Below, in pieces: positions 1-64,000 of a stretch of 64,000 nucleotides of DNA; the first letter of the stretch is position 1, and every line of letters starts with the position of its first letter. This DNA is from Pseudonocardia oroxyli. GTDB lineage: Bacteria; Actinomycetota; Actinomycetes; Mycobacteriales; Pseudonocardiaceae. The notes below the pieces were generated by a model. The model was not told the DNA's origin, did not search any database, and worked only from the letters and a program-made list of their open reading frames with translations. The DNA is taken from positions 248,001 through 312,000 of the forward strand of contig NZ_FNBE01000002.1 in the NCBI RefSeq assembly GCF_900102195.1, given 5' to 3'. The translations under genes and the position numbers were made by a program.

Positions 1-1
1 C

Positions 2-784
2 GACGACCTGCTGGCGATCACGATCATCGCCCTCTTCTACACGGACTCCCTCGACCCGGCGGCGCTGCTGCTCGCGCTGCTCCCGCCGGCGCTGTTCGGG
101 TTCCTGGTGCAGCGGCGGGTGCGGGCCTGGTGGGTGCTGCTGCCCCTCGCCGCGCTGACCTGGTTCCTGGTGCACGAGTCCGGGGTGCACGCCACCGTCG
201 CCGGGGTACTGCTGGGCTTCACCGTGCCGGTGCGCGACCGCACCCGCCGGGACGATCGGGTGCAGCCCGGCCTGGCGGAGGGCTTCGAGCACCGGATCCG
301 CCCGCTCTCCGCGGGGTTCGCGGTGCCCGTCTTCGCGTTCTTCGCCGCCGGGGTGTCCCTCGCGGACTCGGGCGGCCTCGCGTCGTTGACCGAGCGGGTC
401 ACGGTGGGCGTCGTCCTCGGGCTCGTCGTCGGCAAGGTCGTCGGGGTGCTCGGCGGGACCTGGCTGACCCAGCGGTTCACCCGGGCCCGGTTGGCGGACG
501 GGCTGAGCTGGTGGGACGTGTTCGGCGTGTCGTTGTTGGCCGGGATCGGCTTCACCGTGTCCCTGCTCATCGGCGAGCTCGCCTTCGGCGGCGGCACGGC
601 GGCCGCCGACCACGCGACGATCGGCGTGCTGACCGCCTCGCTGATCGCGGCGCTGCTCGCCGCGGTCGTGCTGCGCGTCCGCAACGCCCACTACCGGCGC
701 ATCGCGGCCGAGGAGGCCCGGGACGACGACGCGGACGGCGTCCCGGACGTCTACCAGACCCGCCCGGATCCGGACGGGGCGTGA
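2..784 (+). CDS. nhaA: Na+/H+ antiporter NhaA, C-terminal part (partial)
   Basis: Only the last 260 codons lie in the window; the gene starts upstream. NhaA exchanges sodium for protons across the inner membrane and supports pH and salt homeostasis. The visible part opens inside a conserved helix ([14 protein letters not shown]) and continues through several hydrophobic segments, including [13 protein letters not shown] and a late [15 protein letters not shown], both typical of the NhaA core. The C-terminal tail is short, acidic and hydrophilic, as expected for a cytoplasmic end. The next gene begins about 30 bases downstream on the same strand. Family assignment is confident; ion preference cannot be read from the sequence. 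Confidence 0.93.
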
Positions 785-815
785 CCACGCGCGCCGGACG
801 GGGTACAGGCCCGGT

Positions 816-1565
816 GTGCTCCCGACTCCCCGCCGCCCCGGACGACGAGCCGACCCCGTCGTCGGCCTGCTCGACACGCTGGCCGACCGGCCCGTGAACT
901 ACGACGAGGCGGCGGCCCCGCCCGCGGTGACCGTGGGCTGGCACCAGGACCGCCGCGTCGCGGTGCTCGGGCGGGAGGCCCCGGGGGAGCCGGCCGCGGA
1001 CGGGGTGTTCGCCCGCGCGGTCGACCTGGTGAACAGCTACGAGTTCAGCGACCCCGCGATCGTGCGGGCCGCCTACCGCGCGCCCGGCGACCTGCTCGGG
1101 CGGGCGATGGTGCTGGAGGGCCGGTTCCTGCTGCTGCGCCTGCTGATGGGGGTGCGGGTCACCGACCGGCACGACGAGCTGGTCGAGGGCCCGGAGGGAC
1201 CGGAGCGCCGGGTGGGCTGGTCTTACCAGACCCTGGACGGGCACATCGAGCAGGGCCGACTGACCTACGAGGTGGCCAAGCTGCTGGACGCGGGCCGGGT
1301 GGAGTTCCGGATCATCGCGCACTCCCGGCGGGCCCCGATCGCGAACCCGATCCTGCGGCTGGGGTTCCGGGTGTTCGGCAGGCACACCCAGCAGCGCTTC
1401 TACCGCAACGCCCTGCGCAGGCTGCAGGTGCTGGTCGGCGAGCCCGCGACGGCCCCGCGACCGGGGCCCGACGGGATCGTCCGGGCCCCCACGGGAAGCA
1501 GGCCCGGCCGGTTCGAGGCCTGGACCGTGCGAATCGTCGACGCCGGGGCTACCCCGGGTCGGTGA
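816..1565 (+). CDS. DUF1990-type family protein
   Basis: A 249-residue soluble protein with a GTG start at 816. The middle (about residues 75-215) resembles the DUF1990 family: an N-terminal aromatic and charged segment, a strand-rich core with WSYQTLDGHIEQG, then FRIIAHSRRAPIANPILRLGFRVFGRHTQQRFYRNALRRL near the end. That last stretch matches the family's usual finish, a polar helix that closes on an Arg-rich segment. Function of the family is not known. Its last 17 bases overlap the end of a convergent gene of the same general type, so the two may derive from an old inverted duplication. The start is uncertain because other GTG codons lie close by. Confidence 0.7.
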   Translation: MLPTPRRPGRRADPVVGLLDTLADRPVNYDEAAAPPAVTVGWHQDRRVAVLGREAPGEPAADGVFARAVDLVNSYEFSDPAIVRAAYRAPGDLLGRAMVLEGRFLLLRLLMGVRVTDRHDELVEGPEGPERRVGWSYQTLDGHIEQGRLTYEVAKLLDAGRVEFRIIAHSRRAPIANPILRLGFRVFGRHTQQRFYRNALRRLQVLVGEPATAPRPGPDGIVRAPTGSRPGRFEAWTVRIVDAGATPGR

Positions 1566-2271
1566 GCCTGCGGGTGTGCACGGACAGGGGCCCGTCGCGG
1601 CGGCCGCCGGACAGCGCGGCGACGCCGAGACAGGACTGCGTCCACATCACCAGCTGGACCTCCTTGGCCAGCAGCAGGCGGTTGTAGAGCACGTGGGAGA
1701 GCCGGTCGCCCGGCCGCGCCCACGACTCGATCTCGAAGTCGACGGCCGCGCCGTCCGGCCGCACCCGGAACTCGATCTGCCCGGCCTCGAGGTGCCCGCG
1801 CAGCGTCGCGAGCCGGAACCCGCGCGGGCCGGAGGTGATCACCCGCACCGGGCCGTCCCAGGGCCCCGGCAGCCGGACGACGAGCTCGTCGCCCACGCTC
1901 ATCGACCCCGACTCGCCGCGGGTGCGCCGGAACACCGACATCCCCGACGGCGCCCAGCGGTTCGGGTCGGCGGCCAGGCGCGCCATCAGCTCCTCGGCGG
2001 GGCAGCCGTCCACGATCCGCACGCGGTAGCGGCGGTGCAGCAGCGGGCCGTAGCCGTCCTGGACCTGCTGGATCCGGTCGTCGAGCCGGTCCGGCGGCAC
2101 GGGATCGGGCAGGTCGGAGGCGTCACCCTCCTCGTCGACGCGCCGGATCGCCGTCGTGCGCCAGAGGTACTGCCAGGACACGACCGCGATGCCGATCGGC
2201 CACCGCAGGACGGCGGCGACGCGGCGGCGGTCGCCGCTCGGGCGGGAGAACCGGGGTGCACGCACCGGCAT
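1549..2271 (-). CDS. DUF1990-like family protein, convergent partner
   Basis: A 240-residue protein starting with ATG at 2271 (MPVRAPRFSRPSG). An N-terminal hydrophobic patch (AAVLRWPIGIAVVSWQYLW) may be a membrane anchor. It is followed by a RIQQVQDGYGPLLHRRYRV segment and a strand-rich core typical of DUF1990 or SRPBCC-like folds: GFRLATLRGHLEAGQIEF, then WARPGDRLSHVLYNRLLLAKEVQ. It lies tail to tail with the plus-strand DUF1990 gene and overlaps it by 17 bases. An in-frame extension to 2811 exists but overlaps the YbdK-type gene and has low-complexity composition, so I reject it. No catalytic motif is evident. Confidence 0.62.
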   Translation of the reverse strand: MPVRAPRFSRPSGDRRRVAAVLRWPIGIAVVSWQYLWRTTAIRRVDEEGDASDLPDPVPPDRLDDRIQQVQDGYGPLLHRRYRVRIVDGCPAEELMARLAADPNRWAPSGMSVFRRTRGESGSMSVGDELVVRLPGPWDGPVRVITSGPRGFRLATLRGHLEAGQIEFRVRPDGAAVDFEIESWARPGDRLSHVLYNRLLLAKEVQLVMWTQSCLGVAALSGGRRDGPLSVHTRRLTDPG

Positions 2272-2301
2272 GGATACCCGGCGGACCGGGAACCTACCGG
2301 C

Positions 2302-2529
2302 GTGACCATCGGAACTCTGCTGCATCGCGTCGGGGTGCGGTCCGTGCACCTGCAGGCGGCCTCGCTCGGCTCGGTCGGGCTCTGCATCGGGCTGTGGGTG
2401 CGGGCCAAGACCGTCAGCCAGGAGGAGCGGGGGAACGCCGAGCGGCGGGCCCTGTTCGTCGGGCTCTGGCCCTCGACCATCTGGCTGATCGGGGAGTCGG
2501 TGCGGCAGGCGGAACACCATGGCCGGTGA
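2302..2529 (+). CDS. small conserved membrane-associated protein
   Basis: A 75-residue protein with a GTG start at 2302. It has two short hydrophobic stretches (LQAASLGSVGLCIGLWV and LFVGLWPSTIWLIGESV) separated by a charged linker rich in Glu, Arg and Lys (AKTVSQEERGNAERRA). This layout suggests a small hairpin that dips into the membrane. It overlaps the start of the carboxylate-amine ligase gene by 11 bases, so the two are probably translated together. I recall similar short proteins in other actinomycetes, but no function is known to me. Homology was not tested. Confidence 0.6.
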   Translation: MTIGTLLHRVGVRSVHLQAASLGSVGLCIGLWVRAKTVSQEERGNAERRALFVGLWPSTIWLIGESVRQAEHHGR

Positions 2530-3670
2530 GCCGCGCAGCGTGGGAGTGGAGGAGGAGTTCCTGCTCGTCGACCCCGCCGACGGGGCGGCGCGCGCGGTCG
2601 CGGCGACCGTCCTGCGGCTGCAGGACGGGGGGTCCGGCGCGGAGTCCTCGGACGGCTCCGGGCTGGAGGCGGAGCTCCACGCCGAGCAGCTCGAGACCGG
2701 GACCCGGCCCTGTGTCGCGCTCGCCGACCTCGCCGCCGAGCTCGAGCGCACCCGCGCGCAGGCGGCCCGCGCCGCGGCGCGCCGGGGCGCGGCCGTGGCA
2801 CCGCTGGGCACCTACCCGCTGCCCGTCGAGCCCACGGCGTTCCCGAAGGAGCGCAACCTGCACGTCCTCGAACGGTTCGCGCTGACCGGTCGGGAGCAGC
2901 TGACCTGCGGCTGCCACGTGCACGTCGGGGTGGCGGACGCGGAGGAGGGCGTCGCCGTGCTGGACCGGATCCGGCCGTGGCTCGCCCCGCTGCTCGCGCT
3001 GTCGGCGAACTCGCCGTTCTGGGCGGGGGAGGCCTCGGGCTACGCGAGCTTCCGCAACCAGGTGTGGTCGCGATGGCCCTCGGCCGGGCCGTACGGGATC
3101 TTCGGGTCGGTGGCGGAGTACGAGCGGGTGACCGCGGCGATGCTCGACACCGAGACCCTCGTCGACGAGGGGATGCTCTACTTCGACGCCCGCCTGTCCG
3201 TGCGGCACCCCACGGTGGAGATCCGGGTGACGGACGTCTGCCGTGACCGGGAGGACGCCGTGCTGGTCGCCGCGTTGGCGCGGGGGCTCGTGGAGACGGC
3301 GGCGCGGGACTGGCGGGCGGGTCGGGCGCCGGATCCGGTGCGGACCGAGGAGCTGCGCCTGCACCTGTGGCGGGCGGCCCGCAGCGGCCTGGCGGGTGCG
3401 CTCGTCGACCCGGTCACCGGACGTCCGGCGCCCGCGGCGGCGGTCGTCGACCGGCTCGTCGCGCACGTGGCCGAGGCCCTGGACGCGGCCGGTGACCTGG
3501 CCGTGGTCCGCGAGCTGGTGGCGGCGCTGACCGCGCGGGGCACGGGGGCGGACCGGCAGCAGGCGGTGTACGCGCGGACCGGGGACCTGCGCGCCGTGAT
3601 CACCGACTCGACCGTCGCGGCCGAATCCGATTGGACACGGTGCGTGACGGGTACCTCCGCTACGTCGTGA
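2519..3670 (+). CDS. YbdK-type glutamate-cysteine ligase-like carboxylate-amine ligase
   Basis: A 383-residue member of the GCS2 (YbdK/EgtA-like) ATP-grasp-fold ligases, which join an amine to a carboxylate using ATP. Typical length is about 370. Landmarks are the N-terminal GVEEEFLLVD (residues 9-18), a TCGCHVHVGV segment near residue 130, where the metal and glutamate site lies in the family, and a later FDARLSVRHPTVEIRVTDVC block. YbdK proteins have weak gamma-glutamylcysteine ligase activity, and their true substrate is usually unknown. Assigning it to mycothiol or ergothioneine supply would be speculation. It overlaps the upstream small gene by 11 bases and stops 30 bases before the RsbW-like gene. 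Confidence 0.88.
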   Translation: MAGEPRSVGVEEEFLLVDPADGAARAVAATVLRLQDGGSGAESSDGSGLEAELHAEQLETGTRPCVALADLAAELERTRAQAARAAARRGAAVAPLGTYPLPVEPTAFPKERNLHVLERFALTGREQLTCGCHVHVGVADAEEGVAVLDRIRPWLAPLLALSANSPFWAGEASGYASFRNQVWSRWPSAGPYGIFGSVAEYERVTAAMLDTETLVDEGMLYFDARLSVRHPTVEIRVTDVCRDREDAVLVAALARGLVETAARDWRAGRAPDPVRTEELRLHLWRAARSGLAGALVDPVTGRPAPAAAVVDRLVAHVAEALDAAGDLAVVRELVAALTARGTGADRQQAVYARTGDLRAVITDSTVAAESDWTRCVTGTSATS

Positions 3671-3700
3671 GGTCACTCGCCTGCCGCGGGAGGTCGTCCC

Positions 3701-4087
3701 ATGGGTGTGCAGCCGGTCGTCCGACTGCGCCGCCGCTTCGCCAACCCGACCTGTCTGCCCGAGCTGCGACGGTGGCTGCGTGACGCGCTGCCCCCGGGCG
3801 ATCTCGAGACGGACGCGCAGCTGGTCTGCACCGAGCTGGTGACCAACGCCCTCGAGCACGGCGCCCCGCCGTACGAGGTGCGCCTCGCGGTGGCGGGGCG
3901 GGCGACGGTGCGGGTCGAGGTGGACGACGCGGACGGGGCCGCCGCGGTGACCGTCGGGCGGTCGCGGCTGGGGCGGCTGCGTGGGCGCGGCCTCACCCTG
4001 GTCGAGGCGTTGGCCTCCTGGGGGATCGTGCGCGACCCGGCGGACGGCAAGACGGTGTGGGCCCAGCTGCCGGTGGCGGCCGCCTGA
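3701..4087 (+). CDS. RsbW-like anti-sigma/serine kinase ATPase
   Basis: A 128-residue single-domain HATPase_c protein. The N box, ELVTNALEHG (about residues 45-54), binds ATP-Mg. The G box is reduced to GRGLTLVEALASWG near the C-terminus. This size and layout fit the RsbW/SpoIIAB-like switch proteins that bind a sigma factor or phosphorylate an anti-sigma antagonist. Streptomycetes and relatives carry many such orphans, and the target here is not encoded next to it. A STAS-domain protein occurs at 12203, but nothing links them. A GGGAGG-like ribosome site precedes the ATG. Confidence 0.85.
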   Translation: MGVQPVVRLRRRFANPTCLPELRRWLRDALPPGDLETDAQLVCTELVTNALEHGAPPYEVRLAVAGRATVRVEVDDADGAAAVTVGRSRLGRLRGRGLTLVEALASWGIVRDPADGKTVWAQLPVAAA

Positions 4088-4123
4088 GTACTCTCCCCTC
4101 GCCGGGCGGGAGGGGGTCGTCGG

Positions 4124-5770
4124 TTGCGCTGGATCGGCCGTGGGCTCGACCTCCGCCGTGCCCGGCTGCTGCCCGACGCCGTCGCCGGGGCCTCCCTCGC
4201 CGCGCTGGCCGTGCCCGAGGTGCTGGGGTACGCGCGGATCGCGGGGATGCCGGTCGAGACGGGCCTGTACACGCTGCTCGCGCCCGCGGTCGTGTTCGCC
4301 CTGCTCGGGGCCTCGCGCCACCTCGTCGTCGGCGCCGACTCGGCCACCGCGGCCATGCTCGCGGCGGGCCTGGTCGGGCTGGCCGCGGTCGGCAGCGACC
4401 GCTGGGTCGCCCTCGCGGGCACCACGGCACTGGTGGTCGCCGTGCTGCTGGTCCTCGCCCGGGTCGTCCGCCTCGGGGCGCTGGCGAACTTCCTGTCCCG
4501 CACCGTGCTGGTCGGGTTCCTGACCGGGGTGGGGCTCTCCGTCGCGGTGGGGCAGCTCGGGGAGATGCTCGGCCTGGAGATCGCCGCGCGCGAGGTGCCG
4601 GCGCGGGTGGTCGAGATCGGGCGCCGGATCGCCGAGGCCGACGGGGTCGCCCTCGGCGTCGCCGCCGCCGTGGTCGTGCTGGTCCTGGTGCTGCGGCGGG
4701 TCGATCGCCGGATCCCCGGCGCGTTGGTCGCGGTCGTCGCCGCCATCGTCGTGTCGGCCACGGTGGGGCTGGACGTGCCGCACGTCGGGCCGGTCCCGGC
4801 CGGGCTGCCGGTGCTCGTGCTGCCCGCGCTGTCGCTGGACGACGTGCGGGCCGTGTTCCCCGTCGCGCTGTCGATGATCGTGGTCATCCTGGCCCAGAGC
4901 GCCGCGACCGCGCGGTCCTACGCCGCCCGGGACGGCGAGGCCGCGGACATCGACCAGGACGTCGTCGGGCTGGCCGGGGCGAACCTCGCCGCCGCGTTCA
5001 CCGGCACGTTCGTGGTCAACGGCAGCCCCACCAAGACCCAGCTGGTGGCCTCCGCGGGCGGGCGCAGCCAGCTGGCCCAGCTCAGCGCCGCCGTCGTCAC
5101 GGTGGTCGTGGTGCTGTTCCTGACCCCGCCGCTGGAGATCCTGCCGCTCGCCGCGCTCGCGGCCGTGGTGTTCGTGATCGGGATCGAGCTCGTGGACCTG
5201 GCAGGCCTGCGTCGGCTGTGGCGGGTCCGGCGCGCGGAGTTCGCGCTGGCCGTGGCCACCGCCGCCGCGGTCGTCGGGCTCGGGGTGCAGACCGGGATCC
5301 TCGTGGCCGTCGCGCTGTCCATCGCCGACCACCTGCGGCACAGCTACTCGCCACACTCCAGCGTGCTGCGCAAGTCCCCGGCCGGGCACTGGGAGTCCCT
5401 CGCCGTGACGCCCGGCGCCCGCACCGCGCCCGGACTGGTGGTCTACCGCTTCGGCAGCGGCCTCTACTTCGCCAACGCCTCCCGCCTCGTCGAGGACGTC
5501 ACCACGCTGACCGGGAGCGGTCCGCCGCTGCGCTGGTTCTGCCTCGACGCCGCCGCGATCGGGGACGTCGACTACACCGCGGGCGCCGTCCTCGACCAGG
5601 TCCGCGCCCGCCTGCGGGCGGCCGGGATCCGGCTGGTGCTGTCCAACGTCATCCCGCCCGTCGCGGACCTGCTGCAGCGCTACGGCATCATCGACGCGCT
5701 CGAACCGGGCAGCGTGTTCGCCACGTCCGGCGAGGCCCTCGACGCCCTCGACGCCCCGGCCGCCGAGTAG
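4124..5770 (+). CDS. SulP family inorganic anion transporter with STAS domain
   Basis: A 548-residue integral membrane protein of the SLC26/SulP family, which carries sulfate, bicarbonate or related anions. About a dozen hydrophobic segments fill residues 15-410, with the family region AGASLAALAVPEVLGYARIAGMPVETGLYT near the N-terminus and FTGTFVVNGSPTKTQLVASAGG mid-protein. A cytoplasmic STAS domain occupies about residues 425-540, with WFCLDAAAIGDVDYTAGAVL in the usual regulatory loop position. The start is TTG at 4124, placed about 7 bases after a purine-rich GGGAGGGGG site. Substrate cannot be read from sequence. The next gene begins 14 bases downstream. Confidence 0.9.
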   Translation: MRWIGRGLDLRRARLLPDAVAGASLAALAVPEVLGYARIAGMPVETGLYTLLAPAVVFALLGASRHLVVGADSATAAMLAAGLVGLAAVGSDRWVALAGTTALVVAVLLVLARVVRLGALANFLSRTVLVGFLTGVGLSVAVGQLGEMLGLEIAAREVPARVVEIGRRIAEADGVALGVAAAVVVLVLVLRRVDRRIPGALVAVVAAIVVSATVGLDVPHVGPVPAGLPVLVLPALSLDDVRAVFPVALSMIVVILAQSAATARSYAARDGEAADIDQDVVGLAGANLAAAFTGTFVVNGSPTKTQLVASAGGRSQLAQLSAAVVTVVVVLFLTPPLEILPLAALAAVVFVIGIELVDLAGLRRLWRVRRAEFALAVATAAAVVGLGVQTGILVAVALSIADHLRHSYSPHSSVLRKSPAGHWESLAVTPGARTAPGLVVYRFGSGLYFANASRLVEDVTTLTGSGPPLRWFCLDAAAIGDVDYTAGAVLDQVRARLRAAGIRLVLSNVIPPVADLLQRYGIIDALEPGSVFATSGEALDALDAPAAE

Positions 5771-5784
5771 GCAGACTGCGCGGC

Positions 5785-6162
5785 ATGGCGATCGACCCCA
5801 CCGGCGCGGATCTCAAGGCCTACCTCTCCGTCGACCCGGACGAGCCCGTGACGATGCTGAACCTGCTGCGCTTCGTCGAGGGCGGCCGGGCCCGCTACGA
5901 CGAGTACATCGCGCACTTCCGGCGGACGTCCGGCCGGTTCGGCGCCGAGGTCGTCTACTACGGCTACGGCGGCGCCCCGGTCGTCGCGGAGGACGGGCAG
6001 GCGTGGGACGCGGTGCTGCTGGTGCGCTACCCCAGCAGGCGCGCCTTCTCGGACATGGTGCGGGACCCCGAGTACCAGAAGGGCACCCACCTGCGCACGG
6101 AAGCGCTGGTCGAGGCCCTCCTGCAACCGACGACCCCCACCGAACGCATTATGGAACCATAA
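5785..6162 (+). CDS. DUF1330 domain protein
   Basis: A 125-residue ferredoxin-fold (dimeric alpha-beta barrel) protein. Family features are the MLNLLRFVEGGRARYDEYI opening, an internal GAEVVYYGYGGAPVVAEDG hairpin and a RYPSRRAFSDMVRDPEYQKGTHLRTEAL ending. DUF1330 proteins are small, soluble and mostly uncharacterised. It follows the SulP gene by 14 bases and may be cotranscribed. Its final five codons and stop fall inside a 59-bp inverted repeat, so the C-terminal ERIMEP is made by that repeat. This suggests that the repeat, or a change in it, redefined the end of the protein. Confidence 0.8.
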   Translation: MAIDPTGADLKAYLSVDPDEPVTMLNLLRFVEGGRARYDEYIAHFRRTSGRFGAEVVYYGYGGAPVVAEDGQAWDAVLLVRYPSRRAFSDMVRDPEYQKGTHLRTEALVEALLQPTTPTERIMEP

Positions 6163-6205
6163 TGCCGTTTTCGGGGCCCGAAACCGACATCATGGTTCCA
6201 TAATG
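6147..6205. repeat. 59-bp imperfect inverted repeat with two near-palindromic cores
   Basis: The segment reads almost the same on both strands, with a few mismatches, and is centred on a GGGGCCCG core. Each arm begins with an 18-bp near-palindrome: 6147-6164 (CATTATGGAACCATAATG) and 6188-6205 (CATCATGGTTCCATAATG), 41 bp apart. It overlaps the stop of the DUF1330 gene and ends 11 bases before the stop of the convergent anti-sigma gene. It could act as a bidirectional terminator hairpin, a double operator for a dimeric repressor, or a small mobile palindrome. It is AT-rich compared with everything around it. Confidence 0.85.
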
Positions 6206-6216
6206 CGGCTGTGGGC

Positions 6217-6975
6217 TCAGACCTGCCCGCTCGCGACGACGCGGCTCGGTGTGGTCGGGGCGGCGCGGCCCGGTTCCAGGGACACCGCGTAGCCGACGGC
6301 GCCCGGGTCCGCGGCCAGCGTGACGACCTGGGTGCCTGCCGAGCGGGCGTCGAACGTCCCCAGGGGGCGCGGTTGCCCCGAGCCGATGCCCCACAGCACG
6401 TACACCGAGTTCGTGGCGTCGTTCGCGGGCAGCGCGGCGACGACCAGGCGGGTGGTCCCGTCGCCCGCGACGACCGCCGCGACCGCGGTGCCCGCCTCGT
6501 CGTGCAGCGTCGAGCGCGCGTCACCCGGCGTGGCGACGGCGGCGACGGCCCGGTCGAGCGTCGAACCGGTCCGGTCCACCGCGGCGCCCGCCAGTCCGCC
6601 CACGGCGATCGCGCAGGCCACGGCCAGGACGGTCCCGACGAGTCGGCGCGGGCGGCGCGGCCGGCGCCGCGCGACCCCGTGGCGGGGGAGGACCGTCGGC
6701 CGGACCGGCCGGACCGGTGGGTGCGGGCGGGGACCCGCCGTGGTCGGCGGCGCCGCCCGGTCCAGGATCCGGGCCCGCAGGTCGGCGGGCGGGCGTGCCT
6801 CGGGGATGGCGCGCCCGAGCGCGGCCAGCAGGGACTGGTAGTCGGGCAGCGCGGCGGTGCACTCGGCGCACCCCGCGACGTGGTGCTGGACGGCCAGCTC
6901 GTCCGCGGGCTCCAGGGCGTGCAGCGCGAAACCGACGAGCTCGCGGCTCATCGGGCACGGCGTGGTGGTCCTCAT
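6217..6975 (-). CDS. RskA-type anti-sigma factor (second pair)
   Basis: A 252-residue transmembrane anti-sigma factor. The N-terminal zinc-binding anti-sigma domain shows the H-x3-C-x2-C motif (His32, Cys36, Cys39 in HHVAGCAECTAAL). A basic Pro-Arg linker leads to one membrane helix (about 112-133, LVGTVLAVACAIAVGGLAGAAV). The extracytoplasmic part resembles the RskA C-terminal domain (VYVLWGIGSGQPRPLGTFDA). It should hold the sigma factor encoded just upstream until a surface signal triggers proteolysis. Its ATG overlaps the sigma stop by 4 bases (ATGA), so the pair is translationally coupled. It is the last gene of a six-gene minus-strand operon. Confidence 0.9.
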   Translation of the reverse strand: MRTTTPCPMSRELVGFALHALEPADELAVQHHVAGCAECTAALPDYQSLLAALGRAIPEARPPADLRARILDRAAPPTTAGPRPHPPVRPVRPTVLPRHGVARRRPRRPRRLVGTVLAVACAIAVGGLAGAAVDRTGSTLDRAVAAVATPGDARSTLHDEAGTAVAAVVAGDGTTRLVVAALPANDATNSVYVLWGIGSGQPRPLGTFDARSAGTQVVTLAADPGAVGYAVSLEPGRAAPTTPSRVVASGQV

Positions 6976-7622
6976 CGGAGGTCCCCCTCGGCGAGCACCG
7001 GGCCGAGCGCGGTCCGCAACCGGGCCAGCCCGGCGAACATCCGGGACTTCACCGTGCCCAGCGGGCTGTCGGTCAGCGAGGCGACCTCGCGCTGGGTGTA
7101 GCCGCCGAAGTAGGCCAGGGAGAGCGCGTGGCGCTGCTCCTCGGGCAGGGCGGCCAGGGCCCGCCGCACCGCCGCCGCGGTGACCGAGGCGAGCGCCGCG
7201 CCGTCCGCGCCGGGTGCGGCGGGGAGGGGCTGCTGCTCGTCGAGGGTGGTGGTGCGGCGGCGGACCCCCTCCTCGCGCCGGACGAGATCGACGGCCTTGT
7301 GGTGCACGAGGGTCATCACCCAGGTCCCCACTCGTCCCCGGGTGGCGTCGAACCGCGCGGCGCCCCGCCAGACGGCGAGGAACGCCTCCTGGACGGCGTC
7401 CTCGGCGTGGGCGTCGTCGGCGCAGATCCGCCGGGCCAGGGCCCAGGCCTGGCGGCCGTAGCGGTCGTAGAGGCCGGCGAGCGCGCTCCGGTCGCCCGCG
7501 GCCAGGGCGTCGAGGAGGTCCTCCTCGGTGAGCGGGCCGGGACCCGCGCTCACCCCGGGCGGCGCCGCGGGTTCAGGTCGGTACACAGCTCTGTGTTCGG
7601 AGCCGGCCCGCCCGCGGTTCAC
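6972..7622 (-). CDS. ECF RNA polymerase sigma factor (second pair)
   Basis: A 216-residue group 4 sigma factor. Region 2 runs through LYDRYGRQAWALARRICADDAHAEDAVQEAFLAVW, and region 4 ends with YTQREVASLTDSPLGTVKSRMFAGLARLR, the helix-turn-helix for the -35 element. There is no extra C-terminal domain. The ORF can start at GTG 7622, directly after the stop of the preceding anti-sigma gene. A GTG at about 7553, just before the conserved LTEEDLLDAL, is an alternative. It overlaps the partner anti-sigma by 4 bases. SigK/SigL-like assignment is plausible from the RskA-type partner but not proven. Confidence 0.92.
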   Translation of the reverse strand: MNRGRAGSEHRAVYRPEPAAPPGVSAGPGPLTEEDLLDALAAGDRSALAGLYDRYGRQAWALARRICADDAHAEDAVQEAFLAVWRGAARFDATRGRVGTWVMTLVHHKAVDLVRREEGVRRRTTTLDEQQPLPAAPGADGAALASVTAAAVRRALAALPEEQRHALSLAYFGGYTQREVASLTDSPLGTVKSRMFAGLARLRTALGPVLAEGDLR

Positions 7623-8282
7623 TCACAGCTCGCCGTGGACGACGACGCGGCCGTCGGGGTCGAGGACGTCGAACCCGGCGGCCTGGGCCCGCAGGACCGA
7701 GGTGTTCAGGTTGCACACCATCGGGTCCGCCCCGGTGCCGAGGAACTCGCCCGCGCCGACGGTGCGGCCCGCGTCGTCGATGACGACGACCCGGTAGGGG
7801 GTGCCCGCGGTGAACCCGTCGGCGTCGAGGGTGATCTCGATGCCCCAGGTGTGCGGGATCACCGTGGCCGAGGCCTGGACCCCGCCCGCGAGGGTGCGCA
7901 CGGCGACGGCCTCGCGGGGCGCGTCCGGCCCGGTTCCGGCGATGAACCCGACGCCCCCGCCGACGAGCGCCGCGACCACCACGGCGGCCGCGACGAGCAG
8001 CGGGGCCCGGCGCCGCGGCGGCGCGGCGGCCGGGCGGGGGGTGCGGCGGACCTCGTCGAGGACCCGTTCGATCAGGAACGGCGGCGGGGCCGGGGCGTGG
8101 GCGAGGTCCTGGGGGGCGACACCGGCGAGCGCGTCCGCGACCGGGCGCAGGTCGTCCAGCTCGGCGCGGCAGTCGGGGCAGCCGTCCAGGTGGGCGCCCA
8201 GCGCCGTCTCCTCCGGTGCGGTCAGCCCGCCGAGGAGGTACGCGCCGAGCTGTTCGCGGATCGTGCGGTGGCTGTCGTTCAC
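7623..8282 (-). CDS. zinc-binding anti-sigma factor (first pair)
   Basis: A 219-residue anti-sigma factor with a GTG start at 8282, overlapping the sigma stop (GTGA). The N-terminal zinc motif is H-x3-C-x2-C (His31, Cys35, Cys38 in HLDGCPDCRAEL). A Pro-rich linker leads to one membrane helix (about 92-115, APLLVAAAVVVAALVGGGVG). A C-terminal beta-rich extracytoplasmic domain (GIEITLDADGFTAGTPYRVVV) follows; it differs from the RskA domain of the second pair. That difference suggests the two pairs sense different cues although they share a transcript. Its stop abuts the next sigma start with no gap. Confidence 0.9.
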   Translation of the reverse strand: MNDSHRTIREQLGAYLLGGLTAPEETALGAHLDGCPDCRAELDDLRPVADALAGVAPQDLAHAPAPPPFLIERVLDEVRRTPRPAAAPPRRRAPLLVAAAVVVAALVGGGVGFIAGTGPDAPREAVAVRTLAGGVQASATVIPHTWGIEITLDADGFTAGTPYRVVVIDDAGRTVGAGEFLGTGADPMVCNLNTSVLRAQAAGFDVLDPDGRVVVHGEL

Positions 8283-8896
8283 CGCTCCACCCCCATCTCG
8301 TCCATGGCCAGGCGCAGGGCCTTCAGGCCGTAGAAGATCCTGCTGCGCAGGGTGCCGATCGGAATGCCGAGCTCGGCGGCCACCTCGGCGTGGGGACGGC
8401 CGCGCAGGTGGGTCTGGGCGATCGCGTCCCGGTGCTCGGGGCGGATGCGGCGCAGCGCCTCCTCGACGACCCAGGTGTCGACGACCGCCCGGTCCAGCCC
8501 GTCGGTGACCGGGGCGGTGGGGGAGTCCTGGGGTGCGTCGGTCAGCGTCCGCCGCCAGGGGCGGGCGGCGACCCGGCGGGCCTCGTCGACCACGGCGTTG
8601 CGCGCGATCGAGAACAGCCACGAGCGCAGGCTCGCGATCTCCGGGTCGTAGGTGTCGGCGCGGCGCCACGCACGCAGGAACACCTCCTGCACCACCTCCT
8701 GCGCCGCGCCCTCGTCGCCCAGCTGCCGCAGCGCGAAGCGGTAGAGCTCCGCGCCGTAGGCGGTGTAGGCGCGGCGCAGCCCGACCTCGGTGTCGAGCGC
8801 TCCCGGTGCCGGGCCGGCGACCGGGGCCGCCCGTCGGACCACTCCCATGGACATCCCTCCGGGAGGACGTACGTGCGCGGGCGCCGGATCGTTCAT
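8279..8896 (-). CDS. ECF RNA polymerase sigma factor (first pair)
   Basis: A 205-residue group 4 sigma factor. Region 2 is YRFALRQLGDEGAAQEVVQEVFLRAWRRADTYDP, and region 4 carries GRPHAEVAAELGIPIGTLRSRIFYGLKALR. The annotated ATG at 8896 overlaps the sortase stop by 4 bases. Internal ATGs at codons 15 and 17 are alternatives, and the first codons (MNDPAPAHVRPPGG) look non-conserved. It is followed by its anti-sigma gene with a 4-base overlap. Likely autoregulation of the operon by this sigma factor is inferred from arrangement only; I could not define a matching promoter. Confidence 0.92.
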   Translation of the reverse strand: MNDPAPAHVRPPGGMSMGVVRRAAPVAGPAPGALDTEVGLRRAYTAYGAELYRFALRQLGDEGAAQEVVQEVFLRAWRRADTYDPEIASLRSWLFSIARNAVVDEARRVAARPWRRTLTDAPQDSPTAPVTDGLDRAVVDTWVVEEALRRIRPEHRDAIAQTHLRGRPHAEVAAELGIPIGTLRSRIFYGLKALRLAMDEMGVER

Positions 8897-9444
8897 CCGG
8901 TGCGCACGGCGTGGACCACGAGGTTGTCGGTGTAGCTGCGTGCGCCCCGGTCGAACGCGCCCGCGCAGGTGACCAGCCGCACGACGTCCTCGCCGGTCGC
9001 GCCGAACACCGCGAACGTCGGGAACGCGTCCTTGGCGACCTGCTCCACCCGCTCGACGGCGTAGACCGCGCGCTGTCCGCCGCGCTCGACCTCCACGCGG
9101 TCGCCCGCCGCCAGGTCGCGGAGGCGGTGGAAGACCGCCGGTCCGCTGCGGGAGTCGACGTGGCCGAGCAGGACCGTCGCCGCGCTGCGGCCGCCTCCGG
9201 CGAACCAGCCGACCCGCGCGTAGTCGGCGGGCACCTCGGCCGTCCCGTCCGGGGCCACGCCGAGGGGGATCGGCGCCGTGTCGATCCCGAGGGCCGGGAT
9301 CCGCACGGCGGTGGGCGGGCCCGGCGGGCCGGTTCCCGTGCTCGCGGGCGGCCCCGACACCGCGGGCTGCGGTGTCGGGGCCGCGGAGCAGCCGACGGTC
9401 AGGAGCGCGGCGACCGCGAGCGGGACCAGGTCACGCCGACGCAC
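8893..9444 (-). CDS. class F-type sortase, predicted lipoprotein
   Basis: A 183-residue transpeptidase-fold protein. A basic N-terminus and hydrophobic stretch end in a lipobox-like LLTVGC (Cys19), so it is probably a lipid-anchored surface protein. Sortase catalytic residues are visible: His95 in LLGHVDS, Cys160 in RLVTCAG and Arg169 in GARSYTDN. Short actinobacterial enzymes of this layout belong to class F, whose substrates are poorly known. It overlaps both the CHRD gene upstream (14 bases) and the sigma gene downstream (4 bases). The CHRD protein has a C-terminal membrane segment and Arg tail, so it is the obvious candidate substrate. Confidence 0.88.
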   Translation of the reverse strand: MRRRDLVPLAVAALLTVGCSAAPTPQPAVSGPPASTGTGPPGPPTAVRIPALGIDTAPIPLGVAPDGTAEVPADYARVGWFAGGGRSAATVLLGHVDSRSGPAVFHRLRDLAAGDRVEVERGGQRAVYAVERVEQVAKDAFPTFAVFGATGEDVVRLVTCAGAFDRGARSYTDNLVVHAVRTG

Positions 9445-10147
9445 GGCGGCGGAGCCAGACCGCCCCGCCTGCGCCGGCGGCCAGCACCGCGCCTGCCCCG
9501 AGCGCGATCGCAGCGGTCCCGGTGTCGGTCTCGGTCGCGGCGCCGCCCGCGCCCGTCGCGACCCCGCCCATGGGCACCTCGGTCAGCTGGCCGCGCACCG
9601 CACCCGCGGTGAACGTCGCGGTGTGGGTGTCGGTGAAGAACGCCGCCGGGTCGGCCTCGATCCGGTCGAGGGTGAACCCGGTGCCGGTGTCCTGGCCGTT
9701 CGCCATGACGCCCGTGGTGAACGGTCCCTGCAGGCAGCCCGCGCTGCGCAGGGTGCCGTCCCCCGCGTCCTCGGGGTTGGGGAAGGCGATGCGCGGCGGA
9801 CCCGCGGACCCGGCGTCCCCCTCGTGGATGTGCGTCGCCGTGCGGGCGGGGCTCTGGTAGGGCGGGGTGACGCCGTCGAGGGTGATGTCGTAGCAGATCA
9901 CCTCGAGCTCGCTGTTGAGCCGGTAGTGGAAGGTCCCGGTCGCGCCGGGCTCGCCCGGCGTGGCGACGCCGTCGTTGTTCACGACCATGTCCGGGGTGGC
10001 CATCGCGGTGAACATGCTGGTGAACTCGGCGGGCTCGGCCACCTCGCCGTCCTGGGCGCTCGCGGTGCCCGCCCCGAAGGCGGCCAGGCCTGCGACCACG
10101 GCGGCCACCGTGGCGGCCCGCAGGGTGCGGTGCAGAACGCTCGTCAT
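9431..10147 (-). CDS. secreted CHRD-domain protein with C-terminal membrane anchor
   Basis: A 238-residue exported protein. The signal peptide spans about residues 1-30 (ending near GTASAQ). A CHRD domain fills most of the mature part: TGTFHYRLNSELEVICYDITL, then HIHEGDAGSAGPPRIAFPNP, and TATFTAGAVRGQL near the end. A Gly/Ala-rich hydrophobic helix and an Arg tail (WLRRRASA) close the protein. No LPXTG motif precedes the helix; the nearest sequence is ETDTGTAA. Start ATG 10147 has a GGGAGA ribosome site. It heads the six-gene operon, followed by the sortase that may anchor it. Confidence 0.85.
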   Translation of the reverse strand: MTSVLHRTLRAATVAAVVAGLAAFGAGTASAQDGEVAEPAEFTSMFTAMATPDMVVNNDGVATPGEPGATGTFHYRLNSELEVICYDITLDGVTPPYQSPARTATHIHEGDAGSAGPPRIAFPNPEDAGDGTLRSAGCLQGPFTTGVMANGQDTGTGFTLDRIEADPAAFFTDTHTATFTAGAVRGQLTEVPMGGVATGAGGAATETDTGTAAIALGAGAVLAAGAGGAVWLRRRASA

Positions 10148-10169
10148 GGGTGTCTCCCTCAGCTCGTCC

Positions 10170-10185
10170 ATCCGATTTGTCGGAT
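10170..10185. promoter_or_regulatory. inverted repeat upstream of the CHRD-sortase-sigma operon
   Basis: A perfect dyad, ATCCGA and TCGGAT separated by four bases, lies 23 bp upstream of the operon's first start codon. The position fits a 5' untranslated region or promoter-proximal operator. No known regulator motif was recognised. Confidence 0.4.
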
Positions 10186-10230
10186 ATACGAAGCCGACGG
10201 CGGTCGCGTTCACCGCGGGGAGCGGCCGAT

Positions 10231-10255
10231 CGGTTGCACTCCATGCCGGCAACCG
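10231..10255. promoter_or_regulatory. second inverted repeat in the CHRD operon promoter region
   Basis: CGGTTGC (10231-10237) and GCAACCG (10249-10255) form a perfect 7-bp dyad with an 11-base spacer, about 85 bp upstream of the CHRD start codon. The GCAACC-like arm could also be part of an ECF sigma -35 element on the minus strand. Assignment is tentative. The rest of this 254-base gap (10148-10401) shows nothing else I can name. Confidence 0.4.
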
Positions 10256-10401
10256 ACCGGCCGCAGCGCCGTCACAGGAGACCGAAGGCCCACACCCGAG
10301 GACTCACCGCGAGAACGCATCGTTCGAGCCCGGTGTCACTCGCGACTCACCGGTCCAACGACCGCGCACCCGGGGTGGTGACGGGTGGTGACCGGTGCTG
10401 T

Positions 10402-10578
10402 CTAGTGCGCGTGCTCGTGGACCTGCTCGGCCGCGGCGTCGTGCGCGTGGGTGTGCTCGTGGGAGTCGCCGTCGTGGCTGTGGGTGTGGCTGTGCTCGAC
10501 GTGCTGGTGCTCGTGCGCCCCGTGCTCGTGGGTGTGCGCGGTGTCGCCGTGGCTGTGCTCGTGGGTGTGAACGCTCAT
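10402..10578 (-). CDS. histidine-rich small protein, predicted metal-binding
   Basis: A 58-residue peptide in which 21 residues are histidine, arranged mostly as His-x-His with Glu, Thr, Ser or Asp between (start MSVHTHEHSHGDT, end VHEHAH). Such alternating repeats bind nickel, zinc or copper, as in Hpn-like storage proteins and His-rich chaperones. No signal peptide or membrane segment is visible, so it is probably cytoplasmic. ATG 10578 is chosen because the upstream extension to 10641 is not His-rich. The reading frame has strong codon consistency (CAC for His), so it is unlikely to be chance. A nickel/cobalt transporter lies 9 kb away. Confidence 0.68.
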   Translation of the reverse strand: MSVHTHEHSHGDTAHTHEHGAHEHQHVEHSHTHSHDGDSHEHTHAHDAAAEQVHEHAH

Positions 10579-10686
10579 GACGGCAGACGGTAGGCCCCGC
10601 GGCGCCCCGGCGGAACGGGTTCGGCGCTCTCCCCAGGACATTCCTGTTGCCGCGTCGTTGCAGGTGAGAGGCCCTCTCCCCTGGCC

Positions 10687-10726
10687 GTGAGCGGCGATAG
10701 TCGCCCTGGCGACGATCGCCGCTCAC
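10687..10726. repeat. 40-bp extragenic palindrome, copy 1
   Basis: Two 19-base arms starting GTGAGCGGCGAT pair almost perfectly (one mismatch) around a 2-base CT centre. It lies between the katG remnant and the His-rich gene. A near-identical element occurs at 56672-56711. The structure resembles REP-type extragenic palindromes; it could also act as a terminator, although no U-tract follows. Confidence 0.8.
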
Positions 10727-10738
10727 AGTCGTGGATCG

Positions 10739-11436
10739 TCAGCGCAGGTCGTAGCGGTCCAGGTCCATGACCTTCACCCACGCGGCGACGAAGTCGCGGA
10801 CGAACCGCTCCGTGGCGTCGTCGGCGGAGTAGACCTCGACCATCCCGCGCAGGATCGAGTTCGAACCGAACACGAGATCGACGGCCGTGGCGGTGCGCAC
10901 GACGGTGCCCTGGGCGTCCCGCGCCTCGTACACGCCCTCCTCGTCGCGCGCGGTGCCCCACTCGACGTCGAGGTTCAGCAGTGTCCGGAAGATGTCGTGC
11001 GCCGTCGAGACCGGAGGGGGGCGAAGCGCTGGGCGCCCTCGCCCGCGCCCCCGCGGCCGTCGAGCTGGCGGTAGGTGCCGGCGGCGTGCCAGGACATGCG
11101 GATGAACAGCGGGCCGTAGTGGCCCCAGTCGGCGGGCCACCAGTCCTGCGAGGTGCGCATGACCGAGACGATGTCGGCCTTGACGGCGTCGAAGTCCAGC
11201 TGCGCGACGGCCTTCTTGTAGTCGAAGTCGGCGCCCAGCAGGTCGGGGTCCGGCGAGGTCCGGGTGAGGACGGACAGCTCGACCTGGTCCGGCCACCAGT
11301 CGCGGTTGCTGCGCGGCCGGTGCTCCGGGTGGAACGTGGGGCCCGCCAGCGCCGGGTTCTCGCTCTCGCTGCGGCTCGCGGTGGTGTCGGTGCCCTGCGG
11401 GCTCGCGGTCTCGTCTCGGGGTTTCGGGTCGGTCAC
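10739..11436 (-). pseudogene. katG: katG catalase-peroxidase remnant (internal deletion)
   Basis: The first part, from GTG 11436 ([13 protein letters not shown]), matches the KatG N-terminus through the distal heme-pocket motif [11 protein letters not shown] and [14 protein letters not shown]. The sequence then jumps, near 11025-11035, into a different frame that encodes the extreme KatG C-terminus: [32 protein letters not shown], then FVRDFVAAWVKVMDLDRYDL. About 500 residues, including the proximal heme ligand, are missing compared with the usual 740. It cannot be an active enzyme. A furA remnant lies directly upstream, as furA does before intact katG in mycobacteria. Confidence 0.92.
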
Positions 11437-11437
11437 G

Positions 11438-11545
11438 TCAGCCCTCTCTCGGTGTCGGGGGGTTCGCTCGCACCGCGGCGAGCACGGCCTTGCGCGGCGC
11501 GGTCACGCGCAGGCCCGCGCCGCGGAGGAGGGCGGTGTCGTCCAC
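11438..11545 (-). pseudogene. furA: furA N-terminal remnant
   Basis: A 35-codon stretch from GTG 11545 to a TGA at 11438. It contains [20 protein letters not shown] followed by RANP, the first helix region of FurA-type regulators. The sequence then becomes PTPREG and stops, so the rest of the gene is lost. It ends 1 base before the katG remnant, the classical furA-katG order. The position and matching motif make chance resemblance unlikely, although the fragment is short. No regulator function is possible because the HTH end and metal sites are absent. Confidence 0.72.
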
Positions 11546-11556
11546 GAGGTCGTCGG

Positions 11557-11775
11557 TCAGGGCGGGTTCGGGCCGCGCAGCCACCACGTCCACACCCATC
11601 CGCTCGTCATCGCCACCGTCGCCGCCGTCGCCACCGCGGGGCTCGCGGAGGCGAAGCCCACCAGCAGGCCCAGCACGCCCACCCCGAGCAGGACCGCGGC
11701 GGCGAGCCGTCGGCGCCGGTGGGCGGCGACGGCATCGCTCGGGACGTCGGCGGCGGTTCTCCGATCTCCGACCAC
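11557..11775 (-). CDS. small membrane protein, hypothetical
   Basis: A 72-residue reading frame with a GTG start at 11775, about 3 bases after GGAGGT. An Arg-rich N-terminal segment (AAHRRRRL) precedes two adjoining hydrophobic stretches (AAAVLLGVGVLGLLVGFA and PAVATAATVAMTSGWVWTWW). The protein would be mostly membrane-embedded. It is immediately upstream of the furA remnant. I do not recognise a family; an ATG at 11817 gives a longer frame with an unlikely Arg-rich leader. Confidence 0.45.
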   Translation of the reverse strand: MVGDRRTAADVPSDAVAAHRRRRLAAAVLLGVGVLGLLVGFASASPAVATAATVAMTSGWVWTWWLRGPNPP

Positions 11776-11871
11776 GACACCTCCCGAGGGCCGCCGGCGA
11801 CGACCGTCGAGCGGCACGGGGGACTGCTGCCCGGTTCTGCGGCGCCCAAACCTTGAACGCTCCGGAAAGTC

Positions 11872-12060
11872 CTACCGGACCTCGTCGTCGGGGAGGTGGC
11901 CCCGGGCGGCGGGCACGTCCACCTGCGGCCCGCCCGGTACCTCGGCCATGGGCTCGACGCCATCCGCCTGGTCGTCGGGGATCGACTCGCGCGGGGCGGC
12001 CTCGGGGCGGGGGGTCTCGTCGTCGCGGTTCTCGTCGCGGTTCTCGCCGTCTCGGGTCAT
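11872..12060 (-). CDS. small acidic hypothetical protein
   Basis: A 62-residue, strongly charged protein (MTRDGENRDENRDD at the start) with many Asp, Glu, Pro and Arg residues and no hydrophobic core. It is likely disordered in solution. ATG 12060 is preceded by a weak purine run. Such short charged ORFs are common in actinomycetes and are often stress-induced, but nothing here shows a role. Confidence 0.45.
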   Translation of the reverse strand: MTRDGENRDENRDDETPRPEAAPRESIPDDQADGVEPMAEVPGGPQVDVPAARGHLPDDEVR

Positions 12061-12202
12061 GGCGCAGGGCTACCCGGGCAGCCCTGGTTCACCCGCTCGC
12101 GGATCGCGTCGGTGTGATCGTCGGGTGCCGGGGTAGCCGGACGGGGAGCCCGCGTGAAAACGCCGCCCGGGACCCTCGACCCCGGATGCCGGAGGACCTG
12201 CC

Positions 12203-12568
12203 ATGACCGTCTCCCCGCTCGCCCCCTCCCTCTCCGTCCGCACCGTGGACCCCTCGACGTACGTGATCGGGGTGACCGGTGACCTCGACGCCGTGACGGT
12301 GGTCCGGCTCCTGCGGCTGCTCGACGCCCGCCTGGCCCTGCCGTCGACCGGGCGACCGACGACCGACGCGGTGCACCTCGACCTGACCCGGGCCGAGCGG
12401 GTCGCCCCGGGCGCCCTGGTCGCGCTCAAGCACGCCCGCCACTCCTGCGCCCGACGCCGGGTGGAGCTCACCCTCGTCGTCGACGACGACCTCGCCGACC
12501 GGGTGGCGCCGCGCGACCGCGCCGAGCTGGGCCGACACCGGCTGTCGAGCGAGTGGCGGGCCCCGTGA
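12203..12568 (+). CDS. STAS-like domain protein
   Basis: A 121-residue protein with the alternating strand and helix pattern of anti-sigma antagonists: STYVIGVTGDLDAVTVVRLL near the start, HLDLTRAERVAPGALVALKHA in the middle and VELTLVVDDDLADRV later. In STAS switch proteins the middle segment carries the phosphorylated serine (often DxSG). Here the equivalent is ERVAPGAL, with no serine, so regulation by phosphorylation may be lost or altered. Its stop overlaps the start of the SDR gene by 1 base (TGATG). A GGAGGA site precedes the ATG. Confidence 0.62.
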   Translation: MTVSPLAPSLSVRTVDPSTYVIGVTGDLDAVTVVRLLRLLDARLALPSTGRPTTDAVHLDLTRAERVAPGALVALKHARHSCARRRVELTLVVDDDLADRVAPRDRAELGRHRLSSEWRAP

Positions 12569-13548
12569 TGCGGGGCATCCAGCTCGCCGGTGGCGTCGTG
12601 GTCGTGACCGGCGCGACGAGCGGGATCGGCCGGGCCACCGCGCTGCGCCTGGTCGCGGAGGGGGCGACGGTCGTGGGGGTGGCCCGCGACGAGGCCGCTC
12701 TCGCCGAGCTCGACGGGGTCGTGGGTCTGCCCGCGGACGTCACCGACGCCGACGCCGTGGAGCGGGTGGCCGCCGAGACGATCAGTCGGTTCGGCCGGAT
12801 CGACGGGTGGGTCAACTGTGCGGGGGTCATCACGTTCGGCCGGTTCTGCGACGTCCCGCTCGCCGAGCACCGGCGCGTCCTGGACGTCGATCTGATGGGC
12901 GCGGTGCACGGCTGCCGGGCGGCGCTGCCCGGGATGCTGGTGCACGGGCGCGGCGTGATCGTCAACGTGTCCTCGATCCTCGGCGTGGTCGCCCTGCCCT
13001 ACGGCGCGGCCTACTCGATGGCGAAGTTCGGGTTGCGCGGCCTGGGGGTGAGCCTGCGCCAGGAGCTGCGCACCTCCGGGGTGTCCGGGGTGGACGTGGC
13101 CACGGTGCTGCCGGGTGCGGTCGACACACCGATCTGGCGGGTCGGGGGCAACCGGAGCGGCCGGGCGCCGCGGGTGGCCCCGCCGACCTACGACCCGGAG
13201 CGGGTGTCGCGGATCGTGGTCGGCCGGTTGCGCAGGCCTCGGCGCGAGGTCGTGGCGGGCGGTCCGCTGACCTCGATGCTGCTGGTCGTGCACAAGGTCG
13301 TGCCCGGTCTGGCCGAGCGGGTGCTGGCCGAGGAGGTCGCCCGCTACGCCCTGGGAGGCGACGCCGCGCCGCCGACGTCGGGCAACCTGCACCGGGTCCC
13401 CGAGGGGCCGCGGCGCGTGCCCGACGGCTGGAACGGGGCCGGGCGGGAGCGGACGAGGCGGCTCGCCGCGGTGGTGGGCACGGTGGGTGCCGCGGTGGGT
13501 GCCGTGGCGGCGGCCGCAGCGACGTTCGGCGCTGGGCGTCGGGGGTAG
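12568..13548 (+). CDS. short-chain dehydrogenase/reductase
   Basis: A 326-residue SDR. The cofactor motif TGATSGIGR lies near residues 14-22, then NCAGVITFG and the catalytic block: Ser in IVNVSSILGV and Tyr-x3-Lys in YGAAYSMAKFG. A C-terminal extension after residue 220, with a hydrophobic Ala/Val stretch at the very end (VGTVGAAVGAVAAAAATF), suggests membrane attachment. ATG 12568 overlaps the STAS gene stop by 1 base; an in-frame GTG lies at 12553. It heads a run of four tightly spaced genes, with P450, SRPBCC and FAD oxidoreductase next. The substrate is unknown; a lipid or isoprenoid alcohol is plausible. Confidence 0.88.
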   Translation: MRGIQLAGGVVVVTGATSGIGRATALRLVAEGATVVGVARDEAALAELDGVVGLPADVTDADAVERVAAETISRFGRIDGWVNCAGVITFGRFCDVPLAEHRRVLDVDLMGAVHGCRAALPGMLVHGRGVIVNVSSILGVVALPYGAAYSMAKFGLRGLGVSLRQELRTSGVSGVDVATVLPGAVDTPIWRVGGNRSGRAPRVAPPTYDPERVSRIVVGRLRRPRREVVAGGPLTSMLLVVHKVVPGLAERVLAEEVARYALGGDAAPPTSGNLHRVPEGPRRVPDGWNGAGRERTRRLAAVVGTVGAAVGAVAAAAATFGAGRRG

Positions 13549-13556
13549 CCGCCCTC

Positions 13557-14897
13557 ATGACCCGTGTCGCGAACCCTGGAGACCCGACCCTCAGCCCGGC
13601 CGACACCGCCCGCGTCCTGGGCCTGGCGCTCGCCCCGATCGTGGCCCAGGGGGTGATCGCCCGGCGGCCCGCGGTCGTGCGGATCGCGGGCGGGCTCGAC
13701 ACGGACGGTCGCGGGGTGCGGGAGCTGCAGCGCGTCCGGGAGCGGTACGGGCCCGGCCCGGTCCGGGTGCCGCTGCCGGGCCGCCGGCTGGCGCTGGTCC
13801 TGGACCCCGACGACGTCGAACGGGTCCTCGACGAGACACCGGTGCCGTTCGCCCCGGCCAACCGGGAGAAGAAGGCCGCCCTCGGTCAGTTCCAGCCGCA
13901 CGGCACGCTGGTCTCGCACGGCGAGCTGCGGGCACAGCGGCGCCGCTTCACCGAGGCCGTGCTGGACACCGGGCAGCCGATGCACCCCTTCGCCGCGCGG
14001 ATGACCGAGGTGATCCGCGCCGAGATGACCGAACCGATCGCCGTCGCGGCAGGCACGGGCACCCTGGACTGGCCGCCCTTCGCGCGGGCGTGGTGGCGCG
14101 TCGTCCGGCGGATCGTCCTGGGTGAGGGCGCCCGGGACGACCACGCCCTGACCGACGACCTCACCCGGCTCCGCCAGGCGGGCAACTGGTCGTACCTGGC
14201 CCCGCGGCAACGGAGGCGGCGGGACCGGTTCCGCGCGGCCCTGGCCGCGCACCTGGAGCGCGCCGAACCCGGCAGCCTGGCCGAGCTCGTCGCCCGGATG
14301 CCTGCCGAGCCCGGGGTGGATCGGGTGGACCAGGTCCCCCAGTGGCTGTTCGCCTTCGACCCGGCGGGCGCGGTCACCCTGCGTGCGCTCGGTGCGCTGG
14401 CCGCCCGACCCGCGGAGCTCGGCCGGGCCCGCGGGGAGCTGGACGGCCTCGACCTGGCCCGCCCCCAGGAGCTCGCCCGGCTGCGGGCGGTCGTCCTGGA
14501 GTCGGTCCGGCTCTGGCCGACGACCCCGCTGCTGCTGCGCGACACCACCACCGAGACCGACTGGCGCACCGGGACCCTGCCCGCGGGGACCGGACTGCTG
14601 ATCCCCGCCTGGTACCTGCACCGCGACACCGCTCGGGACCCCGAGGCCGACGAGCTGCGTCCCGACCGGTGGCTCGACGGCGCCGCGTCCGCGGACCGCG
14701 CGCTCGTGCCGTTCAGCGGCGGGCCGGGGGTGTGCCCCGGCCGCGAACTCGTCCTGTTCACGGCGAGCACGGCGCTGGCGGCCCTGCTCGAGCAGCTCGA
14801 CGTCGGGCTGCCGCTGGACTCCCCGCTCGCCGTCGGAGAACCGTTGCCCGCCGGGCTCGATCCCTACCACCTGCGACTGGAGGCGTCGAAGCGATGA
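13557..14897 (+). CDS. cytochrome P450
   Basis: A 446-residue P450. The heme-ligand signature is FSGGPGVCPGRELV near the C-terminus, and the K-helix ExxR appears in LESVRLWP. The I-helix reads FAFDPAGAVTLRAL, where the usual acidic residue before Thr is Val (AGAVT); proton delivery may therefore differ from standard monooxygenases. It starts 8 bases after the SDR stop and ends in a 4-base overlap with the SRPBCC gene. The cluster suggests oxidation of a hydrophobic compound. No ferredoxin gene is adjacent. Confidence 0.9.
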   Translation: MTRVANPGDPTLSPADTARVLGLALAPIVAQGVIARRPAVVRIAGGLDTDGRGVRELQRVRERYGPGPVRVPLPGRRLALVLDPDDVERVLDETPVPFAPANREKKAALGQFQPHGTLVSHGELRAQRRRFTEAVLDTGQPMHPFAARMTEVIRAEMTEPIAVAAGTGTLDWPPFARAWWRVVRRIVLGEGARDDHALTDDLTRLRQAGNWSYLAPRQRRRRDRFRAALAAHLERAEPGSLAELVARMPAEPGVDRVDQVPQWLFAFDPAGAVTLRALGALAARPAELGRARGELDGLDLARPQELARLRAVVLESVRLWPTTPLLLRDTTTETDWRTGTLPAGTGLLIPAWYLHRDTARDPEADELRPDRWLDGAASADRALVPFSGGPGVCPGRELVLFTASTALAALLEQLDVGLPLDSPLAVGEPLPAGLDPYHLRLEASKR

Positions 14898-15331
14898 GTG
14901 TCCGAGTGGAACGCCGGATCCCCGCGGCGCCGGAGCGGGTGTTCGCCGTGCTCGCCGACGGCTGGAGCTACCCGCTGTGGGTCGTGGGCGCGACCCACAT
15001 GCGAGACGTCGACGAGACCTTCCCCGCCGTCGGGTCGCGGCTGCACCACAGCGTGGGGTCGTGGCCGCTCCAGATCGAGGACGACACCGAGGTCCTCGCG
15101 TGCACGCCGGCTGAGCTGCTGGAGCTGCGCGGGTACGCCTGGCCCGCGGGCGCGGCCCGGATCCGGATCGAGGTGCGGCCGGACGCGGCCGGCAGCCTCG
15201 TCGTCATGACCGAGAACGCCGAACGGGGTCCGGCCCGACTGATTCCGGGGGTGGTGCAGCAGGCGCTGCTGGTGCCGCGCAACCGCGAGTCCCTCGCCCG
15301 GCTCGCCGCCGTCGTCTGTGAGCGGGGATGA
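14894..15331 (+). CDS. SRPBCC family (polyketide cyclase/START-like) protein
   Basis: A 145-residue hydrophobic-cavity protein. It begins RVERRIPAAPERVFAVLADGWSYPLWVVGATHMRD, the standard opening of SRPBCC proteins. It continues with an alternating strand pattern and ends in a long helix (ARLIPGVVQQALLVPRNRESLARLA). Such proteins bind lipids or aid cyclisation. It overlaps the P450 upstream by ATGA and the FAD oxidoreductase downstream by ATGA, so it belongs to the same operon and probably handles its substrate. Confidence 0.87.
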   Translation: MSVRVERRIPAAPERVFAVLADGWSYPLWVVGATHMRDVDETFPAVGSRLHHSVGSWPLQIEDDTEVLACTPAELLELRGYAWPAGAARIRIEVRPDAAGSLVVMTENAERGPARLIPGVVQQALLVPRNRESLARLAAVVCERG

Positions 15332-16926
15332 CGGCCGAGAGCGTCGACGCGGTCGTGGTCGGGGCCGGGCACAACGGGCTGGTCGCGGCCAACCTGCTCG
15401 CCGACGCCGGCTGGGAGGTGCTCGTCTGCGAGGCCACCGACAGCCCGGGCGGCGCGGTCCGCAGCGCCGAGATCACCGCGCCCGGCTTCCAGAACGACCT
15501 GTTCAGCGCGTTCTACCCGCTCGCGGCCGCCTCACCGGTGCTGGCCGGGCTCGACCTCCCGGCGCACGGCCTGCGGTGGCGCCACGCCCCGGCGGTGCTC
15601 GCCCACGTGACCCCGGACGACCGGTGCACCGTGCTGCACCGCGACCCGGCCCGCACCGCGGCGGACCTGGACGCCGCCGCCCCGGGCGACGGGGAGGCGT
15701 GGCTGGCGCTCGTCGCGCAGTGGCAGCGGATCCGCGACCCCCTGCTGGAGACCGTCCTGCGGCCGTTCCCGCCCTTGCGCGGTGCACCGCGGCTGCTCCG
15801 GGCGCTCGGTGCGGCCGAGGGCCTGCGGTTCGCGCGGATGGTGGTGCAACCGGTGCGCGGGTTCGCCCGCGAGCACTTCCGCGGCGAGGGGGCCGGGTTG
15901 CTCCTGGCCGGCAACGCCCTGCACACCGACCTGGGGCCGGACGCGGCGGGCAGCGCGGTGTTCGGATGGCTGCTGAGCATGCTCGGCCAGGACGTCGGGT
16001 TCCCGGTCCCGGAGGGCGGGGCGGGCAGGCTGACCGACGCGCTGGTGGCCCGGCTGCGCAGCCGCGGCGGCCGGCTCGACTGCGACCGCCCGGTGGGTTC
16101 GGTCGTGGTGCGAGACGGCCGGGCGCGCGGGGTGCGGGACGCCGAGGGGAACGTGGTCGTCGCCCGCCGTGCGGTGCTCGCCGACGTCGCCGCGCCCCTG
16201 CTGTACCGGGAGCTGGTGGGCGAGCAGCACCTCCCGGCACGGTTCGTGCGCGATCTCGTCGGGTTCGAGTGGGACACCGCGACCGTGAAGCTGGACTGGG
16301 CACTCGACGGGCCGGTCCCGTGGACCGCCGAGGGCGCCCGCGGCGCGGGCACCGTCCACCTGGGCGCGGACGCCGACGGGCTGCGCCGCTACACCGCCGA
16401 CCTGACCGCCGATCGGCTCCCCGACGAGCCCTTCCTGCTCTTCGGGCAGATGACCACCGCGGACCCGAGCCGCTCGCCCGCGGGAACCGAGTCGGCGTGG
16501 GCGTACACGCACGTCCCGCGCGGGCTGGGCTGGACCGAGTCGGATCTGGCACGCCACGCCGACCGGATCGAGCAGACCGTGGAGCGGGTCGCCCCCGGCT
16601 TCCGGGCGCTGATCCGGGCCCGGCACGTCGCGGGGCCGCCGGACCTGCAGCGCCGCAACCCCAACCTCGTCGACGGCGCCATCAACGGCGGCACCGCCGC
16701 GGTGCACCAGCAGCTGGTGTTCCGGCCGGTCCCGGGCCTGGGTCGGGCGGACACCCCTGTCGACGGGCTGTTCCTGGCCGGTTCGTCGGCCCACCCCGGC
16801 GGGGCTGTACACGGCGGCGCCGGGGCCAACGCCGCGCGGGCGGCGCTCGCCGCGTCCGGGCTCGCCGGGCCGCTCTACCGGCGGGCCGTGCAGGCGGCCC
16901 ACCGACGTCTCTACCGAGAGGACTGA
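15328..16926 (+). CDS. CrtI-like FAD-dependent oxidoreductase
   Basis: A 532-residue flavoprotein of the phytoene desaturase/amine oxidase type. The N-terminal dinucleotide motif is VVVGAGHNGLVAANLLADAGWEVLVCEA (residues 9-36), followed by PGGAVRSAE. The C-terminal FAD segment is GLFLAGSSAHPGGAVHGGAGANAARAAL, typical of NAD(P)/FAD oxidoreductases related to carotenoid desaturases and ketolases. No phytoene synthase or cyclase is present nearby, so a true carotenoid role is not shown. It is the last intact gene of the SDR-P450-SRPBCC operon, with a 4-base overlap at its start. Confidence 0.88.
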   Translation: MTAESVDAVVVGAGHNGLVAANLLADAGWEVLVCEATDSPGGAVRSAEITAPGFQNDLFSAFYPLAAASPVLAGLDLPAHGLRWRHAPAVLAHVTPDDRCTVLHRDPARTAADLDAAAPGDGEAWLALVAQWQRIRDPLLETVLRPFPPLRGAPRLLRALGAAEGLRFARMVVQPVRGFAREHFRGEGAGLLLAGNALHTDLGPDAAGSAVFGWLLSMLGQDVGFPVPEGGAGRLTDALVARLRSRGGRLDCDRPVGSVVVRDGRARGVRDAEGNVVVARRAVLADVAAPLLYRELVGEQHLPARFVRDLVGFEWDTATVKLDWALDGPVPWTAEGARGAGTVHLGADADGLRRYTADLTADRLPDEPFLLFGQMTTADPSRSPAGTESAWAYTHVPRGLGWTESDLARHADRIEQTVERVAPGFRALIRARHVAGPPDLQRRNPNLVDGAINGGTAAVHQQLVFRPVPGLGRADTPVDGLFLAGSSAHPGGAVHGGAGANAARAALAASGLAGPLYRRAVQAAHRRLYRED

Positions 16927-16931
16927 CGCCC

Positions 16932-17607
16932 ATGGCGCCCGAACAGTTCACGCCGCAGGACTCCACCGAGCAGCACCTCCCCCGGGAGCGGCGACGAGAC
17001 CGTCGAGCATCCCGGCCGCACCGACGAGCTCGACGTCCGCCCCGACCACGGCGAGCAGACCTACCGCGGGACCGGTCGTCTCGAGGGCAGGCGGGCCGTG
17101 CTCACCGGCGGGGACTCGGGCATCGGTCGGGCCGTCGCGATCGCCTTCGCCCGCGAGGGCACGGACGTCTTGATCACCCACCTGGCCGCGGAGAAGGCGG
17201 ACGCCGACGAGACCGCGCGCTGGGTGCGCGCGGCCGGACGCACGGCCGTGCTGGTGGAGGCCGATCTCCGCGAGGAGTCGGTCTGCCGCGAGGTGGTCGA
17301 GCGTGCGGTGGGCGAGCTCGGCGGCCTCGACGTCCTGGTCAGCAACGCCGCCTTACCCGATGTCGCAGGACGGCGGCATCGACGACATCACCTCCGAGTG
17401 GTTCGACCGGGTGCTGAAGACGAACCTCTACCCGCTGTTCTGGCTGGACGAGAGGAAGCTCGAGTCGTTCGGGGCGCAGGCACCCCTGGGCCGGGCCGCG
17501 CAGCCGGTCGAGCTCGCCCCCCGTTCTCCGTGTTCCTCGCCTCCCAGGAGTCCGCCTACAGGACCGCGGAGGTCGTCGGGGTCACGGGCGGGTCGCCTAT
17601 CACCTGA
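16932..17607 (+). pseudogene. decayed SDR oxidoreductase gene
   Basis: Three reading frames together spell a YhdG-type SDR with an N-terminal extension. Frame one has MAPEQFTPQDSTEQHLPR. After a frameshift near 16985 the next has RPDHGEQTYRGTGRLEGRR and LTGGDSGIGRAVAIAFAREG. Near 17355 it shifts again to DGGIDDITSEWFDRVLKTNL, and near 17515 it returns to FSVFLASQESAYRTAEVVG. About 100 residues are missing between LYPLFWLDE and KLESFGAQAPLGRA, including the catalytic Tyr-x3-Lys. No functional enzyme can be made. It directly follows the FAD oxidoreductase. Confidence 0.85.
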
Positions 17608-17710
17608 GACACCCCCGAATGGGTGAGCGACCCTCGGCCGTCCGCGTGGACCGGCACCGTCCGACGATTTGGTGACGTCAGGGTCGGCGGGGGGCGGCTA
17701 CGGTCGGGCG

Positions 17711-18430
17711 ATGGGAACGCACGCGAACGAGCACGGCCTCGCCGAGGTGTTCGCCTCCCTCGCCCGCGAGCTGCAGGCCGAGTCCGGACCGGAGGAGACC
17801 CAGACGCGGGTCACGAAGGCCGCCGTCGACGTCGTCGACGGGTGCGACCACGCCGCCATCTCGCTGGTCAGGCGCCGCGGCGGGATCGACACGGTCGCCG
17901 CGACGGACGACGTGGCCGTACAGGTCGACCGCATCCAGTACGCCGCGGGCGAGGGGCCTTGCCTGGGCGCCATCGCCGCGCACGAGGTGTTCCTCATCGA
18001 GGACCTCGCGACCGAGAGCCGATGGCCCGCCTTCAGTCGCCGGGCGTCCGACGAGACCGGGGTGCACAGCATGCTGTCGTTCCGGTTGTTCGTCCGCGAG
18101 GACACGATGGGGGCGCTGAACCTCTACTCCCGTGAGGTCGGGGCCTTCGGGCAGGACGATCACGCGGTCGGCGCGGTCCTCGCCGCGCACGCCGCCGTCG
18201 CCATGGACGCCGCGCGCGAACGCCGCCACGCCCAGGACCTCGACGAGGCCCTGCAGAGCAACCGGCGGATCGGGATGGCGATGGGGGTGCTGATGGGGCG
18301 CGGGCTGGTCACCGAGGAGCAGGCCTTCGACCTGCTCCGGCGGGCCTCGCAGTTCCTCAACGTCAAGCTCCGGGACATCGCCGAGCAGGTCATCGACACC
18401 GGAGACCTCCCGGCGCGACGCGCCCGGTAG
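17711..18430 (+). CDS. GAF-ANTAR antitermination regulator A
   Basis: A 239-residue regulator. A GAF domain (about 20-165) includes VDGCDHAAISLVRR, YAAGEGPCLGAIAAHEVFLIEDL and FRLFVREDTMGALNLYS. An ANTAR domain (about 170-230) includes LDEALQSNRRIGMAMGVLMGRGLVTEEQAFDLLRRASQFLNVKLRDIAEQ. ANTAR domains bind paired RNA hairpins and prevent transcription termination. The GAF domain would sense a small ligand. A second protein of the same design is encoded 0.4 kb downstream. Start ATG 17711 is preferred over the upstream in-frame codon at 17669. Confidence 0.9.
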   Translation: MGTHANEHGLAEVFASLARELQAESGPEETQTRVTKAAVDVVDGCDHAAISLVRRRGGIDTVAATDDVAVQVDRIQYAAGEGPCLGAIAAHEVFLIEDLATESRWPAFSRRASDETGVHSMLSFRLFVREDTMGALNLYSREVGAFGQDDHAVGAVLAAHAAVAMDAARERRHAQDLDEALQSNRRIGMAMGVLMGRGLVTEEQAFDLLRRASQFLNVKLRDIAEQVIDTGDLPARRAR

Positions 18431-18438
18431 CGCCTCGG

Positions 18439-18463
18439 GTTTGGCGGGTCGGCGCGCGGGTAT
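18439..18463 (+). promoter_or_regulatory. SigF/SigB-type stress promoter candidate
   Basis: GTTT at 18439-18442 and GGGTAT at 18458-18463 are separated by 15 bases, matching the GTTT-N15/16-GGGTAT pattern of SigF/SigB-type promoters in mycobacteria and streptomycetes. It lies 53 bases upstream of the start codon at 18516, in the right orientation. A GC-rich hairpin (18465-18481, CCGCGCG arms) falls in the predicted leader. Confidence 0.55.
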
Positions 18464-18515
18464 TCCGCGCGCGTCGCGCGGTGTCTCGGCCCGTGCCCCG
18501 TCCCGAGGAGCCCGG

Positions 18516-18737
18516 ATGACCAGCACGTTCCCCGCCGCTGAGGCCCCGGACGACCGGCGGATCCTGGGGCCTCGCCTCTCGGCGGGCGTGGTCGTCGTCC
18601 TGTCCGTCGCGGCGATCGTCGGGATCGGGCTGTCCGGTGGCGGCGCCCCGGCCGTGCCCACCGTGGACATGACGCCCGCGGTCGCCGTCCCGGCCCGGGC
18701 TCCCGTCCCGCTGTTCCCGTTCGAGGACGCGCGCTGA
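18516..18737 (+). CDS. small membrane protein, predicted stress-regulated
   Basis: A 73-residue protein with one membrane helix (about 24-43, SAGVVVVLSVAAIVGIGL), an acidic N-terminus and a Pro/Ala-rich exterior tail ending FPFEDAR. ATG 18516 has a GAGGAG site. It stands alone between the two GAF-ANTAR genes and has a SigF/SigB-like promoter. No family recognised. Confidence 0.55.
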   Translation: MTSTFPAAEAPDDRRILGPRLSAGVVVVLSVAAIVGIGLSGGGAPAVPTVDMTPAVAVPARAPVPLFPFEDAR

Positions 18738-18853
18738 CGCCTGCCGCCCCGGTCTCACGGACCGGACGGGCGACGTTAAGGTGGAGATCGGTTGAACCTC
18801 CAGCCGCGACCGGTTGGAGCCCTCGACCAGGGCGTGGGTGGAAAGGTCCCCGC

Positions 18854-19600
18854 GTGCCGCAGCACGATCATCCGTCCGTTCCCGAACGGACGGCGAACGA
18901 CCGACGTCTGGTGTTCTCGGCGCTCGCCGAGTCGATGTCCGACACGACGAGTGTGGTGGAGATCCTGCGCCGCGTCCTCGGTGCGGCGAGCGCGCTGGTG
19001 CCGACGGCGGACCTCGTCGGCGTGTCCCTCGCCGACGCCGAGGGCGGATTCCACTCGCCCATCCGGGGCGATGCGCTCGTCACGCGCCTCGACGAGCTGC
19101 AGCTGCGGTTCGGGGAAGGTCCCTGCGTGGCGGCGACCCGGGCGACGGGGCCGGGCATCGTGTACTCCCCGGACGTGCGGGCCGACCCGCTGCTGGGCCG
19201 GTGGGGGTCCGCCGCGGCCCGGGCGGGGATCAACGCCGCCCTGGCCGTCGGTCTCTTCCCGCACAGCGCCCCGCCCCGGGCGGGTGCGTTGAGCTTCTAC
19301 TCCCACCGCGCGCACGGACTGGACTCCGCCGACCGCGACGTCGCGGTGATCCTCGCCGCGCACGTCGGGGCCGCGCTGGTGATGGCCAGGGCGACCTCCG
19401 CCGCCGAGGCGAGATCGGCCCACCTGGAGACGGCGCTCGCGACCCGGGACGTCATCGGGCAGGCCAAGGGCATCCTGATGGAGCGGCAGGGCATCGGCGC
19501 CGACGAGGCCTTCGCGACGCTCCGCTCCGCCTCCCAGCGGATGAACGTCAAGCTCGCCGACGTCGCGCGGACGCTCGTGGACCGGCGCCGGGACCGCTGA
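18854..19600 (+). CDS. GAF-ANTAR antitermination regulator B
   Basis: A 248-residue paralogue of the regulator at 17711. The GAF domain includes LRFGEGPCVAATRATGPGIVY and ALSFYSHRAHGLDSADRDVAVILAAHVG. The ANTAR domain holds LATRDVIGQAKGILMERQGIGADEAFATLRSASQRMNVKLADVARTLVD. GTG 18854 follows a GAAAGG site. Two neighbouring regulators with different GAF halves may control the same RNA targets in response to different cues. No target hairpin pair was found in the vicinity by eye. Confidence 0.9.
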   Translation: MPQHDHPSVPERTANDRRLVFSALAESMSDTTSVVEILRRVLGAASALVPTADLVGVSLADAEGGFHSPIRGDALVTRLDELQLRFGEGPCVAATRATGPGIVYSPDVRADPLLGRWGSAAARAGINAALAVGLFPHSAPPRAGALSFYSHRAHGLDSADRDVAVILAAHVGAALVMARATSAAEARSAHLETALATRDVIGQAKGILMERQGIGADEAFATLRSASQRMNVKLADVARTLVDRRRDR

Positions 19601-19621
19601 CCGACCTCGTCGGGAGCGGGT

Positions 19622-20737
19622 TCAGCCGGGTGCGTCGGCGTCGGCGAGGGCCGCGTTCCAGCGGTCCTCGATGCGGCCGAACCGCCAGACGGCGAGGGCG
19701 ACCACCCAGGTCAGGCAGAACAGCCCGACGACGACGAACCCGACGTCGTCCAGGTCCAGCGAGGCGACCCAGCCGAGCGGACCGGAGTCCACGCCGAGCT
19801 TGTCCGCGAGCAGGGACAGCAGCTCGATCATGCCGATGACGAGGGCGACCGCGACGGACAGGGCGGTGATGGTGACGTTGTAGAAGACCTTCCGGACGGG
19901 CCCGCGGAAGGCCCAGTCGTAGGCGAAACACATGAAGGCGCCGTCGAGGGTGTCGAACAGGCTCATGCCCGCGGCGAAGAGCACCGGCAGGACGAGGACG
20001 GCGTACCAGGGCAGCGCGCCCGCGGCGGCGCCCCCGGCGATGACCAGCAGCGTGACCTCCGTGGCGGTGTCGAAGCCGAGGCCGAACAGCAGGCCGACGG
20101 GGAACATGTGCCACGGGCGGCGGACGGCGCGGGTGGCGCGGCCGAGGATGCGGTTCAGGAGGCCGCGCTTGGCGAGGTGCTCCTCGAGGGTGGCCTCGTC
20201 GTAGCGGCCGCGGCGCATGTCGCGGAAGACCTTGAGGATCTGGACCAGGATGACGAGGTTGACCAGCCCGAGCAGGACCAGGAACAGACCGGAGACGCTG
20301 GTGCTGATGAGCCCGCCGACCTGCTTGAGCGACGAGCCGTCGTCGGAGATCTCCCCGGCGATCACCCGCACCCCGAGCGCGACCAGGGCGACGAGCACGA
20401 GCACGACGCTGGAGTGGCCCAGGGCGAACCAGAACCCGACCGAGAGCGGCCGCGGGGAGCCGGTCTCGCGCTCGGCGAGCAGCTTGCGGGTGGTGTTGTC
20501 GATGGCGGCGATGTGGTCGGCGTCGAAGGCGTGGCGCATCCCGAGCAGGAAGGCGGTCAGGCCCAGCCCGACCCCGAACGCCCCGGTACTGCCGAGGTCG
20601 TAGTGGTGGGGGACGACGAGGAGGACGAGGACGCCCCATCCGGCGACGGTGAGCACGACGAGGACGGCGGCCATCGCCGTCGCACCTCGTCTCTCGGCGG
20701 GGGTGAGGCGCGAACGGATGCGGGGCACGGGGTCCAT
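19622..20737 (-). CDS. HoxN/NixA-type nickel-cobalt transporter (NiCoT)
   Basis: A 371-residue membrane protein of the NiCoT family, which takes up Ni2+ or Co2+. The family signature is RHAFDADHIAAIDN (His69, Asp72, Asp74, His75). Eight hydrophobic segments are present, with later motifs LGHSSVVLVLV, LGFDTATEVTLL and LFAAGMSLFDTLDGAFM, all typical. Nickel supply would serve urease, superoxide dismutase or glyoxalase, none of which is in the window. A dyad (20769-20782) upstream of its start resembles an ArsR/SmtB operator. Confidence 0.95.
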   Translation of the reverse strand: MDPVPRIRSRLTPAERRGATAMAAVLVVLTVAGWGVLVLLVVPHHYDLGSTGAFGVGLGLTAFLLGMRHAFDADHIAAIDNTTRKLLAERETGSPRPLSVGFWFALGHSSVVLVLVALVALGVRVIAGEISDDGSSLKQVGGLISTSVSGLFLVLLGLVNLVILVQILKVFRDMRRGRYDEATLEEHLAKRGLLNRILGRATRAVRRPWHMFPVGLLFGLGFDTATEVTLLVIAGGAAAGALPWYAVLVLPVLFAAGMSLFDTLDGAFMCFAYDWAFRGPVRKVFYNVTITALSVAVALVIGMIELLSLLADKLGVDSGPLGWVASLDLDDVGFVVVGLFCLTWVVALAVWRFGRIEDRWNAALADADAPG

Positions 20738-20768
20738 GCCAGCAGGCGACCGAGGACGACTTCAAGCA

Positions 20769-20782
20769 TGAACATCTGCTCA
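20769..20782 (-). promoter_or_regulatory. possible ArsR/SmtB-type metal-sensor operator
   Basis: TGAACA-TC-TGCTCA is a dyad with one mismatched pair. Metal sensors such as NmtR, KmtR and CmtR bind similar TGAACA/TGTTCA-type dyads. It is 32 bp upstream of the nickel transporter start. The match is by eye only, and no arsR gene is adjacent. Confidence 0.4.
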
Positions 20783-20861
20783 GTCGTCGCAGAATCGGAC
20801 GGGCGGCGCCCAACCGGACTGTGAGGGCGGTCACGTGGTCCGGGCCCCCGGCCCCGCCCGG

Positions 20862-21353
20862 CTACCGGTAGTTCGTGAACTGCAGGGCGATGCCGAAGTC
20901 CTTGCCCTTGAGCAGGGCGATGACCGCCTGGAGATCGTCCTTCTTCTTCCCCGAGACGCGCAGCTGGTCGCCCTGGATCTGGGCCTGGACGCCCTTGAGC
21001 TTCTCGTCCCGGATCGCCTTGCTGATCTCCTTGGCCTTGTCGGAGGCGATGCCCTGCAGGATCTTGCCGGTGACCTTGTAGGTCTTGCCGGACACGGCGG
21101 GCTCGCCGACCTCGAACGCCTTCAGCGAGATGTTGCGCTTGATCAGCTTCTCCTTGAAGACCTCGACCGCGGCCTTGAGCCGCTCCTCGGTCTCCGACTC
21201 GAGGCTGATCGCCTCCTCGCCGGACCAGTCGATGGACGTTCCGGTGCCGCGGAAGTCGAAGCGCTGCGACAGCTCCTTCGCCGCCTGGTTCAGCGCGTTG
21301 TCCACCTCCTGGCGGTCGACCTTGCTGACGACGTCGAACGACGGGTCGGCCAT
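20862..21353 (-). CDS. YajQ-family nucleotide-binding protein
   Basis: A 163-residue protein of the YajQ/DUF520 family. It starts [17 protein letters not shown], then [20 protein letters not shown], and ends [17 protein letters not shown], all near-invariant family segments. Members bind RNA or nucleotides, and one Xanthomonas member binds cyclic di-GMP. Start ATG 21353 follows an AGGAGG site. It is transcribed away from tRNA-Tyr, whose 5' end is 96 bases from its start codon. Confidence 0.95.
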
Positions 21354-21448
21354 GGCTCCTCCTCGCTGCGGCACGGCACCCCCTCGTCGGAGGTCGATCA
21401 CCGCTGTCGTATCCTTCTCCCCGCACGTCGGCACGCCGACTGCACCCC

Positions 21449-21530
21449 GGCAGGTTGCCCGAGTGGCCAAAGGGAGCGGACTGTAAATCCGTCGGCTTAG
21501 CCTACGAAGGTTCGAATCCTTCACCTGCCA
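21449..21530 (+). tRNA. tRNA-Tyr (GTA)
   Basis: The acceptor arms GGCAGGT and ACCTGCC pair fully. The anticodon loop is CTGTAAA with anticodon GTA at 21483-21485. A long variable arm marks it as class II, as expected for bacterial tyrosine tRNA. The T arm contains GGTTCGAATCC. The CCA end is not encoded. Confidence 0.97.
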
Positions 21531-21542
21531 CACCCTCGGGTG

Positions 21543-21580
21543 ACGGCCCCTGACCAGCGGAGACGCGGGTCGGGGGCCGT
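21543..21580 (+). terminator. hairpin terminator after tRNA-Tyr
   Basis: Arms beginning ACGGCCCCTGACC (21543-21555) and ending GGTCGGGGGCCGT (21568-21580) pair over 13 bases with one G-T pair, around a 12-base loop. The following TCTCG is only weakly T-rich. It is placed right after the tRNA. Confidence 0.6.
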
Positions 21581-21689
21581 TCTCGTGTCGGGAGAGGGTG
21601 GGTGCCGAAGATCGTACGGGCGCCTGGCGAGCGGTGCGGGGGCCTCCTCACGACTCAGTGCGTCGGGGACCGGTCCAGAGGTGCTCCGC

Positions 21690-21974
21690 TCACGCCTCCT
21701 CGACGGACGCGATGACGTAGCGCTTCACGTCCGCACCCAGGATCCGCGCGGCGGTGCCCGAGTCCGGCCCGGAGCCGCGAAACGCCAGGAGCTCGTCCTC
21801 GGACTCCCAACGCTCGAAGATGGTGATGCGCGCCGGATCGACGGTGTCGGCCGTGAGGGAGAAGTCCAGGCAGCCGGGCGCACTGCGCGCCAGGGAGACC
21901 GCCTTCGCTCCGTCTGCCACGAAGGCGTCTCGATCCGTGGGCTCGGTGCGCAGGTACCCGGCAATGATCAGCAT
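21690..21974 (-). CDS. antibiotic biosynthesis monooxygenase-type protein
   Basis: A 94-residue ABM-domain protein with a ferredoxin fold. It begins MLIIAGYLRTEPTDRDAFV and has the core APGCLDFSLTADTVDPARITIFERWESEDELLAF, typical of small monooxygenases and heme- or quinone-modifying relatives. Such proteins form dimers. No biosynthetic cluster is near, so a detoxifying or stress role is as likely as antibiotic synthesis. Confidence 0.85.
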   Translation of the reverse strand: MLIIAGYLRTEPTDRDAFVADGAKAVSLARSAPGCLDFSLTADTVDPARITIFERWESEDELLAFRGSGPDSGTAARILGADVKRYVIASVEEA

Positions 21975-22061
21975 GGGAGGGTAGACCTCCGGGGGAGTCG
22001 GAAGTCATCGGTGGCGGACGTCGGGCCCCGGCGGGCGTTCTCGTCACGGCGAGGAGGAATC

Positions 22062-22748
22062 GTGCGCACCGAGCTGTGCATCGCCGCAGCACAACCGCCG
22101 TGCGTGGCGCGGGACGTCCCGGCCAACGCCCGGCTGCACGCCCAGGTCGTCCGGGCGGCGGGGGCGCGGGTCGTCGTGTTCCCGGAGCTGTCGCTGACCG
22201 GCTACGAGCTCGACGCGCCCCCGGTCGACCCGGCCGACCTCGCCCCGCTGGTCGCCGCCTGCGCCGAGACCGGGACGCTCGCCCTGGCCGGGGCGCCGGT
22301 GGCGGGCCCGTCGATCGGTGTGCTGGCCGTCGACGGGGACGGGGTGCGCGTCGCCTACCGCAAGATCTATCTGGGTGCGGAGGAGACCGCCCACCACCGC
22401 GCGGGCGACGCCCCGGCCGTCGTCGAGGTCGACGGGTGGCGGCTGGGCCTCGCGGTCTGCCGGGACACCGGGATCCCGCGGCACGCCGCGGACACCGCGG
22501 CGCTGGGGATCGACGTCTACGTCGCCGGCGTCGTCGACCGGCCCGAGGACGCGGCCGTGCAGGAGGAACGGGCCCGGCGGGTCGTGACCGACCACGGCGT
22601 GGCCGTGGTGATCGCGAGCTGCGCCGCCCCGACCGGCTTCGGCTACGACCGCACCGCGGGGCGCTCCGGGATCTGGCCCGCGGACGGGTCCGCGCCGGTC
22701 CGGGCGGGCGCCGAACCGGGCGACCTGGCCGTGGCTAGTATCCGGTAG
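22062..22748 (+). CDS. carbon-nitrogen hydrolase (nitrilase superfamily)
   Basis: A 228-residue amidase-type enzyme. The catalytic triad is visible: Glu42 in VVVFPELSLTGY, Lys101 in AYRKIYL and Cys133 in LAVCRDTGIP. It is short compared with the usual 260-280 residues. GTG 22062 follows GAGGAGG. It hydrolyses a C-N bond of an amide, nitrile or carbamoyl substrate; which one is unknown. It abuts the next gene without a gap. Confidence 0.9.
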   Translation: MRTELCIAAAQPPCVARDVPANARLHAQVVRAAGARVVVFPELSLTGYELDAPPVDPADLAPLVAACAETGTLALAGAPVAGPSIGVLAVDGDGVRVAYRKIYLGAEETAHHRAGDAPAVVEVDGWRLGLAVCRDTGIPRHAADTAALGIDVYVAGVVDRPEDAAVQEERARRVVTDHGVAVVIASCAAPTGFGYDRTAGRSGIWPADGSAPVRAGAEPGDLAVASIR

Positions 22749-23147
22749 GTGGCAGAGTACCGGATCTCGGAGGTGGCGAACCTCCTGGGCGTCAGCGACG
22801 ACACCGTGCGCCGGTGGATCGACGCCGGCACCCTGCCCGTGCACCTGGACGCGTCGCGGCGCAAGGTGGTGGACGGGGCCGCGCTGGCCGCGTTCACCCG
22901 TGACCACGCGAGCGCCGCGCCGGAGACGTCCTCGGTGGCGTCGTCGGCGCGCAACCGGATGGTCGGGCTGGTCACGTCGGTCGTGGCGGACACCGTGATG
23001 GCCCAGGTGGAGATGCAGTGCGGCCCGCACCGGGTGGTGTCGCTGATGAGCAGCGAGGCCGTCGCGGAGCTGGGGCTGGCGCCCGGGTCGCTGGCCGTCG
23101 CCGTGATCAAGTCGACGAACGTGGTGGTGGAGACGCCCCGGCGGTGA
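22749..23147 (+). CDS. HTH-TOBE protein, possible molybdate-responsive regulator
   Basis: A 132-residue protein with two parts. Residues 5-48 form an excisionase/MerR-like helix-turn-helix (ISEVANLLGVSDDTVRRWIDAGTLP). Residues 69-131 form a TOBE-type oxyanion-binding domain (RNRMVGLVTSVVADTVMAQVEM, ending LAVAVIKSTNVVVETP). TOBE domains in small regulators often bind molybdate or tungstate, but no molybdate transport gene lies nearby. GTG 22749 directly follows the preceding stop. It overlaps the end of the convergent methyltransferase gene by 41 bases. Confidence 0.82.
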   Translation: MAEYRISEVANLLGVSDDTVRRWIDAGTLPVHLDASRRKVVDGAALAAFTRDHASAAPETSSVASSARNRMVGLVTSVVADTVMAQVEMQCGPHRVVSLMSSEAVAELGLAPGSLAVAVIKSTNVVVETPRR

Positions 23148-23886
23148 GCCGCCCGACGACGGCGGTCGCGTCCCGGTCCTCGTCCCGCACCACGGTGGTC
23201 GCGAAGCCGAGCATCGCCGCCGCGGTGCCCGCCGCCTGCCCGCGGGAGGTCTCCACGACGAGGAGACCGCTAGGGCGCAGCCAGAGCGGCGCCCGCGCGG
23301 CGAGGCGGCGGTGGTGGTCGAGGCCGTCCGCGCCGCCGTCGAGCGCGGCGCGGGGCTCGTGGTCGCGCGCCTCGGGCGGCATCGTCGCGATGGCCCCGGT
23401 GGGGACGTAGGGGGCGTTCGCCACCAGGACGTCCACCCGCCCGCGCAGGTCCGGCGGCAGCCCGGCATCCAGGTCGCCGCCGTGGACCCGGTCCGCGCGC
23501 AGGTTGCGACGTGCGTGGACCAGCGCCTCGGGCGAGACGTCCGCGGCGTGCACCTCGGCGGACGGCAGCGCCGCCGCGACGGCCGCCGCCACGGCCGCCG
23601 CCCCGCAGAACAGCTCGACGACGACGGCGGGCGCCGCGGCCACCACCTGGTCCACGAGCAGCTCGGTCCGGCGCCGCGGCACGAACACCCCGGGCCCGAC
23701 GGCGACCCGCAGGCCCGCGAACTCCACCCACCCGACCAGGTGTTCCAGCGGGGCGCCCGCGGCCCGGGCCGCGACCAGCGCGTCGAGCCCGGCGCCGGAC
23801 GCGACCGAGCGGAGCACCGCGGCCTCCTCCTCGGCGAACACACACCCCGCGGCGCGCAGGGTGGCCACAATCCCGTCGACGGTCAC
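23107..23886 (-). CDS. PrmC/HemK-like methyltransferase
   Basis: A 259-residue class I methyltransferase. The SAM-binding motif is VVELFCGAAAVAAAVAA. The N-terminal helical domain and the GVFVPRRRTELL segment are like PrmC, which methylates the GGQ glutamine of release factors. The catalytic NPPY motif is replaced by NAPY (VLVANAPYVPTGAI). This change suggests altered substrate or a diverged paralogue rather than the housekeeping PrmC, which normally lies next to prfA. The C-terminus overlaps the convergent HTH-TOBE gene by 41 bases. Confidence 0.8.
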   Translation of the reverse strand: MTVDGIVATLRAAGCVFAEEEAAVLRSVASGAGLDALVAARAAGAPLEHLVGWVEFAGLRVAVGPGVFVPRRRTELLVDQVVAAAPAVVVELFCGAAAVAAAVAAALPSAEVHAADVSPEALVHARRNLRADRVHGGDLDAGLPPDLRGRVDVLVANAPYVPTGAIATMPPEARDHEPRAALDGGADGLDHHRRLAARAPLWLRPSGLLVVETSRGQAAGTAAAMLGFATTVVRDEDRDATAVVGRLTAGASPPPRSST

Positions 23887-23897
23887 GACGGGGCAGT

Positions 23898-24350
23898 ATG
23901 GCCCCCATGACCCAGCTGGACGGCGCCGTCCTGCTCCCCGACGGCACCCCGGTCCGCGGGCGGGGGCGGCGCGATCCCCTCCCGGGCGGCCCGCGGCCCG
24001 CGTTCTCGCTGTGTCTGGGCAGGCCCGGCCACGACGACGAGCCGGAGTGGGCCGCCGCGTGGATCGACTGGCCGGACTTCCGCGTGCCGCGCGACCGGGC
24101 GGGCGCGACGGCCGCGATCGTGGACGCCTACGAGCGCGCCCGGTCGGGTGTGCTCGTCGAGGTCAGCTGCACCGGCGGCACCGGGCGCACCGGCACCGTG
24201 CTGGCCTGCATGGCCGTCCTCGCCGGACACCCGGCCGCGGACGCCGTGGCCTGGACCCGTGCGCACTACCGGCCGCGGGCCGTCGAGACCCCGTGGCAGC
24301 GGCGCTGGGTCCGGGGCTTCGCCGAGCGGACGGTTCAGCGGCGGCTGTAG
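23898..24350 (+). CDS. protein-tyrosine/dual-specificity phosphatase-like protein
   Basis: A 150-residue protein with a Cys-x5-Arg phosphatase signature, VEVSCTGGTGRTGTVLACMAVL (Cys91, Arg97 counted from the ATG at 23898). The position of the helix after the loop and the following ARAHYRPRAVETPWQRRWV fit a small phosphatase. An alternative ATG at 23907 gives a product three residues shorter. The loop CTGGTGRT differs from the usual HCxxGxxRT in its first residue. The substrate is unknown. Confidence 0.78.
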   Translation: MAPMTQLDGAVLLPDGTPVRGRGRRDPLPGGPRPAFSLCLGRPGHDDEPEWAAAWIDWPDFRVPRDRAGATAAIVDAYERARSGVLVEVSCTGGTGRTGTVLACMAVLAGHPAADAVAWTRAHYRPRAVETPWQRRWVRGFAERTVQRRL

Positions 24351-24595
24351 GAGCTGGACAGCCGCGTGCGGGCGCCGAAGAGGTGGCGGGCCACCTCCGC
24401 GGTGATCCGGTCCGCCTCGGCGGTGCACCGCGCGATGCGTTCGGATTCGGGCAGGTCGAGGTACGTGGCGCTCAGCTCCTGCAGCGCGTCCAGGAGCTCA
24501 CCGATCGCGGCCGACCGCGTGTTCTCCGCCTGCGCGACGGGCACGTCGATGCTCATGGGTTCATGGTCGTCCGTCCACATGTCGACCGTGCTCAC
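24335..24595 (-). CDS. hypothetical protein with helical core
   Basis: An 86-residue, mainly helical soluble protein (AIGELLDALQELSATYLDLPESERIARCTAEADRIT). Possible starts are GTG 24595, ATG 24580 and ATG 24556. It overlaps the upstream cupin-like gene by 4 bases (GTGA) and the convergent phosphatase gene by 16 bases. It is probably cotranscribed with the cupin-like gene. No family recognised. Confidence 0.5.
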   Translation of the reverse strand: MSTVDMWTDDHEPMSIDVPVAQAENTRSAAIGELLDALQELSATYLDLPESERIARCTAEADRITAEVARHLFGARTRLSSSYSRR

Positions 24596-24849
24596 CCGGT
24601 GCTACGGGTTCGTGACACGGCCACGACCACCGCTCGGTCGACTCCCGGGTTGTGCACCTCGCGCAGGTCCAGCCCCGAGAACCACAGGACCGCCCCGGCG
24701 CGGAAGCGGCGCCGCCCGCCGAGCGCGCAGCGCAACTCGATCTCCCCCGCCTCGACGAGGACGAGTACCCCTCGCCACTCGTCCTCGTCGTGCGGCCGGG
24801 ACGTGCCCGCCTCGATCGTGATGCGTCGTCTGTCGAAGCGGTCCACCAC
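24592..24849 (-). CDS. small cupin-like protein
   Basis: An 85-residue strand-rich protein, with GVLVLVEAGEIELRCALGGRRRFRAGAVLWFSGLDLREV resembling half of a cupin barrel. The His residues needed for metal binding are mostly absent, so an enzymatic role is doubtful. It lies between a patatin gene upstream and a helical hypothetical gene downstream, with a 4-base overlap to the latter. Confidence 0.55.
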   Translation of the reverse strand: MVDRFDRRRITIEAGTSRPHDEDEWRGVLVLVEAGEIELRCALGGRRRFRAGAVLWFSGLDLREVHNPGVDRAVVVAVSRTRSTG

Positions 24850-24866
24850 CCCTCCCCCGGATCCGG

Positions 24867-25892
24867 TTACGGAAGGGGAGACCGCCGTCCGGCCGGGAAC
24901 TCATCGGGGCCGAGGCGGAAACCGGGGTCGACGGCCCGGATCGCGGCCGCCGCCGCGGCGTGTCCCAGGTGGCTCGCCCGCTCCACCCGCACCGGGTCGA
25001 CGGTCAGCCCCCGGATGTCCGCGCTGGTCAGCGGGCTGAGGGCGCACACGTGCCTGCCGCCGCGGGCGGGATGGGCGGCGTCGGCGAGCAGCGCGATGCT
25101 GTCCGCGTGCCGCGCGACGTCCTGGGTCATCGCGCCGAGCCCGGGCACGAGGCGGTCGATCCCGCGGGCCCACCACGGGTTCGCGGGCGCGGGCCTGCGC
25201 AGCTCGGGCAGGGTGCGGGTGAGCAGGGCGAGGACGTGGGTCGCGCCCTCGCGCAGCGCCCGCCCGACGGGCAGCGGGTCGCCGATCGACCCGTCCACCC
25301 AGCGGCGGCCGCGCACCTCGACGGGCGGACCGGTCAGGTAGGGGATGGCGGCGGTGGCGCGCATGGCCAGCCGCCACTCCGCAGCGTCGCGCAGCCCGGT
25401 CAGGGTGTGCGGAGTCATGTCCGCGGCATCGGTGACCACCACGTGCAGGGGAGCCGGGTGGTCCCGCAGCGCCTCCCAGTCCGTCGGCTTGGTGTGCACG
25501 AGGATCTCGTGGATCAGGTGGTCCAGCGACACCATCGGCGCCCGGCCGAGCCGCCGCGGGTCGACGAACTCCGGGCGGGCCATGTCGTCGGGGAAGATCC
25601 GCGAGGCGTCGTACCCGTGGCCCAGCAGCGCCGCCGTCGCCACGAACGCCCCCGCGGACGCGCCGTAGGCGAGGTCGAAGCCCGCGGTGAGCCCGGCCTG
25701 CTCCAGGGCCCAGACCATCCCGCCCGCGTAGGCACCGCGCATCCCGCCGCCGCCCACCACCAGTGCGATCCGGTGCCCGTCCCGGCGCTCGCCGGGCCTG
25801 CTGCCCGCCTCCCGCCTGCGCAGCAGGGCACGCAGGACCTCCTGGTCACCCCAGGCGTCACCCCACGGATCCGGAGCAGTCATCCCCGTCAT
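24867..25892 (-). CDS. patatin-like phospholipase family protein
   Basis: A 341-residue lipid acyl hydrolase candidate. The oxyanion loop is VVGGGGMRGAYAGGM, the nucleophile is Ser79 in YGASAGAF, and the catalytic Asp200 lies in VDGSIGDP (usually DGG or DGA). There is no signal peptide, so it is probably cytoplasmic and acts on membrane phospholipids or acyl esters. A region of 103 bases separates it from the divergent alpha/beta hydrolase. Confidence 0.9.
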   Translation of the reverse strand: MTGMTAPDPWGDAWGDQEVLRALLRRREAGSRPGERRDGHRIALVVGGGGMRGAYAGGMVWALEQAGLTAGFDLAYGASAGAFVATAALLGHGYDASRIFPDDMARPEFVDPRRLGRAPMVSLDHLIHEILVHTKPTDWEALRDHPAPLHVVVTDAADMTPHTLTGLRDAAEWRLAMRATAAIPYLTGPPVEVRGRRWVDGSIGDPLPVGRALREGATHVLALLTRTLPELRRPAPANPWWARGIDRLVPGLGAMTQDVARHADSIALLADAAHPARGGRHVCALSPLTSADIRGLTVDPVRVERASHLGHAAAAAAIRAVDPGFRLGPDEFPAGRRSPLP

Positions 25893-25901
25893 TCTCCCGG
25901 T

Positions 25902-25929
25902 ACGAACGCGTCGGTCGTTTTCGTATCCT
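25902..25929 (+). promoter_or_regulatory. promoter/operator region of the alpha/beta hydrolase gene
   Basis: ACGAA (25902-25906) and TTCGT (25920-25924) form a weak 23-bp dyad, with AACG and CGTT inside it, as in some TetR-family operators. A -10-like TATCCT follows at 25924-25929, about 70 bases before the chosen start. It sits between divergent genes and could serve either. Confidence 0.35.
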
Positions 25930-25996
25930 CGGCACGAAGGTCGCGGGCGTGACCGATGTCACGGTGGGCGCGACACCCGTTCCGGAGGAGGCAGCG

Positions 25997-26914
25997 TTGC
26001 CGGTCCACCCCCAAGCCCAGGCCCTGCTCGACGCGCTCGAGGCGCAGGGCATGCCGCCGTTCCCGCAGATGACCGTCCCGACGGCCCGCGCCGCGACCAA
26101 GGGCTTCCTCGACCTCCAGGGCGAGCCCGAGCCGATCGCCGTCGAGGAGCGGCGGATCCCCGGCCCGGCCTCGCAGCTCCCGGTCCGCATCTACACGCCG
26201 GACGGTGCGGGACCCCGCCCGCTCGTCGTCTACTTCCACGGCGGCGGCTGGGTCATCGGGGACCTGGACATCGTCGACCGGCCGCTGCGGTCCATCGCCA
26301 ACCGCTCCGGTGCCGTGGTGGTCTCCGTGGACTACCGGCTGGCCCCCGAGCACGTCGCGCCCGCCGCGTTCGACGACTGCTACGCGGCCACCGTCTGGGC
26401 CGCCGAGCACGCGGCGGAGCTGGGGGCGGACGCGTCGAGGCTCGTCGTGGCGGGGGACTCCGCGGGCGGCCACCTCGCCGCGTCCGTGGCGCAGGCGGCG
26501 CTGGACCGCGGCGGCCCCGCGATCGCGGCGCAGGTCCTGCTGTTCCCGGTCACCGACTTCGCCTTCACCACCCCGAGCTACTCCGAGAACGCCGACGGCA
26601 AGCTGCTCACCCGCGGCGCGATGGAGTGGTTCTGGGCGCACTACCTCGGCGCGCAGTCCGACGACATCGAGTACCTGTGCCCCGGTCGGCGCGCGGACCT
26701 CTCCGGGCTGCCCCCGGCCTACGTCGCCACGGCGGAGTACGACCCGCTGCGGGACGAGGGGGAGGCCTACGCCACGAAGCTCGAGGCCGCGGGCGTGCCG
26801 GTCACGCGGAAGCGCTTCGAGGGCCTGCTGCACGACTTCCTGTGGACCCTCGGCGCCACCCCGGTCGGCGCGCCGATCCTCGACGAGGTCGCCGACGCGG
26901 TCCGGAAGGTCTGA
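25997..26914 (+). CDS. HSL-family alpha/beta hydrolase (lipase/esterase)
   Basis: A 305-residue esterase of the hormone-sensitive lipase group. The oxyanion motif is HGGGWVIG (81-88), the nucleophile is Ser155 in GDSAGGH, and Asp in AEYDPLRDEG and His in GLLHDFLW complete the triad. The start is placed at TTG 25997, 5 bases after GGAGGAGG, because the resulting MPVHPQAQALLDAL is the common start in this family. GTG 25949 would add 16 residues. It hydrolyses short-chain esters. Confidence 0.92.
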   Translation: MPVHPQAQALLDALEAQGMPPFPQMTVPTARAATKGFLDLQGEPEPIAVEERRIPGPASQLPVRIYTPDGAGPRPLVVYFHGGGWVIGDLDIVDRPLRSIANRSGAVVVSVDYRLAPEHVAPAAFDDCYAATVWAAEHAAELGADASRLVVAGDSAGGHLAASVAQAALDRGGPAIAAQVLLFPVTDFAFTTPSYSENADGKLLTRGAMEWFWAHYLGAQSDDIEYLCPGRRADLSGLPPAYVATAEYDPLRDEGEAYATKLEAAGVPVTRKRFEGLLHDFLWTLGATPVGAPILDEVADAVRKV

Positions 26915-27002
26915 GGCGGACGGGACTCCGGCCGGGCGCGCCACCGTCGTCGCGCCCGGCCGGACACTTGTCACCCGTGCGTCCGGCACCGAGAGTGGAC
27001 GG

Positions 27003-28235
27003 GTGCCCACAACGACGTCGGAGGCCACGGCCGGGGCCGTCGTCCGTGCCGTCGCGGGGGCCCTCGGGCGCCGGGTCGTGGAGACCTCCGACGAGCTGAG
27101 CACGTTCATGGCGACCGAGATCGACGAGCTCGACGGCGACCCGCGCATCCTCGAGCTGCTGGGGGCGTCCGTCGAGGGCAACGTCGAGACGATCGTGCAC
27201 ATGCTCGCGCACGAGATCCCGACCGAGCGGGTCGAACCGCCCTCGGCCGCCTTCGAGTACGCCCGCAGGCTCGCCCAGCGCGGGGTCCCCGCCAACGCCC
27301 TGCTGCGCGCCTACCGGATCGGCCACGACCGGCTGCTGGACTTCCTGTTCGCCGAGCTCGACCGGGTGTGCTCGGACCCCCGGGTCGCGCTCGCGGCCGC
27401 GCGCAGGCTGGTCGCGGACACCTTCCACTACGTCGACTGGATCTGCGGGCAGGTCACCGAGGTCTACGAGGAGGAGCGCGAGCGCTGGCTCGCCAACCGG
27501 GACACCGCGCGGGCCGGGCGGGTCCGCGCGCTGCTCGACGGCGACTCGACCGACCTGGAGGCCGCCGAGGCCACGCTGGGCTACGCGTTGCGCGGCCCGC
27601 ACCTCGCCCTCGTCGCCTGGTCCGCGGACGGCGCCGCCGCCGGACGGGCCGTGGGCGGGCTGGCCGACGGGCTGGGCAGGCGGGCCCTGAGCATCGCCTA
27701 CGACCACGGCACCACCTGGGCGTGGCTCCCGGTCGGGCGGGGCACCCGGGCGTCGGACGTCGCCGCCCTCGCCGCCGAGCCGCCCCCGGGGGTGCGGCTC
27801 GCCGTGGGCGAGCCCGGCTCCGGGCTCGAGGGGTTCCGGGAGAGCCACCGGCAGGCGCTCCGGGCCCAGGCGGTGGCTCTCGCCGCGGGACCGGACGCCG
27901 CCGCCGTCACCCTGTTCGCGGACGTCGCGTCGGTGTCGCTGCTGACCACCGACCTCGCCGCGGCGCGCTCGTGGGTCGCGGACACCCTGGGCGGGCTCGC
28001 CGTCGACACCGTGGCCCACGCCCGGCTGCGCGAGACCCTGTTGATCTTCCTGGACACCGGCGGCAGCTACACGGCGGCCGCCGAGCAGCTGATGCTGCAC
28101 CGCAACTCGGTGCGCTACCGGGTCGGGCGCGCGGAGCGCGAGCTCGGTCGCCCGCTCGCCGACGCGCGGATGGACATCGAGCTGGCGCTGCACGCCTGCC
28201 GTCGACTCGGGCGCGCGGTGCTTACTTCTCGGTAG
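27003..28235 (+). CDS. PucR/CdaR-type transcriptional regulator
   Basis: A 410-residue regulator. The N-terminal half is mostly helical with a sensor-like domain (VRIVHMLAHEIP region to YVDWICGQVTEVYEEERERWL). The C-terminal PucR helix-turn-helix contains FLDTGGSYTAAAEQLMLHRNSVRYRVGRAE, the hallmark. GTG 27003 is chosen, 88 bases after the preceding hydrolase. It may regulate the serine hydrolase gene 9 bases downstream, but this is inferred from proximity. Confidence 0.9.
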   Translation: MPTTTSEATAGAVVRAVAGALGRRVVETSDELSTFMATEIDELDGDPRILELLGASVEGNVETIVHMLAHEIPTERVEPPSAAFEYARRLAQRGVPANALLRAYRIGHDRLLDFLFAELDRVCSDPRVALAAARRLVADTFHYVDWICGQVTEVYEEERERWLANRDTARAGRVRALLDGDSTDLEAAEATLGYALRGPHLALVAWSADGAAAGRAVGGLADGLGRRALSIAYDHGTTWAWLPVGRGTRASDVAALAAEPPPGVRLAVGEPGSGLEGFRESHRQALRAQAVALAAGPDAAAVTLFADVASVSLLTTDLAAARSWVADTLGGLAVDTVAHARLRETLLIFLDTGGSYTAAAEQLMLHRNSVRYRVGRAERELGRPLADARMDIELALHACRRLGRAVLTSR

Positions 28236-28244
28236 GGTGGATCC

Positions 28245-29471
28245 GTGAGCGTCTGCAAGGTCGAGGTCGACCCCGCCGAGCTGGGGTTCGACGCCGCCCG
28301 TCTGTCCAGGATCGACTCCCACTTCGCGAAGTACGTCGACGACGGGAGGCTCGCGGGCTGGTCCCTCGCGGTCGCCAGGCGGGGTCGGCCGGCGCACGTC
28401 GCGCACTACGGCAGGCGGGACGTGGAGGCGGACCTCCCCGTCACCGACGACACGGTCTGGCGCATCTACTCGATGACCAAGCCGATCACCTCGGTCGCCG
28501 CGCTGATGCTGTGGGAGGAGGGGCTGCTCGAGCTCACCGACCCGGTGTCCCGCTACATCCCGTCCTTCGCGGACATGCGGGTCTACACCGGCGGGTCGGC
28601 GGCCAACCCGGGCACGGTGCCCGCGACCGAACCGGTGCGGATCTGGCACCTGCTGACCCACACCGCGGGGCTCACCTACGGCTTCCACCACGCCCACGCC
28701 GTGGACGAGATGTACCGCGCCAAGGGCCACGAGTTCGGCGCCCCGCGCGGGCAGGACCTCGCCGCGGCGTGCGACGTCTGGGCGAGCCTGCCGCTGCTGT
28801 TCCAGCCGGGCACCGAGTGGAACTATGGCGTCAACACCGACGTGCTCGGCCGCGTCGTCGAGGTGGCGTCCGGGCAGTCCCTCGACGTGTTCTTCCAGGA
28901 GCGGATCTTCGACCCGCTCGGCATGGTCGACACCGGGTTCCAGGCCCGGGACGTCTCCCGGCTGGCCACCCTGTACCTGCCGAAGCCCGGGGGCGGGCTG
29001 GTCCGCTCCGCCGCGATGGGGGACGCGATCACCGCCGAGCCCGCGATGCTCTCCGGCGGCGGGGGGCTGGCCTCGACCCTGTACGACTACCACCGCTTCA
29101 CCCAGATGCTGGCAGGAGGTGGCGAGCTCGACGGCGTCCGGCTGCTCGGCCCGCGCACGCTGGCCTACGCCACCCGCAACCACCTGCCCGGCAACGCGGA
29201 CCTGCAGACCTTCGGCCGCCCGATCTTCGCCGAGTCCACCTACCTCGGCACCGGGTTCGGGCTCGGGTTCTCCGTGGTCGTCGACCCGGCGGCGGGCAAG
29301 CAGCTGCAGTCGCCCGGCGAGTACGGGTGGGGCGGCCTGGCGAGCACCACGTTCACCGTGTTCCCGGAGGAGGACCTCACGGTCGTCTTCCTGACCCAGC
29401 TGATGCCCTCCAGCACCTACCCGATCCGTCCGCAGCTGCGGACGCTCGTCTCCCAGGCGGTGGTCTCGTGA
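28245..29471 (+). CDS. serine hydrolase, beta-lactamase/EstB family
   Basis: A 408-residue class C beta-lactamase-fold esterase. The nucleophile motif is Ser76-x2-Lys79 (IYSMTKP). The Tyr motif is EWNYGVNTDVLG, and a late GYGWGGLAS-like segment (EYGWGGLASTTF) stands in for the KTG box. Such enzymes cleave esters rather than lactams. No signal peptide is visible. It overlaps the membrane protein downstream by GTGA. Confidence 0.9.
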   Translation: MSVCKVEVDPAELGFDAARLSRIDSHFAKYVDDGRLAGWSLAVARRGRPAHVAHYGRRDVEADLPVTDDTVWRIYSMTKPITSVAALMLWEEGLLELTDPVSRYIPSFADMRVYTGGSAANPGTVPATEPVRIWHLLTHTAGLTYGFHHAHAVDEMYRAKGHEFGAPRGQDLAAACDVWASLPLLFQPGTEWNYGVNTDVLGRVVEVASGQSLDVFFQERIFDPLGMVDTGFQARDVSRLATLYLPKPGGGLVRSAAMGDAITAEPAMLSGGGGLASTLYDYHRFTQMLAGGGELDGVRLLGPRTLAYATRNHLPGNADLQTFGRPIFAESTYLGTGFGLGFSVVVDPAAGKQLQSPGEYGWGGLASTTFTVFPEEDLTVVFLTQLMPSSTYPIRPQLRTLVSQAVVS

Positions 29472-29887
29472 CTGTTCCGGTCCAACCCCGAGGGAACGCC
29501 GTCGTGGCGTTCGTCGTCCGGGTCGTCGTGGTCGCGATCGCGCTCGCCGTCGCCGTGTGGCTGGTCAACGGCATCGAGCTCGGCGCCACCTCCACCGGCG
29601 GCAGGATCGGCACGCTGCTCGTGGTGGCGCTGATCTTCGGCATCGTGAACGCGGTGCTCAAGCCGATCATCAAGGTGATCGGCTGTCCGCTCTACGTGCT
29701 GACCCTGGGCCTGTTCGGCCTGGTCGTGAACGCCCTGCTGTTCTGGCTGGTCGGCACGCTGTCCAGCGGCGTCGGGCTGCCGTTCGTGGTCGAGGGCTTC
29801 TGGCCGGGCTTCTGGGGCGCCATCGTGGTCGCCGTCGTCGGCTTCGTGCTGCACCTGATCATCCCGGACGGCATCGACCGCCGCTGA
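29468..29887 (+). CDS. PF04020 (YvlD-type, phage holin family IV) membrane protein
   Basis: A 139-residue protein with four hydrophobic helices. It has the family segment IFGIVNAVLKPIIKVIGCPLYVLTLGLFGLVVNALLFWL. PF04020 proteins are small bacterial membrane proteins of unknown role, not true phage genes. The first codon overlaps the upstream stop. It ends 12 bases before the convergent tenA gene. Confidence 0.9.
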   Translation: MTVPVQPRGNAVVAFVVRVVVVAIALAVAVWLVNGIELGATSTGGRIGTLLVVALIFGIVNAVLKPIIKVIGCPLYVLTLGLFGLVVNALLFWLVGTLSSGVGLPFVVEGFWPGFWGAIVVAVVGFVLHLIIPDGIDRR

Positions 29888-29899
29888 CCCGGCGTCGTT

Positions 29900-30562
29900 C
29901 TAGACGGGCCAGGTCTCCTCGCGGTAGCCGCCGTCCCAGAACATCCACTCGTAGCGGCTGGTCGTGGTGAAGTGGTGGCGCATGCGGGCCAGCTCGGCGG
30001 CGGAGACGGTCTCGCCGATCGCGTCGGTCGCCGCCAGCACGTCGTCGACGACCTGCTGGAACTCCGCGCCGCCGTAGGTCGCGATCCAGCGGGCGTAGAG
30101 CGGGTCGGGGGAGCCCGCCTCGACGAGGTGCTCACCGACCCGCGCGTAGATCCAGTAGCAGGGCAGCACCGCCGCGACGGCTTCGGCGTACGAGCCCGAG
30201 TACGCGGCGGCCAGCAGGTAGGAGACGTAGGCCTGGGTCGCGGGCGCCACGGGGAGGGCCGCGGCGGCCTCGGCGGTCAGGTCGAGCGTCCCCAGCAGCT
30301 CGGTGTGCAGCTCCTGTTCGGCGGCGATGGCGCCGCCCGCGTGCGCGCAGAACATCGTCAGGGCGTGCTCGTCCGGGGCCTTCGCGGCGCACAGCGCCAG
30401 CGCGCGGGCGTATCCGCGCAGGTAGTGCGCGTCCTGGACGATGTAGTGGCGGAACGCCGAGTGGGGGAGCGTGCCGTCGGTCAGGCCGGTGACGAACGGG
30501 TGGGCGAGGATCGCCTCGTAGATCTCGGTGGCGTCGGCCCAGAGGACGTCGGTCGTGCGCAT
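29900..30562 (-). CDS. tenA: TenA-type thiaminase II
   Basis: A 220-residue all-helical enzyme of the TenA/Thi-4 family, which hydrolyses aminopyrimidines to salvage thiamine. The catalytic Cys135 is in AVLPCYWIYARVG, and the family segment HPFVTGLTDGTLPHSAFRHYIVQDAHYLRGYARALALC starts at residue 21. ATG 30562 is chosen; a longer frame to 30679 adds a non-conserved basic leader. No thi genes or TPP riboswitch are visible nearby. Confidence 0.93.
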   Translation of the reverse strand: MRTTDVLWADATEIYEAILAHPFVTGLTDGTLPHSAFRHYIVQDAHYLRGYARALALCAAKAPDEHALTMFCAHAGGAIAAEQELHTELLGTLDLTAEAAAALPVAPATQAYVSYLLAAAYSGSYAEAVAAVLPCYWIYARVGEHLVEAGSPDPLYARWIATYGGAEFQQVVDDVLAATDAIGETVSAAELARMRHHFTTTSRYEWMFWDGGYREETWPV

Positions 30563-30661
30563 GATCTCGACCCTAATCGGTGTCGCGGTGCGTGATCGTG
30601 TGCTGACCCGCTGTCGATGTCGACGCCCTTTGTAGTGGATCTTGCACGATTCGTGTGCGTT

Positions 30662-30693
30662 GAGTGAGAGGTCAGTCACTCTTCGGTTACGAT
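30662..30693 (+). promoter_or_regulatory. candidate operator and -10 upstream of the small conserved gene
   Basis: GAGTGA (30662-30667) and TCACTC (30676-30681) form a perfect 6-bp dyad with an 8-base spacer. A TACGAT hexamer at 30688-30693 matches a -10 element. The gene start is 110 bases on. The rest of the 240-base gap (30563-30802) shows nothing else I can name. Confidence 0.4.
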
Positions 30694-30802
30694 GACATCT
30701 GCCGGTAAACGGGGTGGGTCACGATGAAGCATCCCGGATGGCGACTCAGCGCAGAGGGCGCGCAACCGGCCCGCACGTCCATCGCCTGTGGAGGTGAGTG
30801 CA

Positions 30803-31030
30803 ATGAGTCCCGTTCCCATGGACCATCACGAGAAGATGCGGCTGCGCGCAGCCGCGTTCCGGGTCACCCGGCTCTACCCCGGCCCGGTCGGCGAGGTGCT
30901 CTCGCGTGAGCTCCTGACCTGGGAGGAGTTCGGCTACCGCCTCGGTGGCGGGCAGCTGGTCATGCGCCTGGTCGACCACGTGCTCAAGACCCCGCTCAAC
31001 GCGGACGGACAGAGCGGCGTGGCCGCCTGA
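30803..31030 (+). CDS. conserved small actinobacterial protein
   Basis: A 75-residue soluble protein (MSPVPMDHHEKMRLRAAAFR at the start) with ATG 30803 after a GGAGGTG site 8 bases upstream. The middle, YPGPVGEVLSRELLTWEEFGYRLGGGQL, looks like a compact helical domain. I recall similar short proteins in related genomes but no function. It stands alone with its own leader. Confidence 0.68.
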   Translation: MSPVPMDHHEKMRLRAAAFRVTRLYPGPVGEVLSRELLTWEEFGYRLGGGQLVMRLVDHVLKTPLNADGQSGVAA

Positions 31031-31037
31031 GCGTCCC

Positions 31038-31388
31038 TCACGGGACCTGCAGGGTCACGGGCGTCGTCTGCGGCGGAGCAGGGCCGTCCGTCGCTCCGGC
31101 CACGGCGCCGCCGAGCACGAGCATCGCCGCGAGCGTCACGAGGCTGCCCGTCCGCGCCACCACGGCGTAGGCGGCGGCCCCGGCCCCGCGCACCGCGGGG
31201 CTCACCCGTGAGTACCGCACGGGCTCGACCGGTCGCAGCGGCGAGGTGACCGGCACACGCGAGCGCTCCGGCAGGCGCACCGCGGACGGTGCGGCCCGGT
31301 GAGCTCCCCGCGACTGCCGCGGGACCGCCACCGGCGGCCGCACCGTGGAGACGGTGGGCGCGGTGGGGGTCACGGGCAGGACGGTCAC
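31038..31388 (-). CDS. hypothetical membrane-anchored protein
   Basis: A 116-residue protein with a long Pro/Arg/Val-rich N-terminal part and one hydrophobic helix near the C-terminus (VARTGSLVTLAAMLVLGGAVAGAT). GTG 31388 is the start. No family recognised. It ends 8 bases after the stop of the convergent small gene. Confidence 0.45.
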   Translation of the reverse strand: MTVLPVTPTAPTVSTVRPPVAVPRQSRGAHRAAPSAVRLPERSRVPVTSPLRPVEPVRYSRVSPAVRGAGAAAYAVVARTGSLVTLAAMLVLGGAVAGATDGPAPPQTTPVTLQVP

Positions 31389-31494
31389 GTGAATGTGATC
31401 GAGCCGTCATGCACGGTCGTTAGCGGTGTGCGGCCCGCTCACCCGATCGGTGTCGTCAGGGCTGACGACGCGCGCAGGTCACCGACACCGCCGT

Positions 31495-33135
31495 TCACCG
31501 CAGCCGCTCCCTCAGCTCCCGCTTCACCACCTTGCCCGCGGCGGACACCGGGATCTCGTCGACCAACCGGATCTCCCGGATGCGCTTGTAGGGCAGGACC
31601 TGGGCGTTCACGGCGGCGCGGATCGCCTCGGCCTCCTCCTGGGTGCGACCCGGCGCCACGACGAACGCCACGGCGAGCTCGCCGACCTCCGGATCGGGCC
31701 GCCCGACCACGGCCGCCCCCACCACGCCGTCCTCGCGGAAGAGCAGCTCCTCCAGCTCGCGGGGGTACACGTTGTAGCCCTTGTAGAGCAGCATGTCCTT
31801 CGTGCGGTCGACGATCCGCAGGTAGCCGTCCTCGTCCAGCACGCCGACGTCCCCGGTGTGCAGCCAGCCGTCCCGCAGGGTCGCCGCGGTCTCCTCGGGG
31901 CGGTCCTTGTAGCCGATCATGACCTGCGGCCCGCGGATCACCACCTCGCCGGTCTCGCCGACCGGCACCGGCTCGCCGTCCGGGTCCACGACGCGGACCT
32001 CCGTGTCCGGCACCGGCACCCCGACCGTGCCCTGTCTGCGCAGCCCGGACCGGTTCGACGGGTTGGCGGTCGCCCCCATCGTGACCTCGGTGAGGCCGTA
32101 GCCCTCGGTGATCACGATGTCCTCGCCCCACTGGCGGTGCAGCGCCGCGATCATCTCGACGGGCAGTGGCGCGGCCCCCGAGCTGAGCGCACGGACGCTG
32201 GAGAGGTCCCGTTTCGCGAAGTCCGGATGGCGCAGCAGCGCCGCGTACAGCGGGGGAGCGCCGCCCATCGAGGTGGCCCGGAAGCGTTCGACGTCCGCGA
32301 GGTAGGCCGCCGGGTCGAACCGCTCGTGCAGGACGCTGGTGGTGCCCGAGAGCAGCGGGACGTTCAGCCCGCCGACGGTCCCCATCGCGTGGAACCAGGG
32401 GGTGACGTTGACGACGACGGACTGTCCGAGCCGCACCGGGTACTCCTCGGGCGGCCCCTGGTCGGCGAGCACGATCCCGCCGTCCGCGTCGAGGTCCCAG
32501 CGGGTGCCGCTGCCCAGGCAGGCGTACTGCAGGACGTTCGTGACGACGTTGCGGTGCGGCAGCATCACGCCCTTCGACCGGCCCGTGGTCCCGCCCGTGT
32601 AGGCCAGGTGCGCGAGCCCGTCCAGGTCGATGTCGATCTCGGGCGCCGTGGTGGGCGCGTCCGCGTGGAAGGCCTCGAAGTCGATCGCGGCGTGGTCGGC
32701 GGACCCGTGCTCGGCCAGGCGGACCGCCGGGTCCAGGCCCTGCTCGCGGTTCGTGACCAGCGCGAACCGCAGCGTCTGCACGGGCACCGCGGGGAACGCC
32801 TGCGCCCAGCTGACGATCGCCACGGCACCCGAGTCGGCGAGCTGAGCGGCCAGGTCCGCGGGCGGGAGCAACGGGTTCGCAGGCGTGAACGTGCCGCCCG
32901 CGAGCAGGATCCCGTAGTAGGCGATCGCGTACTGCGGGCAGTTGGGCAGGTGGATCGCGACGACGTCCCGGGGACGGATCCCCGCCTCGCGCAGGGCGTT
33001 CGCGAACGCGCACGCCCGCTCGTACAGCTGCGTGTAGGTCAGCTCGCGCGTGCCGTAGTGCAGGGCGACGCGGTCCTGCCAGCGCCGCGCCGAGCCCGCG
33101 AGCACCGCTCCCACCGGGACCTCGGGGTAGCTCAT
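31495..33135 (-). CDS. acyl-CoA ligase (AMP-binding, fatty acid or aryl acid)
   Basis: A 546-residue member of the ANL adenylating enzymes, which makes an acyl-AMP and then a CoA thioester. The P-loop-like motif is YTGGTTGRSKGVMLPHRN, the core ITEGYGLTE and the hinge region YKGYNVYPRELEELL. The C-terminal catalytic Lys segment (ISAAGKVVKRELR; here PVSAAGKVVKRELRERL) is intact. It resembles 4-coumarate- and long-chain-acid-type ligases. It overlaps the upstream P450 stop by ATGA, so the two probably act together, e.g. oxidising and then activating a lipid or steroid side chain. Confidence 0.92.
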   Translation of the reverse strand: MSYPEVPVGAVLAGSARRWQDRVALHYGTRELTYTQLYERACAFANALREAGIRPRDVVAIHLPNCPQYAIAYYGILLAGGTFTPANPLLPPADLAAQLADSGAVAIVSWAQAFPAVPVQTLRFALVTNREQGLDPAVRLAEHGSADHAAIDFEAFHADAPTTAPEIDIDLDGLAHLAYTGGTTGRSKGVMLPHRNVVTNVLQYACLGSGTRWDLDADGGIVLADQGPPEEYPVRLGQSVVVNVTPWFHAMGTVGGLNVPLLSGTTSVLHERFDPAAYLADVERFRATSMGGAPPLYAALLRHPDFAKRDLSSVRALSSGAAPLPVEMIAALHRQWGEDIVITEGYGLTEVTMGATANPSNRSGLRRQGTVGVPVPDTEVRVVDPDGEPVPVGETGEVVIRGPQVMIGYKDRPEETAATLRDGWLHTGDVGVLDEDGYLRIVDRTKDMLLYKGYNVYPRELEELLFREDGVVGAAVVGRPDPEVGELAVAFVVAPGRTQEEAEAIRAAVNAQVLPYKRIREIRLVDEIPVSAAGKVVKRELRERLR

Positions 33136-34394
33136 CGGGAACCGCCGGGGGTGAAGGAGACGGGCAGGTGCTTGATCCCGTTGATGAACATGGACTGCAG
33201 CCGCCGGGGCTCACCGGTGACCGCGATGTCCGGGATCCGGGTCAGCAGCTCGCGGAACATCACCGACATCTCGCGGCGGGCGAGGTGGGCGCCGAGGCAG
33301 AAGTGCGGGCCGGGGCCGCCGAACCCGACGTGCGGGTTGGGGGAGCGCCGCACGTCGAACCGGTCCGGGTCCGGGAAGTGGGCGGGGTCCCGGTTCGCGG
33401 CCCAGTAGAACAGCGCGACCTTGGCGCCCGCCTCGAGCGGGGTCTCGCCGAGGACGGCGGGCTCCGCGAGCGTGCGCCGCATGTAGATCACCGGCGAGGC
33501 CAGGCGGACGATCTCGTCGACGGCGGTCGGGGTGATGCCGTCGACGTCCGCGAGCCACACCGCGCGCTGGTCCGGGTTCTCGGTGAGCAGCTGCAGGCCC
33601 CAGCTGATCCCGTTGCGGGTGGTCTCGTTGCCCGCCACCACGAGCAGGATGAAGAAGCTCGCCAGCTCCTCCGGGGTGAGCCGCTCGCCGTCGAGCTCGG
33701 CGGTCACCAGGGCGGAGGTGAGGTCGTCCGTCGGGTTGCGCCTGCGCACCGCCCCGAGGTCCGTCATCAGCGCGGACAGCTCGCCGCCCGCGGTGAGCAG
33801 GGCGGTCACGACGTCCGTGCCCTCGGTCCGGTATTCCGGGTCCTGCGCGCCGAGGATGACGTTCGTGCGGTCGAACACGAAGCGGTGCTGGGACTCCGGG
33901 ATGCCCATCAGGTCGCACACGATCGTGAGCGGCAGGACCGCGGAGATCTCGGTGACCGCGTCGCACTCGCCGCGGTCGATCACGTCGTCGACGATCCGGG
34001 TGGCGGCCCGTTCCACGTCCTCGACGAGCATCCCCAGCCGGCGCGGGGTGAAGCCCCGGGACACGATGCGGCGCAGCCGGGCGTGCCGCGGGTCGTCGAG
34101 ATTGATCATGGAGCCGAAGAACTCGCGGAACTCCGGCGGCTGGTCCACCACCGAGGTGGCGCCCGCTCCCGAGGTGAACACCTGCGGGGTCCGGCTGGCC
34201 GTCACGACGTCGTCCAGGCGGGTCACCGCGTAGAAGCCGGGCCCGGGCGCCAGATAGCCGAAGTCCGGCTCGGCGTAGAACGCGACGGGATCGTGGTCGC
34301 GGAGCCAGGCGAAGGCCGCCGCCCGCTCCTCGACGGGGCGGGTCCAGAAGCCCTCGATGTCCGACAGGTCCGGGCGCTGGTGGGTGAGCGGCAT
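33132..34394 (-). CDS. cytochrome P450, CYP125/CYP142-like group
   Basis: A 420-residue P450. The I-helix is VVAGNETTRNGISWGL, the ExxR is DEIVRLASPV, and the heme signature is FGGPGPHFCLGAHLAR. The phrase SMINLDDPRHARLRRIVSRGFTPR is typical of mycobacterial steroid- and fatty-acid-oxidising P450s. It is coupled with the acyl-CoA ligase. This pairing is common for side-chain catabolism of sterols or branched lipids. Assignment to a specific CYP family needs alignment. Confidence 0.92.
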   Translation of the reverse strand: MPLTHQRPDLSDIEGFWTRPVEERAAAFAWLRDHDPVAFYAEPDFGYLAPGPGFYAVTRLDDVVTASRTPQVFTSGAGATSVVDQPPEFREFFGSMINLDDPRHARLRRIVSRGFTPRRLGMLVEDVERAATRIVDDVIDRGECDAVTEISAVLPLTIVCDLMGIPESQHRFVFDRTNVILGAQDPEYRTEGTDVVTALLTAGGELSALMTDLGAVRRRNPTDDLTSALVTAELDGERLTPEELASFFILLVVAGNETTRNGISWGLQLLTENPDQRAVWLADVDGITPTAVDEIVRLASPVIYMRRTLAEPAVLGETPLEAGAKVALFYWAANRDPAHFPDPDRFDVRRSPNPHVGFGGPGPHFCLGAHLARREMSVMFRELLTRIPDIAVTGEPRRLQSMFINGIKHLPVSFTPGGSR

Positions 34395-34445
34395 CCGTGC
34401 GGTCCTCCCCGCCGGTCGACGGTGACCGGCACCACAGCAGTCTAG

Positions 34446-37400
34446 TTACTGAACGGTCGCTCGGGGAGGGATGACGCCACGTTCGTACCCGATCGCCACG
34501 GCCTCGGTGCGGCTGGAGGCGCCGAGCTTGGCCATGACCCGGGACAGGTGCACCGAGACGGTCTTCTCGGAGATGTAGAGCGCCTCGCCCACCTGGCGGT
34601 TGGTGCGGCCCTCGGCGACCAGCTTCAGCACCGCGTGCTCCCGCGGGGTCAGCGGGCCCGCCCCGCTCGCCCCGCCGGTCGCGGGCTCGGCCGCCGAGAC
34701 GCCCGCCGACGGGGCCCGGGCGGCCGCGACCGCGGCGCCCGCCCGCTCGGCGGCGGCCCGCACCGCGGCGGCGAGGGGCTCGGCGCCGATCCGGTCGGCG
34801 ATCTCCAGCGCGGCCGCGAGGTCCGCGGCGGCCTCCTCGCGCAGCCTGCCCGCCGCTGCCCGATCGACCCGGGCCCGGTCGGTGCGTGCCCGGTCGACCT
34901 GGCCGCCCGCGAGCCGCAGCGCCGCCTCGGCCCGGCGCAGCAGGGCCTCGGCCTGGCGGTACACCTCGCCGTAGCCGAAGGCCTCGACGACCTCGCTCCA
35001 GACGGCCGGATCGTCCTCCCCGCGCACCCGGGCGGCCTCCGCGCGGGCCCGGGCGAGCCAGGCCCGGCCCTCCACCCCGACCACCCCGCTGCGAGGGGTC
35101 CCGTGCGCCGCCGCCGCCTCGGCGGTGCCGAGCAGGGTCTCGGCGGGACCCGCGGCCCCGCCGACGGGCAGCGCGGCGATCCCGAGCGCGGCGAGCGAGA
35201 TCGAGGCCAGGTGGTGCGGGACCAGCCGGTCCAGGTCGGCCAGCGCCGTCTCCACCCGGCGGATCGCCTCGGCGGTGTCCCCGCGCAGCCGGGCCGCCTC
35301 CGCGCCAGCCTGCCCCAGCAGCAGTACGACCTGGTCGTCCTGCTGGTCCCGCGAGTCCAGCGCACGCCAGCGTGCCTCCGCCTCGGCCAGCCGCCCGCGC
35401 CCCACGGCCACGAGCAGCCCGGCCGCGGCGAGCCGCCCCGCGATCGCGGGCCCCACCCGGGCGCCGCCGAGCCGGGCCGTGCGTTCGGCGGCGGCCCACT
35501 GCCCCGCCATGAACTCGCTGACGAGCTGGGCGACCCGCATGTCCATGCCGTAGGCGCTCCAGGTCGTGCCCGTCTCGGTGGCCCGCGCGCCGCCCGCCGC
35601 GAACTCCGCGGACGCCTCGGCCAGCGACCCCTCCTCCAGGAAGGACATCCCGCGGTTGTAGAAGATCCGCAGCTCCACGCCGGTGTTCGCGGACCCGCGG
35701 GCCTGCGGCAGCGCCTCGGTCAGCAGCTCCCGGCTGCGGGCGGGCCTGCCCTCGAACTCCTCGAGCACCGCCAGGCTGATCAGCGCGTCCGCCTCCACCG
35801 CCGCCACGTCCTGCAGGGCCTCGGTGAGCGCCAGGTCCGCCCGGCCCGCGCCCGCCTCCCACACCCCGGCCACCCCGACGATCGCCGCCGCGGCCCCGGC
35901 CGACCCGCGCAGCGCTTCGCGGGCGGCGCGGGCCACGCGCAGCGCCTCCTCGCCGTGCTCCCGCAGCTCCCCGACCTCGTCCGTCCGCCACAGCGCCCGG
36001 GCGAGGATGGCGTGCGCCCAGGCCAGCTCGGCCCCGGGCGGACGCCCCTCCAGCAGGGAGATCGCCTCGCGCGTGGCGGCGACCGCGCCCGGTCCGCCGT
36101 CCATGCGTTCGAGGAGCCGGATCGCGTGCCGCACCCGGACGTCCGCCGCGCGCTCGGGATCGTCCAGCCCGTCCGCCAGCTCGAGGGCGCGCCTGCTCAG
36201 GGCCAGACCGCGCTCGGGGTCCCCGGTCGCGCTCGCCGACCAGGCGGCCCACAGCGTGACCGTGAGCTCGTCCACGCCGGCCACGGCCTCCGCGTCCGGC
36301 ACGGCGGGCCACAGCTCGACCGCGCGTTCGGCGTGGCGCAGGACCTCCGCGGGCGCGCCGAGGCGGTCCGCGTCCCGCGCGGCCTGCACGCCCGCCGCGA
36401 GGGCGCGGGGCAGATCGTGCGCGGCCAGGGCGTGGTGTGCGAGCGCCGCGGCGGGCGAAGGCCCGAGCCGGGTGTCCCGGCCCTCCGGTCGGGCCATCCG
36501 CGCGGTGATCAGGTCGGCGTAGCGGGCGTGGAGGCGGCCCCGCTCGCCGGGCAGGAGGTCGGCGTAGACCGCCTCCCGGAGCAGGGCGTGGCGGAAGGCG
36601 AGCTCGCCGTGGGCGTCCGTCACCAGCACCTGGTGGGCCACCGCCTCGCGCACCGCCTCGGTGAACGCGCCCGGCTCCAGGTCGCCTGCCTCGGCGAGGG
36701 TGTCCTCCGCGACGCTGCGCCCGGCGACCGCGGCCACCCGCAGCACCTGGCGCGCGGGGGCGGGCAGCCGCTCGAAGCGGGCGAGCAACACGTCCGCCAG
36801 CGCCTCCGGCAGCCCCCCGCCGCCCGCGGCCGACACCAGCTCCTCGGCGAAGAACGCGTTCCCCTCGCTGCGCTCGGCCAGGCCGCGGAGCTCCGCCTCA
36901 CCGAGTCCCAGGTCCGCCGCCAGCGAGCTGACCAGCGCGAACGCGTCCGAGGGCGGGAGCGGTGCGAGGTCGAGCCGCTCGATCGCCGGGAGCCGCACGA
37001 GCTCGGCGAGCACCGGCCGCAGCGGGTGCCTGCGGTGCAGATCGTCCGCCCGGTAGGTCGCGACCACCAGGAGCCGCTGCTCGGCCAGCCGGGACAGCAG
37101 GAACACCAGCAGGTCCCGGCTGGAGCGGTCCGCCCAGTGCAGGTCCTCGACCACCGCCACCACCGGCCGGTCCAGCGCGCCGAGCGCCGAGAGCAGCGCC
37201 TCGAAGACCTGGAGCTGGCCCAGCTCCCGCCCCCCGCGCTCGGCGTCCGATCCGTCCGGGGTGAGCCTGCGCAGGCCGGGGTGCGCGGCGATCGGCTCGG
37301 GGCCGAGCTGGCCGACGATCTCGGTGAACGGCAGGTAGGGCAGCTCGGCCCCCGCCGTGTCGAGGCAACGGCCGACCAGCACCAGCGCGTCTCCCGCCGC

Positions 37401-37571
37401 GGCGGTCAGCTCCGCGACCAGCCGCGACTTGCCGACCCCCGCGTCCCCGGAGACCAGCACGCCGCCCGCCCGACCCGCCCTGGCCCGCTCCAGGGCGGCC
37501 AGGAGGACGGACCGCTCGGCCCGGCGGCCGACCAGTCCGATCCCCACTCCCGGTCTCGGCATGGTGGTCAT
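34446..37571 (-). CDS. large ATPase-LuxR (LAL) transcriptional regulator
   Basis: A 1041-residue LAL regulator. The Walker A motif GDAGVGKS (42-49) and a Walker B-type VVAVVEDLHWAD lie in the N-terminal ATPase. A long helical TPR-like middle follows. The C-terminal LuxR helix-turn-helix, LTPREHAVLKLVAEGRTNRQVGEALYISEKTVSVHLSRVM, binds DNA. Start ATG 37571; a second ATG at 37562 is possible. Such proteins sense a ligand through the TPR part and often control adjacent catabolic genes, here possibly the P450-ligase pair 50 bases downstream. Confidence 0.93.
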   Translation of the reverse strand: MTTMPRPGVGIGLVGRRAERSVLLAALERARAGRAGGVLVSGDAGVGKSRLVAELTAAAGDALVLVGRCLDTAGAELPYLPFTEIVGQLGPEPIAAHPGLRRLTPDGSDAERGGRELGQLQVFEALLSALGALDRPVVAVVEDLHWADRSSRDLLVFLLSRLAEQRLLVVATYRADDLHRRHPLRPVLAELVRLPAIERLDLAPLPPSDAFALVSSLAADLGLGEAELRGLAERSEGNAFFAEELVSAAGGGGLPEALADVLLARFERLPAPARQVLRVAAVAGRSVAEDTLAEAGDLEPGAFTEAVREAVAHQVLVTDAHGELAFRHALLREAVYADLLPGERGRLHARYADLITARMARPEGRDTRLGPSPAAALAHHALAAHDLPRALAAGVQAARDADRLGAPAEVLRHAERAVELWPAVPDAEAVAGVDELTVTLWAAWSASATGDPERGLALSRRALELADGLDDPERAADVRVRHAIRLLERMDGGPGAVAATREAISLLEGRPPGAELAWAHAILARALWRTDEVGELREHGEEALRVARAAREALRGSAGAAAAIVGVAGVWEAGAGRADLALTEALQDVAAVEADALISLAVLEEFEGRPARSRELLTEALPQARGSANTGVELRIFYNRGMSFLEEGSLAEASAEFAAGGARATETGTTWSAYGMDMRVAQLVSEFMAGQWAAAERTARLGGARVGPAIAGRLAAAGLLVAVGRGRLAEAEARWRALDSRDQQDDQVVLLLGQAGAEAARLRGDTAEAIRRVETALADLDRLVPHHLASISLAALGIAALPVGGAAGPAETLLGTAEAAAAHGTPRSGVVGVEGRAWLARARAEAARVRGEDDPAVWSEVVEAFGYGEVYRQAEALLRRAEAALRLAGGQVDRARTDRARVDRAAAGRLREEAAADLAAALEIADRIGAEPLAAAVRAAAERAGAAVAAARAPSAGVSAAEPATGGASGAGPLTPREHAVLKLVAEGRTNRQVGEALYISEKTVSVHLSRVMAKLGASSRTEAVAIGYERGVIPPRATVQ

Positions 37572-37648
37572 GCTCGCACGGCCCCCCGACGGAACCGCCC
37601 CCTCTCGGGCTCCGCCACCCGGGTTGTCCACAGGCCCGCGGGACGGGC

Positions 37649-37846
37649 TCAGCGGGCGGCGGCGGGCACCCGCCGCTGCGGCGGTGTGGGCTCGGGCGGG
37701 TGGGGTGGTGCCGGCGGAGCGGGCGCCCGCTCGCTGCGCCGCCACCGCCGGGCCAGGGCCGCCAGGCGGGCGGTGCGGGCCTCGGCCAGCAGCTCGCCGC
37801 GCCGCTCGTCCACCAGGGTCTGCAGGAAGGTCACGTCGGTACTCAT
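37649..37846 (-). CDS. small hypothetical protein with helical N-terminus
   Basis: A 65-residue protein. A helix (TFLQTLVDERRGELLAEART) leads to an Arg-rich stretch and a Pro-rich tail (APPAPPHPPEPTPP). ATG 37846 is preferred over 37894. It precedes the LAL gene on the same strand. No function assigned. Confidence 0.45.
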   Translation of the reverse strand: MSTDVTFLQTLVDERRGELLAEARTARLAALARRWRRSERAPAPPAPPHPPEPTPPQRRVPAAAR

Positions 37847-37954
37847 GACGAGAACACTCCGCCTGAGGCCCCCGCCCGGACATCGGGCGATCACGTACTC
37901 CTGCGGCCCGCGGCCGGGTGCGGGGTAAGGGGTGAGGCCTCAGCCCCGACCGCA

Positions 37955-37986
37955 GGGCCGACGTCAGGGCCGACGTCAGGGCCGAC
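37955..37986. repeat. 12-bp direct repeats
   Basis: GGGCCGACGTCA is present twice in tandem and followed by a partial third copy, GGGCCGAC. It lies between the small hypothetical gene and the rpmF stop. Probably a slippage product with no evident function. Confidence 0.75.
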
Positions 37987-38003
37987 CGCGGCCCGGGCCG
38001 CCC

Positions 38004-38168
38004 TCAGTCGCGCAGCAGGCCGCGCCGGTACGCCGGGACCAGCCGACGCGGCACCCGCAGGCGGCGCCCGTCGACCGTGATCTCCACCAGGTCCGGCGCC
38101 TGGGCCTTCCACTGCGCCCGCCGCGACCGCGTGTTGCTCCGGGACGTCCTCCGCTTCGGCACCGCCAT
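38004..38168 (-). CDS. rpmF: ribosomal protein bL32 (no zinc ribbon)
   Basis: A 54-residue bL32, starting [21 protein letters not shown]. Cysteines are absent, so it lacks the zinc ribbon found in many bacteria, as in mycobacterial bL32. It is encoded 1 base after the stop of the COG0523 gene and on the same strand. It may therefore be expressed with that gene under zinc control, although some actinobacteria have only this form. Confidence 0.95.
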
Positions 38169-38169
38169 G

Positions 38170-39396
38170 TCAGTGCTCCTCTCCCCGGGCGAGCCCGGAC
38201 TCGGCGACCGTGTCGTCGGCGCGGACGCGCTCGTCGCACGGGTCGGTGTGGGCGAAGCCGAACGGGTCGGGGAACTCCCACGGTCCCGCCAGCTCCGCAT
38301 CGGTCAGCAGGGCGCCCTCCAGGGCCGCCCGTACGGCGTCGAGGCCCTCGGCGTCCAGGGCGTGGGCCAGCACCACCACGTCCTGCGCCCGGTCGCCGAA
38401 GCGCGGGTGCCAGCCGAGCGCGGCGATCGCCGCCCGCTCCGGCGGCACGGACTCCCAGGCGTCCGGCGACTGCTCGGCCAGCCACGTGCCCGCCCCGCCG
38501 ATCCGCAGCCCGCCGCCCGCCGACTCCAGCCACAGGACCTCCGCAGGCCGGGTGGCCAGCCAGATCCGTCCGCGCACCCGCACGATCCCCTCCAGCAGCA
38601 GGTCGATCGCCGCGTGCAGCCGGTCGGGGTGGAACGGTCGCCGCGCCGAGAACGCCAGCAGCCGGACGCCGCAGTCCGCCTCCAGCGGCGGGGAGCCGCG
38701 CAGCAGGGAGGCGTGCACGTCGTCGGGGTCGCCCCGGCGGGCCTCGGCGTGGGCCCGGCGCAGCAGCACCAGGTCGTCGTCCAGGGCCGCCAGGTGTGCC
38801 CGGATCGCGGTCGGGGCCAGCCGGGCCAGCACCGCGTCGGTGCGCGCCTGCTCCCAGGCGTCGACGGCGCCGGTGTGGACGATCAGGTCGGCGAACTCCG
38901 CCTGCGCGACGACGACCTGGGCGACGGTGCGGTCGTCGTCCGGCAGGTCGGCGAGCCCCCGCTCCCCGACCTGCTCGTCCCCGCTCGCGTCGTCCAGCCA
39001 GGTCCGGGCGTCGAGCGCGGTGACGACGCCGCGGACGTCCACCGCGTCGGCCAGGGGGCCGTCGCCGATCACGACGTGCTGCAGTGCCCAGCACACCTGC
39101 TCGGGTTCGAGCACCGGGTCGAGGTGCAGCACGATCCGCTCGACCCGCCCGGCCAGGGAGCGCACCAGCGGCAGCAGGTCGAGGCGCAGCGTGCAGGACA
39201 CGCAGTCGTGCGCGAGCCGCAGCGTCTCCCGGTCGTCCCGGTGCCGGTCGCGGATGCGCCGGCGCACGATCCCGGCCCCGACGTCGTCGAGCGCGTGGTG
39301 GATCACCACGGCGTCCGGGTCGGCGGTGCGGACGCGGTCGATCACCCGCTCGACGCCGACGGGTTCCAGACCGGTCACGACCAGCAGCTCGGTCAC
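38170..39396 (-). CDS. COG0523/CobW-like protein, Rv0106/Mrf-type
   Basis: A 408-residue protein resembling mycobacterial Rv0106 along its length: [19 protein letters not shown], then [17 protein letters not shown], then [28 protein letters not shown]. In M. smegmatis a related factor (Mrf) recruits a hibernation protein to zinc-free ribosomes. The nucleotide-binding loop, normally GxxGxGKT, is [12 protein letters not shown], so GKT is missing and GTP hydrolysis is doubtful. The CxxC of the family metal motif is kept. It diverges from the zinc-free ribosomal gene set across a Zur-like dyad. Confidence 0.85.
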
Positions 39397-39436
39397 GGTT
39401 CCTCCTCGGGAAGGGGTTCGGGGGGCGGGGTGTTAC

Positions 39437-39457
39437 TGTAAACGACAACCGTTTCCA
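39437..39457. promoter_or_regulatory. Zur-like operator between COG0523 and rpmG genes
   Basis: TGTAAACG (39437-39444) and CGTTTCCA (39450-39457) form a near-perfect dyad with a 5-base spacer, in an AT-rich patch of an otherwise GC-rich intergenic region. The position fits a Zur (FurB) site that represses both divergent transcripts when zinc is abundant. It is similar to, but not identical with, the 15-bp mycobacterial and streptomycete consensus. Confidence 0.6.
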
Positions 39458-39475
39458 TATCGAGAGGAGGGTGGC

Positions 39476-39646
39476 GTGGCAGCCAAGTCCGCCGCCGTGC
39501 GGCCGATCGTGAAGCTGCGTTCGACCGCTGGAACGGGCACGACCTACGTGACCCGCAAGAACCGCCGGAACGACCCGGACCGGCTGGTGCTCAAGAAGTA
39601 CGACCCGCGCGTGCGCGCGCACGTCGAGTTCAGGGAGGAGCGCTGA
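39476..39646 (+). CDS. rpmG: ribosomal protein bL33, zinc-independent form
   Basis: A 56-residue bL33. It starts [16 protein letters not shown] with GTG 39476, and continues [30 protein letters not shown]. There are no cysteines, so the zinc ribbon is absent. A second bL33 gene at 40707 encodes the zinc-binding form. Here the cysteine-free form begins a four-gene operon after a Zur-like site. It shares its last base with the ATG of rpsR (TGATG). Confidence 0.95.
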
Positions 39647-39873
39647 TGCCGCGCCCCGACCGCCCGGTGCGCAAGAAGCGGAACCCGCTCAAGAAGGGTC
39701 AGGAGATCGACTGGAAGGACACCGCGCTGCTGCGCACCTTCATCTCCGACCGGGGCAAGATCCGGGCGCGCCGGGTGACCGGGCTCACTCCGGAGCAGCA
39801 GAAGCGGGTCGCGGTCGCCATCCGCAACGCCCGCGAGATGGCGCTGCTGCCCTACCCGGGGACCGGCCGGTGA
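39646..39873 (+). CDS. rpsR: ribosomal protein bS18, zinc-independent form
   Basis: A 75-residue bS18 with no cysteines, starting [19 protein letters not shown]. It contains [49 protein letters not shown], the family core. ATG 39646 overlaps the rpmG stop; its own stop overlaps the GTG of rpmB by 4 bases. It is one of the zinc-free paralogues that replace the standard proteins under zinc starvation. Confidence 0.95.
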
Positions 39874-40100
39874 GGTGTCAGCTCACCGGCCGCGAGCCGG
39901 GCTTCGGGAAGCAGGTCTCGCACTCGCACGTCCGCACGAGCCGACGCTGGGACCCGAACGTGCAGGTCAAGTCGTACTGGCTGGCGTCGGAGGGGCGGCG
40001 GGTGCGGCTGCGGCTCTCGGCGAAGGGCATCAAGACCGTGGACAGGATCGGGATCGAGGCGGCCGTCGCCCGGATCCGCGCGCGGGGGGAGAAGGTCTGA
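39870..40100 (+). CDS. rpmB: ribosomal protein bL28, zinc-independent form
   Basis: A 76-residue bL28, with [30 protein letters not shown] near the start. Only one cysteine remains, so zinc binding by the usual CxxC pairs is lost. GTG 39870 overlaps the rpsR stop. The stop shares a base with the ATG of rpsN. It is part of the same zinc-starvation operon. Confidence 0.94.
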
Positions 40101-40396
40101 TGGCGAGCACGGCGAAGATCGCCGCGAACGAGCGGCGCAAGAGGATCGTGGCCCGCCACGCCGAGCGCCGCCGCGAGCTCAAGGAGATCATCCGCACCGA
40201 CCCCGCGCGGCGCGCGGAGGCGCAGCGCGAGCTGAACCGCCAGCCGCGGGACGCGAGCGCCACGCGCGTCCGCAACCGGGACTCGACCGACGGCCGCCCG
40301 CGCGGCTACCTCGGCAAGTTCGGCGTCTCGCGGGTGCGGCTGCGGGAGCTCGCCCACGCCGGGATGCTGCCGGGAGTCACCAAGTCCAGCTGGTGA
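40100..40396 (+). CDS. rpsN: ribosomal protein uS14, zinc-independent long form
   Basis: A 98-residue uS14, the long cysteine-free type (zinc-binding uS14 is about 61 residues). It carries [41 protein letters not shown], the conserved end of the family. ATG 40100 overlaps the rpmB stop. It is the last gene of the set and is followed by a strong terminator. Confidence 0.95.
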
Positions 40397-40403
40397 GCGC
40401 GGT

Positions 40404-40430
40404 GCGGGACCCCCGTGCAGGGGGTCCCGC
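40404..40430 (+). terminator. terminator after the zinc-free ribosomal operon
   Basis: Perfect 11-base arms, GCGGGACCCCC and GGGGGTCCCGC, flank a 5-base loop. It starts 8 bases after the rpsN stop. A weak T content (GTTGTGTAG) follows downstream. Position supports termination of the four-gene transcript before the tRNA genes. Confidence 0.8.
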
Positions 40431-40486
40431 GCGGCGTTGTGTAGAGTTCTCCACGGCTCGCAGGGGCAACCCTGCAAGACCGCGCC

Positions 40487-40559
40487 GCCCCTTTAGCTCA
40501 GTCGGCAGAGCGTCTCCATGGTAAGGAGAAGGTCTACGGTTCGATTCCGTAAAGGGGCT
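40487..40559 (+). tRNA. tRNA-Thr (GGT)
   Basis: Seven-base acceptor arms GCCCCTT and AAGGGGC pair. The anticodon loop ATGGTAA gives GGT at 40520-40522. D-arm TAGCTCAGTCGGCAGAGC and T-arm TTCGATTCC are standard. Total length is 73. CCA is not encoded. A TAGAGT hexamer at 40442-40447 may be its -10. Confidence 0.97.
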
Positions 40560-40589
40560 CCGAGCGGGACTCGGTGACGAGGCTCGCAA

Positions 40590-40662
40590 GGCGGTGTAGC
40601 TCAGGTGGTAGAGCAAGCGGCTCATAATCGCTGTGTCGCCGGTTCAAGTCCGGCCACCGCTA
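40590..40662 (+). tRNA. tRNA-Met (CAT), elongator type
   Basis: The acceptor arms GGCGGTG and CACCGCT pair with a G-T at the first position. The anticodon loop CTCATAA gives CAT at 40623-40625. The anticodon stem lacks the three G-C pairs of the initiator, so it is an elongator. CCA is not encoded. It lies 30 bases after tRNA-Thr and is probably cotranscribed with it. Confidence 0.96.
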
Positions 40663-40706
40663 CACATTCGACGAACAACAGCTGGTCAGCAGGAAGAGGC
40701 ACTCCC

Positions 40707-40874
40707 ATGGGCAAGGCGACGGACGTCCGTCCGAAGATCACTCTTGCGTGCGAGGAGTGCAAGCACCGCAACTACATCACCAAGAAGAACCGGCGGAACG
40801 ACCCCGACCGGCTCGAGGTGAAGAAGTTCTGCCCGAACTGCGGCACCCACCGCGCGCACCGCGAGACCCGCTGA
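40707..40874 (+). CDS. rpmG: ribosomal protein bL33, zinc-binding form
   Basis: A 55-residue bL33 with zinc-ribbon cysteines CEECKHRNY and CPNCGTHR. It starts [13 protein letters not shown] at ATG 40707. It lies in the classical order tRNA-Thr, tRNA-Met, rpmG, hadA, hadB seen in mycobacteria. It would be used under normal zinc supply; the cysteine-free copy at 39476 is its probable replacement. HadA starts 3 bases after its stop. Confidence 0.97.
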
Positions 40875-40877
40875 TCC

Positions 40878-41312
40878 GTGCCCGACGAGTCCTTCGTCGG
40901 GCGGGCTCTCCCCACCACCGGCCCCTTCCAGGTCGGCCGGGAGAAGGTCCGCGAGTTCGCCACCGCGATCGGTGACACGTCCCCGTTGTGCCACGACCGC
41001 GAGGTCGCGCGCGCAGCGGGGCATCGTGATGTCGTGGCGCCCCCGACGTTCTCCACGACCTTCACCATGCCGCTGATCGAGGCGTTCCTGAAGGACCCGG
41101 CGTTCGGCTGGGACTACACCCGCATGGTCCACGGCGACCAGCGCATCGTGTTCCACCGGCCCATCGTCGCGGGAGACGAGCTGTTCACCACGATCCACGT
41201 GGACTCCCTCACCACGCGCGCGGGCAGCCACATGCTGACCCTGCGCTGCGAGGTGGCCACCGCGGACGAGCCCGTCGCCACGACGACGAGCCTGCTGGTG
41301 ACCCAGGCATGA
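40878..41312 (+). CDS. hadA: MaoC-like dehydratase subunit, HadA-type
   Basis: A 144-residue hot-dog fold protein. In mycobacteria HadA pairs with HadB to dehydrate 3-hydroxyacyl-ACP in FAS-II (mycolic acid elongation). It starts GTG 40878 and has ATAIGDTSPLCHDREVARAAGHRDVVAPPTF and TRMVHGDQRIVFHRPIVAGD, both typical. Like other HadA it lacks the catalytic Asp-His pair, which is in HadB. It overlaps hadB by 4 bases. Whether this organism makes mycolic acids is not shown; many relatives keep the pair without them. Confidence 0.9.
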   Translation: MPDESFVGRALPTTGPFQVGREKVREFATAIGDTSPLCHDREVARAAGHRDVVAPPTFSTTFTMPLIEAFLKDPAFGWDYTRMVHGDQRIVFHRPIVAGDELFTTIHVDSLTTRAGSHMLTLRCEVATADEPVATTTSLLVTQA

Positions 41313-41728
41313 GCGAGCAGGGCCCCGTCGTCGCGGGCACCGAGCTGCCGCCGCTGGAGCTGCGGTTCACCCGCGCGGACCTCGTCCGCTACGCGGGCGC
41401 CTCCGGCGACCTGAACCCCATCCACTGGAGCGACCGCGTCGCCGGGATCGCGGGCCTGCCGGGCGTGATCGCGCACGGCATGCTGACCCTCGGGGCCGCC
41501 GGTCGGATCGTCACCGACTGGGTCGGCGACCCCGCCCGGATCCGCAGCTACGGCGCCCGCTTCACCCGCCCCGTCCTGGTCCCGGACGACGACGAGGGGG
41601 CCACCGTGCTCGTCACCGCGACGGTCACCGGGGTCTCCGACGGGATCGCGAAAGTGGACATCAAGGCCGTCTACGACGGCAAGGGCGTTCTCGGGCGCGC
41701 GCAGGCGGAGGTTCTCCTCCCCGAGTAG
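41309..41728 (+). CDS. hadB: MaoC-like dehydratase subunit, HadB-type
   Basis: A 139-residue MaoC hydratase with the catalytic Asp-x4-His motif in GASGDLNPIHWSDRVA and LPGVIAHGMLTLG, the core of the active half. It overlaps hadA by ATGA and should form a heterodimer with it. Its stop is followed by a 75-base gap before a small HhH-like gene. Confidence 0.92.
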   Translation: MSEQGPVVAGTELPPLELRFTRADLVRYAGASGDLNPIHWSDRVAGIAGLPGVIAHGMLTLGAAGRIVTDWVGDPARIRSYGARFTRPVLVPDDDEGATVLVTATVTGVSDGIAKVDIKAVYDGKGVLGRAQAEVLLPE

Positions 41729-41803
41729 GTGTGTCCTGTTGCTCCGATGGCGCGGGAGGGCCAGTCTGCGTCCCGACGATCCGTCGACGTGAGGAGCAGC
41801 ACG

Positions 41804-42013
41804 GTGAAGTTCGGCAAGCTCGTGGACAAGGCCTGGGAAGAGAAGACCGCGGACGAGATCCTCAAGGCGCCGCCGTCCGCGCTCGAGGGCCTCACCGAGA
41901 AGCACGACGAGCAGCTGGCCGCCTTCGGCATCAAGACCGTCGGTGACCTCGCGAAGTGGAAGTACGCGAAGCGCGCCGCCGCACTGGCGGACCTCGCCGA
42001 CACCGACAAGTAG
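41804..42013 (+). CDS. small conserved helical protein
   Basis: A 69-residue protein from GTG 41804 after GAGGAG. KFGKLVDKAWEEKTADEILKAPPSALEGLTEKHDEQLAAFGIKTVGDLAKWKYAKRA resembles the helix-hairpin-helix repeats of DNA- or RNA-binding proteins (the GLTEKHDEQLAAFGIKTVGDL part). No enzymatic motif. It ends at a strong terminator shared with the convergent aminotransferase. Confidence 0.7.
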   Translation: MKFGKLVDKAWEEKTADEILKAPPSALEGLTEKHDEQLAAFGIKTVGDLAKWKYAKRAAALADLADTDK

Positions 42014-42019
42014 AACGCC

Positions 42020-42053
42020 GAAGGGCGGGCGACCCTCGGGTCGCCCGCCCTTC
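42020..42053. terminator. bidirectional terminator
   Basis: Sixteen-base arms, from GAAGGGCGGGCGACCC to GGGTCGCCCGCCCTTC, pair perfectly around a 2-base loop. It lies 6 bases after the small helical gene and 11 bases before the aminotransferase stop on the other strand, so it ends transcription from both sides. Confidence 0.88.
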
Positions 42054-42064
42054 GTGTGCGCCCG

Positions 42065-43306
42065 CTACTTCGCCTCGGCCAGCAGCTCACCCATCCGCGT
42101 GACGCCGGTCTTCAGGTCGTCGTCGCTCAGGGCGTAGGAGAGCCGGAAGTAGCCGGGGGTGCCGAAGGCCTCGCCCGGGACCACCGCGACCTCGGCCTCC
42201 TCCAGCACCACGGCGGCGAGGTCGAGGCTGGTCTCGATGTGCCGGCCGCGGATCTCCTTGCCCAGCAGGCCGCGCACGTCCGGGTAGGCGTAGAACGCGC
42301 CCTTCGGGGTAGGGCACTCGACGCCCGGGATCGCGGACAGCAGCTCCACGATCGTCCGGCGGCGCCGGTCGAAGGCGCGCTTCATCTCGTCCACGGCGTC
42401 CAGCGAGCCGGTGAGGGCCTCGATCGCGGCGCGCTGCGACACGTTCGCCACGTTCGACGACAGGTGGCTCTGCAGGTTCGTCGCCGCCTTGATGACGTCG
42501 GTGGGGCCGACCATCCAGCCCACCCGCCAGCCGGTCATCGCGTAGGTCTTCGCGACGCCGTTGAGCACCACGCAGGTGTCCGCGAGCTCGGGCACGGCGA
42601 CGGGCATGGAGACGGCCTCGGCGCCGTCGTAGGTGAGGTGCTCGTAGATCTCGTCGGTGACGACCCACACGCCGTTGTCGACGGCCCAGCGGCCCACGGC
42701 CTCGGTCAGCTCACGGGACGCGACCGCGCCGGTCGGGTTCGAGGGCGAGCACCACAGCAGCACCTTGGTCTTCTCGGTGCGCGCGGCCTCGAGCTGCTCG
42801 ACGCTGGGCAGGTAGTCGGTCTCCGGACCGGTCACCACGACCGCGGGGGTGCCGCCCGCGAGGGTGATCGCCTCCGGGTAGGTGGTCCAGTACGGGGCCG
42901 GGAGGATGACCTCGTCGCCCGGGTCCAGCAGGGTGGCGAAGGTCTGGTACACGGCCTGCTTGCCGCCGTTGGTCACGAGCACCTGGTTCGCGGCGATCTC
43001 GTAGCCGCTGTCCCGCTTGGTCTTCGCGACGATCGCGGCCTTGAGCTCGGGGAGCCCGCCCGCGGGGGAGTAGCGGTGGTTCTTCGGGTCGGCCGCGGCC
43101 GCCTGCGCCGCCTCGACGATCGCCGGGGGCGTCGGGAAGTCCGGCTCGCCCGCGCCGAAGCCGATCACCGGGCGGCCCTCGGCCTTGAGCGCCTTCGCCT
43201 TCGCGTCGACGGCGAGCGTGGCGGACTCGGCGATCCCGCCGATCCGTGCGGAGACCCGCGGCTTCGGTGCCGATCCTGTCTGTGCAGATCCAGTCGGTGC
43301 GGACAT
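42065..43306 (-). CDS. aspartate/aromatic aminotransferase, class I
   Basis: A 413-residue PLP enzyme of the aspartate aminotransferase type (AspC-like, common next to secE-nusG in actinomycetes). Motifs are [15 protein letters not shown] near the start, [19 protein letters not shown] and the PLP lysine in [17 protein letters not shown]. It transfers the amino group between aspartate and 2-oxoglutarate. ATG 43306 is used; ATG 43315 would add three residues. It ends at the shared bidirectional terminator. Confidence 0.94.
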
Positions 43307-43385
43307 GGCCCTCATCCTCGCGCACGACGGGTACCCTCGTGCGAGTGGGTTTCCGGCCCGGTGCGGGGCACTGCGGCGGGTGTCG

Positions 43386-43457
43386 TAGACTCGTCCCGCC
43401 GGGCGCACCGGATCTTTCGGTGCGCCTGCTCCGCGCCCGTCCCCGGGCGGTGCGGAG
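43386..43457 (+). promoter_or_regulatory. leader with -10 element and two hairpins before tRNA-Trp
   Basis: TAGACT at 43386-43391 matches a strong actinomycete -10 element. Two hairpins follow: 43402-43426 (GGCGCACCG and CGGTGCGCC, loop of 7) and 43429-43457 (CTCCGC-GCCCG paired with CGGGC and GCGGAG). They lie directly before tRNA-Trp. They may mark RNA processing or stabilise the leader; the hairpin pair is unusually compact. Confidence 0.5.
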
Positions 43458-43463
43458 TGGCGA

Positions 43464-43539
<76 letters not shown>

Positions 43540-43605
43540 CACCGGGACAGGACCATCCGAACGTGAGGCGAAGGCGGGCGTGCGCCCGTCGGTGAGGACG
43601 AACAG

Positions 43606-43953
43606 GTGAGCGACGAGGAGGCGGGGCGCGAGCGCCCCAGGTCCGCGGCAGACCGCCGCGGACGCCGCGCGTCGTCATCCGGGTCCGAGGCCTCCGGCGC
43701 GGTGACGGCGGGCAAGGGTCGTCCCACCCGCTCCCGCGGCGAGAGCGCGCCCAAGAAGGCGTCGATCTTCGCGCGGCTGGTCCGGTTCCTCCGCGAGGTC
43801 GTGGCGGAGCTGCGCAAGGTCATCTGGCCCACGCGCAAGCAGCTGGTCACCTACACGATCGTCGTCCTGGTGTTCGTCGCCTTCATGGTCGCGCTGGTGT
43901 CGCTGCTGGACTGGGTGTTCGGACTGGGCGTCGAGGCCCTGTTCGGGGCATAG
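43606..43953 (+). CDS. secE: preprotein translocase subunit SecE
   Basis: A 115-residue protein with one C-terminal membrane helix. The conserved core is RFLREVVAELRKVIWPTRKQLVTYTIVVLVFVAFMVALVS. The N-terminal 50 residues are charged, Ser/Arg-rich and probably disordered, an extension common in actinomycetes. GTG 43606 is the start. It stabilises SecY in the translocon. NusG follows after 48 bases. Confidence 0.96.
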   Translation: MSDEEAGRERPRSAADRRGRRASSSGSEASGAVTAGKGRPTRSRGESAPKKASIFARLVRFLREVVAELRKVIWPTRKQLVTYTIVVLVFVAFMVALVSLLDWVFGLGVEALFGA

Positions 43954-44001
43954 CCGGGTACCGGACCCACCCGAGAAGCTGACGACGGAAGCGAGAAGCA
44001 C

Positions 44002-44901
44002 GTGACCTCCCCAGACGGCCGCCCGGCCGAGGACGAGACGCCGGTCCAGGAGACCGACGTCGAGCTGGCCCACGGCGAGGACGCGGCGTCCGACTCCTAC
44101 ACCGACCCCGAGGACGTCGAGACCGCGGGTGCCGCGGCCGAGACGCTCGAGGCGCAGTCCGCGGCCGAGGACGCCGACCTCGAGGACGCGGACGGCGTCG
44201 ACACCGACGAGACCGTCGCCGAGATCGCGGACGAGACCGCGACGGACGAGGCACTCGCCGAGGAGCCCGCCGAGGAGGAGGACCCGGTCGCCGCGATGAC
44301 CGAGGCCCTGCGCCGCGCACCGGGTGACTGGTACGTCGTGCACTCCTACGCCGGCTACGAGAACAAGGTCAAGACCAACCTCGAGACGCGCGTGCAGACG
44401 CTGGACGTCGAGGACTACATCTTCCAGGTCGAGGTGCCCACCGAGGAGGTCACCGAGATCAAGAACGGCCAGCGCAAGCAGGTGCAGCGCAAGGTGCTGC
44501 CCGGCTACATCCTGGTCCGGATGGAGCTCAACGACCAGTCGTGGGGCGCCGTCCGCAACACCCCGGGCGTCACCGGGTTCGTGGGCGCGACGAACAAGCC
44601 GTCGCCCCTGACCCTGAACGAGGTGCTCAAGTTCCTGCTGCCGAAGCAGGAGGCGCCCAAGGAGAAGGCGGCCGCGGCGGCCGGGGGTGGCGCGTCGACG
44701 TCGTCCTCCGGCGGTTCCGCGGCGGTCGAGGTCGACTTCGAGGTCGGCGAGTCGGTCACCGTCATGGACGGCCCGTTCGCCACTCTCCCGGCCACGATCA
44801 ACGAGGTCAACGTCGACGCGCAGAAGCTGAAGGTGCTGGTCAGCATCTTCGGCCGAGAGACGCCGGTCGAGCTGGCCTTCAGCCAGGTCTCCAAGATCTA
44901 A
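44002..44901 (+). CDS. nusG: transcription elongation/antitermination factor NusG
   Basis: A 299-residue NusG. The first about 108 residues form an acidic extension. The NGN domain starts [24 protein letters not shown] (from residue 109), with [20 protein letters not shown] domain with [22 protein letters not shown] and [17 protein letters not shown] ends the protein. Between them is a low-complexity Ala/Gly/Ser linker ([17 protein letters not shown]). It couples RNA polymerase to Rho and to ribosomes. Typical bacterial NusG is about 180 residues. Confidence 0.96.
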
Positions 44902-44956
44902 GCTTCACGCGCGGGGCAGGTCCGCGCGGGAGAAGTCGACACTCAAGGAACACAGA

Positions 44957-45388
44957 ATGCCTCCCAAGAAGCGGAAGCTCTCCGCGATCATCAAGCTCCA
45001 GATCAAGGCGGGCGCCGCGACGCCCGCCCCGCCGGTCGGCCCCGCGCTGGGTCAGCACGGCGTGAACATCATGGAGTTCTGCAAGGCGTACAACGCCGCC
45101 ACCGAGGCCCAGCGCGGCGACGTGGTGCCGGTCGAGATCTCGGTGTACGAGGACCGCTCGTTCACCTTCGAGCTCAAGACCCCGCCCGCGGCGAAGCTGC
45201 TGCTCAAGGCGGCGGGCGTCGAGAAGGGCTCCGGCACCCCGCACACCACCAAGGTCGCGTCCGTGACCATGGACCAGGTGCGGGAGATCGCGCAGCTCAA
45301 GATGCGCGACCTCAACGCCAACGACCTCGACGGCGCCGCGAAGATCATCGCCGGCACCGCCCGGTCGATGGGCATCACGGTCAACTGA
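44957..45388 (+). CDS. rplK: ribosomal protein uL11
   Basis: A 143-residue uL11, starting [46 protein letters not shown]. It is the base of the L7/L12 stalk and the target of thiopeptide antibiotics. It follows nusG by 55 bases and precedes rplA by 64, in the standard order. The leader between them may hold L1 regulation, but no clear structure is seen. Confidence 0.98.
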
Positions 45389-45452
45389 CCACCGTTCGCG
45401 TGGGAGAGCCGGGCGCGGCTCGGACCACGACTCTTCTTCTGAAGGACTGAAG

Positions 45453-46169
45453 ATGGCAAAGCGCAGCAAGATCTACGAGCAGGCCGCGGCCAAGATCGAC
45501 CGCGACACCCTGTACTCGCCCCTCCAGGCCGCGACGCTGGCCAAGGAGACCGCGAGCACCAAGATGGACGCGACCGTCGAGGTCGCCATGCGGCTGGGCG
45601 TCGACCCCCGCAAGGCGGACCAGATGGTCCGCGGGACCGTGAACCTGCCCCACGGGACCGGTAAGACCGCCCGGGTCATCGTCTTCGCCGTCGGCGACAA
45701 GGCCGCCGAGGCCGAGGCCGCGGGTGCCGACGTCGTCGGCGCCGAGGACCTGATCGAGCGGATCCAGGGCGGCTGGCTGGACTTCGACGCCGCCATCGCC
45801 ACCCCGGACCAGATGGCCAAGGTCGGTCGGATCGCGCGCATCCTGGGCCCGCGTGGCCTGATGCCGAACCCGAAGACCGGCACCGTCACCCCGGACGTGA
45901 CCCGCGCCGTCGCCGACATCAAGGGCGGCAAGATCAACTTCCGGGTCGACAAGCAGGCCAACCTGCACCTGGTCATCGGCAAGGCCTCGTTCGACACCGA
46001 GAAGCTGGTGGAGAACTACGGCGCCGCGCTGGACGAGATCCTGCGGGCCAAGCCGTCGGCCGCCAAGGGCCGCTACATCAAGAAGATCACGGTCTCCACG
46101 ACCACGGGCCCGGGTATCCCGGTCGACCCGAACCGCACCCGCAACCTGCTGGTGGACGAGACCGTCTGA
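45453..46169 (+). CDS. rplA: ribosomal protein uL1
   Basis: A 238-residue uL1, starting [29 protein letters not shown]. It holds the signature [23 protein letters not shown]. It binds 23S rRNA at the E site and normally represses its own operon. A strong terminator follows within 20 bases, so the secE-nusG-rplK-rplA block ends here and rplJ must be elsewhere. Confidence 0.98.
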
Positions 46170-46184
46170 GTCTCGACGCGACCC

Positions 46185-46216
46185 GAACGCCCCCTCCCGA
46201 CCGGGAGGGGGCGTTC
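46185..46216. terminator. terminator after rplA
   Basis: Perfect 14-base arms, GAACGCCCCCTCCC and GGGAGGGGGCGTTC, with a 4-base loop, followed by GTCGTTCC. It is placed 15 bases after the rplA stop and about 60 bases before the end of the convergent mcr gene. Confidence 0.88.
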
Positions 46217-46274
46217 GTCGTTCCGGGACCACCGGCCCCGCGAGTCCCGCACTCGGGCCACGCGAGTCGGACGC

Positions 46275-47378
46275 TCAGGTCCAGTCGGCCAGCACGTCGT
46301 CGACCGACTCGAGCTCCGAGGCCTTGCCCAGCACCCGGGTCGCCGTCCGGGAGAAGCGCGGGGCGGGTGCGGCCTGCGGCACGTCGTCCTGCGTGACGAT
46401 CGTGCTCCGCGCGGCCATGTGCGGGTGGTTCGCGACCTCGCCGAAGGCCAGCACCGGCGTGGTGCAGGCGTCCGTCCCGTCGAAGATCGCGGCCCACTCG
46501 TCCCGGGACTTCCTGGCGAAGACCTCGGTGAAGCGCGCCTTGATCGTGGGCCAGGACGTCGGATCCATCTGCGGTGGCAGGTCGGCCGGGTCGATCTGCA
46601 GGCCCTCGAGCAGCTGCGCGTAGAACTGTGGCTCGATGGCTCCCACGGCCATGAACCCGCCGTCCGCGCAGGCGTAGGTGTCGTAGAACGGCGCGTACCC
46701 GTCCAGCAGGTTGGCGCCCGGCGCGTCCTGCCAGGCACCCACGCTCAGCATCGACCACACCATCTGCACCAGCAGGCTGGCCCCGTCGACCATCGCGGCG
46801 TCCACGACCTGGCCCTCGCCGGACCCGCGCGCCTCGAACAGCGCGGCGAGGACGCCGATGACCAGCAGCATCGAGCCGCCGCCGAAGTCGCCGACCAGGT
46901 TCAGCGGCGGCACCGGGCGCTCGCCGTTCCCGCGGCCGATCGCGTGCAGCGCGCCGGTCAGCGAGATGTAGTTGATGTCGTGGCCCGCGCGGTCGGCCAT
47001 CGGGCCGTCCTGGCCCCAGCCGGTCATCCGGCCGTAGACGAGCTTCGGGTTGCGCGCGTGGCACTCCGCCGGTCCCACGCCGAGCCGCTCGGTCACGCCG
47101 GGGCGGTAGCCCTCCAGCAGCACGTCGGCCTGCTCGACCAGCCGCAGCACGGTCTCGCGGCCCTCCGCGGTCTTGAGGTCGGCCGCGACCCGCCGCCGCC
47201 CGCGCAGCGTCGGGTCGACGGGCCCGCCGATCTGCAGGCCGCCGGGCCGGTCGATGCGTACGACCTCGGCGCCGAGATCGCCCAAGATCATCGCCGCGTG
47301 CGGGCCGGGCCCGATTCCGGCGAGCTCGACGACCCGTACGCCGGCGAGGGGTCCGCTCCGAGGTGCCACCTGTACCAC
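46275..47378 (-). CDS. mcr: alpha-methylacyl-CoA racemase (Mcr-type CaiB family)
   Basis: A 367-residue CoA-transferase III family enzyme. The Mcr hallmarks are [51 protein letters not shown] and [16 protein letters not shown]. In mycobacteria Mcr flips the 2-methyl centre of branched acyl-CoAs for beta-oxidation of sterol side chains. GTG 47378 is the start. Two dyads upstream (47387-47418) may bind a repressor. It fits a lipid- or sterol-degrading lifestyle together with the P450-ligase pair and mce operon. Confidence 0.93.
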
Positions 47379-47386
47379 CCTTGCAT

Positions 47387-47418
47387 AATCGATCGATCGT
47401 TCAGTACTGCCGGTACTG
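47387..47418 (-). promoter_or_regulatory. paired dyads upstream of mcr
   Basis: A 10-bp perfect palindrome CGATCGATCG (47390-47399) inside AATCGATCGATCGTT is followed by CAGTAC and GTACTG (47402-47418), a second dyad with 5-base spacer. They lie 9-40 bases upstream of the mcr start. Lipid-gene TetR repressors in actinomycetes often use GATCG-rich palindromes, so the first may be an operator. Confidence 0.45.
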
Positions 47419-47429
47419 TACGGGGCGGG

Positions 47430-48884
47430 TCACGCGACCGCGACGGCCTCGTCGGCCCCCGTCTCCGGCTGGTGGTCCAGACCCTGCCAGGCCGCGGTGA
47501 GCTGATCCAGCGCCTCGGCCATCCGGTCGGGCCGCAGCGTGAACGGCAGCCGGAGATGGCGTTCGAACGCGCCGTCCACCCCGAACCGCGGTCCGGCGGC
47601 GAGCAGCAGACCGTGCCGCCGCGCCGCGCCCGCCAGCCTGCTGGAGACCGGTTCGCCCAGGTCGACCCACAGGGACAGGCCGCCGGACGGGTGGTTGGGG
47701 CGCCAGTCGGGGAAGGCTCGGGCCAGGCCCGCGCGCAGGTCCGCCCGCGCCGCGCGCAGATCCTGCTGCCGCTCGGCGACAACGCTCTCGACGTCGTCGA
47801 GCAGGCGGGCGGTCACCAGCTGGTCCAGCACCGCCCCGCCCAGGTCGACGGCGGGGCGCAGCCCGGCCAACCGGCGCACGAGCGGCGCCGCGGCCCGGAT
47901 CCAGCCGATCCGCAGGCCGCCCCAGAACACCTTGCTGGCGGACCCGATGGTGATCACCAGCGGCGACTCCGGGGCGCCCGCCGCCACCGGCGTCGGCGGG
48001 GGGACGTCGAGGGGGAGCTCGGTGAGCGTCTCGTCCACGACGAGCGGGGTGCGGGTCCGCCGGGCGAGGTCGACGACGGCGGCGCGGTCGGCGGGGGCCA
48101 TCACCGCCCCCGTCGGGTTGTGGAAGTCCGGGACCAGGTAGATCAGCGCGGGGTTGGCGTCCCGGACGGTCTCGCGCAGCAGCTCCACGTCCCAGCCGGT
48201 GCTCGTGAGCGGCACGGGGACAGGGCGAGCGCCGCGGGCCCGGATCGCGTCGAGCGCGTTGGGGTAGGTGGGGTGCTCCACGAGCACCCGGTCGCCGGGG
48301 TTGGTGAACAGGCTCATGAGCAGCGCGATCGCGTTCTGCGCGCCGGTGGTGACGAGGATCTGGTCGGGTGTGGTCGGCACGCCGCGCGCGGTGAACCGGT
48401 GCGCCACGGCGCGGCGCAGCTCCGGGGTCCCCGCGAGGGAGTAGCCGTGGCCGCCGAGATGGCCGTCGAGCTCGACGACGGCGTCCGCGGCGGCCCGGCG
48501 GAGGGCGTCGGTGGGCGCGGAGAGGGCCGCGTGGGCCAGGTCGAGCAGGGTGCCGCCGACCAGCGGCGAGAAGGGGGTCTCCGGTTCGAGCGGATCGCCG
48601 CCCGCGGGGGTGGGGACGCGCGTGACGCTGCCCGACCCCCGCCTGCTGTCGAGGTAGCCGTCGGTGCGCAGCGTCTCGTAGGCGGCGGCGACGGTCGTCC
48701 GGCTGACGTCGAGCGCGGCGGCGAGCTCCCGCTCCGCGGGAATCCGGGTGCCGAGCGCCAGCCTGCCGTCCAGGATGAGCAGGCGGACGCGGTCGGCGAG
48801 GGCCACGGCCAGGCCGCGGTCGTCCGGCGGGCGCCAGGTGCCGAGGAGGCGGCTGAAGCTCGCACTGCCGATCCGACGAGCCAT
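47430..48884 (-). CDS. MocR-type GntR/aminotransferase regulator
   Basis: A 484-residue fusion. Residues about 20-95 form a GntR winged helix (ALADRVRLLILDGRLALGTRIPAERELAAALDVSRTTVAAAYETLRTDGYL). The rest is a PLP aminotransferase-like domain with DFHNPTGAVMAPADR and the PLP lysine in ITIGSASKVFWGGLRIGW. MocR proteins use PLP to sense vitamin B6 or an amino compound. Start ATG 48884. An inverted repeat (48901-48927) in the divergent intergenic region is the likely operator. Confidence 0.93.
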   Translation of the reverse strand: MARRIGSASFSRLLGTWRPPDDRGLAVALADRVRLLILDGRLALGTRIPAERELAAALDVSRTTVAAAYETLRTDGYLDSRRGSGSVTRVPTPAGGDPLEPETPFSPLVGGTLLDLAHAALSAPTDALRRAAADAVVELDGHLGGHGYSLAGTPELRRAVAHRFTARGVPTTPDQILVTTGAQNAIALLMSLFTNPGDRVLVEHPTYPNALDAIRARGARPVPVPLTSTGWDVELLRETVRDANPALIYLVPDFHNPTGAVMAPADRAAVVDLARRTRTPLVVDETLTELPLDVPPPTPVAAGAPESPLVITIGSASKVFWGGLRIGWIRAAAPLVRRLAGLRPAVDLGGAVLDQLVTARLLDDVESVVAERQQDLRAARADLRAGLARAFPDWRPNHPSGGLSLWVDLGEPVSSRLAGAARRHGLLLAAGPRFGVDGAFERHLRLPFTLRPDRMAEALDQLTAAWQGLDHQPETGADEAVAVA

Positions 48885-48900
48885 CAGTCCACCTCTGCAT

Positions 48901-48927
48901 GATTGGCTATCCCGGGAGGGGCCAATC
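48901..48927. promoter_or_regulatory. inverted repeat between mocR and the divergent small gene
   Basis: GATTGGC (48901-48907) and GCCAATC (48921-48927) form a perfect 7-bp dyad with a 13-base spacer. It occupies the short intergenic region before both start codons. MocR regulators usually bind here and control themselves and the divergent gene. Confidence 0.55.
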
Positions 48928-48944
48928 TTACGCAGACTGGAGTC

Positions 48945-49178
48945 ATGACAGCTACCGTCCTGCTCTCGGTCCTCGTCCTCATCGCCCTCGCGGCACCGCG
49001 CTACGGCGTGGACAGCCGCTCGCCCCACGGTGCCGCGCGCCGCGCCCACACCCCGTGGGGCGACGTGCAGGCCGCCTGGTCGCGGCTGCGCTCCGCGGCG
49101 GACCGGCCACCACGACTCAGGCCCGGTACTCCCAGTGGTCTCGGGTCAGCGTCCCGAGCCCGTCCCCTTCGGTCGTGA
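48945..49178 (+). CDS. small membrane-anchored protein, hypothetical
   Basis: A 77-residue frame from ATG 48945. An N-terminal helix (TATVLLSVLVLIALAAPRYGVDSR) would anchor it to the membrane, with a short hydrophilic part after it. The last 62 bases overlap the convergent 49117-49374 gene, which makes the C-terminal portion doubtful. A position divergent to the MocR gene suggests it is its target. AGGGG-like site upstream. Confidence 0.5.
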   Translation: MTATVLLSVLVLIALAAPRYGVDSRSPHGAARRAHTPWGDVQAAWSRLRSAADRPPRLRPGTPSGLGSASRARPLRS

Positions 49179-49374
49179 AGTAGTAGCGGCCGGACTGCCA
49201 CCCGTCCCGGTCCGCGACGTCGGCGAGCACGGCCTCGGTCCACCGATGCCACTCGTCGGCGTCGCGGGGTGCCGGATCCGGGGTGTCCGCGACGACGACG
49301 GTGAAGTCGTGCAACCGCCCGCGCAACGACGTCCACATCTGCACGTCGATGGTCACGGTCTCCGGCAGGTCCAC
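49117..49374 (-). CDS. hypothetical protein
   Basis: An 85-residue soluble protein with strand-helix-strand pattern (MDLPETVTIDVQMWTSLRG, then DEWHRWTEAVLADVADRDGW, ending GLGTLTRDHWEYRA). No family recognised. It shares 62 bases with the convergent small membrane gene. The composition (many Trp and Asp) looks like a real protein. Confidence 0.5.
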   Translation of the reverse strand: MDLPETVTIDVQMWTSLRGRLHDFTVVVADTPDPAPRDADEWHRWTEAVLADVADRDGWQSGRYYFTTEGDGLGTLTRDHWEYRA

Positions 49375-49423
49375 GGACGGAGTATCGGCTCACCCCCGTT
49401 CGGTCGCCTGCGGGATCACCCGA

Positions 49424-49834
49424 TCAGGCGGCCAGCAGGTCGGTGCGCCCCTTCTCCTCCAGGCTCGCCTTGTACGGCCCGAAGAGTCCCTTGGCGAGCG
49501 GGAGCACCTTGAGCAGCTTCGCGACCGGACCCTTCGCGCGCACCTGACCCTTCGCCAGGGCGACCGGCAGCACGACCTTGCCCAGCCAGAACCGGTTGCC
49601 GGTGTCCGCGGTCATGAACAGCTCGACGTTCGGGTCCGGCCCGTTGCCCGCGCCCTCGAAGATCTGCGAGTTCGGCATGTCCACGGTGAGCACCGCGTCC
49701 GGATCGGTGTAGGTGATCCGCAGGACCACCCCCGACGGCTTGAGCTTCTCGACGAGCGCGGTGTCCTCCATGCCCATCCGGAACACCCCGCCCAGGTACT
49801 CGTACACCTCGGCCTCGCCCGTGAATGCCGCCAC
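49424..49834 (-). CDS. SCP2-like sterol-binding domain protein
   Basis: A 136-residue protein with the SCP-2 core (KPSGVVLRITYTDPDAVLTVDM, then DPNVELFMTADTGNRFWLGKVVLPVALAKGQVRAKGPVAKLLKVLPLAKGLFGPYKASL). Such domains bind lipids or sterols in the cytoplasm. There are no catalytic residues. It stands alone 137 bases downstream of the response regulator gene. A lipid-transport role would fit the mcr and mce neighbourhood. Confidence 0.82.
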   Translation of the reverse strand: MAAFTGEAEVYEYLGGVFRMGMEDTALVEKLKPSGVVLRITYTDPDAVLTVDMPNSQIFEGAGNGPDPNVELFMTADTGNRFWLGKVVLPVALAKGQVRAKGPVAKLLKVLPLAKGLFGPYKASLEEKGRTDLLAA

Positions 49835-49970
49835 GATGCAGCCCCTCTCCGCTCGGTTGCGGCCGAGTCTGGCCCGCCCGGGCCTGCGGGGCGACGCCCC
49901 GAGGGGGCCACGGCCGGCCCACGGGTGACATCGGCCCGGAAACCCCTCGAGCCGCGCGAGCCGCTCGGGC

Positions 49971-50618
49971 TCAGTCGAGCAGCCCGGCCCGCCCGGCGAG
50001 GGCGGCGGCCTCGATCCGGTTGGCCGCGCCGAGCTTGTGCAGCAACGAGGCGATCATGCGCTTGGCGGTCCGCTCACTGACCAGCATCGGCCGGGCGATC
50101 TCGCTGGTCTCGAGCCCGCGGGCGAGTAGCCGCCACAGCTCGACGTCCCGCTCGGAGAGCCGGTCCAGCAGCCCGTCGGCGGTGCGGTCGGCGGACACGA
50201 GCAGCGCGTCGAGCAGTTCGGCGCGCACCACGCGGACCCCGGCGAGCACCGACAGCAGCGGCGCGACCAGCACCTCCGGGTCGGCGGACTTGGCCAGGTA
50301 GCCGTCCGCACCGGCGCGCAGCGCGGCGGCGGCGAGGTCCAGGTCCTCGGTCCCGGACAGGGCGAGTACCCGCGTGGTCGGGTAGGCCGCCTTGATCCGC
50401 CGGATGGTCTCCACCCCGCCGAGCGGCGGCAGGGCGAGATCGACGACGGCGACGTCCGCCCGGTTCCTCCCGACGAGTGCCACGGCCTCCTCGCCCGCGG
50501 TCGTCGAGCCCGCGACCTGGAAGGTCTCGCCGGCCCGGGACTCCAGCAGCAGGGCCAGACCCTGGGCGAACAGGGCGTGGTCGTCCACGATGACGACGGT
50601 GTAGGGGCCTTCCGGCAC
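49971..50618 (-). CDS. NarL/FixJ-type response regulator
   Basis: A 215-residue regulator. The receiver domain has Asp12, Asp13 and the phosphoacceptor Asp60 (VAVVDLALPP). The C-terminal LuxR HTH is LSERDVELWRLLARGLETSEIARPMLVSERTAKRMIASLLHKLGA. It is divergent to the sensor kinase at 50801, with which it forms a likely two-component pair. The promoter gap includes 14-bp tandem repeats. Confidence 0.93.
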   Translation of the reverse strand: MPEGPYTVVIVDDHALFAQGLALLLESRAGETFQVAGSTTAGEEAVALVGRNRADVAVVDLALPPLGGVETIRRIKAAYPTTRVLALSGTEDLDLAAAALRAGADGYLAKSADPEVLVAPLLSVLAGVRVVRAELLDALLVSADRTADGLLDRLSERDVELWRLLARGLETSEIARPMLVSERTAKRMIASLLHKLGAANRIEAAALAGRAGLLD

Positions 50619-50740
50619 GGGGCGAGCGTAGGCGGTGTCGTGCCGTCACCCCCCGCTGGGGCGCGCCGGCGATCACTCTCGCGCCGTCCGCCGGAGCGGG
50701 GACGGGCGCGCGGGCCGGCTACCCTGCCCGCATCGGCGCC

Positions 50741-50790
50741 TGCGGTGCTGTCAGTGCGGTGCTGTCTGTGCGGTGCTGTCGGTGCGGTGG
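50741..50790 (+). repeat. 14-bp tandem repeat upstream of the sensor kinase
   Basis: TGCGGTGCTGTC plus two variable bases repeats three times (50741, 50755, 50769), then a partial fourth copy ends at 50790, right before the GGAGGG ribosome site. The first 12 bases are identical in all full copies. A 14-bp period is not one helical turn, so it may be a slippage array rather than an operator; it may tune expression. Confidence 0.88.
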
Positions 50791-50800
50791 AGGGAGTCGC

Positions 50801-52087
50801 GTGGAGGTCTACGGGCCCTGGACCCGCCGGTCGGACTCGGCCGAGGAGCGCGCGGCGGTGGTCATCCGGGCGGCGGTGGTGGCGGCCGTCGGGTTGGCGC
50901 TGGTCATCGGGCCGGAGCTGGCGCGGGGTCGGCCGGGGGTGGTGTGGACGATCGTCGCGGGCACCGCGCTCTACGCCGCGGCCCTGCTGGTCACCGAGTG
51001 GGCCGAGCGCCCGTTGCCCGTGCGGCCCGCGGTGCTCACCGTCATCGACGGCCTGCTGGTCCTGGTCGCCTGCGGGCTGACCGGGGGAGCGGACAGCATC
51101 TTCGTGGCGGTGCTGCCCCTGATCGCCATCGCGATGTCGCTGCGCGCGGGCCCGGTGGTCGGCAGGCTGGGGGCGCTCGGCGTCGGGATCGGGTTCACGG
51201 TCGCGTGCGTGCTCGGCTCGGACGCGGACGTCCCGCCGGCCGAGCGGCTCCTCACCGGGGCGTGGTGGAGCGGGTTCCTCGTGGCGGCGGCGGTGCTGGT
51301 CGGGGTGTTGGCACGGATGCTCGAGCGCCAGCTCGTCGTCGCGGCGGAGTCGCGGGCCCGGGCCGTGGCCGAGCACGAGAAGCTGGTGTCCGAGCGGGAG
51401 CTGCGGGCGCGTCTGGTCGCCGCACAGCGGGCCCGGCTCGACGGCGTCCGCGTGGTCCTGCACGAGTTCCGGACGCCCGTCGCCTCCCTCACCGCGCTCA
51501 CCGCGGACCTCGCCGCGGGCAGGCTCTCGCCGTCCGCCGCGGACTCCGCGATCCGGCTGCTGGCCGAGCACGCCGTGCACCTGCGGGACATGTTGGAGGG
51601 GCTGGCCGATCTCGCGGTGCGGGACGGCAGTCCCCTCGGCCGGGTCACCGACCGGCCGGTGGTGCTGGCCGAGCTGGCCGAGGCGGTGCTCGACGCGGCC
51701 GCGGTGGCCCCCGCGCGCAGGCGGATCACGGTGGAGCCCCCGGGCGCCGTGGTCCGCTGCGACCCCCAGCGGCTCCGCCGGGTGCTGACGAACCTGGCCG
51801 AGAACGCCGCGCGCCACAGCGGGGACGCGCCCGTCGAGCTGGCCCTGTCCCACGTGGACGGGATCCTGACCGCGCAGGTGCGCGACCGCGGGCCCGGTCT
51901 GCCGCCGGGCCAGGAGGGGGTGGTGACGTCGAAGGGGGTGGCCATCGGGGAACGCCGCGGCACCGCCGGGCTCGGGCTGTGGATCGTGGAGGCGCTGGTC
52001 GGGGCCATGAACGGCGAGTTGGAGCTGCGGCCGCGCACCGGCGGCGGCCTGGTCGCCCACCTGACGCTCCCCCTCGATCCCGCCTGA
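50801..52087 (+). CDS. sensor histidine kinase
   Basis: A 428-residue kinase. Four to five membrane helices fill residues 22-172. A short coiled coil (AAESRARAVAEHEKLVSERELRARLV) leads to the dimerisation helix with His221 in VVLHEFRTPVASL. The ATPase domain has the N box LTNLAENAARHSG and G boxes RDRGPGLPPG and GTAGLGLWIVEALV. GTG 50801 follows GGAGGG. It would phosphorylate the divergent response regulator. Confidence 0.92.
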   Translation: MEVYGPWTRRSDSAEERAAVVIRAAVVAAVGLALVIGPELARGRPGVVWTIVAGTALYAAALLVTEWAERPLPVRPAVLTVIDGLLVLVACGLTGGADSIFVAVLPLIAIAMSLRAGPVVGRLGALGVGIGFTVACVLGSDADVPPAERLLTGAWWSGFLVAAAVLVGVLARMLERQLVVAAESRARAVAEHEKLVSERELRARLVAAQRARLDGVRVVLHEFRTPVASLTALTADLAAGRLSPSAADSAIRLLAEHAVHLRDMLEGLADLAVRDGSPLGRVTDRPVVLAELAEAVLDAAAVAPARRRITVEPPGAVVRCDPQRLRRVLTNLAENAARHSGDAPVELALSHVDGILTAQVRDRGPGLPPGQEGVVTSKGVAIGERRGTAGLGLWIVEALVGAMNGELELRPRTGGGLVAHLTLPLDPA

Positions 52088-52165
52088 CCGGCCGGCCCCC
52101 GCGGGTCAGGCGCGGAACCCGTGGGCCGGTGCCCCGGGACGTGATCGCCGTCATGCTCGGTGTCC

Positions 52166-53272
52166 ATGAAGACCCGAGCAGCGGTGCTGTGGGAACTCGG
52201 CGGCAAATGGGAGGTCGAGGAGGTCGAGCTCGACCCACCCGGCCCCGGTGAGGTCCTCGTCGAGCTGACCGCCTCCGGCCTGTGCCATTCCGACGAGCAC
52301 CTGGTGACCGGCGACCTTCCGGTCGCCTACCCCATGGTGGGCGGGCACGAGGGCGCGGGCCGCGTCCGTGAGGTGGGCCCCGGCGTGACCGAGGTGGCCG
52401 TCGGCGACCCCGTCGTGATGACCTTCCTCCCCAGCTGCGGCCGCTGCTCGTACTGCGTGCGCGGCATGACCTCGCTCTGCGACGACGGCGCGGGCGCCAC
52501 CCTCGGCCCCCAGCTGGACGGGACCTACCGGGTGCACGCCCGCGGCGAGGACATCGGGCAGATGTGCCTTCTGGGGACGTTCGCGCAGCACACCGTGGTG
52601 CCGGTGAAGTCCGTCGTGAAGATCGACGAGGGCTTCCCGCTCGACCTCGCCGCGCTCGTCGGCTGCGGCGTCACCACCGGGTTCGGCTCCGCGGTCCGCA
52701 CGGCCGACCTGCGGGCGGGGGACGCGTGCGTCGTCATCGGGATCGGCGGGATCGGGGCCAACGCGATCCAGGGCGCAGTGAACGCGGGCTGCCGGTACGT
52801 CGTGGCCGTGGACCCGGTGGAGTTCAAGCGGGACAAGGCGATCGAGCTCGGCGCCACCCACGTGGCGAGCAGCATCGACGAGGCCTGGCCGATCGTCTCC
52901 GAGCTGACCCGGGGCCAGCTGGCGGACGCCGCCATCCTCACCACGGGCGTCGCCGAGGGAGACGACCTCCAGCCGGCGCTGCAGCTCGTCGGCAAGCGGG
53001 GGCGGGTGGTCGTGACCGCGCTGGGCAAGGCCGAGCAGGAGACCGCGAGCCTGTCCCTGCTCGAGCTGACCCTCTACGAGAAGCAGATCCGGGGTGCGCT
53101 GTTCGGCAGCTCGAACGGCCAGCACGACGTGCCGCGCCTGCTCGAGCTGCACAACCTCGGCAGGCTCAAGCTCCGCGAGTTGATCACCAGGGAGTACACC
53201 CTCGACCAGGTGAACGAGGGGTATGCGGACATGCGGGCCGGACGCAACATCCGGGGCCTCATCCGATTCTGA
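52166..53272 (+). CDS. NDMA-dependent zinc alcohol dehydrogenase
   Basis: A 368-residue zinc alcohol dehydrogenase. The catalytic zinc ligands are Cys40 (ASGLCHSDEH) and the His61-Glu62 pair in GGHEGAG; the structural zinc cysteines are 91, 94, 97 and 105 (SCGRCSYCVRGMTSLC). The NAD-binding motif is VIGIGGIGANAIQGA. Actinobacterial members of this type keep bound NADH and use NDMA as artificial acceptor. ATG 52166 is preferred over GTG 52160. It stands 16 bases before the R2-like oxidase and is probably cotranscribed with it. Confidence 0.92.
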   Translation: MKTRAAVLWELGGKWEVEEVELDPPGPGEVLVELTASGLCHSDEHLVTGDLPVAYPMVGGHEGAGRVREVGPGVTEVAVGDPVVMTFLPSCGRCSYCVRGMTSLCDDGAGATLGPQLDGTYRVHARGEDIGQMCLLGTFAQHTVVPVKSVVKIDEGFPLDLAALVGCGVTTGFGSAVRTADLRAGDACVVIGIGGIGANAIQGAVNAGCRYVVAVDPVEFKRDKAIELGATHVASSIDEAWPIVSELTRGQLADAAILTTGVAEGDDLQPALQLVGKRGRVVVTALGKAEQETASLSLLELTLYEKQIRGALFGSSNGQHDVPRLLELHNLGRLKLRELITREYTLDQVNEGYADMRAGRNIRGLIRF

Positions 53273-53288
53273 CGGCAAGGGAGCCGAC

Positions 53289-54236
53289 ATGATCGAACAC
53301 GGAAACCGTCAGGGGTTCGCCAGCTTGGCAGCAGGCGGCCTGAAGCACGAGTCGTTCCCGATGCGGTTGTTCCGCAAGGGGAACGGGAAGCACTGGGACC
53401 CGGCGAGCATCGACTTCAGCCAGGACGCCGAGGACTTCGCGGCCATGACCGACGACGAGCGGTGGTGGACCTGCGCGCTGGCCGCCCAGTTCCTCGCGGG
53501 CGAGGAGTCGGTGACCCAGGACCTGCAGCCCTTCGTCGCCGCGATGGCCGCCGAGGGCCGGTTCGCCGACGAGATGTACCTGACCCAGTTCGTCTACGAG
53601 GAGGCCAAGCACACGCAGGCCTTCCGGCTCTGGTTCGACGCCGTCGGCATGACCACCGATCTCCACGAGTTCATCTCGTTCAACGACGCGTACATGGAGA
53701 TCTTCACCAAGCAGCTCCCGGACTCGCTGTACGCCCTCGCGCACGACCCGAGCCCGCGCAACCAGATCCGGGCCTCGGTCACCTACAACCACATCGTCGA
53801 GGGCACCCTGGCGCTGACCGGCTACTTCGCCTGGCAGAAGGTCTGTGCGAGCCGCGGCATCCTGCCCGGCATCCAGCAGGTGATCAAGCACATCGGGGAC
53901 GACGAGCGCCGCCACATGGCGTGGGGCACCTTCACCTGCCGCCGCCACGTCGCCGCCGACGACAGCCTGTTCGACGCCGTGGACGAGCGCATGCAGGAGC
54001 TCCTCGTCCCGGCGATGGGGGTCGTCACCGCGACCTTCGAGCAGTACGACACCGCACCCTTCGGCATCGACATCTCGGAGATGGCCGAGTACGCGATGGA
54101 CAAGCTGGGCCGCAGGCTCGGCGCCATCGAGTCGGCCCGCGGGGCGGACCTCCTCGCGATCGACGTCGACGCCTCGCCGGAGGCCCTGGAGGAGCGCTTC
54201 CACGTCGAGGACCAGAAGGAGCTGGCGGCGGTATGA
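53289..54236 (+). CDS. R2-like ligand-binding oxidase (R2lox)
   Basis: A 315-residue member of the ferritin-like R2lox group (related to Rv0233), formerly annotated as ribonucleotide reductase beta. The metal ligands expected for an Mn/Fe site are all in place: Glu72, Glu105, His108, Glu171, Glu206 and His209. Val75 and Tyr166, which form the ether cross-link in M. tuberculosis R2lox, are conserved. A hydrophobic cavity binds a fatty acid ligand. The physiological substrate is unknown. It overlaps the DUF2236 gene by ATGA. Confidence 0.92.
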   Translation: MIEHGNRQGFASLAAGGLKHESFPMRLFRKGNGKHWDPASIDFSQDAEDFAAMTDDERWWTCALAAQFLAGEESVTQDLQPFVAAMAAEGRFADEMYLTQFVYEEAKHTQAFRLWFDAVGMTTDLHEFISFNDAYMEIFTKQLPDSLYALAHDPSPRNQIRASVTYNHIVEGTLALTGYFAWQKVCASRGILPGIQQVIKHIGDDERRHMAWGTFTCRRHVAADDSLFDAVDERMQELLVPAMGVVTATFEQYDTAPFGIDISEMAEYAMDKLGRRLGAIESARGADLLAIDVDASPEALEERFHVEDQKELAAV

Positions 54237-55153
54237 GCTCCCGCTACGCCCGGCTGCGGGAGATCGAGCAGCTCGACCCGCACACCGACTACGTCGAGAT
54301 CAACCGCCTGATGACCCTCTACGAGTTCCCGTGGGACGTCAACCAGGCGCTGTCCTTCGCGCTGTTCCGCACCTACGCCGTGCCCACGATCGGGAAGCTG
54401 CTGGCGGAGACCGGCGAGTTCACCGAGCGCGTGCAGAAGCGCTACGACGACACCGGGCTGATCCTCGAGGCGGTGCTCGAGCACGGCTTCCAGGGCACCG
54501 GGACCGACGCGATCCGGCGCATGAACCAGATGCACCGCAGCTACCCGATCAGCAACGGGGACCTGCTCTACACGCTGTCCACGTTCGTCGTGAGCCCCAT
54601 CCGCTGGATGGACGCCTACGGCTGGCGGCCCTTCTCCGAGACCGAGAAGGTCGCGAGCGCGAACTACTACCGCGAGCTCGGCAGGCACATGGGGATCAAG
54701 GGCATCCCGGACACCTGGCAGGAGTTCTGCACGATCCACGACGAGTACGAGCGCGCGCACCTCGCGTTCGACCCGGGCGGGCGCGCCGTCGCGGACTCCA
54801 CGCTGGCGCTGCTCTGCACGTTCCCGCCGAACGACAAGGCGCCCGCGGCGCTGATCGACGCCTTCTCCCGGTCCCTGATGGACGCCCCGCTGCGCGAGGC
54901 GTTCCGCTACCCGGCTCCGCCGCGGTGGTTCCAGGCACTGTCGCGGGGCGCGCTGCGGGCGCGCGGTCGGCTGCTGCGCCGGTTCCCGGTCCGCACCCGT
55001 CCCCACTTCGTGAAGGACTCGCCGAACATCCGGAGCTACCCGAACGGCTACGACGTCCGACAGCTCGGGACCTTCCCGCGGGGCTGCCCGGTCCCGCACG
55101 ACACGTACTCCGATCGAGTGAACTCGAGCCCTGTCACTCCATCCGCAACCTGA
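54233..55153 (+). CDS. DUF2236 (MpaB-like) oxygenase family protein
   Basis: A 306-residue helical protein of the DUF2236/MpaB family. Related enzymes such as latex-clearing protein and bacterial Lcp bind heme b. The conserved segment includes RRMNQMHRSYPISNGDLLYTLSTFVVSPIRWMDAYGWRPF, in which a His (MHR) is the probable heme ligand region. It overlaps the R2lox gene by 4 bases, so the two are coupled. Together with the alcohol dehydrogenase they may form an oxidative route for a lipid. Confidence 0.85.
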   Translation: MSSRYARLREIEQLDPHTDYVEINRLMTLYEFPWDVNQALSFALFRTYAVPTIGKLLAETGEFTERVQKRYDDTGLILEAVLEHGFQGTGTDAIRRMNQMHRSYPISNGDLLYTLSTFVVSPIRWMDAYGWRPFSETEKVASANYYRELGRHMGIKGIPDTWQEFCTIHDEYERAHLAFDPGGRAVADSTLALLCTFPPNDKAPAALIDAFSRSLMDAPLREAFRYPAPPRWFQALSRGALRARGRLLRRFPVRTRPHFVKDSPNIRSYPNGYDVRQLGTFPRGCPVPHDTYSDRVNSSPVTPSAT

Positions 55154-55386
55154 GAACCCGGTTGTACCGGCATGGGGCCGGACGGAGTAGCGATGGGTCG
55201 TTGCGTGCGCACACGGCGACGGACCGCCGCGTCGCCGTCACGGCCCGTCGCCGGTGTTCTCAGGTCGCGAACCGACCCCCTGGTGAGACGGGGATACCGA
55301 GGAGTAACCAGACTGGGTCGGCGTCGTTGGACGCTCCAGGACGGGTGCGCCCACGGTCGGGCGCCCGGAACGCGCAAGGAGGCGAC
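55154..55386 (+). other. intergenic region before the mce operon
   Basis: A 233-base gap. It holds a purine-rich ribosome site (AAGGAGG) just before the GTG at 55387. I saw no clear promoter, riboswitch or operator; the mce promoter should lie here. A short ORF at 55172-55405 is Arg-rich and not convincing. Confidence 0.6.
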
Positions 55387-56577
55387 GTGCCTGGTGTCGA
55401 GGTGAAGGTCGAGGGGCTGACCAAGTCCTTCGGGCGCGCCAACATCTGGTCGGACGTCACACTGACGCTGCCGCCGGGTGAGGTCAGCGTGCTGCTCGGC
55501 CCGTCGGGCACCGGGAAGTCGGTGTTCTTGAAGTCGCTGATCGGGCTGCTCAAGCCCGAGCGGGGCTCGATCGTCATCCACGACACCGACCTGGTGCGGT
55601 GTAGCGAGTCGAAGCTGTACGAGATCCGCAAGCTGTTCGGGGTGCTGTTCCAGGACGGCGCGCTGTTCGGCTCGATGAACCTCTACGACAACATCGCGTT
55701 CCCGCTGCGGGAGCACACCAAGAAGTCCGAGGCACAGATCCGCGACATCGTGGCGGAGAAGATGGACATGGTGGGGCTCAAGGGTGATGAGGGGAAGCTG
55801 CCGGGCGAGATCTCCGGCGGGATGCGCAAGCGGGCCGGGTTGGCCCGGGCGCTGGTGCTGGACCCGGAGATCATCCTGTTCGACGAGCCGGACTCCGGTC
55901 TGGACCCGGTCCGCACGGCGTACCTGAACCAGTTGATCATCGACCTGAACGCGCAGACCGACTCGACGTTCCTGATCGTCACCCACGACATCAACACCGC
56001 GCAGACCGTGCCGGACAACATCGGCATGCTCTACCGCAAGCACCTGGCCATGTTCGGTCCGCGCGAGGTGCTGCTGACCAGCGAGGACCCGGTCGTCGCG
56101 CAGTTCCTCAACGGCCGCCGGCAGGGTCCGATCGGGATGTCGGAGGAGAAGGACACCGCGCAGGCGGCCCGGGAGATGGCCGAGATCGAGGAGCTGGAGG
56201 GCCTGCCGCCGGTCAAGCCGCAGCTGGAGGCGACGGCGGGGCTGCCGGAGCGCAAGGCGGTGCAGCGCAGGCAGGCGCGGGTGCGGGACATGATGCACAC
56301 CCTGCCGCCCGCCGCGCAGGAGGCCATCCTGCGGTCGCAGCAGCAGGAGGTCCCGCAGCGCGCCACCGCCGTCGGAGCCAGCCCCTACAGCGCTCCCGCC
56401 GCCGAGGCGCCGACGCAGACCATCCCGCGGCTCGACGCCCCCCAGACCCCCGAGCACCCCCGGAACCCCGAGAACCCCGAGAACCCTGAGGCCCCCGAAC
56501 CTCCGCTCGGTTCCCCGATCACCACCCGACCGCCGTCCGGGCCCACCGCGGGCCCCGGTCGGCACCGCTTCCGCTAG
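55387..56577 (+). CDS. Mce/MlaF-type ABC transporter ATPase
   Basis: A 396-residue ATPase that powers Mce lipid import. Walker A is GPSGTGKS (38-45), the signature ISGGMRKRAGLARAL and Walker B IILFDEPDSGLDP. After the ABC domain (about 260 residues) there is a C-terminal extension with charged helices and a Pro-rich tail that repeats NPENPE-like units (RNPENPENPEAPEPP). Typical MlaF is about 270 residues and mycobacterial MceG about 360. GTG 55387 follows AAGGAGG. A palindrome and 150 bases separate it from the permease genes. Confidence 0.93.
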   Translation: MPGVEVKVEGLTKSFGRANIWSDVTLTLPPGEVSVLLGPSGTGKSVFLKSLIGLLKPERGSIVIHDTDLVRCSESKLYEIRKLFGVLFQDGALFGSMNLYDNIAFPLREHTKKSEAQIRDIVAEKMDMVGLKGDEGKLPGEISGGMRKRAGLARALVLDPEIILFDEPDSGLDPVRTAYLNQLIIDLNAQTDSTFLIVTHDINTAQTVPDNIGMLYRKHLAMFGPREVLLTSEDPVVAQFLNGRRQGPIGMSEEKDTAQAAREMAEIEELEGLPPVKPQLEATAGLPERKAVQRRQARVRDMMHTLPPAAQEAILRSQQQEVPQRATAVGASPYSAPAAEAPTQTIPRLDAPQTPEHPRNPENPENPEAPEPPLGSPITTRPPSGPTAGPGRHRFR

Positions 56578-56671
56578 CCCACCCGGCCGGGCTCCCCACC
56601 CGGCCCCGACCGCACCCCGTCGCGGGGGATCCCCCGAGATCCACCGCGAACCTGCTCCCCGCCCGCCCCTC

Positions 56672-56711
56672 GTGAGCGGCGATCGTCGCCCTGGCGACGA
56701 TCGCCACGCAC
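56672..56711. repeat. 40-bp extragenic palindrome, copy 2
   Basis: The first arm GTGAGCGGCGATCGTCGCC and CT centre match the copy at 10687; the second arm agrees for 13 bases and then drifts. It lies between the mce ATPase stop and the first permease. It could reduce readthrough from the ATPase gene or be a REP-type element. Confidence 0.8.
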
Positions 56712-56730
56712 AGGCTCCCCGAGGAATGTC

Positions 56731-57525
56731 GTGTCCGCTCCCCAGCAGGCAGGCCCCAGCCCGATCACCCGTGCCCTCACCCCCGTGGGCCGGCTGTTCG
56801 CGCTGGGCCTGGACATCACGAAGCAGATCTTCCGGCCGCCGTTCCAGCTGCGCGAGTACATCGAGCAGACCTGGTTCGTCACGAAGGTCTCCGCGCTGCC
56901 CACGGCGCTGTTCACCATTCCGTTCGGCGCGACGATCGCGCTGCTGCTGGCGTCCCTGACCCAGCAGTTCGGGGCGCAGAGCCAGACGGGCGCGGGCTCG
57001 GTGCTCGCCATCGTGCAGCAGGCGGCGCCGATCGTCACCGCACTGCTCATCTCCGGCGCGGGCGGCAGCGCGGTGTGCGCGGACCTGGGGGCGCGCACCA
57101 TCCGCGAGGAGATCGACGCGATGAAGGTGCTCGGCATCTCGCCGATCCAGCGCCTCGTCGTGCCGCGGGTGCTCGCCATGGCGACCACCGCCGTGGTGCT
57201 GAACGGCCTCGCGACCGTCGTCGGGGTGGGCGGCGGCTACTTCTTCAACGTGATCATCCAGGGCGGGACGCCCGGTGCGTACGTCGCGAGCTTCTCGGCG
57301 ATCGCCCAGGTCAGCGACATCGTGGTCAGCGAGGTCAAGGCGTTCCTGTTCGGCTTCGTCGCCGGGATCGTGGCCGCCTACCGCGGGCTCAACCCGCCGC
57401 CGGGCGCCAAGGGGGTCGGCGACGCGGTGAACCAGTCCGTGGTCATCTCCTTCGTCCTGGTCTTCCTGATCAACCTCGTGTTGACGGCCCTGTACCTCGA
57501 GCTCGTTCCCCCGAAGGGCATCTGA
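56731..57525 (+). CDS. MlaE/YrbE-type Mce permease A
   Basis: A 264-residue membrane protein of the YrbE/MlaE family, one of two permease subunits of an Mce transporter. The family core is ADLGARTIREEIDAMKVLGISPIQRLVVPRVLA. Five to six hydrophobic segments are present. GTG 56731 is the start. The next permease begins 1 base after the stop. Confidence 0.94.
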   Translation: MSAPQQAGPSPITRALTPVGRLFALGLDITKQIFRPPFQLREYIEQTWFVTKVSALPTALFTIPFGATIALLLASLTQQFGAQSQTGAGSVLAIVQQAAPIVTALLISGAGGSAVCADLGARTIREEIDAMKVLGISPIQRLVVPRVLAMATTAVVLNGLATVVGVGGGYFFNVIIQGGTPGAYVASFSAIAQVSDIVVSEVKAFLFGFVAGIVAAYRGLNPPPGAKGVGDAVNQSVVISFVLVFLINLVLTALYLELVPPKGI

Positions 57526-57526
57526 C

Positions 57527-58354
57527 GTGGCACGTGCAGCGCAGCTCGTCCGCGAGCCGGTCCGACAGCTGGAGGAGCTGGGCGACCAGCTGTCCCTCTA
57601 CGCGCGCGCGATCGCGTGGATCCCGCGCACCGTCCGCCGCTACCCGAAGGAGATCGGCAGGCTGCTCGCCGAGGTCAGCTTCGGCTCGGGTGCCCTGATC
57701 GTCATCCTCGGCACCGCGGGCGTCATGGCCGCGTTGTCGTTGTTCGTCGGCTCGCTCGTCGGTCTGCAGGGCTTCCGCGCGCTCGACTCGCTCGGCGTCG
57801 AGGCCCTGACCGGCTTCATCACCGCGTACTTCACGACCCGCGACATCGCGCCGCTGGTCGCGGCGGCCGCGCTGACCGCGACCCTGGGTGCGGGCTTCAC
57901 CGCCCAGCTCGGCGCGATGCGGATCTCGGAGGAGGTCGACGCGCTGGAGGTCATGGCCGTCCCGTCGGTCCCCTTCCTCGTGACGACGCGGGTGCTGGCC
58001 GGGATCATCGCCGTGCTGCCGATGTACACCATCGGCCTGCTCATGAGCTTCGCCGCGGCGCGGATCAACGTGACCGTGATCAACGGGCTGCCGGGTGGCA
58101 CGTACGACCACTACTTCGACCTGTTCCTGCCGGTCAGCGACGTGTTGGCGTCCTACCTGAAAGTGATCATCTTCGCCACGGTGGTCATCCTGATCCACTG
58201 CCACTACGGCTACCACGCCCGCGGCGGGCCTGCGGGCGTCGGCGTCGCCGTGGGGCGCGCGGTCCGGCTGTCCATCGTGAGCACGGCGATCCTGGACTTC
58301 TTCCTGACCCTGGTCCTGTTCGGGACGGACACGAGCGTGCGGGTCGCGGGATGA
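57527..58354 (+). CDS. MlaE/YrbE-type Mce permease B
   Basis: A 275-residue second permease. The core is TAQLGAMRISEEVDALEVMAVPSVPFLVTTRVLAGIIAV, the family EExDAL motif. GTG 57527 starts directly after permease A. Its stop (TGA 58352-58354) overlaps an ATG at 58351 that opens an 11-codon frame described below. It pairs with permease A to import lipids handed over by the Mce proteins. Confidence 0.94.
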   Translation: MARAAQLVREPVRQLEELGDQLSLYARAIAWIPRTVRRYPKEIGRLLAEVSFGSGALIVILGTAGVMAALSLFVGSLVGLQGFRALDSLGVEALTGFITAYFTTRDIAPLVAAAALTATLGAGFTAQLGAMRISEEVDALEVMAVPSVPFLVTTRVLAGIIAVLPMYTIGLLMSFAAARINVTVINGLPGGTYDHYFDLFLPVSDVLASYLKVIIFATVVILIHCHYGYHARGGPAGVGVAVGRAVRLSIVSTAILDFFLTLVLFGTDTSVRVAG

Positions 58355-58391
58355 GGGCCGACACGAGCGTGCGAGTGGCGACATGAGAACC
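58328..58391 (+). repeat. 32-bp tandem duplication at the permease-mceA junction
   Basis: Bases 58328-58359 and 58360-58391 are alike at 26 of 32 positions, both starting GACACGAGCGTGCG and both holding an ATGAG. The duplicate spans the end of permease B and the start of mceA. It produces an 11-codon ORF (58351-58386) whose start overlaps the permease stop and whose stop overlaps the mceA ATG. Confidence 0.85.
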
Positions 58392-59789
58392 GTCGACGGT
58401 GGGAAGGCGCTGCGCGGGCTGGTGTTCGTGCTGGTCATCGCGCTGCTGCTGGGGCTGGCGGTGGCCCGGTACGCGGGTGCGTTCCGCGGCGGCGTGCCGG
58501 TGACCCTGCACGTCGACCGGGTCGGGACGCAGCTCAACGAGAAGGCGGACGTCAAGATCCGGGGCCTGATCGTCGGGCGGGTGGAGCAGATCAGCACGAC
58601 GGGCAGTGGCGCGGACGTCGAGCTGATGATCGACGAGGACAAGGCCGACCTGATCCCGGCGAACGTCACCGCCCGCCTGCTGCCCAAGACGCTCTTCGGC
58701 GAGAAGTTCGTGTCGCTGGTCCCGCCCTCGGACCCCGGGGCCGTGAAGCTCGCCTCCTACGACACCATCCAGCAGGACCGCAGCGTGGCGGGCATCGAGG
58801 TCGAGCGGGTGCTCGACGATCTCCTCCCGCTGCTCCAGGCGGTCAGGCCGCAGGACCTGGCGACGACCCTCGGCGCGCTGTCGCAGGGGCTGCAGGGCCG
58901 CGGCGACCAGCTCGGACGGACCCTGGAGCAGCTGAACACGCTGACCGGCGGCCTGCGCCCGGCGATCCCGGACCTGCAGGAGGACATCTCCCAGCTCGCG
59001 GACTTCTCCGAGAACCTGTCGAACGCCGCACCCGACCTGCTCGACGCGCTCGACGCGCTCACCACGACCAGCCGGACCATCACCGACGAGGCGGCGAACC
59101 TGCGTGCGCTCTACGCCTCCGTGGGCGGCGCCTCGGACGACCTGCGGGCCTTCCTGGACGCCAACAAGGAGAACCTGATCCGGCTCGCCGCCTCGGGCAG
59201 GCCGACCCTGGAGACGCTGCGGCGCTACTCGCCCGAGCTGCCGTGCTTCTTCTCCCAGGTCACCGGCCTGATCCCGTACCTGGACCAGGTGTTCGGCAAG
59301 GGGACGAACGAGCCGGGCGTGCACATCACCCTCGAGATCGGCCCGACGATGGGCAAGTACATCCCGAACCAGGACGAGCCGGAGTACCGGGACGACCGGG
59401 GCCCGCGCTGCTACCCGATGATCGACCCCGGGCCGCAGTACCCGCCGGACGGTCCGTTCCGGGACGGCGCGGTGCCGCCCGCCCCGCCCGTCGGCCAGCC
59501 CGTCGGGCCGCCCGCGCAGTTCGGCGTGGAGGACTACGGCACGTTCGACGGCACGTACTCGTGGGACCTGGTCCGCGGGTTCGCGTGGCGGCCGGGCACC
59601 CAGGTCGGCGCGGGCGGCACGGTGAAGCCGATCTCGTACGACATGGGCATCACCAACTCGCCGGGGGAGCAGCAGCAGATCGCCGAGCTCGTCGGCGCCC
59701 GGCAGGGCGTCGCGCCGGGTGAGGTCCCCGAGTGGGGCTCCGTGCTCGTGGGCCCGCTCTACCGCGGTGCGGAGGTGACCTTCACGTGA
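58383..59789 (+). CDS. mceA: MceA-type lipid transport protein
   Basis: A 468-residue Mce protein. An N-terminal membrane helix (LRGLVFVLVIALLLGLAVARYAG) precedes the MCE domain (about 38-115: VTLHVDRVGTQLNEKADVKIRGLIVGRVEQI). A long helical middle (140-290) builds the periplasmic tunnel. The C-terminal part is Pro-rich and ends WGSVLVGPLYRGAEVTFT. ATG 58383. It overlaps mceB by GTGA. It is one of six related subunits that ferry lipids or sterols across the cell envelope. Confidence 0.94.
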   Translation: MRTVDGGKALRGLVFVLVIALLLGLAVARYAGAFRGGVPVTLHVDRVGTQLNEKADVKIRGLIVGRVEQISTTGSGADVELMIDEDKADLIPANVTARLLPKTLFGEKFVSLVPPSDPGAVKLASYDTIQQDRSVAGIEVERVLDDLLPLLQAVRPQDLATTLGALSQGLQGRGDQLGRTLEQLNTLTGGLRPAIPDLQEDISQLADFSENLSNAAPDLLDALDALTTTSRTITDEAANLRALYASVGGASDDLRAFLDANKENLIRLAASGRPTLETLRRYSPELPCFFSQVTGLIPYLDQVFGKGTNEPGVHITLEIGPTMGKYIPNQDEPEYRDDRGPRCYPMIDPGPQYPPDGPFRDGAVPPAPPVGQPVGPPAQFGVEDYGTFDGTYSWDLVRGFAWRPGTQVGAGGTVKPISYDMGITNSPGEQQQIAELVGARQGVAPGEVPEWGSVLVGPLYRGAEVTFT

Positions 59790-60949
59790 AGCAGCTCCCG
59801 CTCGGACCGCTCACCAAGTTCCTGGCGTTCGCCCTGGTCACCGCCCTGGCGACGACCGTGCTCGCGCTGACCATCGCCAACAGCCAGGGCGGGGACAAGA
59901 CGACGTACTCGGCGCGCTTCACCGACGTCAACGGCCTGCTGGTCGGGGACGACGTGCGGATCGCGGGGGTGGCGGTCGGCTCCGTCGACAAGATCGAGAT
60001 CGTGGACCGGCGCGAGGCGCAGGTGGACTTCAGCGTCGACTCGACCCTGACCGTCCCGCAGTCGGTGACCGCGAGCGTGCTCTACAAGAACCTGATCGGG
60101 CAGCGCTTCCTCTCCCTGGCCCAGGGCGGCGGCAGCGGCAGGCTCGCCCCGGGCGACACCATCCCGGTGGCGCAGACCCGGCCGCCGCTCAACCTGACGA
60201 CCCTGTTCAACGGCTTCAAGCCGCTGTTCCAGGGCCTCGACCCGCAGCAGGTCAACCGGCTGTCGAACGAGATCGTCAGCACCCTGCAGGGGCAGGGCGG
60301 GACCATCGACAGCCTGCTGGCCAGCACGGCGTCCCTGACCAGCACCATCGCCGACCGGGACGCGGTCATCGGCCAGGTCGTCGACAACCTCAACGGCGTG
60401 CTCGACACCGTCAACAGCCACGACGAGCAGCTCAACCAGCTGGTGATCTCGCTGCGGCAGCTGGTGTCCGGGCTCGCCCAGGACCGCGAGCCCATCGGGA
60501 ACGCCATCACCTCGCTCGGCGACCTCACCGAGACCACCGGCGGCTTCCTCCGCGAGGCCCGCGAGCCCCTGCGCCAGGACATCTCCGCGCTCGGTGACCT
60601 GGCGGGCCGGCTCGACCGGGCGGAGCCGACCATCGAGCGGTTCCTGCAGTTCGCGCCGGGCAAGCTGAACACGATCAGCCGCGCGGCGAGCTACGGCAGC
60701 TGGTTCCAGTTCTACCTCTGCGGGGCCTCCGGCTCGATCGGGCTGGGTGACCTCCTGCCCGCCGTCGAGATCCCCGTGTTCAAGTCCGACTCGCCGCGTT
60801 GCGGCCCGGACCCCGACGGCGTGCAGGGCCAGTCCCCGCCGCTGGTGCCCGGCGTGCCGCCCGCGCTGCAACAGCTGGCGAACGGCCTGGTGCCGCCCGG
60901 TGCCCCCGACCTGCCCATCTTCGCCCCGCTGACGGGAGGGAACCGATGA
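59786..60949 (+). CDS. mceB: MceB-type lipid transport protein
   Basis: A 387-residue Mce protein with an N-terminal helix (KFLAFALVTALATTVLALTIA), an MCE domain (YSARFTDVNGLLVGDDVRIAGVAVGSVDKIEI) and a long helical region with repeated heptads (LTSTIADRDAVIGQVVDNLNGVLDTVNSHDEQLNQL). The C-terminal segment ends LPIFAPLTGG. GTG 59786. It overlaps mceC by ATGA. Confidence 0.94.
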   Translation: MKQLPLGPLTKFLAFALVTALATTVLALTIANSQGGDKTTYSARFTDVNGLLVGDDVRIAGVAVGSVDKIEIVDRREAQVDFSVDSTLTVPQSVTASVLYKNLIGQRFLSLAQGGGSGRLAPGDTIPVAQTRPPLNLTTLFNGFKPLFQGLDPQQVNRLSNEIVSTLQGQGGTIDSLLASTASLTSTIADRDAVIGQVVDNLNGVLDTVNSHDEQLNQLVISLRQLVSGLAQDREPIGNAITSLGDLTETTGGFLREAREPLRQDISALGDLAGRLDRAEPTIERFLQFAPGKLNTISRAASYGSWFQFYLCGASGSIGLGDLLPAVEIPVFKSDSPRCGPDPDGVQGQSPPLVPGVPPALQQLANGLVPPGAPDLPIFAPLTGGNR

Positions 60950-61905
60950 CCCGCCGTCCCGTCCTGCTCGCCGTGGTGGGGCTCGTGCTCATCGCCGTGG
61001 TCGCCGTCGTCGCCTTCCAGGCCCCGTCGCTCTTCGGCGGCCGGACCTATCAGGCCGAGTTCGGCGAGGCCGCCGGGCTGCAGTCGGGCGACCGGGTGAC
61101 CGTCGCCGGCGTCGAGGTCGGGCGGGTGACGTCGGTGGAGCTCGAGGGCGACCACGTGGCCGTCGACTTCCGCGTCGACTCGGCCTGGGTGGGGGACCGC
61201 ACCGCGGCCTCCATCGAGATCGCCACGCTGCTCGGCTCGAAGTACCTGGCCCTCGACGTGCAGGGCGACCAGGAGCTCGACCCGTCCGTGGCCATCCCGC
61301 GGGAGCGGACGATCTCGCCGTTCGACGTCGTCGAGGCCTTCAACGGGCTCTCCGGCACCATCGACCAGATCGACACGGCCCAGCTGGCCACCAGCCTGGA
61401 GACGCTCTCGGACACCTTCCGCGACACCCCGAACGACGTCCGCGGCACCCTCGACGGGCTGTCCCGGCTGTCCACGACGATCTCCAGCCGGGACGAGCAG
61501 ATCCGGAAGCTCCTGGCGGGCGCCCGGAACCTGTCCGGGATCCTCGCGGACCGCAGGCAGGACTTCGACCAGCTGCTCTCCGACGGCAACCTGCTGCTCG
61601 GCGAGCTGCAGAAGCGCAGGGACGCGATCGACCGGCTGCTCTCCGGCACCCGGCTGCTCTCGCAGCAGCTGTCGGGCCTGGTGGCGGACAACCGGGAGCA
61701 GCTGCGGCCGACGCTGGAGACCCTCGACCGCGTCGTCGCGGTGCTGCAGCGCAACCAGGACAACCTCGCCGAGACGCTGAAGAACGAGGCGGTCTTCGTG
61801 CGGCTGTTCTCCAACGCCCTCGGCAACGGGCGCTGGTTCGACAACTACATCTGCGGTCTGCTGCCGGTCCCGACGCTCGGCCCGCTGAACCCAGGAGGCT
61901 GCTGA
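60946..61905 (+). CDS. mceC: MceC-type lipid transport protein
   Basis: A 319-residue Mce protein, shorter than A and B. The membrane helix is LLAVVGLVLIAVVAVVAFQA. The MCE domain is YQAEFGEAAGLQSGDRVTVAGVEVGRVTSVELEG. A helical body with many Leu heptads follows. A C-terminal CGLLPVPTLGPLNPGGC holds two cysteines. ATG 60946; its stop and the mceD start share a base. Confidence 0.93.
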   Translation: MTRRPVLLAVVGLVLIAVVAVVAFQAPSLFGGRTYQAEFGEAAGLQSGDRVTVAGVEVGRVTSVELEGDHVAVDFRVDSAWVGDRTAASIEIATLLGSKYLALDVQGDQELDPSVAIPRERTISPFDVVEAFNGLSGTIDQIDTAQLATSLETLSDTFRDTPNDVRGTLDGLSRLSTTISSRDEQIRKLLAGARNLSGILADRRQDFDQLLSDGNLLLGELQKRRDAIDRLLSGTRLLSQQLSGLVADNREQLRPTLETLDRVVAVLQRNQDNLAETLKNEAVFVRLFSNALGNGRWFDNYICGLLPVPTLGPLNPGGC

Positions 61906-63248
61906 TGGCCGGATCGTGGGCGGGGGACAAGCGCCTGATCCAGATCGTGGCGCTCGGGTCCGTCATCGCCGTGCTGGCGGCCACCGGGGTGTGGTTGATC
62001 AACTCCGGCGGCGGCCGGAAGGTCACCGCGTACTTCACCAACGCCTCGGCGTTGTTCGAGGACAACGAGGTGCGCGTGCTGGGCGTGCCCGTCGGGACGA
62101 TCGACACGATCACCCCGGAGGGCACGCAGGTGAAGGTCGACATGACCATCACCGACCCGAAGGTGCACCTCGCGCCGGACGCGAAGGCCGCCGTGGTGTC
62201 GCCGAGCCTGGTCACCGGCCGCTATGTCCAGCTCTTCCCGACCGTCGCCGAGGACGCGCCGCAGCTCCCGGACGGGGCGACGATCCCGCTCGAGCGCACC
62301 GCCGTCCCGCTCGGCGTGGACGACCTGGCGCGCACGGCCACGGAGCTGTCGAAGGCGTTGGGGCCCAACGGGGCGAACGCGAACGGCGCGGTGTCCGACG
62401 CCCTCGACGTCGGCGCGCAGAACCTGGCGGGCAACGGCCAGGCGCTCAACGACACGATCACCGGGCTCGGCAACCTGTCCTCGACACTCGCCGGGTCCAG
62501 TGACGATCTCTACGGCACCGTCACCGAGCTGCAGAAGTTCACGCAGACCCTCGCCCAGGACGACGCGAAGGTGCGCGAGTTCAACGGCCGCATCGCGGAC
62601 GTGACCGGCTTCCTCGCCGACGACCGCGAGGAGCTCGGCGGCGCGCTGCACGACCTGGGCATCGCGCTCGGGGACGTCGCGGGCTTCGTCCGGGACAACC
62701 GGGACATCCTGCGCTCGAACGTCGACCGGCTGAGCGACGTGACCTCCACCCTCGTCGAGCAGCGCCGGGCGCTCACCGAGATCCTGGACGTGGCGCCGCT
62801 GGGCGTCTCCAACCTCGCCAACACCTACAACGGGGCGAGCGGCACCCTCGACACCCGGGCGAACCTCAACGAGCTGGGCAGCGGCGGCCTGCTGTACATC
62901 GTCTGCGACCAGGTCAAGACGGTGACGCCGGAGCAGCTGCAGGCCCTGACCGGCCTGCTCGACGCCTGCCGGCAGCTCCCGGACCCGGGCGTGATCCCGA
63001 GCCCGGTGCAGATCCTCGACTCGCTGTACAAGGGCCGGCCCATCCCGGTGGCCGGTCTGGCGATCCCGACGATCCCGCCGCCCACCGGGCAGAACCCGGA
63101 CCCCGCGGCACCCGCCCCGCAGCAGGGTGGCGCTCCGGCGGCCCCGCTGCCCGCGGCGCCGACGACGGCCCCGGCGGGCCCGGCGGCCCCCCAGGAGTCC
63201 GGCGGCATCGGCGGCTTCTTCTCCACGCTGTTCGGAGGTGGCTCGTGA
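61905..63248 (+). CDS. mceD: MceD-type lipid transport protein
   Basis: A 447-residue Mce protein. The N-terminal helix is IQIVALGSVIAVLAATGVWLI, then the MCE domain VTAYFTNASALFEDNEVRVLGVPVGTIDTI. A long helical body and a low-complexity Pro/Ala/Gly tail (PAAPLPAAPTTAPAGPAAP) close it. The end, GGIGGFFSTLFGGGS, is typical of MceD. It overlaps mceE by GTGA. Confidence 0.93.
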   Translation: MAGSWAGDKRLIQIVALGSVIAVLAATGVWLINSGGGRKVTAYFTNASALFEDNEVRVLGVPVGTIDTITPEGTQVKVDMTITDPKVHLAPDAKAAVVSPSLVTGRYVQLFPTVAEDAPQLPDGATIPLERTAVPLGVDDLARTATELSKALGPNGANANGAVSDALDVGAQNLAGNGQALNDTITGLGNLSSTLAGSSDDLYGTVTELQKFTQTLAQDDAKVREFNGRIADVTGFLADDREELGGALHDLGIALGDVAGFVRDNRDILRSNVDRLSDVTSTLVEQRRALTEILDVAPLGVSNLANTYNGASGTLDTRANLNELGSGGLLYIVCDQVKTVTPEQLQALTGLLDACRQLPDPGVIPSPVQILDSLYKGRPIPVAGLAIPTIPPPTGQNPDPAAPAPQQGGAPAAPLPAAPTTAPAGPAAPQESGGIGGFFSTLFGGGS

Positions 63249-64000
63249 AGCGGCTGGTCGCGGCCCTGACCGTCGCCACGTTCGCGCTCAGCGGCTGCGG
63301 GGTGCTCTCCGGCGGCCTGCGCGGCGTCGAGCTCCCCGGTGGCGCGGACCTCGGCGACGACCCGTACCAGGTGACGATCGAGTTCCCGGACGTCGTGGAC
63401 CTCGTGCCCCAGTCCCTGGTCAAGGTGGCGGACGTCAGCGTCGGCACCGTGCGCAGCATCGACGTCGACCCGCAGAGCTGGAACGCCCGCGTCACCGTCG
63501 CCGTGAACGGCGCGGTCGCGCTGCCCGCCGACGCCACCGCCCGGGTGCGCACGACGTCGCTGCTCGGCGAGAAGTTCGTGGAGCTCGCGGCACCCGCGCA
63601 GGGCGCCACCGGTTCGCTGCGGGACAGCGGGCAGATCCCGATCGAGCGCGCCGGCCGCGCCGTCGAGGTCGAGGAGGTGTTCGGCGCGCTGTCCATGCTG
63701 CTCAACGGCGGCGGCGTCGCGCAGATCAAGACCATCTCCACCGAGCTGAACGCGGCGCTGACCGGTCGCGAGCCGCAGATCCGCTCGCTGCTGGACAACC
63801 TGAACACGCTCGTCGGCGCGCTCGACGACCGCAAGGGCGAGATCACCCGCGCCCTCGACGGCATCAACCGGCTCGCCGCGACCCTGAACGACCGGCGGCC
63901 CCAGATCGAGAACGCGCTCGACAACCTCGAGCCCGGCATCGCCGAGCTGGAGCGCCAGCGCGGACAGCTCGTCGACATGCTCCAGGCGCTCGACCGGCTC
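63245..64000 (+). CDS. mceE: MceE-type lipoprotein, N-terminal part (partial)
   Basis: The first 252 codons are visible; the gene continues beyond the window. A lipobox (FALSGCG, Cys18) marks it as a lipoprotein, the feature that distinguishes MceE from other Mce proteins. The MCE domain (YQVTIEFPDVVDLVPQSLVKVADVSVGTVRSIDVD) and the start of the helical body follow. GTG 63245. An mceF gene should follow downstream. Confidence 0.93.
   Translation, partial: MKRLVAALTVATFALSGCGVLSGGLRGVELPGGADLGDDPYQVTIEFPDVVDLVPQSLVKVADVSVGTVRSIDVDPQSWNARVTVAVNGAVALPADATARVRTTSLLGEKFVELAAPAQGATGSLRDSGQIPIERAGRAVEVEEVFGALSMLLNGGGVAQIKTISTELNAALTGREPQIRSLLDNLNTLVGALDDRKGEITRALDGINRLAATLNDRRPQIENALDNLEPGIAELERQRGQLVDMLQALDRL

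Follow-up and report, generated by a model that had tools for sequence, protein, structure and literature searches.

Six minus-strand genes that lie closely packed in a 64,000-nucleotide stretch of the genome of the soil actinomycete Pseudonocardia oroxyli (hereafter the window) encode a CHRD-domain surface protein, a sortase and two ECF sigma/anti-sigma pairs (Table 1). This arrangement raises the question of whether the two pairs act together on the surface protein and its sortase, or whether, as can happen in a tight gene run, two unrelated circuits merely sit side by side. The original prediction gave the order and names of the six genes, with which the open reading frames and domain searches agree, and placed both circuits on one transcript with possible joint control of cell-wall anchoring. 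That second proposal gains no support from what we observe, since each pair has a promoter-like site of its own and a SIG2-type site is found elsewhere, at a fasciclin gene. We consider it about 70% probable that the block comprises three transcription units from two independent ECF circuits. It is probably not one six-gene operon, because an ECF-type promoter-like site precedes each of CHRD plus sortase, SIG1 plus ANTI1 and SIG2 plus ANTI2.

Table 1. Positions of genes and putative regulatory elements of the six-gene block, numbered within the window
Feature	Position	Strand	Remarks
P1, SIG1-type promoter-like site TGAAC-N17-CGTA	10187..10212	-	upstream of CHRD gene
CHRD surface protein, 238 aa	9431..10147	-	PF07452
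Class F-like sortase, 183 aa	8893..9444	-	PF04203
P2, SIG1-type promoter-like site TGAAC-N17-CGTA	8870..8895	-	first 3 bases are the sortase stop codon
SIG1, SigL-like ECF sigma factor	8279..8848	-	ORF open from 8896; ATG at 8848 the likelier start
ANTI1, membrane anti-sigma factor	7623..8282	-	zinc-motif N-terminus, membrane helix, outer domain
P3, SIG2-type promoter-like site GAACC-N16-CGAACA	7594..7621	-	directly past ANTI1 stop
SIG2, SigK-like ECF sigma factor	6972..7622	-	start uncertain: 7622, 7586 or 7553
ANTI2, RskA-like anti-sigma factor	6217..6975	-	PF10099
Hairpin 3' of ANTI2	6145..6207	.	31-nt arms, 90% complementary, z -8.9

On the reading that we favour, ANTI1 would keep SIG1 at the membrane until its outer domain sensed an envelope signal, and the freed SIG1 would then transcribe its own gene pair from P2 and the CHRD and sortase genes from P1. 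The CHRD protein would be exported, and the sortase would probably cleave its GVxTG signal and attach it to peptidoglycan. The SIG2/ANTI2 pair, for its part, would drive itself from P3 together with a fasciclin lipoprotein gene on another contig, and its placement behind ANTI1 would be specific to this lineage.

Both sigma factors contain Sigma70 regions 2 and 4 alone, which classes them as ECF factors by Pfam. All six genes had been described as overlapping or abutting, and this holds for CHRD and sortase (14 nt), SIG1 and ANTI1 (GTGA) and SIG2 and ANTI2 (ATGA); the promoter-like sites make the other two junctions doubtful. The ATGA overlap of sortase and SIG1 is probably a start-codon artefact, because P2 has the sortase stop codon as its first three bases, and the ATG at 8848 has its own GGAGGG upstream at a suitable distance. 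The ANTI1 stop likewise abuts a GTG at 7622, and the SIG2 start in use is probably 7586 or 7553, given that the promoter-like P3 spans 7621-7594. A sigma-70 promoter scan found no promoter inside the block. As a terminator scan found no minus-strand terminator-like site within it either, its sole match lying on the plus strand inside the CHRD gene, read-through across the block is possible. The hairpin past ANTI2, which is one copy of a hairpin dispersed through the genome, may mark the end of transcription.

Judged by its sequence, the SIG2/ANTI2 pair looks like a relocated SigK-RskA cassette with the fasciclin protein as its usual neighbour. It resembles the mpt83-sigK-rskA cassette and SigK regulon, a known comparison system as presented in PMC7509140, in that the best solved-structure match of SIG2 is SigK (2.7e-28), ANTI2 carries RskA_C (PF10099, 1.2e-13; 51.9 bits vs a gathering score of 29.4, and hence RskA-type) and a fasciclin-type lipoprotein gene adjoins the pair in three of the four nearest relatives (Pfam run on two). 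The pair differs in that SIG2 falls below the cut-off of the NCBIfam SigK model (PRK09646, 161.2 of 226 bits), ANTI2 has HxxxCxxC (with a zf-HC2 match under cut-off) and the fasciclin gene lies on a different contig. There is no fasciclin gene beside the pair in the window; the genome's own copy lies on contig C37, and its product shares 83% identity with the fasciclin protein adjoining the pair in G025. Within a 12-row tree, ANTI2 clusters with the RskA-type proteins of G025, G031, G074 and G077 (support 100/99), separate from the genome's other RskA.

The SigK consensus is CCATCC and CCGAAT. The site that we assign to SIG2, GAACC-N16/17-CGAA, lies upstream of SIG2 homologues in all 11 other loci examined and also precedes the fasciclin gene on the other contig; in G025, G031 and G074 the fasciclin gene has two such sites. 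P3 is the single SIG2-type site in the window, where 0.26 are expected and 25 of 100 shuffles reach one, and by itself it is statistically unremarkable. Its sequence is compatible with TGAAC-N17 too, here before CGAA, and the SIG1 site of G069 ends in CGAACA as P3 does. Together with the lack of a terminator-like site between ANTI1 and SIG2 in our scan, this leaves some room for a cascade, in which SIG1 recognises P3 too, or transcription begun at P2 carries on into the second pair, so that the first circuit raises SIG2/ANTI2 and not the reverse. We think such a cascade rather unlikely, however, given that the form of P3 is the one found at all of those other SIG2 loci, none of which has the SIG1 module beside it.

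Absence of the six-gene order from close relatives had been named beforehand as refuting the proposed architecture, and a search of the other 61 Pseudonocardia genomes, some of whose assemblies are split into many contigs, did not turn up this order. This bears on the proposal that a single six-gene transcript from P1 joins the circuits, with two envelope signals acting together on anchoring. Tight packing, short overlaps inside the pairs and a strong hairpin past the last gene only, with no internal minus-strand terminator-like site, are in keeping with it, yet promoter-like sites stand at both pair boundaries and the scan of the 64-kb window found no SIG2-type site upstream of CHRD, and we regard one transcript as distinctly improbable.

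The wider comparison, whose tblastn matches were listed after weaker overlapping ones at one place had been dropped, separates the two pairs. One relative (G029) has the sortase-SIG1-ANTI1 order seen here, including the fusion of sortase stop and -35 element at P2, and the second pair is missing there. Among Pseudonocardia loci, 12 are convergent, the co-directional arrangement is confined to the window and G029, and SIG2/ANTI2 adjoin the module in the window only. At the 54 named actinomycete CHRD loci, SIG1 is divergent in 32, convergent in 8 and co-directional upstream in 4, and the window presents a fourth arrangement beyond these three. A sortase adjoins CHRD in 42 of the 54. Identity of SIG1 in more distant genera is 36-44%, and its orthology there is therefore unproven. 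SIG1/ANTI1-CHRD is a widespread actinomycete module, and we take this to be the durable finding. The predicted link of sigma/anti-sigma pairs to CHRD and sortase thus survives for SIG1/ANTI1, through recurrent adjacency and a common motif in many actinomycete genera, and finds no support for SIG2/ANTI2. We rejected the sortase as the core of the module, since SIG1/ANTI1 adjoin CHRD at several loci in which a tblastn search at 1e-5 detected no sortase (Arthrobacter L171, L179 and L184; Serinicoccus L191 and L193-L195; also L190 and L192).

The motif of P1 and P2, TGAAC-N17-CGTA, occurs twice in the window vs 0.08 expected, and seven times in the 6.1-Mb genome with P1 and P2 among them, where a reversed-pattern control occurs once. 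It precedes CHRD in 16 of 17 Pseudonocardia loci (window counted), four of which have the CHRD-sortase genes away from a strong SIG1 match, and in 41 of the 54 named loci, where the reversed control gave none. Of the 13 that do not carry the strict form, one has a spacing of 18, and spacings of 12-16 or 19-22 were not encountered. Upstream of SIG1 the strict form is absent at 20 of 46 loci, five of which have near variants, and spacings of 13 (one site) and 21 (two) are also present. Over the 62 Pseudonocardia genomes there are 472 copies vs 185 of the reversed pattern, which is as common or commoner in 9 of the 62; most copies are therefore background, and it is position, not number, that carries the argument. 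While this background, the overlap of P2 with the sortase stop and the fact that P3 is individually not rare could point to chance or coding constraint, such an origin is highly improbable in view of the rarity of the motif in this genome and a spacing of 17 in 41 of 42 CHRD-upstream matches across genera whose spacers and neighbours differ.

The best solved-structure match of SIG1 is SigL (2.1e-30), and its best NCBIfam model is PRK09645 (159.1 of 202 bits, below cut-off), sigma-70 family by name, which we take to be the SigL model. SIG1/ANTI1 resemble mycobacterial SigL-RslA in having a membrane anti-sigma factor with a zinc motif and a promoter-like site of their own, and the SigL -35 element is TGAACC. 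They differ in their putative target, CHRD-sortase, and in a -10 element of CGTA, whereas SigL specificity is strongest for G at the last position, according to PMC6372665. With PRK09645 under cut-off and this -10 sequence, we rejected SIG1 as a SigL ortholog.

HxxxCxxC is present in each anti-sigma factor, and the zinc motif that they had been said to share is thus borne out. ANTI1 matches zf-HC2 (4.7e-10) and has a conserved HTWGxE...C..N in its outer domain. The description of one outer domain as RskA-like and the other not is correct for the window proteins and too sharp for the family, as RskA_C matches at E 0.1 or better (best 9.2e-5) were obtained for 5 of the 23 ANTI1 homologues. The contrast may, on these sequences, be a product of divergence. 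Even so, profile comparison of ANTI1 with ANTI2 aligned the N-terminal part and membrane segment only, the outer domains alone gave no alignment, and common origin of the two thereby gained no support.

The CHRD protein (PF07452, 1.5e-14) has a signal-peptide-like start, a GVATG sorting signal, a membrane segment and a basic tail, and belongs to NF058571 (GVDTG_CTERM, 44.8 bits vs a cut-off of 29); GGVxTG is present in all 17 aligned Pseudonocardia rows. In literature searches the word GVDTG was met only in a fungal-allergen context, and no paper was found that combined "CHRD domain" with "sortase". By prediction, the protein has a Cu,Zn SOD-like fold: every one of the 50 Foldseek rows shown for its model was a SOD, alone or in a complex (best E 5.1e-3), with Z 11.4 over 113 aligned residues at 2.8 A, and no variation occurs at H106, H108 or H175 across the 34 CHRD rows. 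In Foldseek, the modelled outer domain of ANTI1 gave CBM29, neocarzinostatin and adhesin domains at the top and SODs from rank 15 (E 2.0e-2); on realignment nearly all of the top 50 were SODs, with 94 aligned at 2.5 A and a Z of 9.3 that is barely above the values of models without clear matches. Profile comparison gave no link between the ANTI1 outer domain and CHRD, and their likeness lies in the predicted folds only. Because both may fold like Cu,Zn SOD and keep invariant His/Cys, sensor and effector could conceivably respond to the same metal/redox signal, SIG1/ANTI1 being a dedicated and widespread circuit for a wall-anchored SOD-fold protein, to whose mounting alone a GVxTG-specific, class F-like lipoprotein sortase would be devoted. 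We offer this reading as speculation, to which we give little credence.

The sortase (PF04203, 6.3e-20) resembles class F enzymes in that NF033748 is the best of the listed sortase classes and the GHVDS and TCAG blocks are conserved, and departs from them in scoring below the cut-off of that model (138.4 of 166 bits), in a lipobox-like LLTVGC close to its N-terminus and in a neighbour that bears GVxTG, not LPxTG. A 2026 paper (PMC13251363) states that what class F sortases do physiologically is not yet known, and that an Actinoplanes missouriensis mutant deprived of all four showed no phenotype. With a regulator, substrate, sorting motif and promoter now predicted, such a role is open to direct testing. 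At two of the loci without a tblastn sortase match (L190 and L192), LAETG stands in place of GVxTG.

Six minus-strand genes were correctly called in the original prediction, and in the right order: CHRD, a sortase, an ECF sigma factor (SIG1) with its membrane anti-sigma (ANTI1), and a second such pair (SIG2 and the RskA-like ANTI2), with both Pfam and NCBIfam backing every label. Mycobacterial SigL is the closest solved structure to SIG1 and SigK the closest to SIG2, and each sigma falls below the curated cut-off of its own best NCBIfam subfamily. From its sequence, SIG1 likely starts at the ATG at 8848, which has GGAGGG upstream.

Positions of the six genes and nearby features in the window
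Feature	Position	Strand	Support
CHRD	10147-9431	minus	Pfam + NCBIfam
Sortase	9444-8893	minus	Pfam + NCBIfam
SIG1 (ORF)	8896-8279	minus	Pfam + NCBIfam
ANTI1	8282-7623	minus	Pfam + NCBIfam
SIG2 (ORF)	7622-6972	minus	Pfam + NCBIfam
ANTI2	6975-6217	minus	Pfam + NCBIfam
SIG2-type site	7620-7596		
Hairpin	6145-6207		
Histidine-rich ORF	10402-10641		
Inverted repeat	10687-10726		
Catalase-peroxidase remnant	10739-11436		

Gene order was surveyed in 62 genomes of the genus, counting in the 6.1 Mb window genome (G000), with ANTI1 matched in 61 (at 1e-3), ANTI2 in 53 (at 1e-12) and CHRD in 22 (at 1e-12); other anti-sigmas account for many of the weaker anti-sigma matches. The 38 loci compared were the window (L104), five more places in its own genome and 32 elsewhere surrounding stronger matches, with L010 and L069 being one place. 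CHRD-sortase is convergent with SIG1-ANTI1 in 12 of these loci, lacks a strong SIG1 match in four, and is co-directional with SIG1-ANTI1 in just two, the window and the genome G029, where the sortase sits at a contig end and CHRD on a different contig. SIG2 and ANTI2 adjoin such a set in the window only. Among the matches listed, strong ANTI1 and ANTI2 matches lie near each other in no genome but the window's, with contig ends limiting some assemblies (e.g. at ANTI1 of G024). Behind ANTI1 in G029 there is a sortase-like C-terminal fragment instead of a second sigma/anti-sigma pair, and ANTI2 was not matched at 1e-12 in this assembly (completeness 91%). Five of the 12 convergent loci (L076, L078, L082, L084 and L086) have, right behind CHRD-sortase and in the same orientation, a gene labelled FtsW/RodA-like, a label for which Pfam PF01098 was run on one of the five, with a second matched at 83%.

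The SIG1-type promoter-like motif in its strict form, TGAAC-N17-CGTA, lies upstream of CHRD in 16/17 Pseudonocardia loci including the window, the sole exception (G073) being off by one base. SIG1 is preceded by a site of spacing 17 or 18 ending in CGTA or CGAA in 23 of 28 loci, again including the window; three of the 23 have spacing 18 and one has CGAA. The window genome holds seven strict sites against one for the reversed pattern used as a control, and two of the seven lie in the window, where 0.08 would be expected. The 62 genomes together contain 472 strict and 185 reversed-pattern sites, the control being as common or commoner in nine. Most copies of the strict motif represent background; it is position, not number, that carries the argument. 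The second site in the window starts on the sortase stop codon, as it does in G029, and SIG1 therefore has its own promoter-like site. A single operon with joint control of anchoring, as had been proposed, is not supported, and the six-gene order was not found in the other 61 genomes searched. Read-through across the block is possible. The part worth attention is the probable circuit of SIG1 and ANTI1 with CHRD-sortase. Elsewhere in the window genome (L125, C4:155295), a lipoprotein-like ORF has a SIG1-type site some 80 bases upstream and could be a further regulon member, and at L088 (G061, C86:42057-42106) two oppositely facing SIG1-type sites upstream of SIG1 suggest a divergent target.

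Beyond the genus, the strict motif lies upstream of CHRD in 41 of 54 named loci, several of which come from the same Pseudonocardia genomes and hence are not independent; one more has spacing 18, and neither spacings of 12-16 and 19-22 nor the reversed control gave any. SIG1 (E below 1e-15) falls inside the examined flank in 44 of the 54, being divergent from CHRD in 32, convergent in 8 and co-directional upstream in 4; the other ten include split matches in L162 and a weak one in L155. SIG1 itself has the strict motif upstream in 26/46 loci, with spacings of 13 (one) and 21 (two) also seen, and the 20 without it include four Serinicoccus loci with CGAAC and one locus with CGAA. ANTI2 was matched in none of the 54 named CHRD loci, and a weak SIG2-like match (30-33%) appears in two.

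A sortase match accompanies CHRD in 42 of the 54. At its C-terminus the CHRD protein carries a GVDTG_CTERM sorting signal, with GGVxTG present in 17/17 Pseudonocardia rows, and the three matches to this domain in the window genome (two over cut-off) each adjoin one of four sortase matches. In the homologues at L190 and L192, LAETG replaces GVxTG and no sortase match lies alongside, which reads as a naturally occurring change of sorting route. In Serinicoccus and Arthrobacter loci a GGxxTG signal is retained, also with no adjacent match. The sortase is therefore the usual, not constant, partner of CHRD. Close to its own N-terminus the sortase has a cysteine after a short hydrophobic run in 14/18 rows (one row cut by a contig end, starts chosen automatically), which may reflect a lipoprotein pattern.

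The likeliest reading of SIG2/ANTI2 is that of a relocated SigK-type cassette. A GAACC-N16/17-CGAA site lies upstream of SIG2 homologues in 11/11 loci (10 other genomes picked from ANTI2 matches and the window genome's own second copy, on contig C8), with none for the reversed control. The window has a single N16 site, immediately past the ANTI1 stop, which by itself is not rare (0.26 expected). In a 12-row tree, ANTI2 clusters with those of G025, G031, G074 and G077 (support 100/99), separate from its own genome's RskA on C8. The pair adjoins a fasciclin-type lipoprotein in G025, G031 and G074 (PF02469 confirmed for G025 and G074), whose fasciclin genes have two SIG2-type sites apiece, and a molybdopterin oxidoreductase instead in G077. 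The window genome's fasciclin gene, 83% identical to that of G025, lies on contig C37. At 77 bases upstream it has a SIG2-type site sharing the CGAACA end of the one at SIG2, whereas no such site precedes a weaker fasciclin match (46%). The pair with its fasciclin partner resembles the published mpt83-sigK-rskA cassette (PMC7509140).

For the predicted CHRD model (pLDDT 79), every Foldseek row shown was a Cu,Zn superoxide dismutase (SOD; best E 5.1e-3), with a Z of 11.4 on realignment. CHRD domains of chordin are known to adopt the SOD fold, and their metal ligands are said to be non-conserved (PMC13382577); in the CHRD proteins aligned here, three histidines are invariant in 34/34 rows and may bind metal. 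With the ANTI1 outer-domain model (pLDDT 83), Foldseek lists other beta domains ahead of the SODs, which begin at rank 15 (E 2.0e-2), and realignment places SODs top (Z 9.3); the resemblance of the outer domain to SOD is suggestive only. H144, W146, E149, C190 and N193 of this domain are kept in 23/23 rows, and the seven more distant rows lack the zinc motif.

The hairpin in the window, with arms CATTATGG..CCATAATG, is a member of a dispersed family with 27 palindromic places genome-wide (≤1 mismatch), many of them paired 41 bases apart. The short histidine-rich ORF (HTHEHSH repeats) has CHRD on one side and, on the other, a catalase-peroxidase gene remnant whose N-terminal (~105-130 residues, 7e-45) and C-terminal (89 residues, 3e-24) pieces lie in different ORFs and whose middle part is absent. 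Past this remnant is an inverted repeat of 19 nt, 95% complementary.
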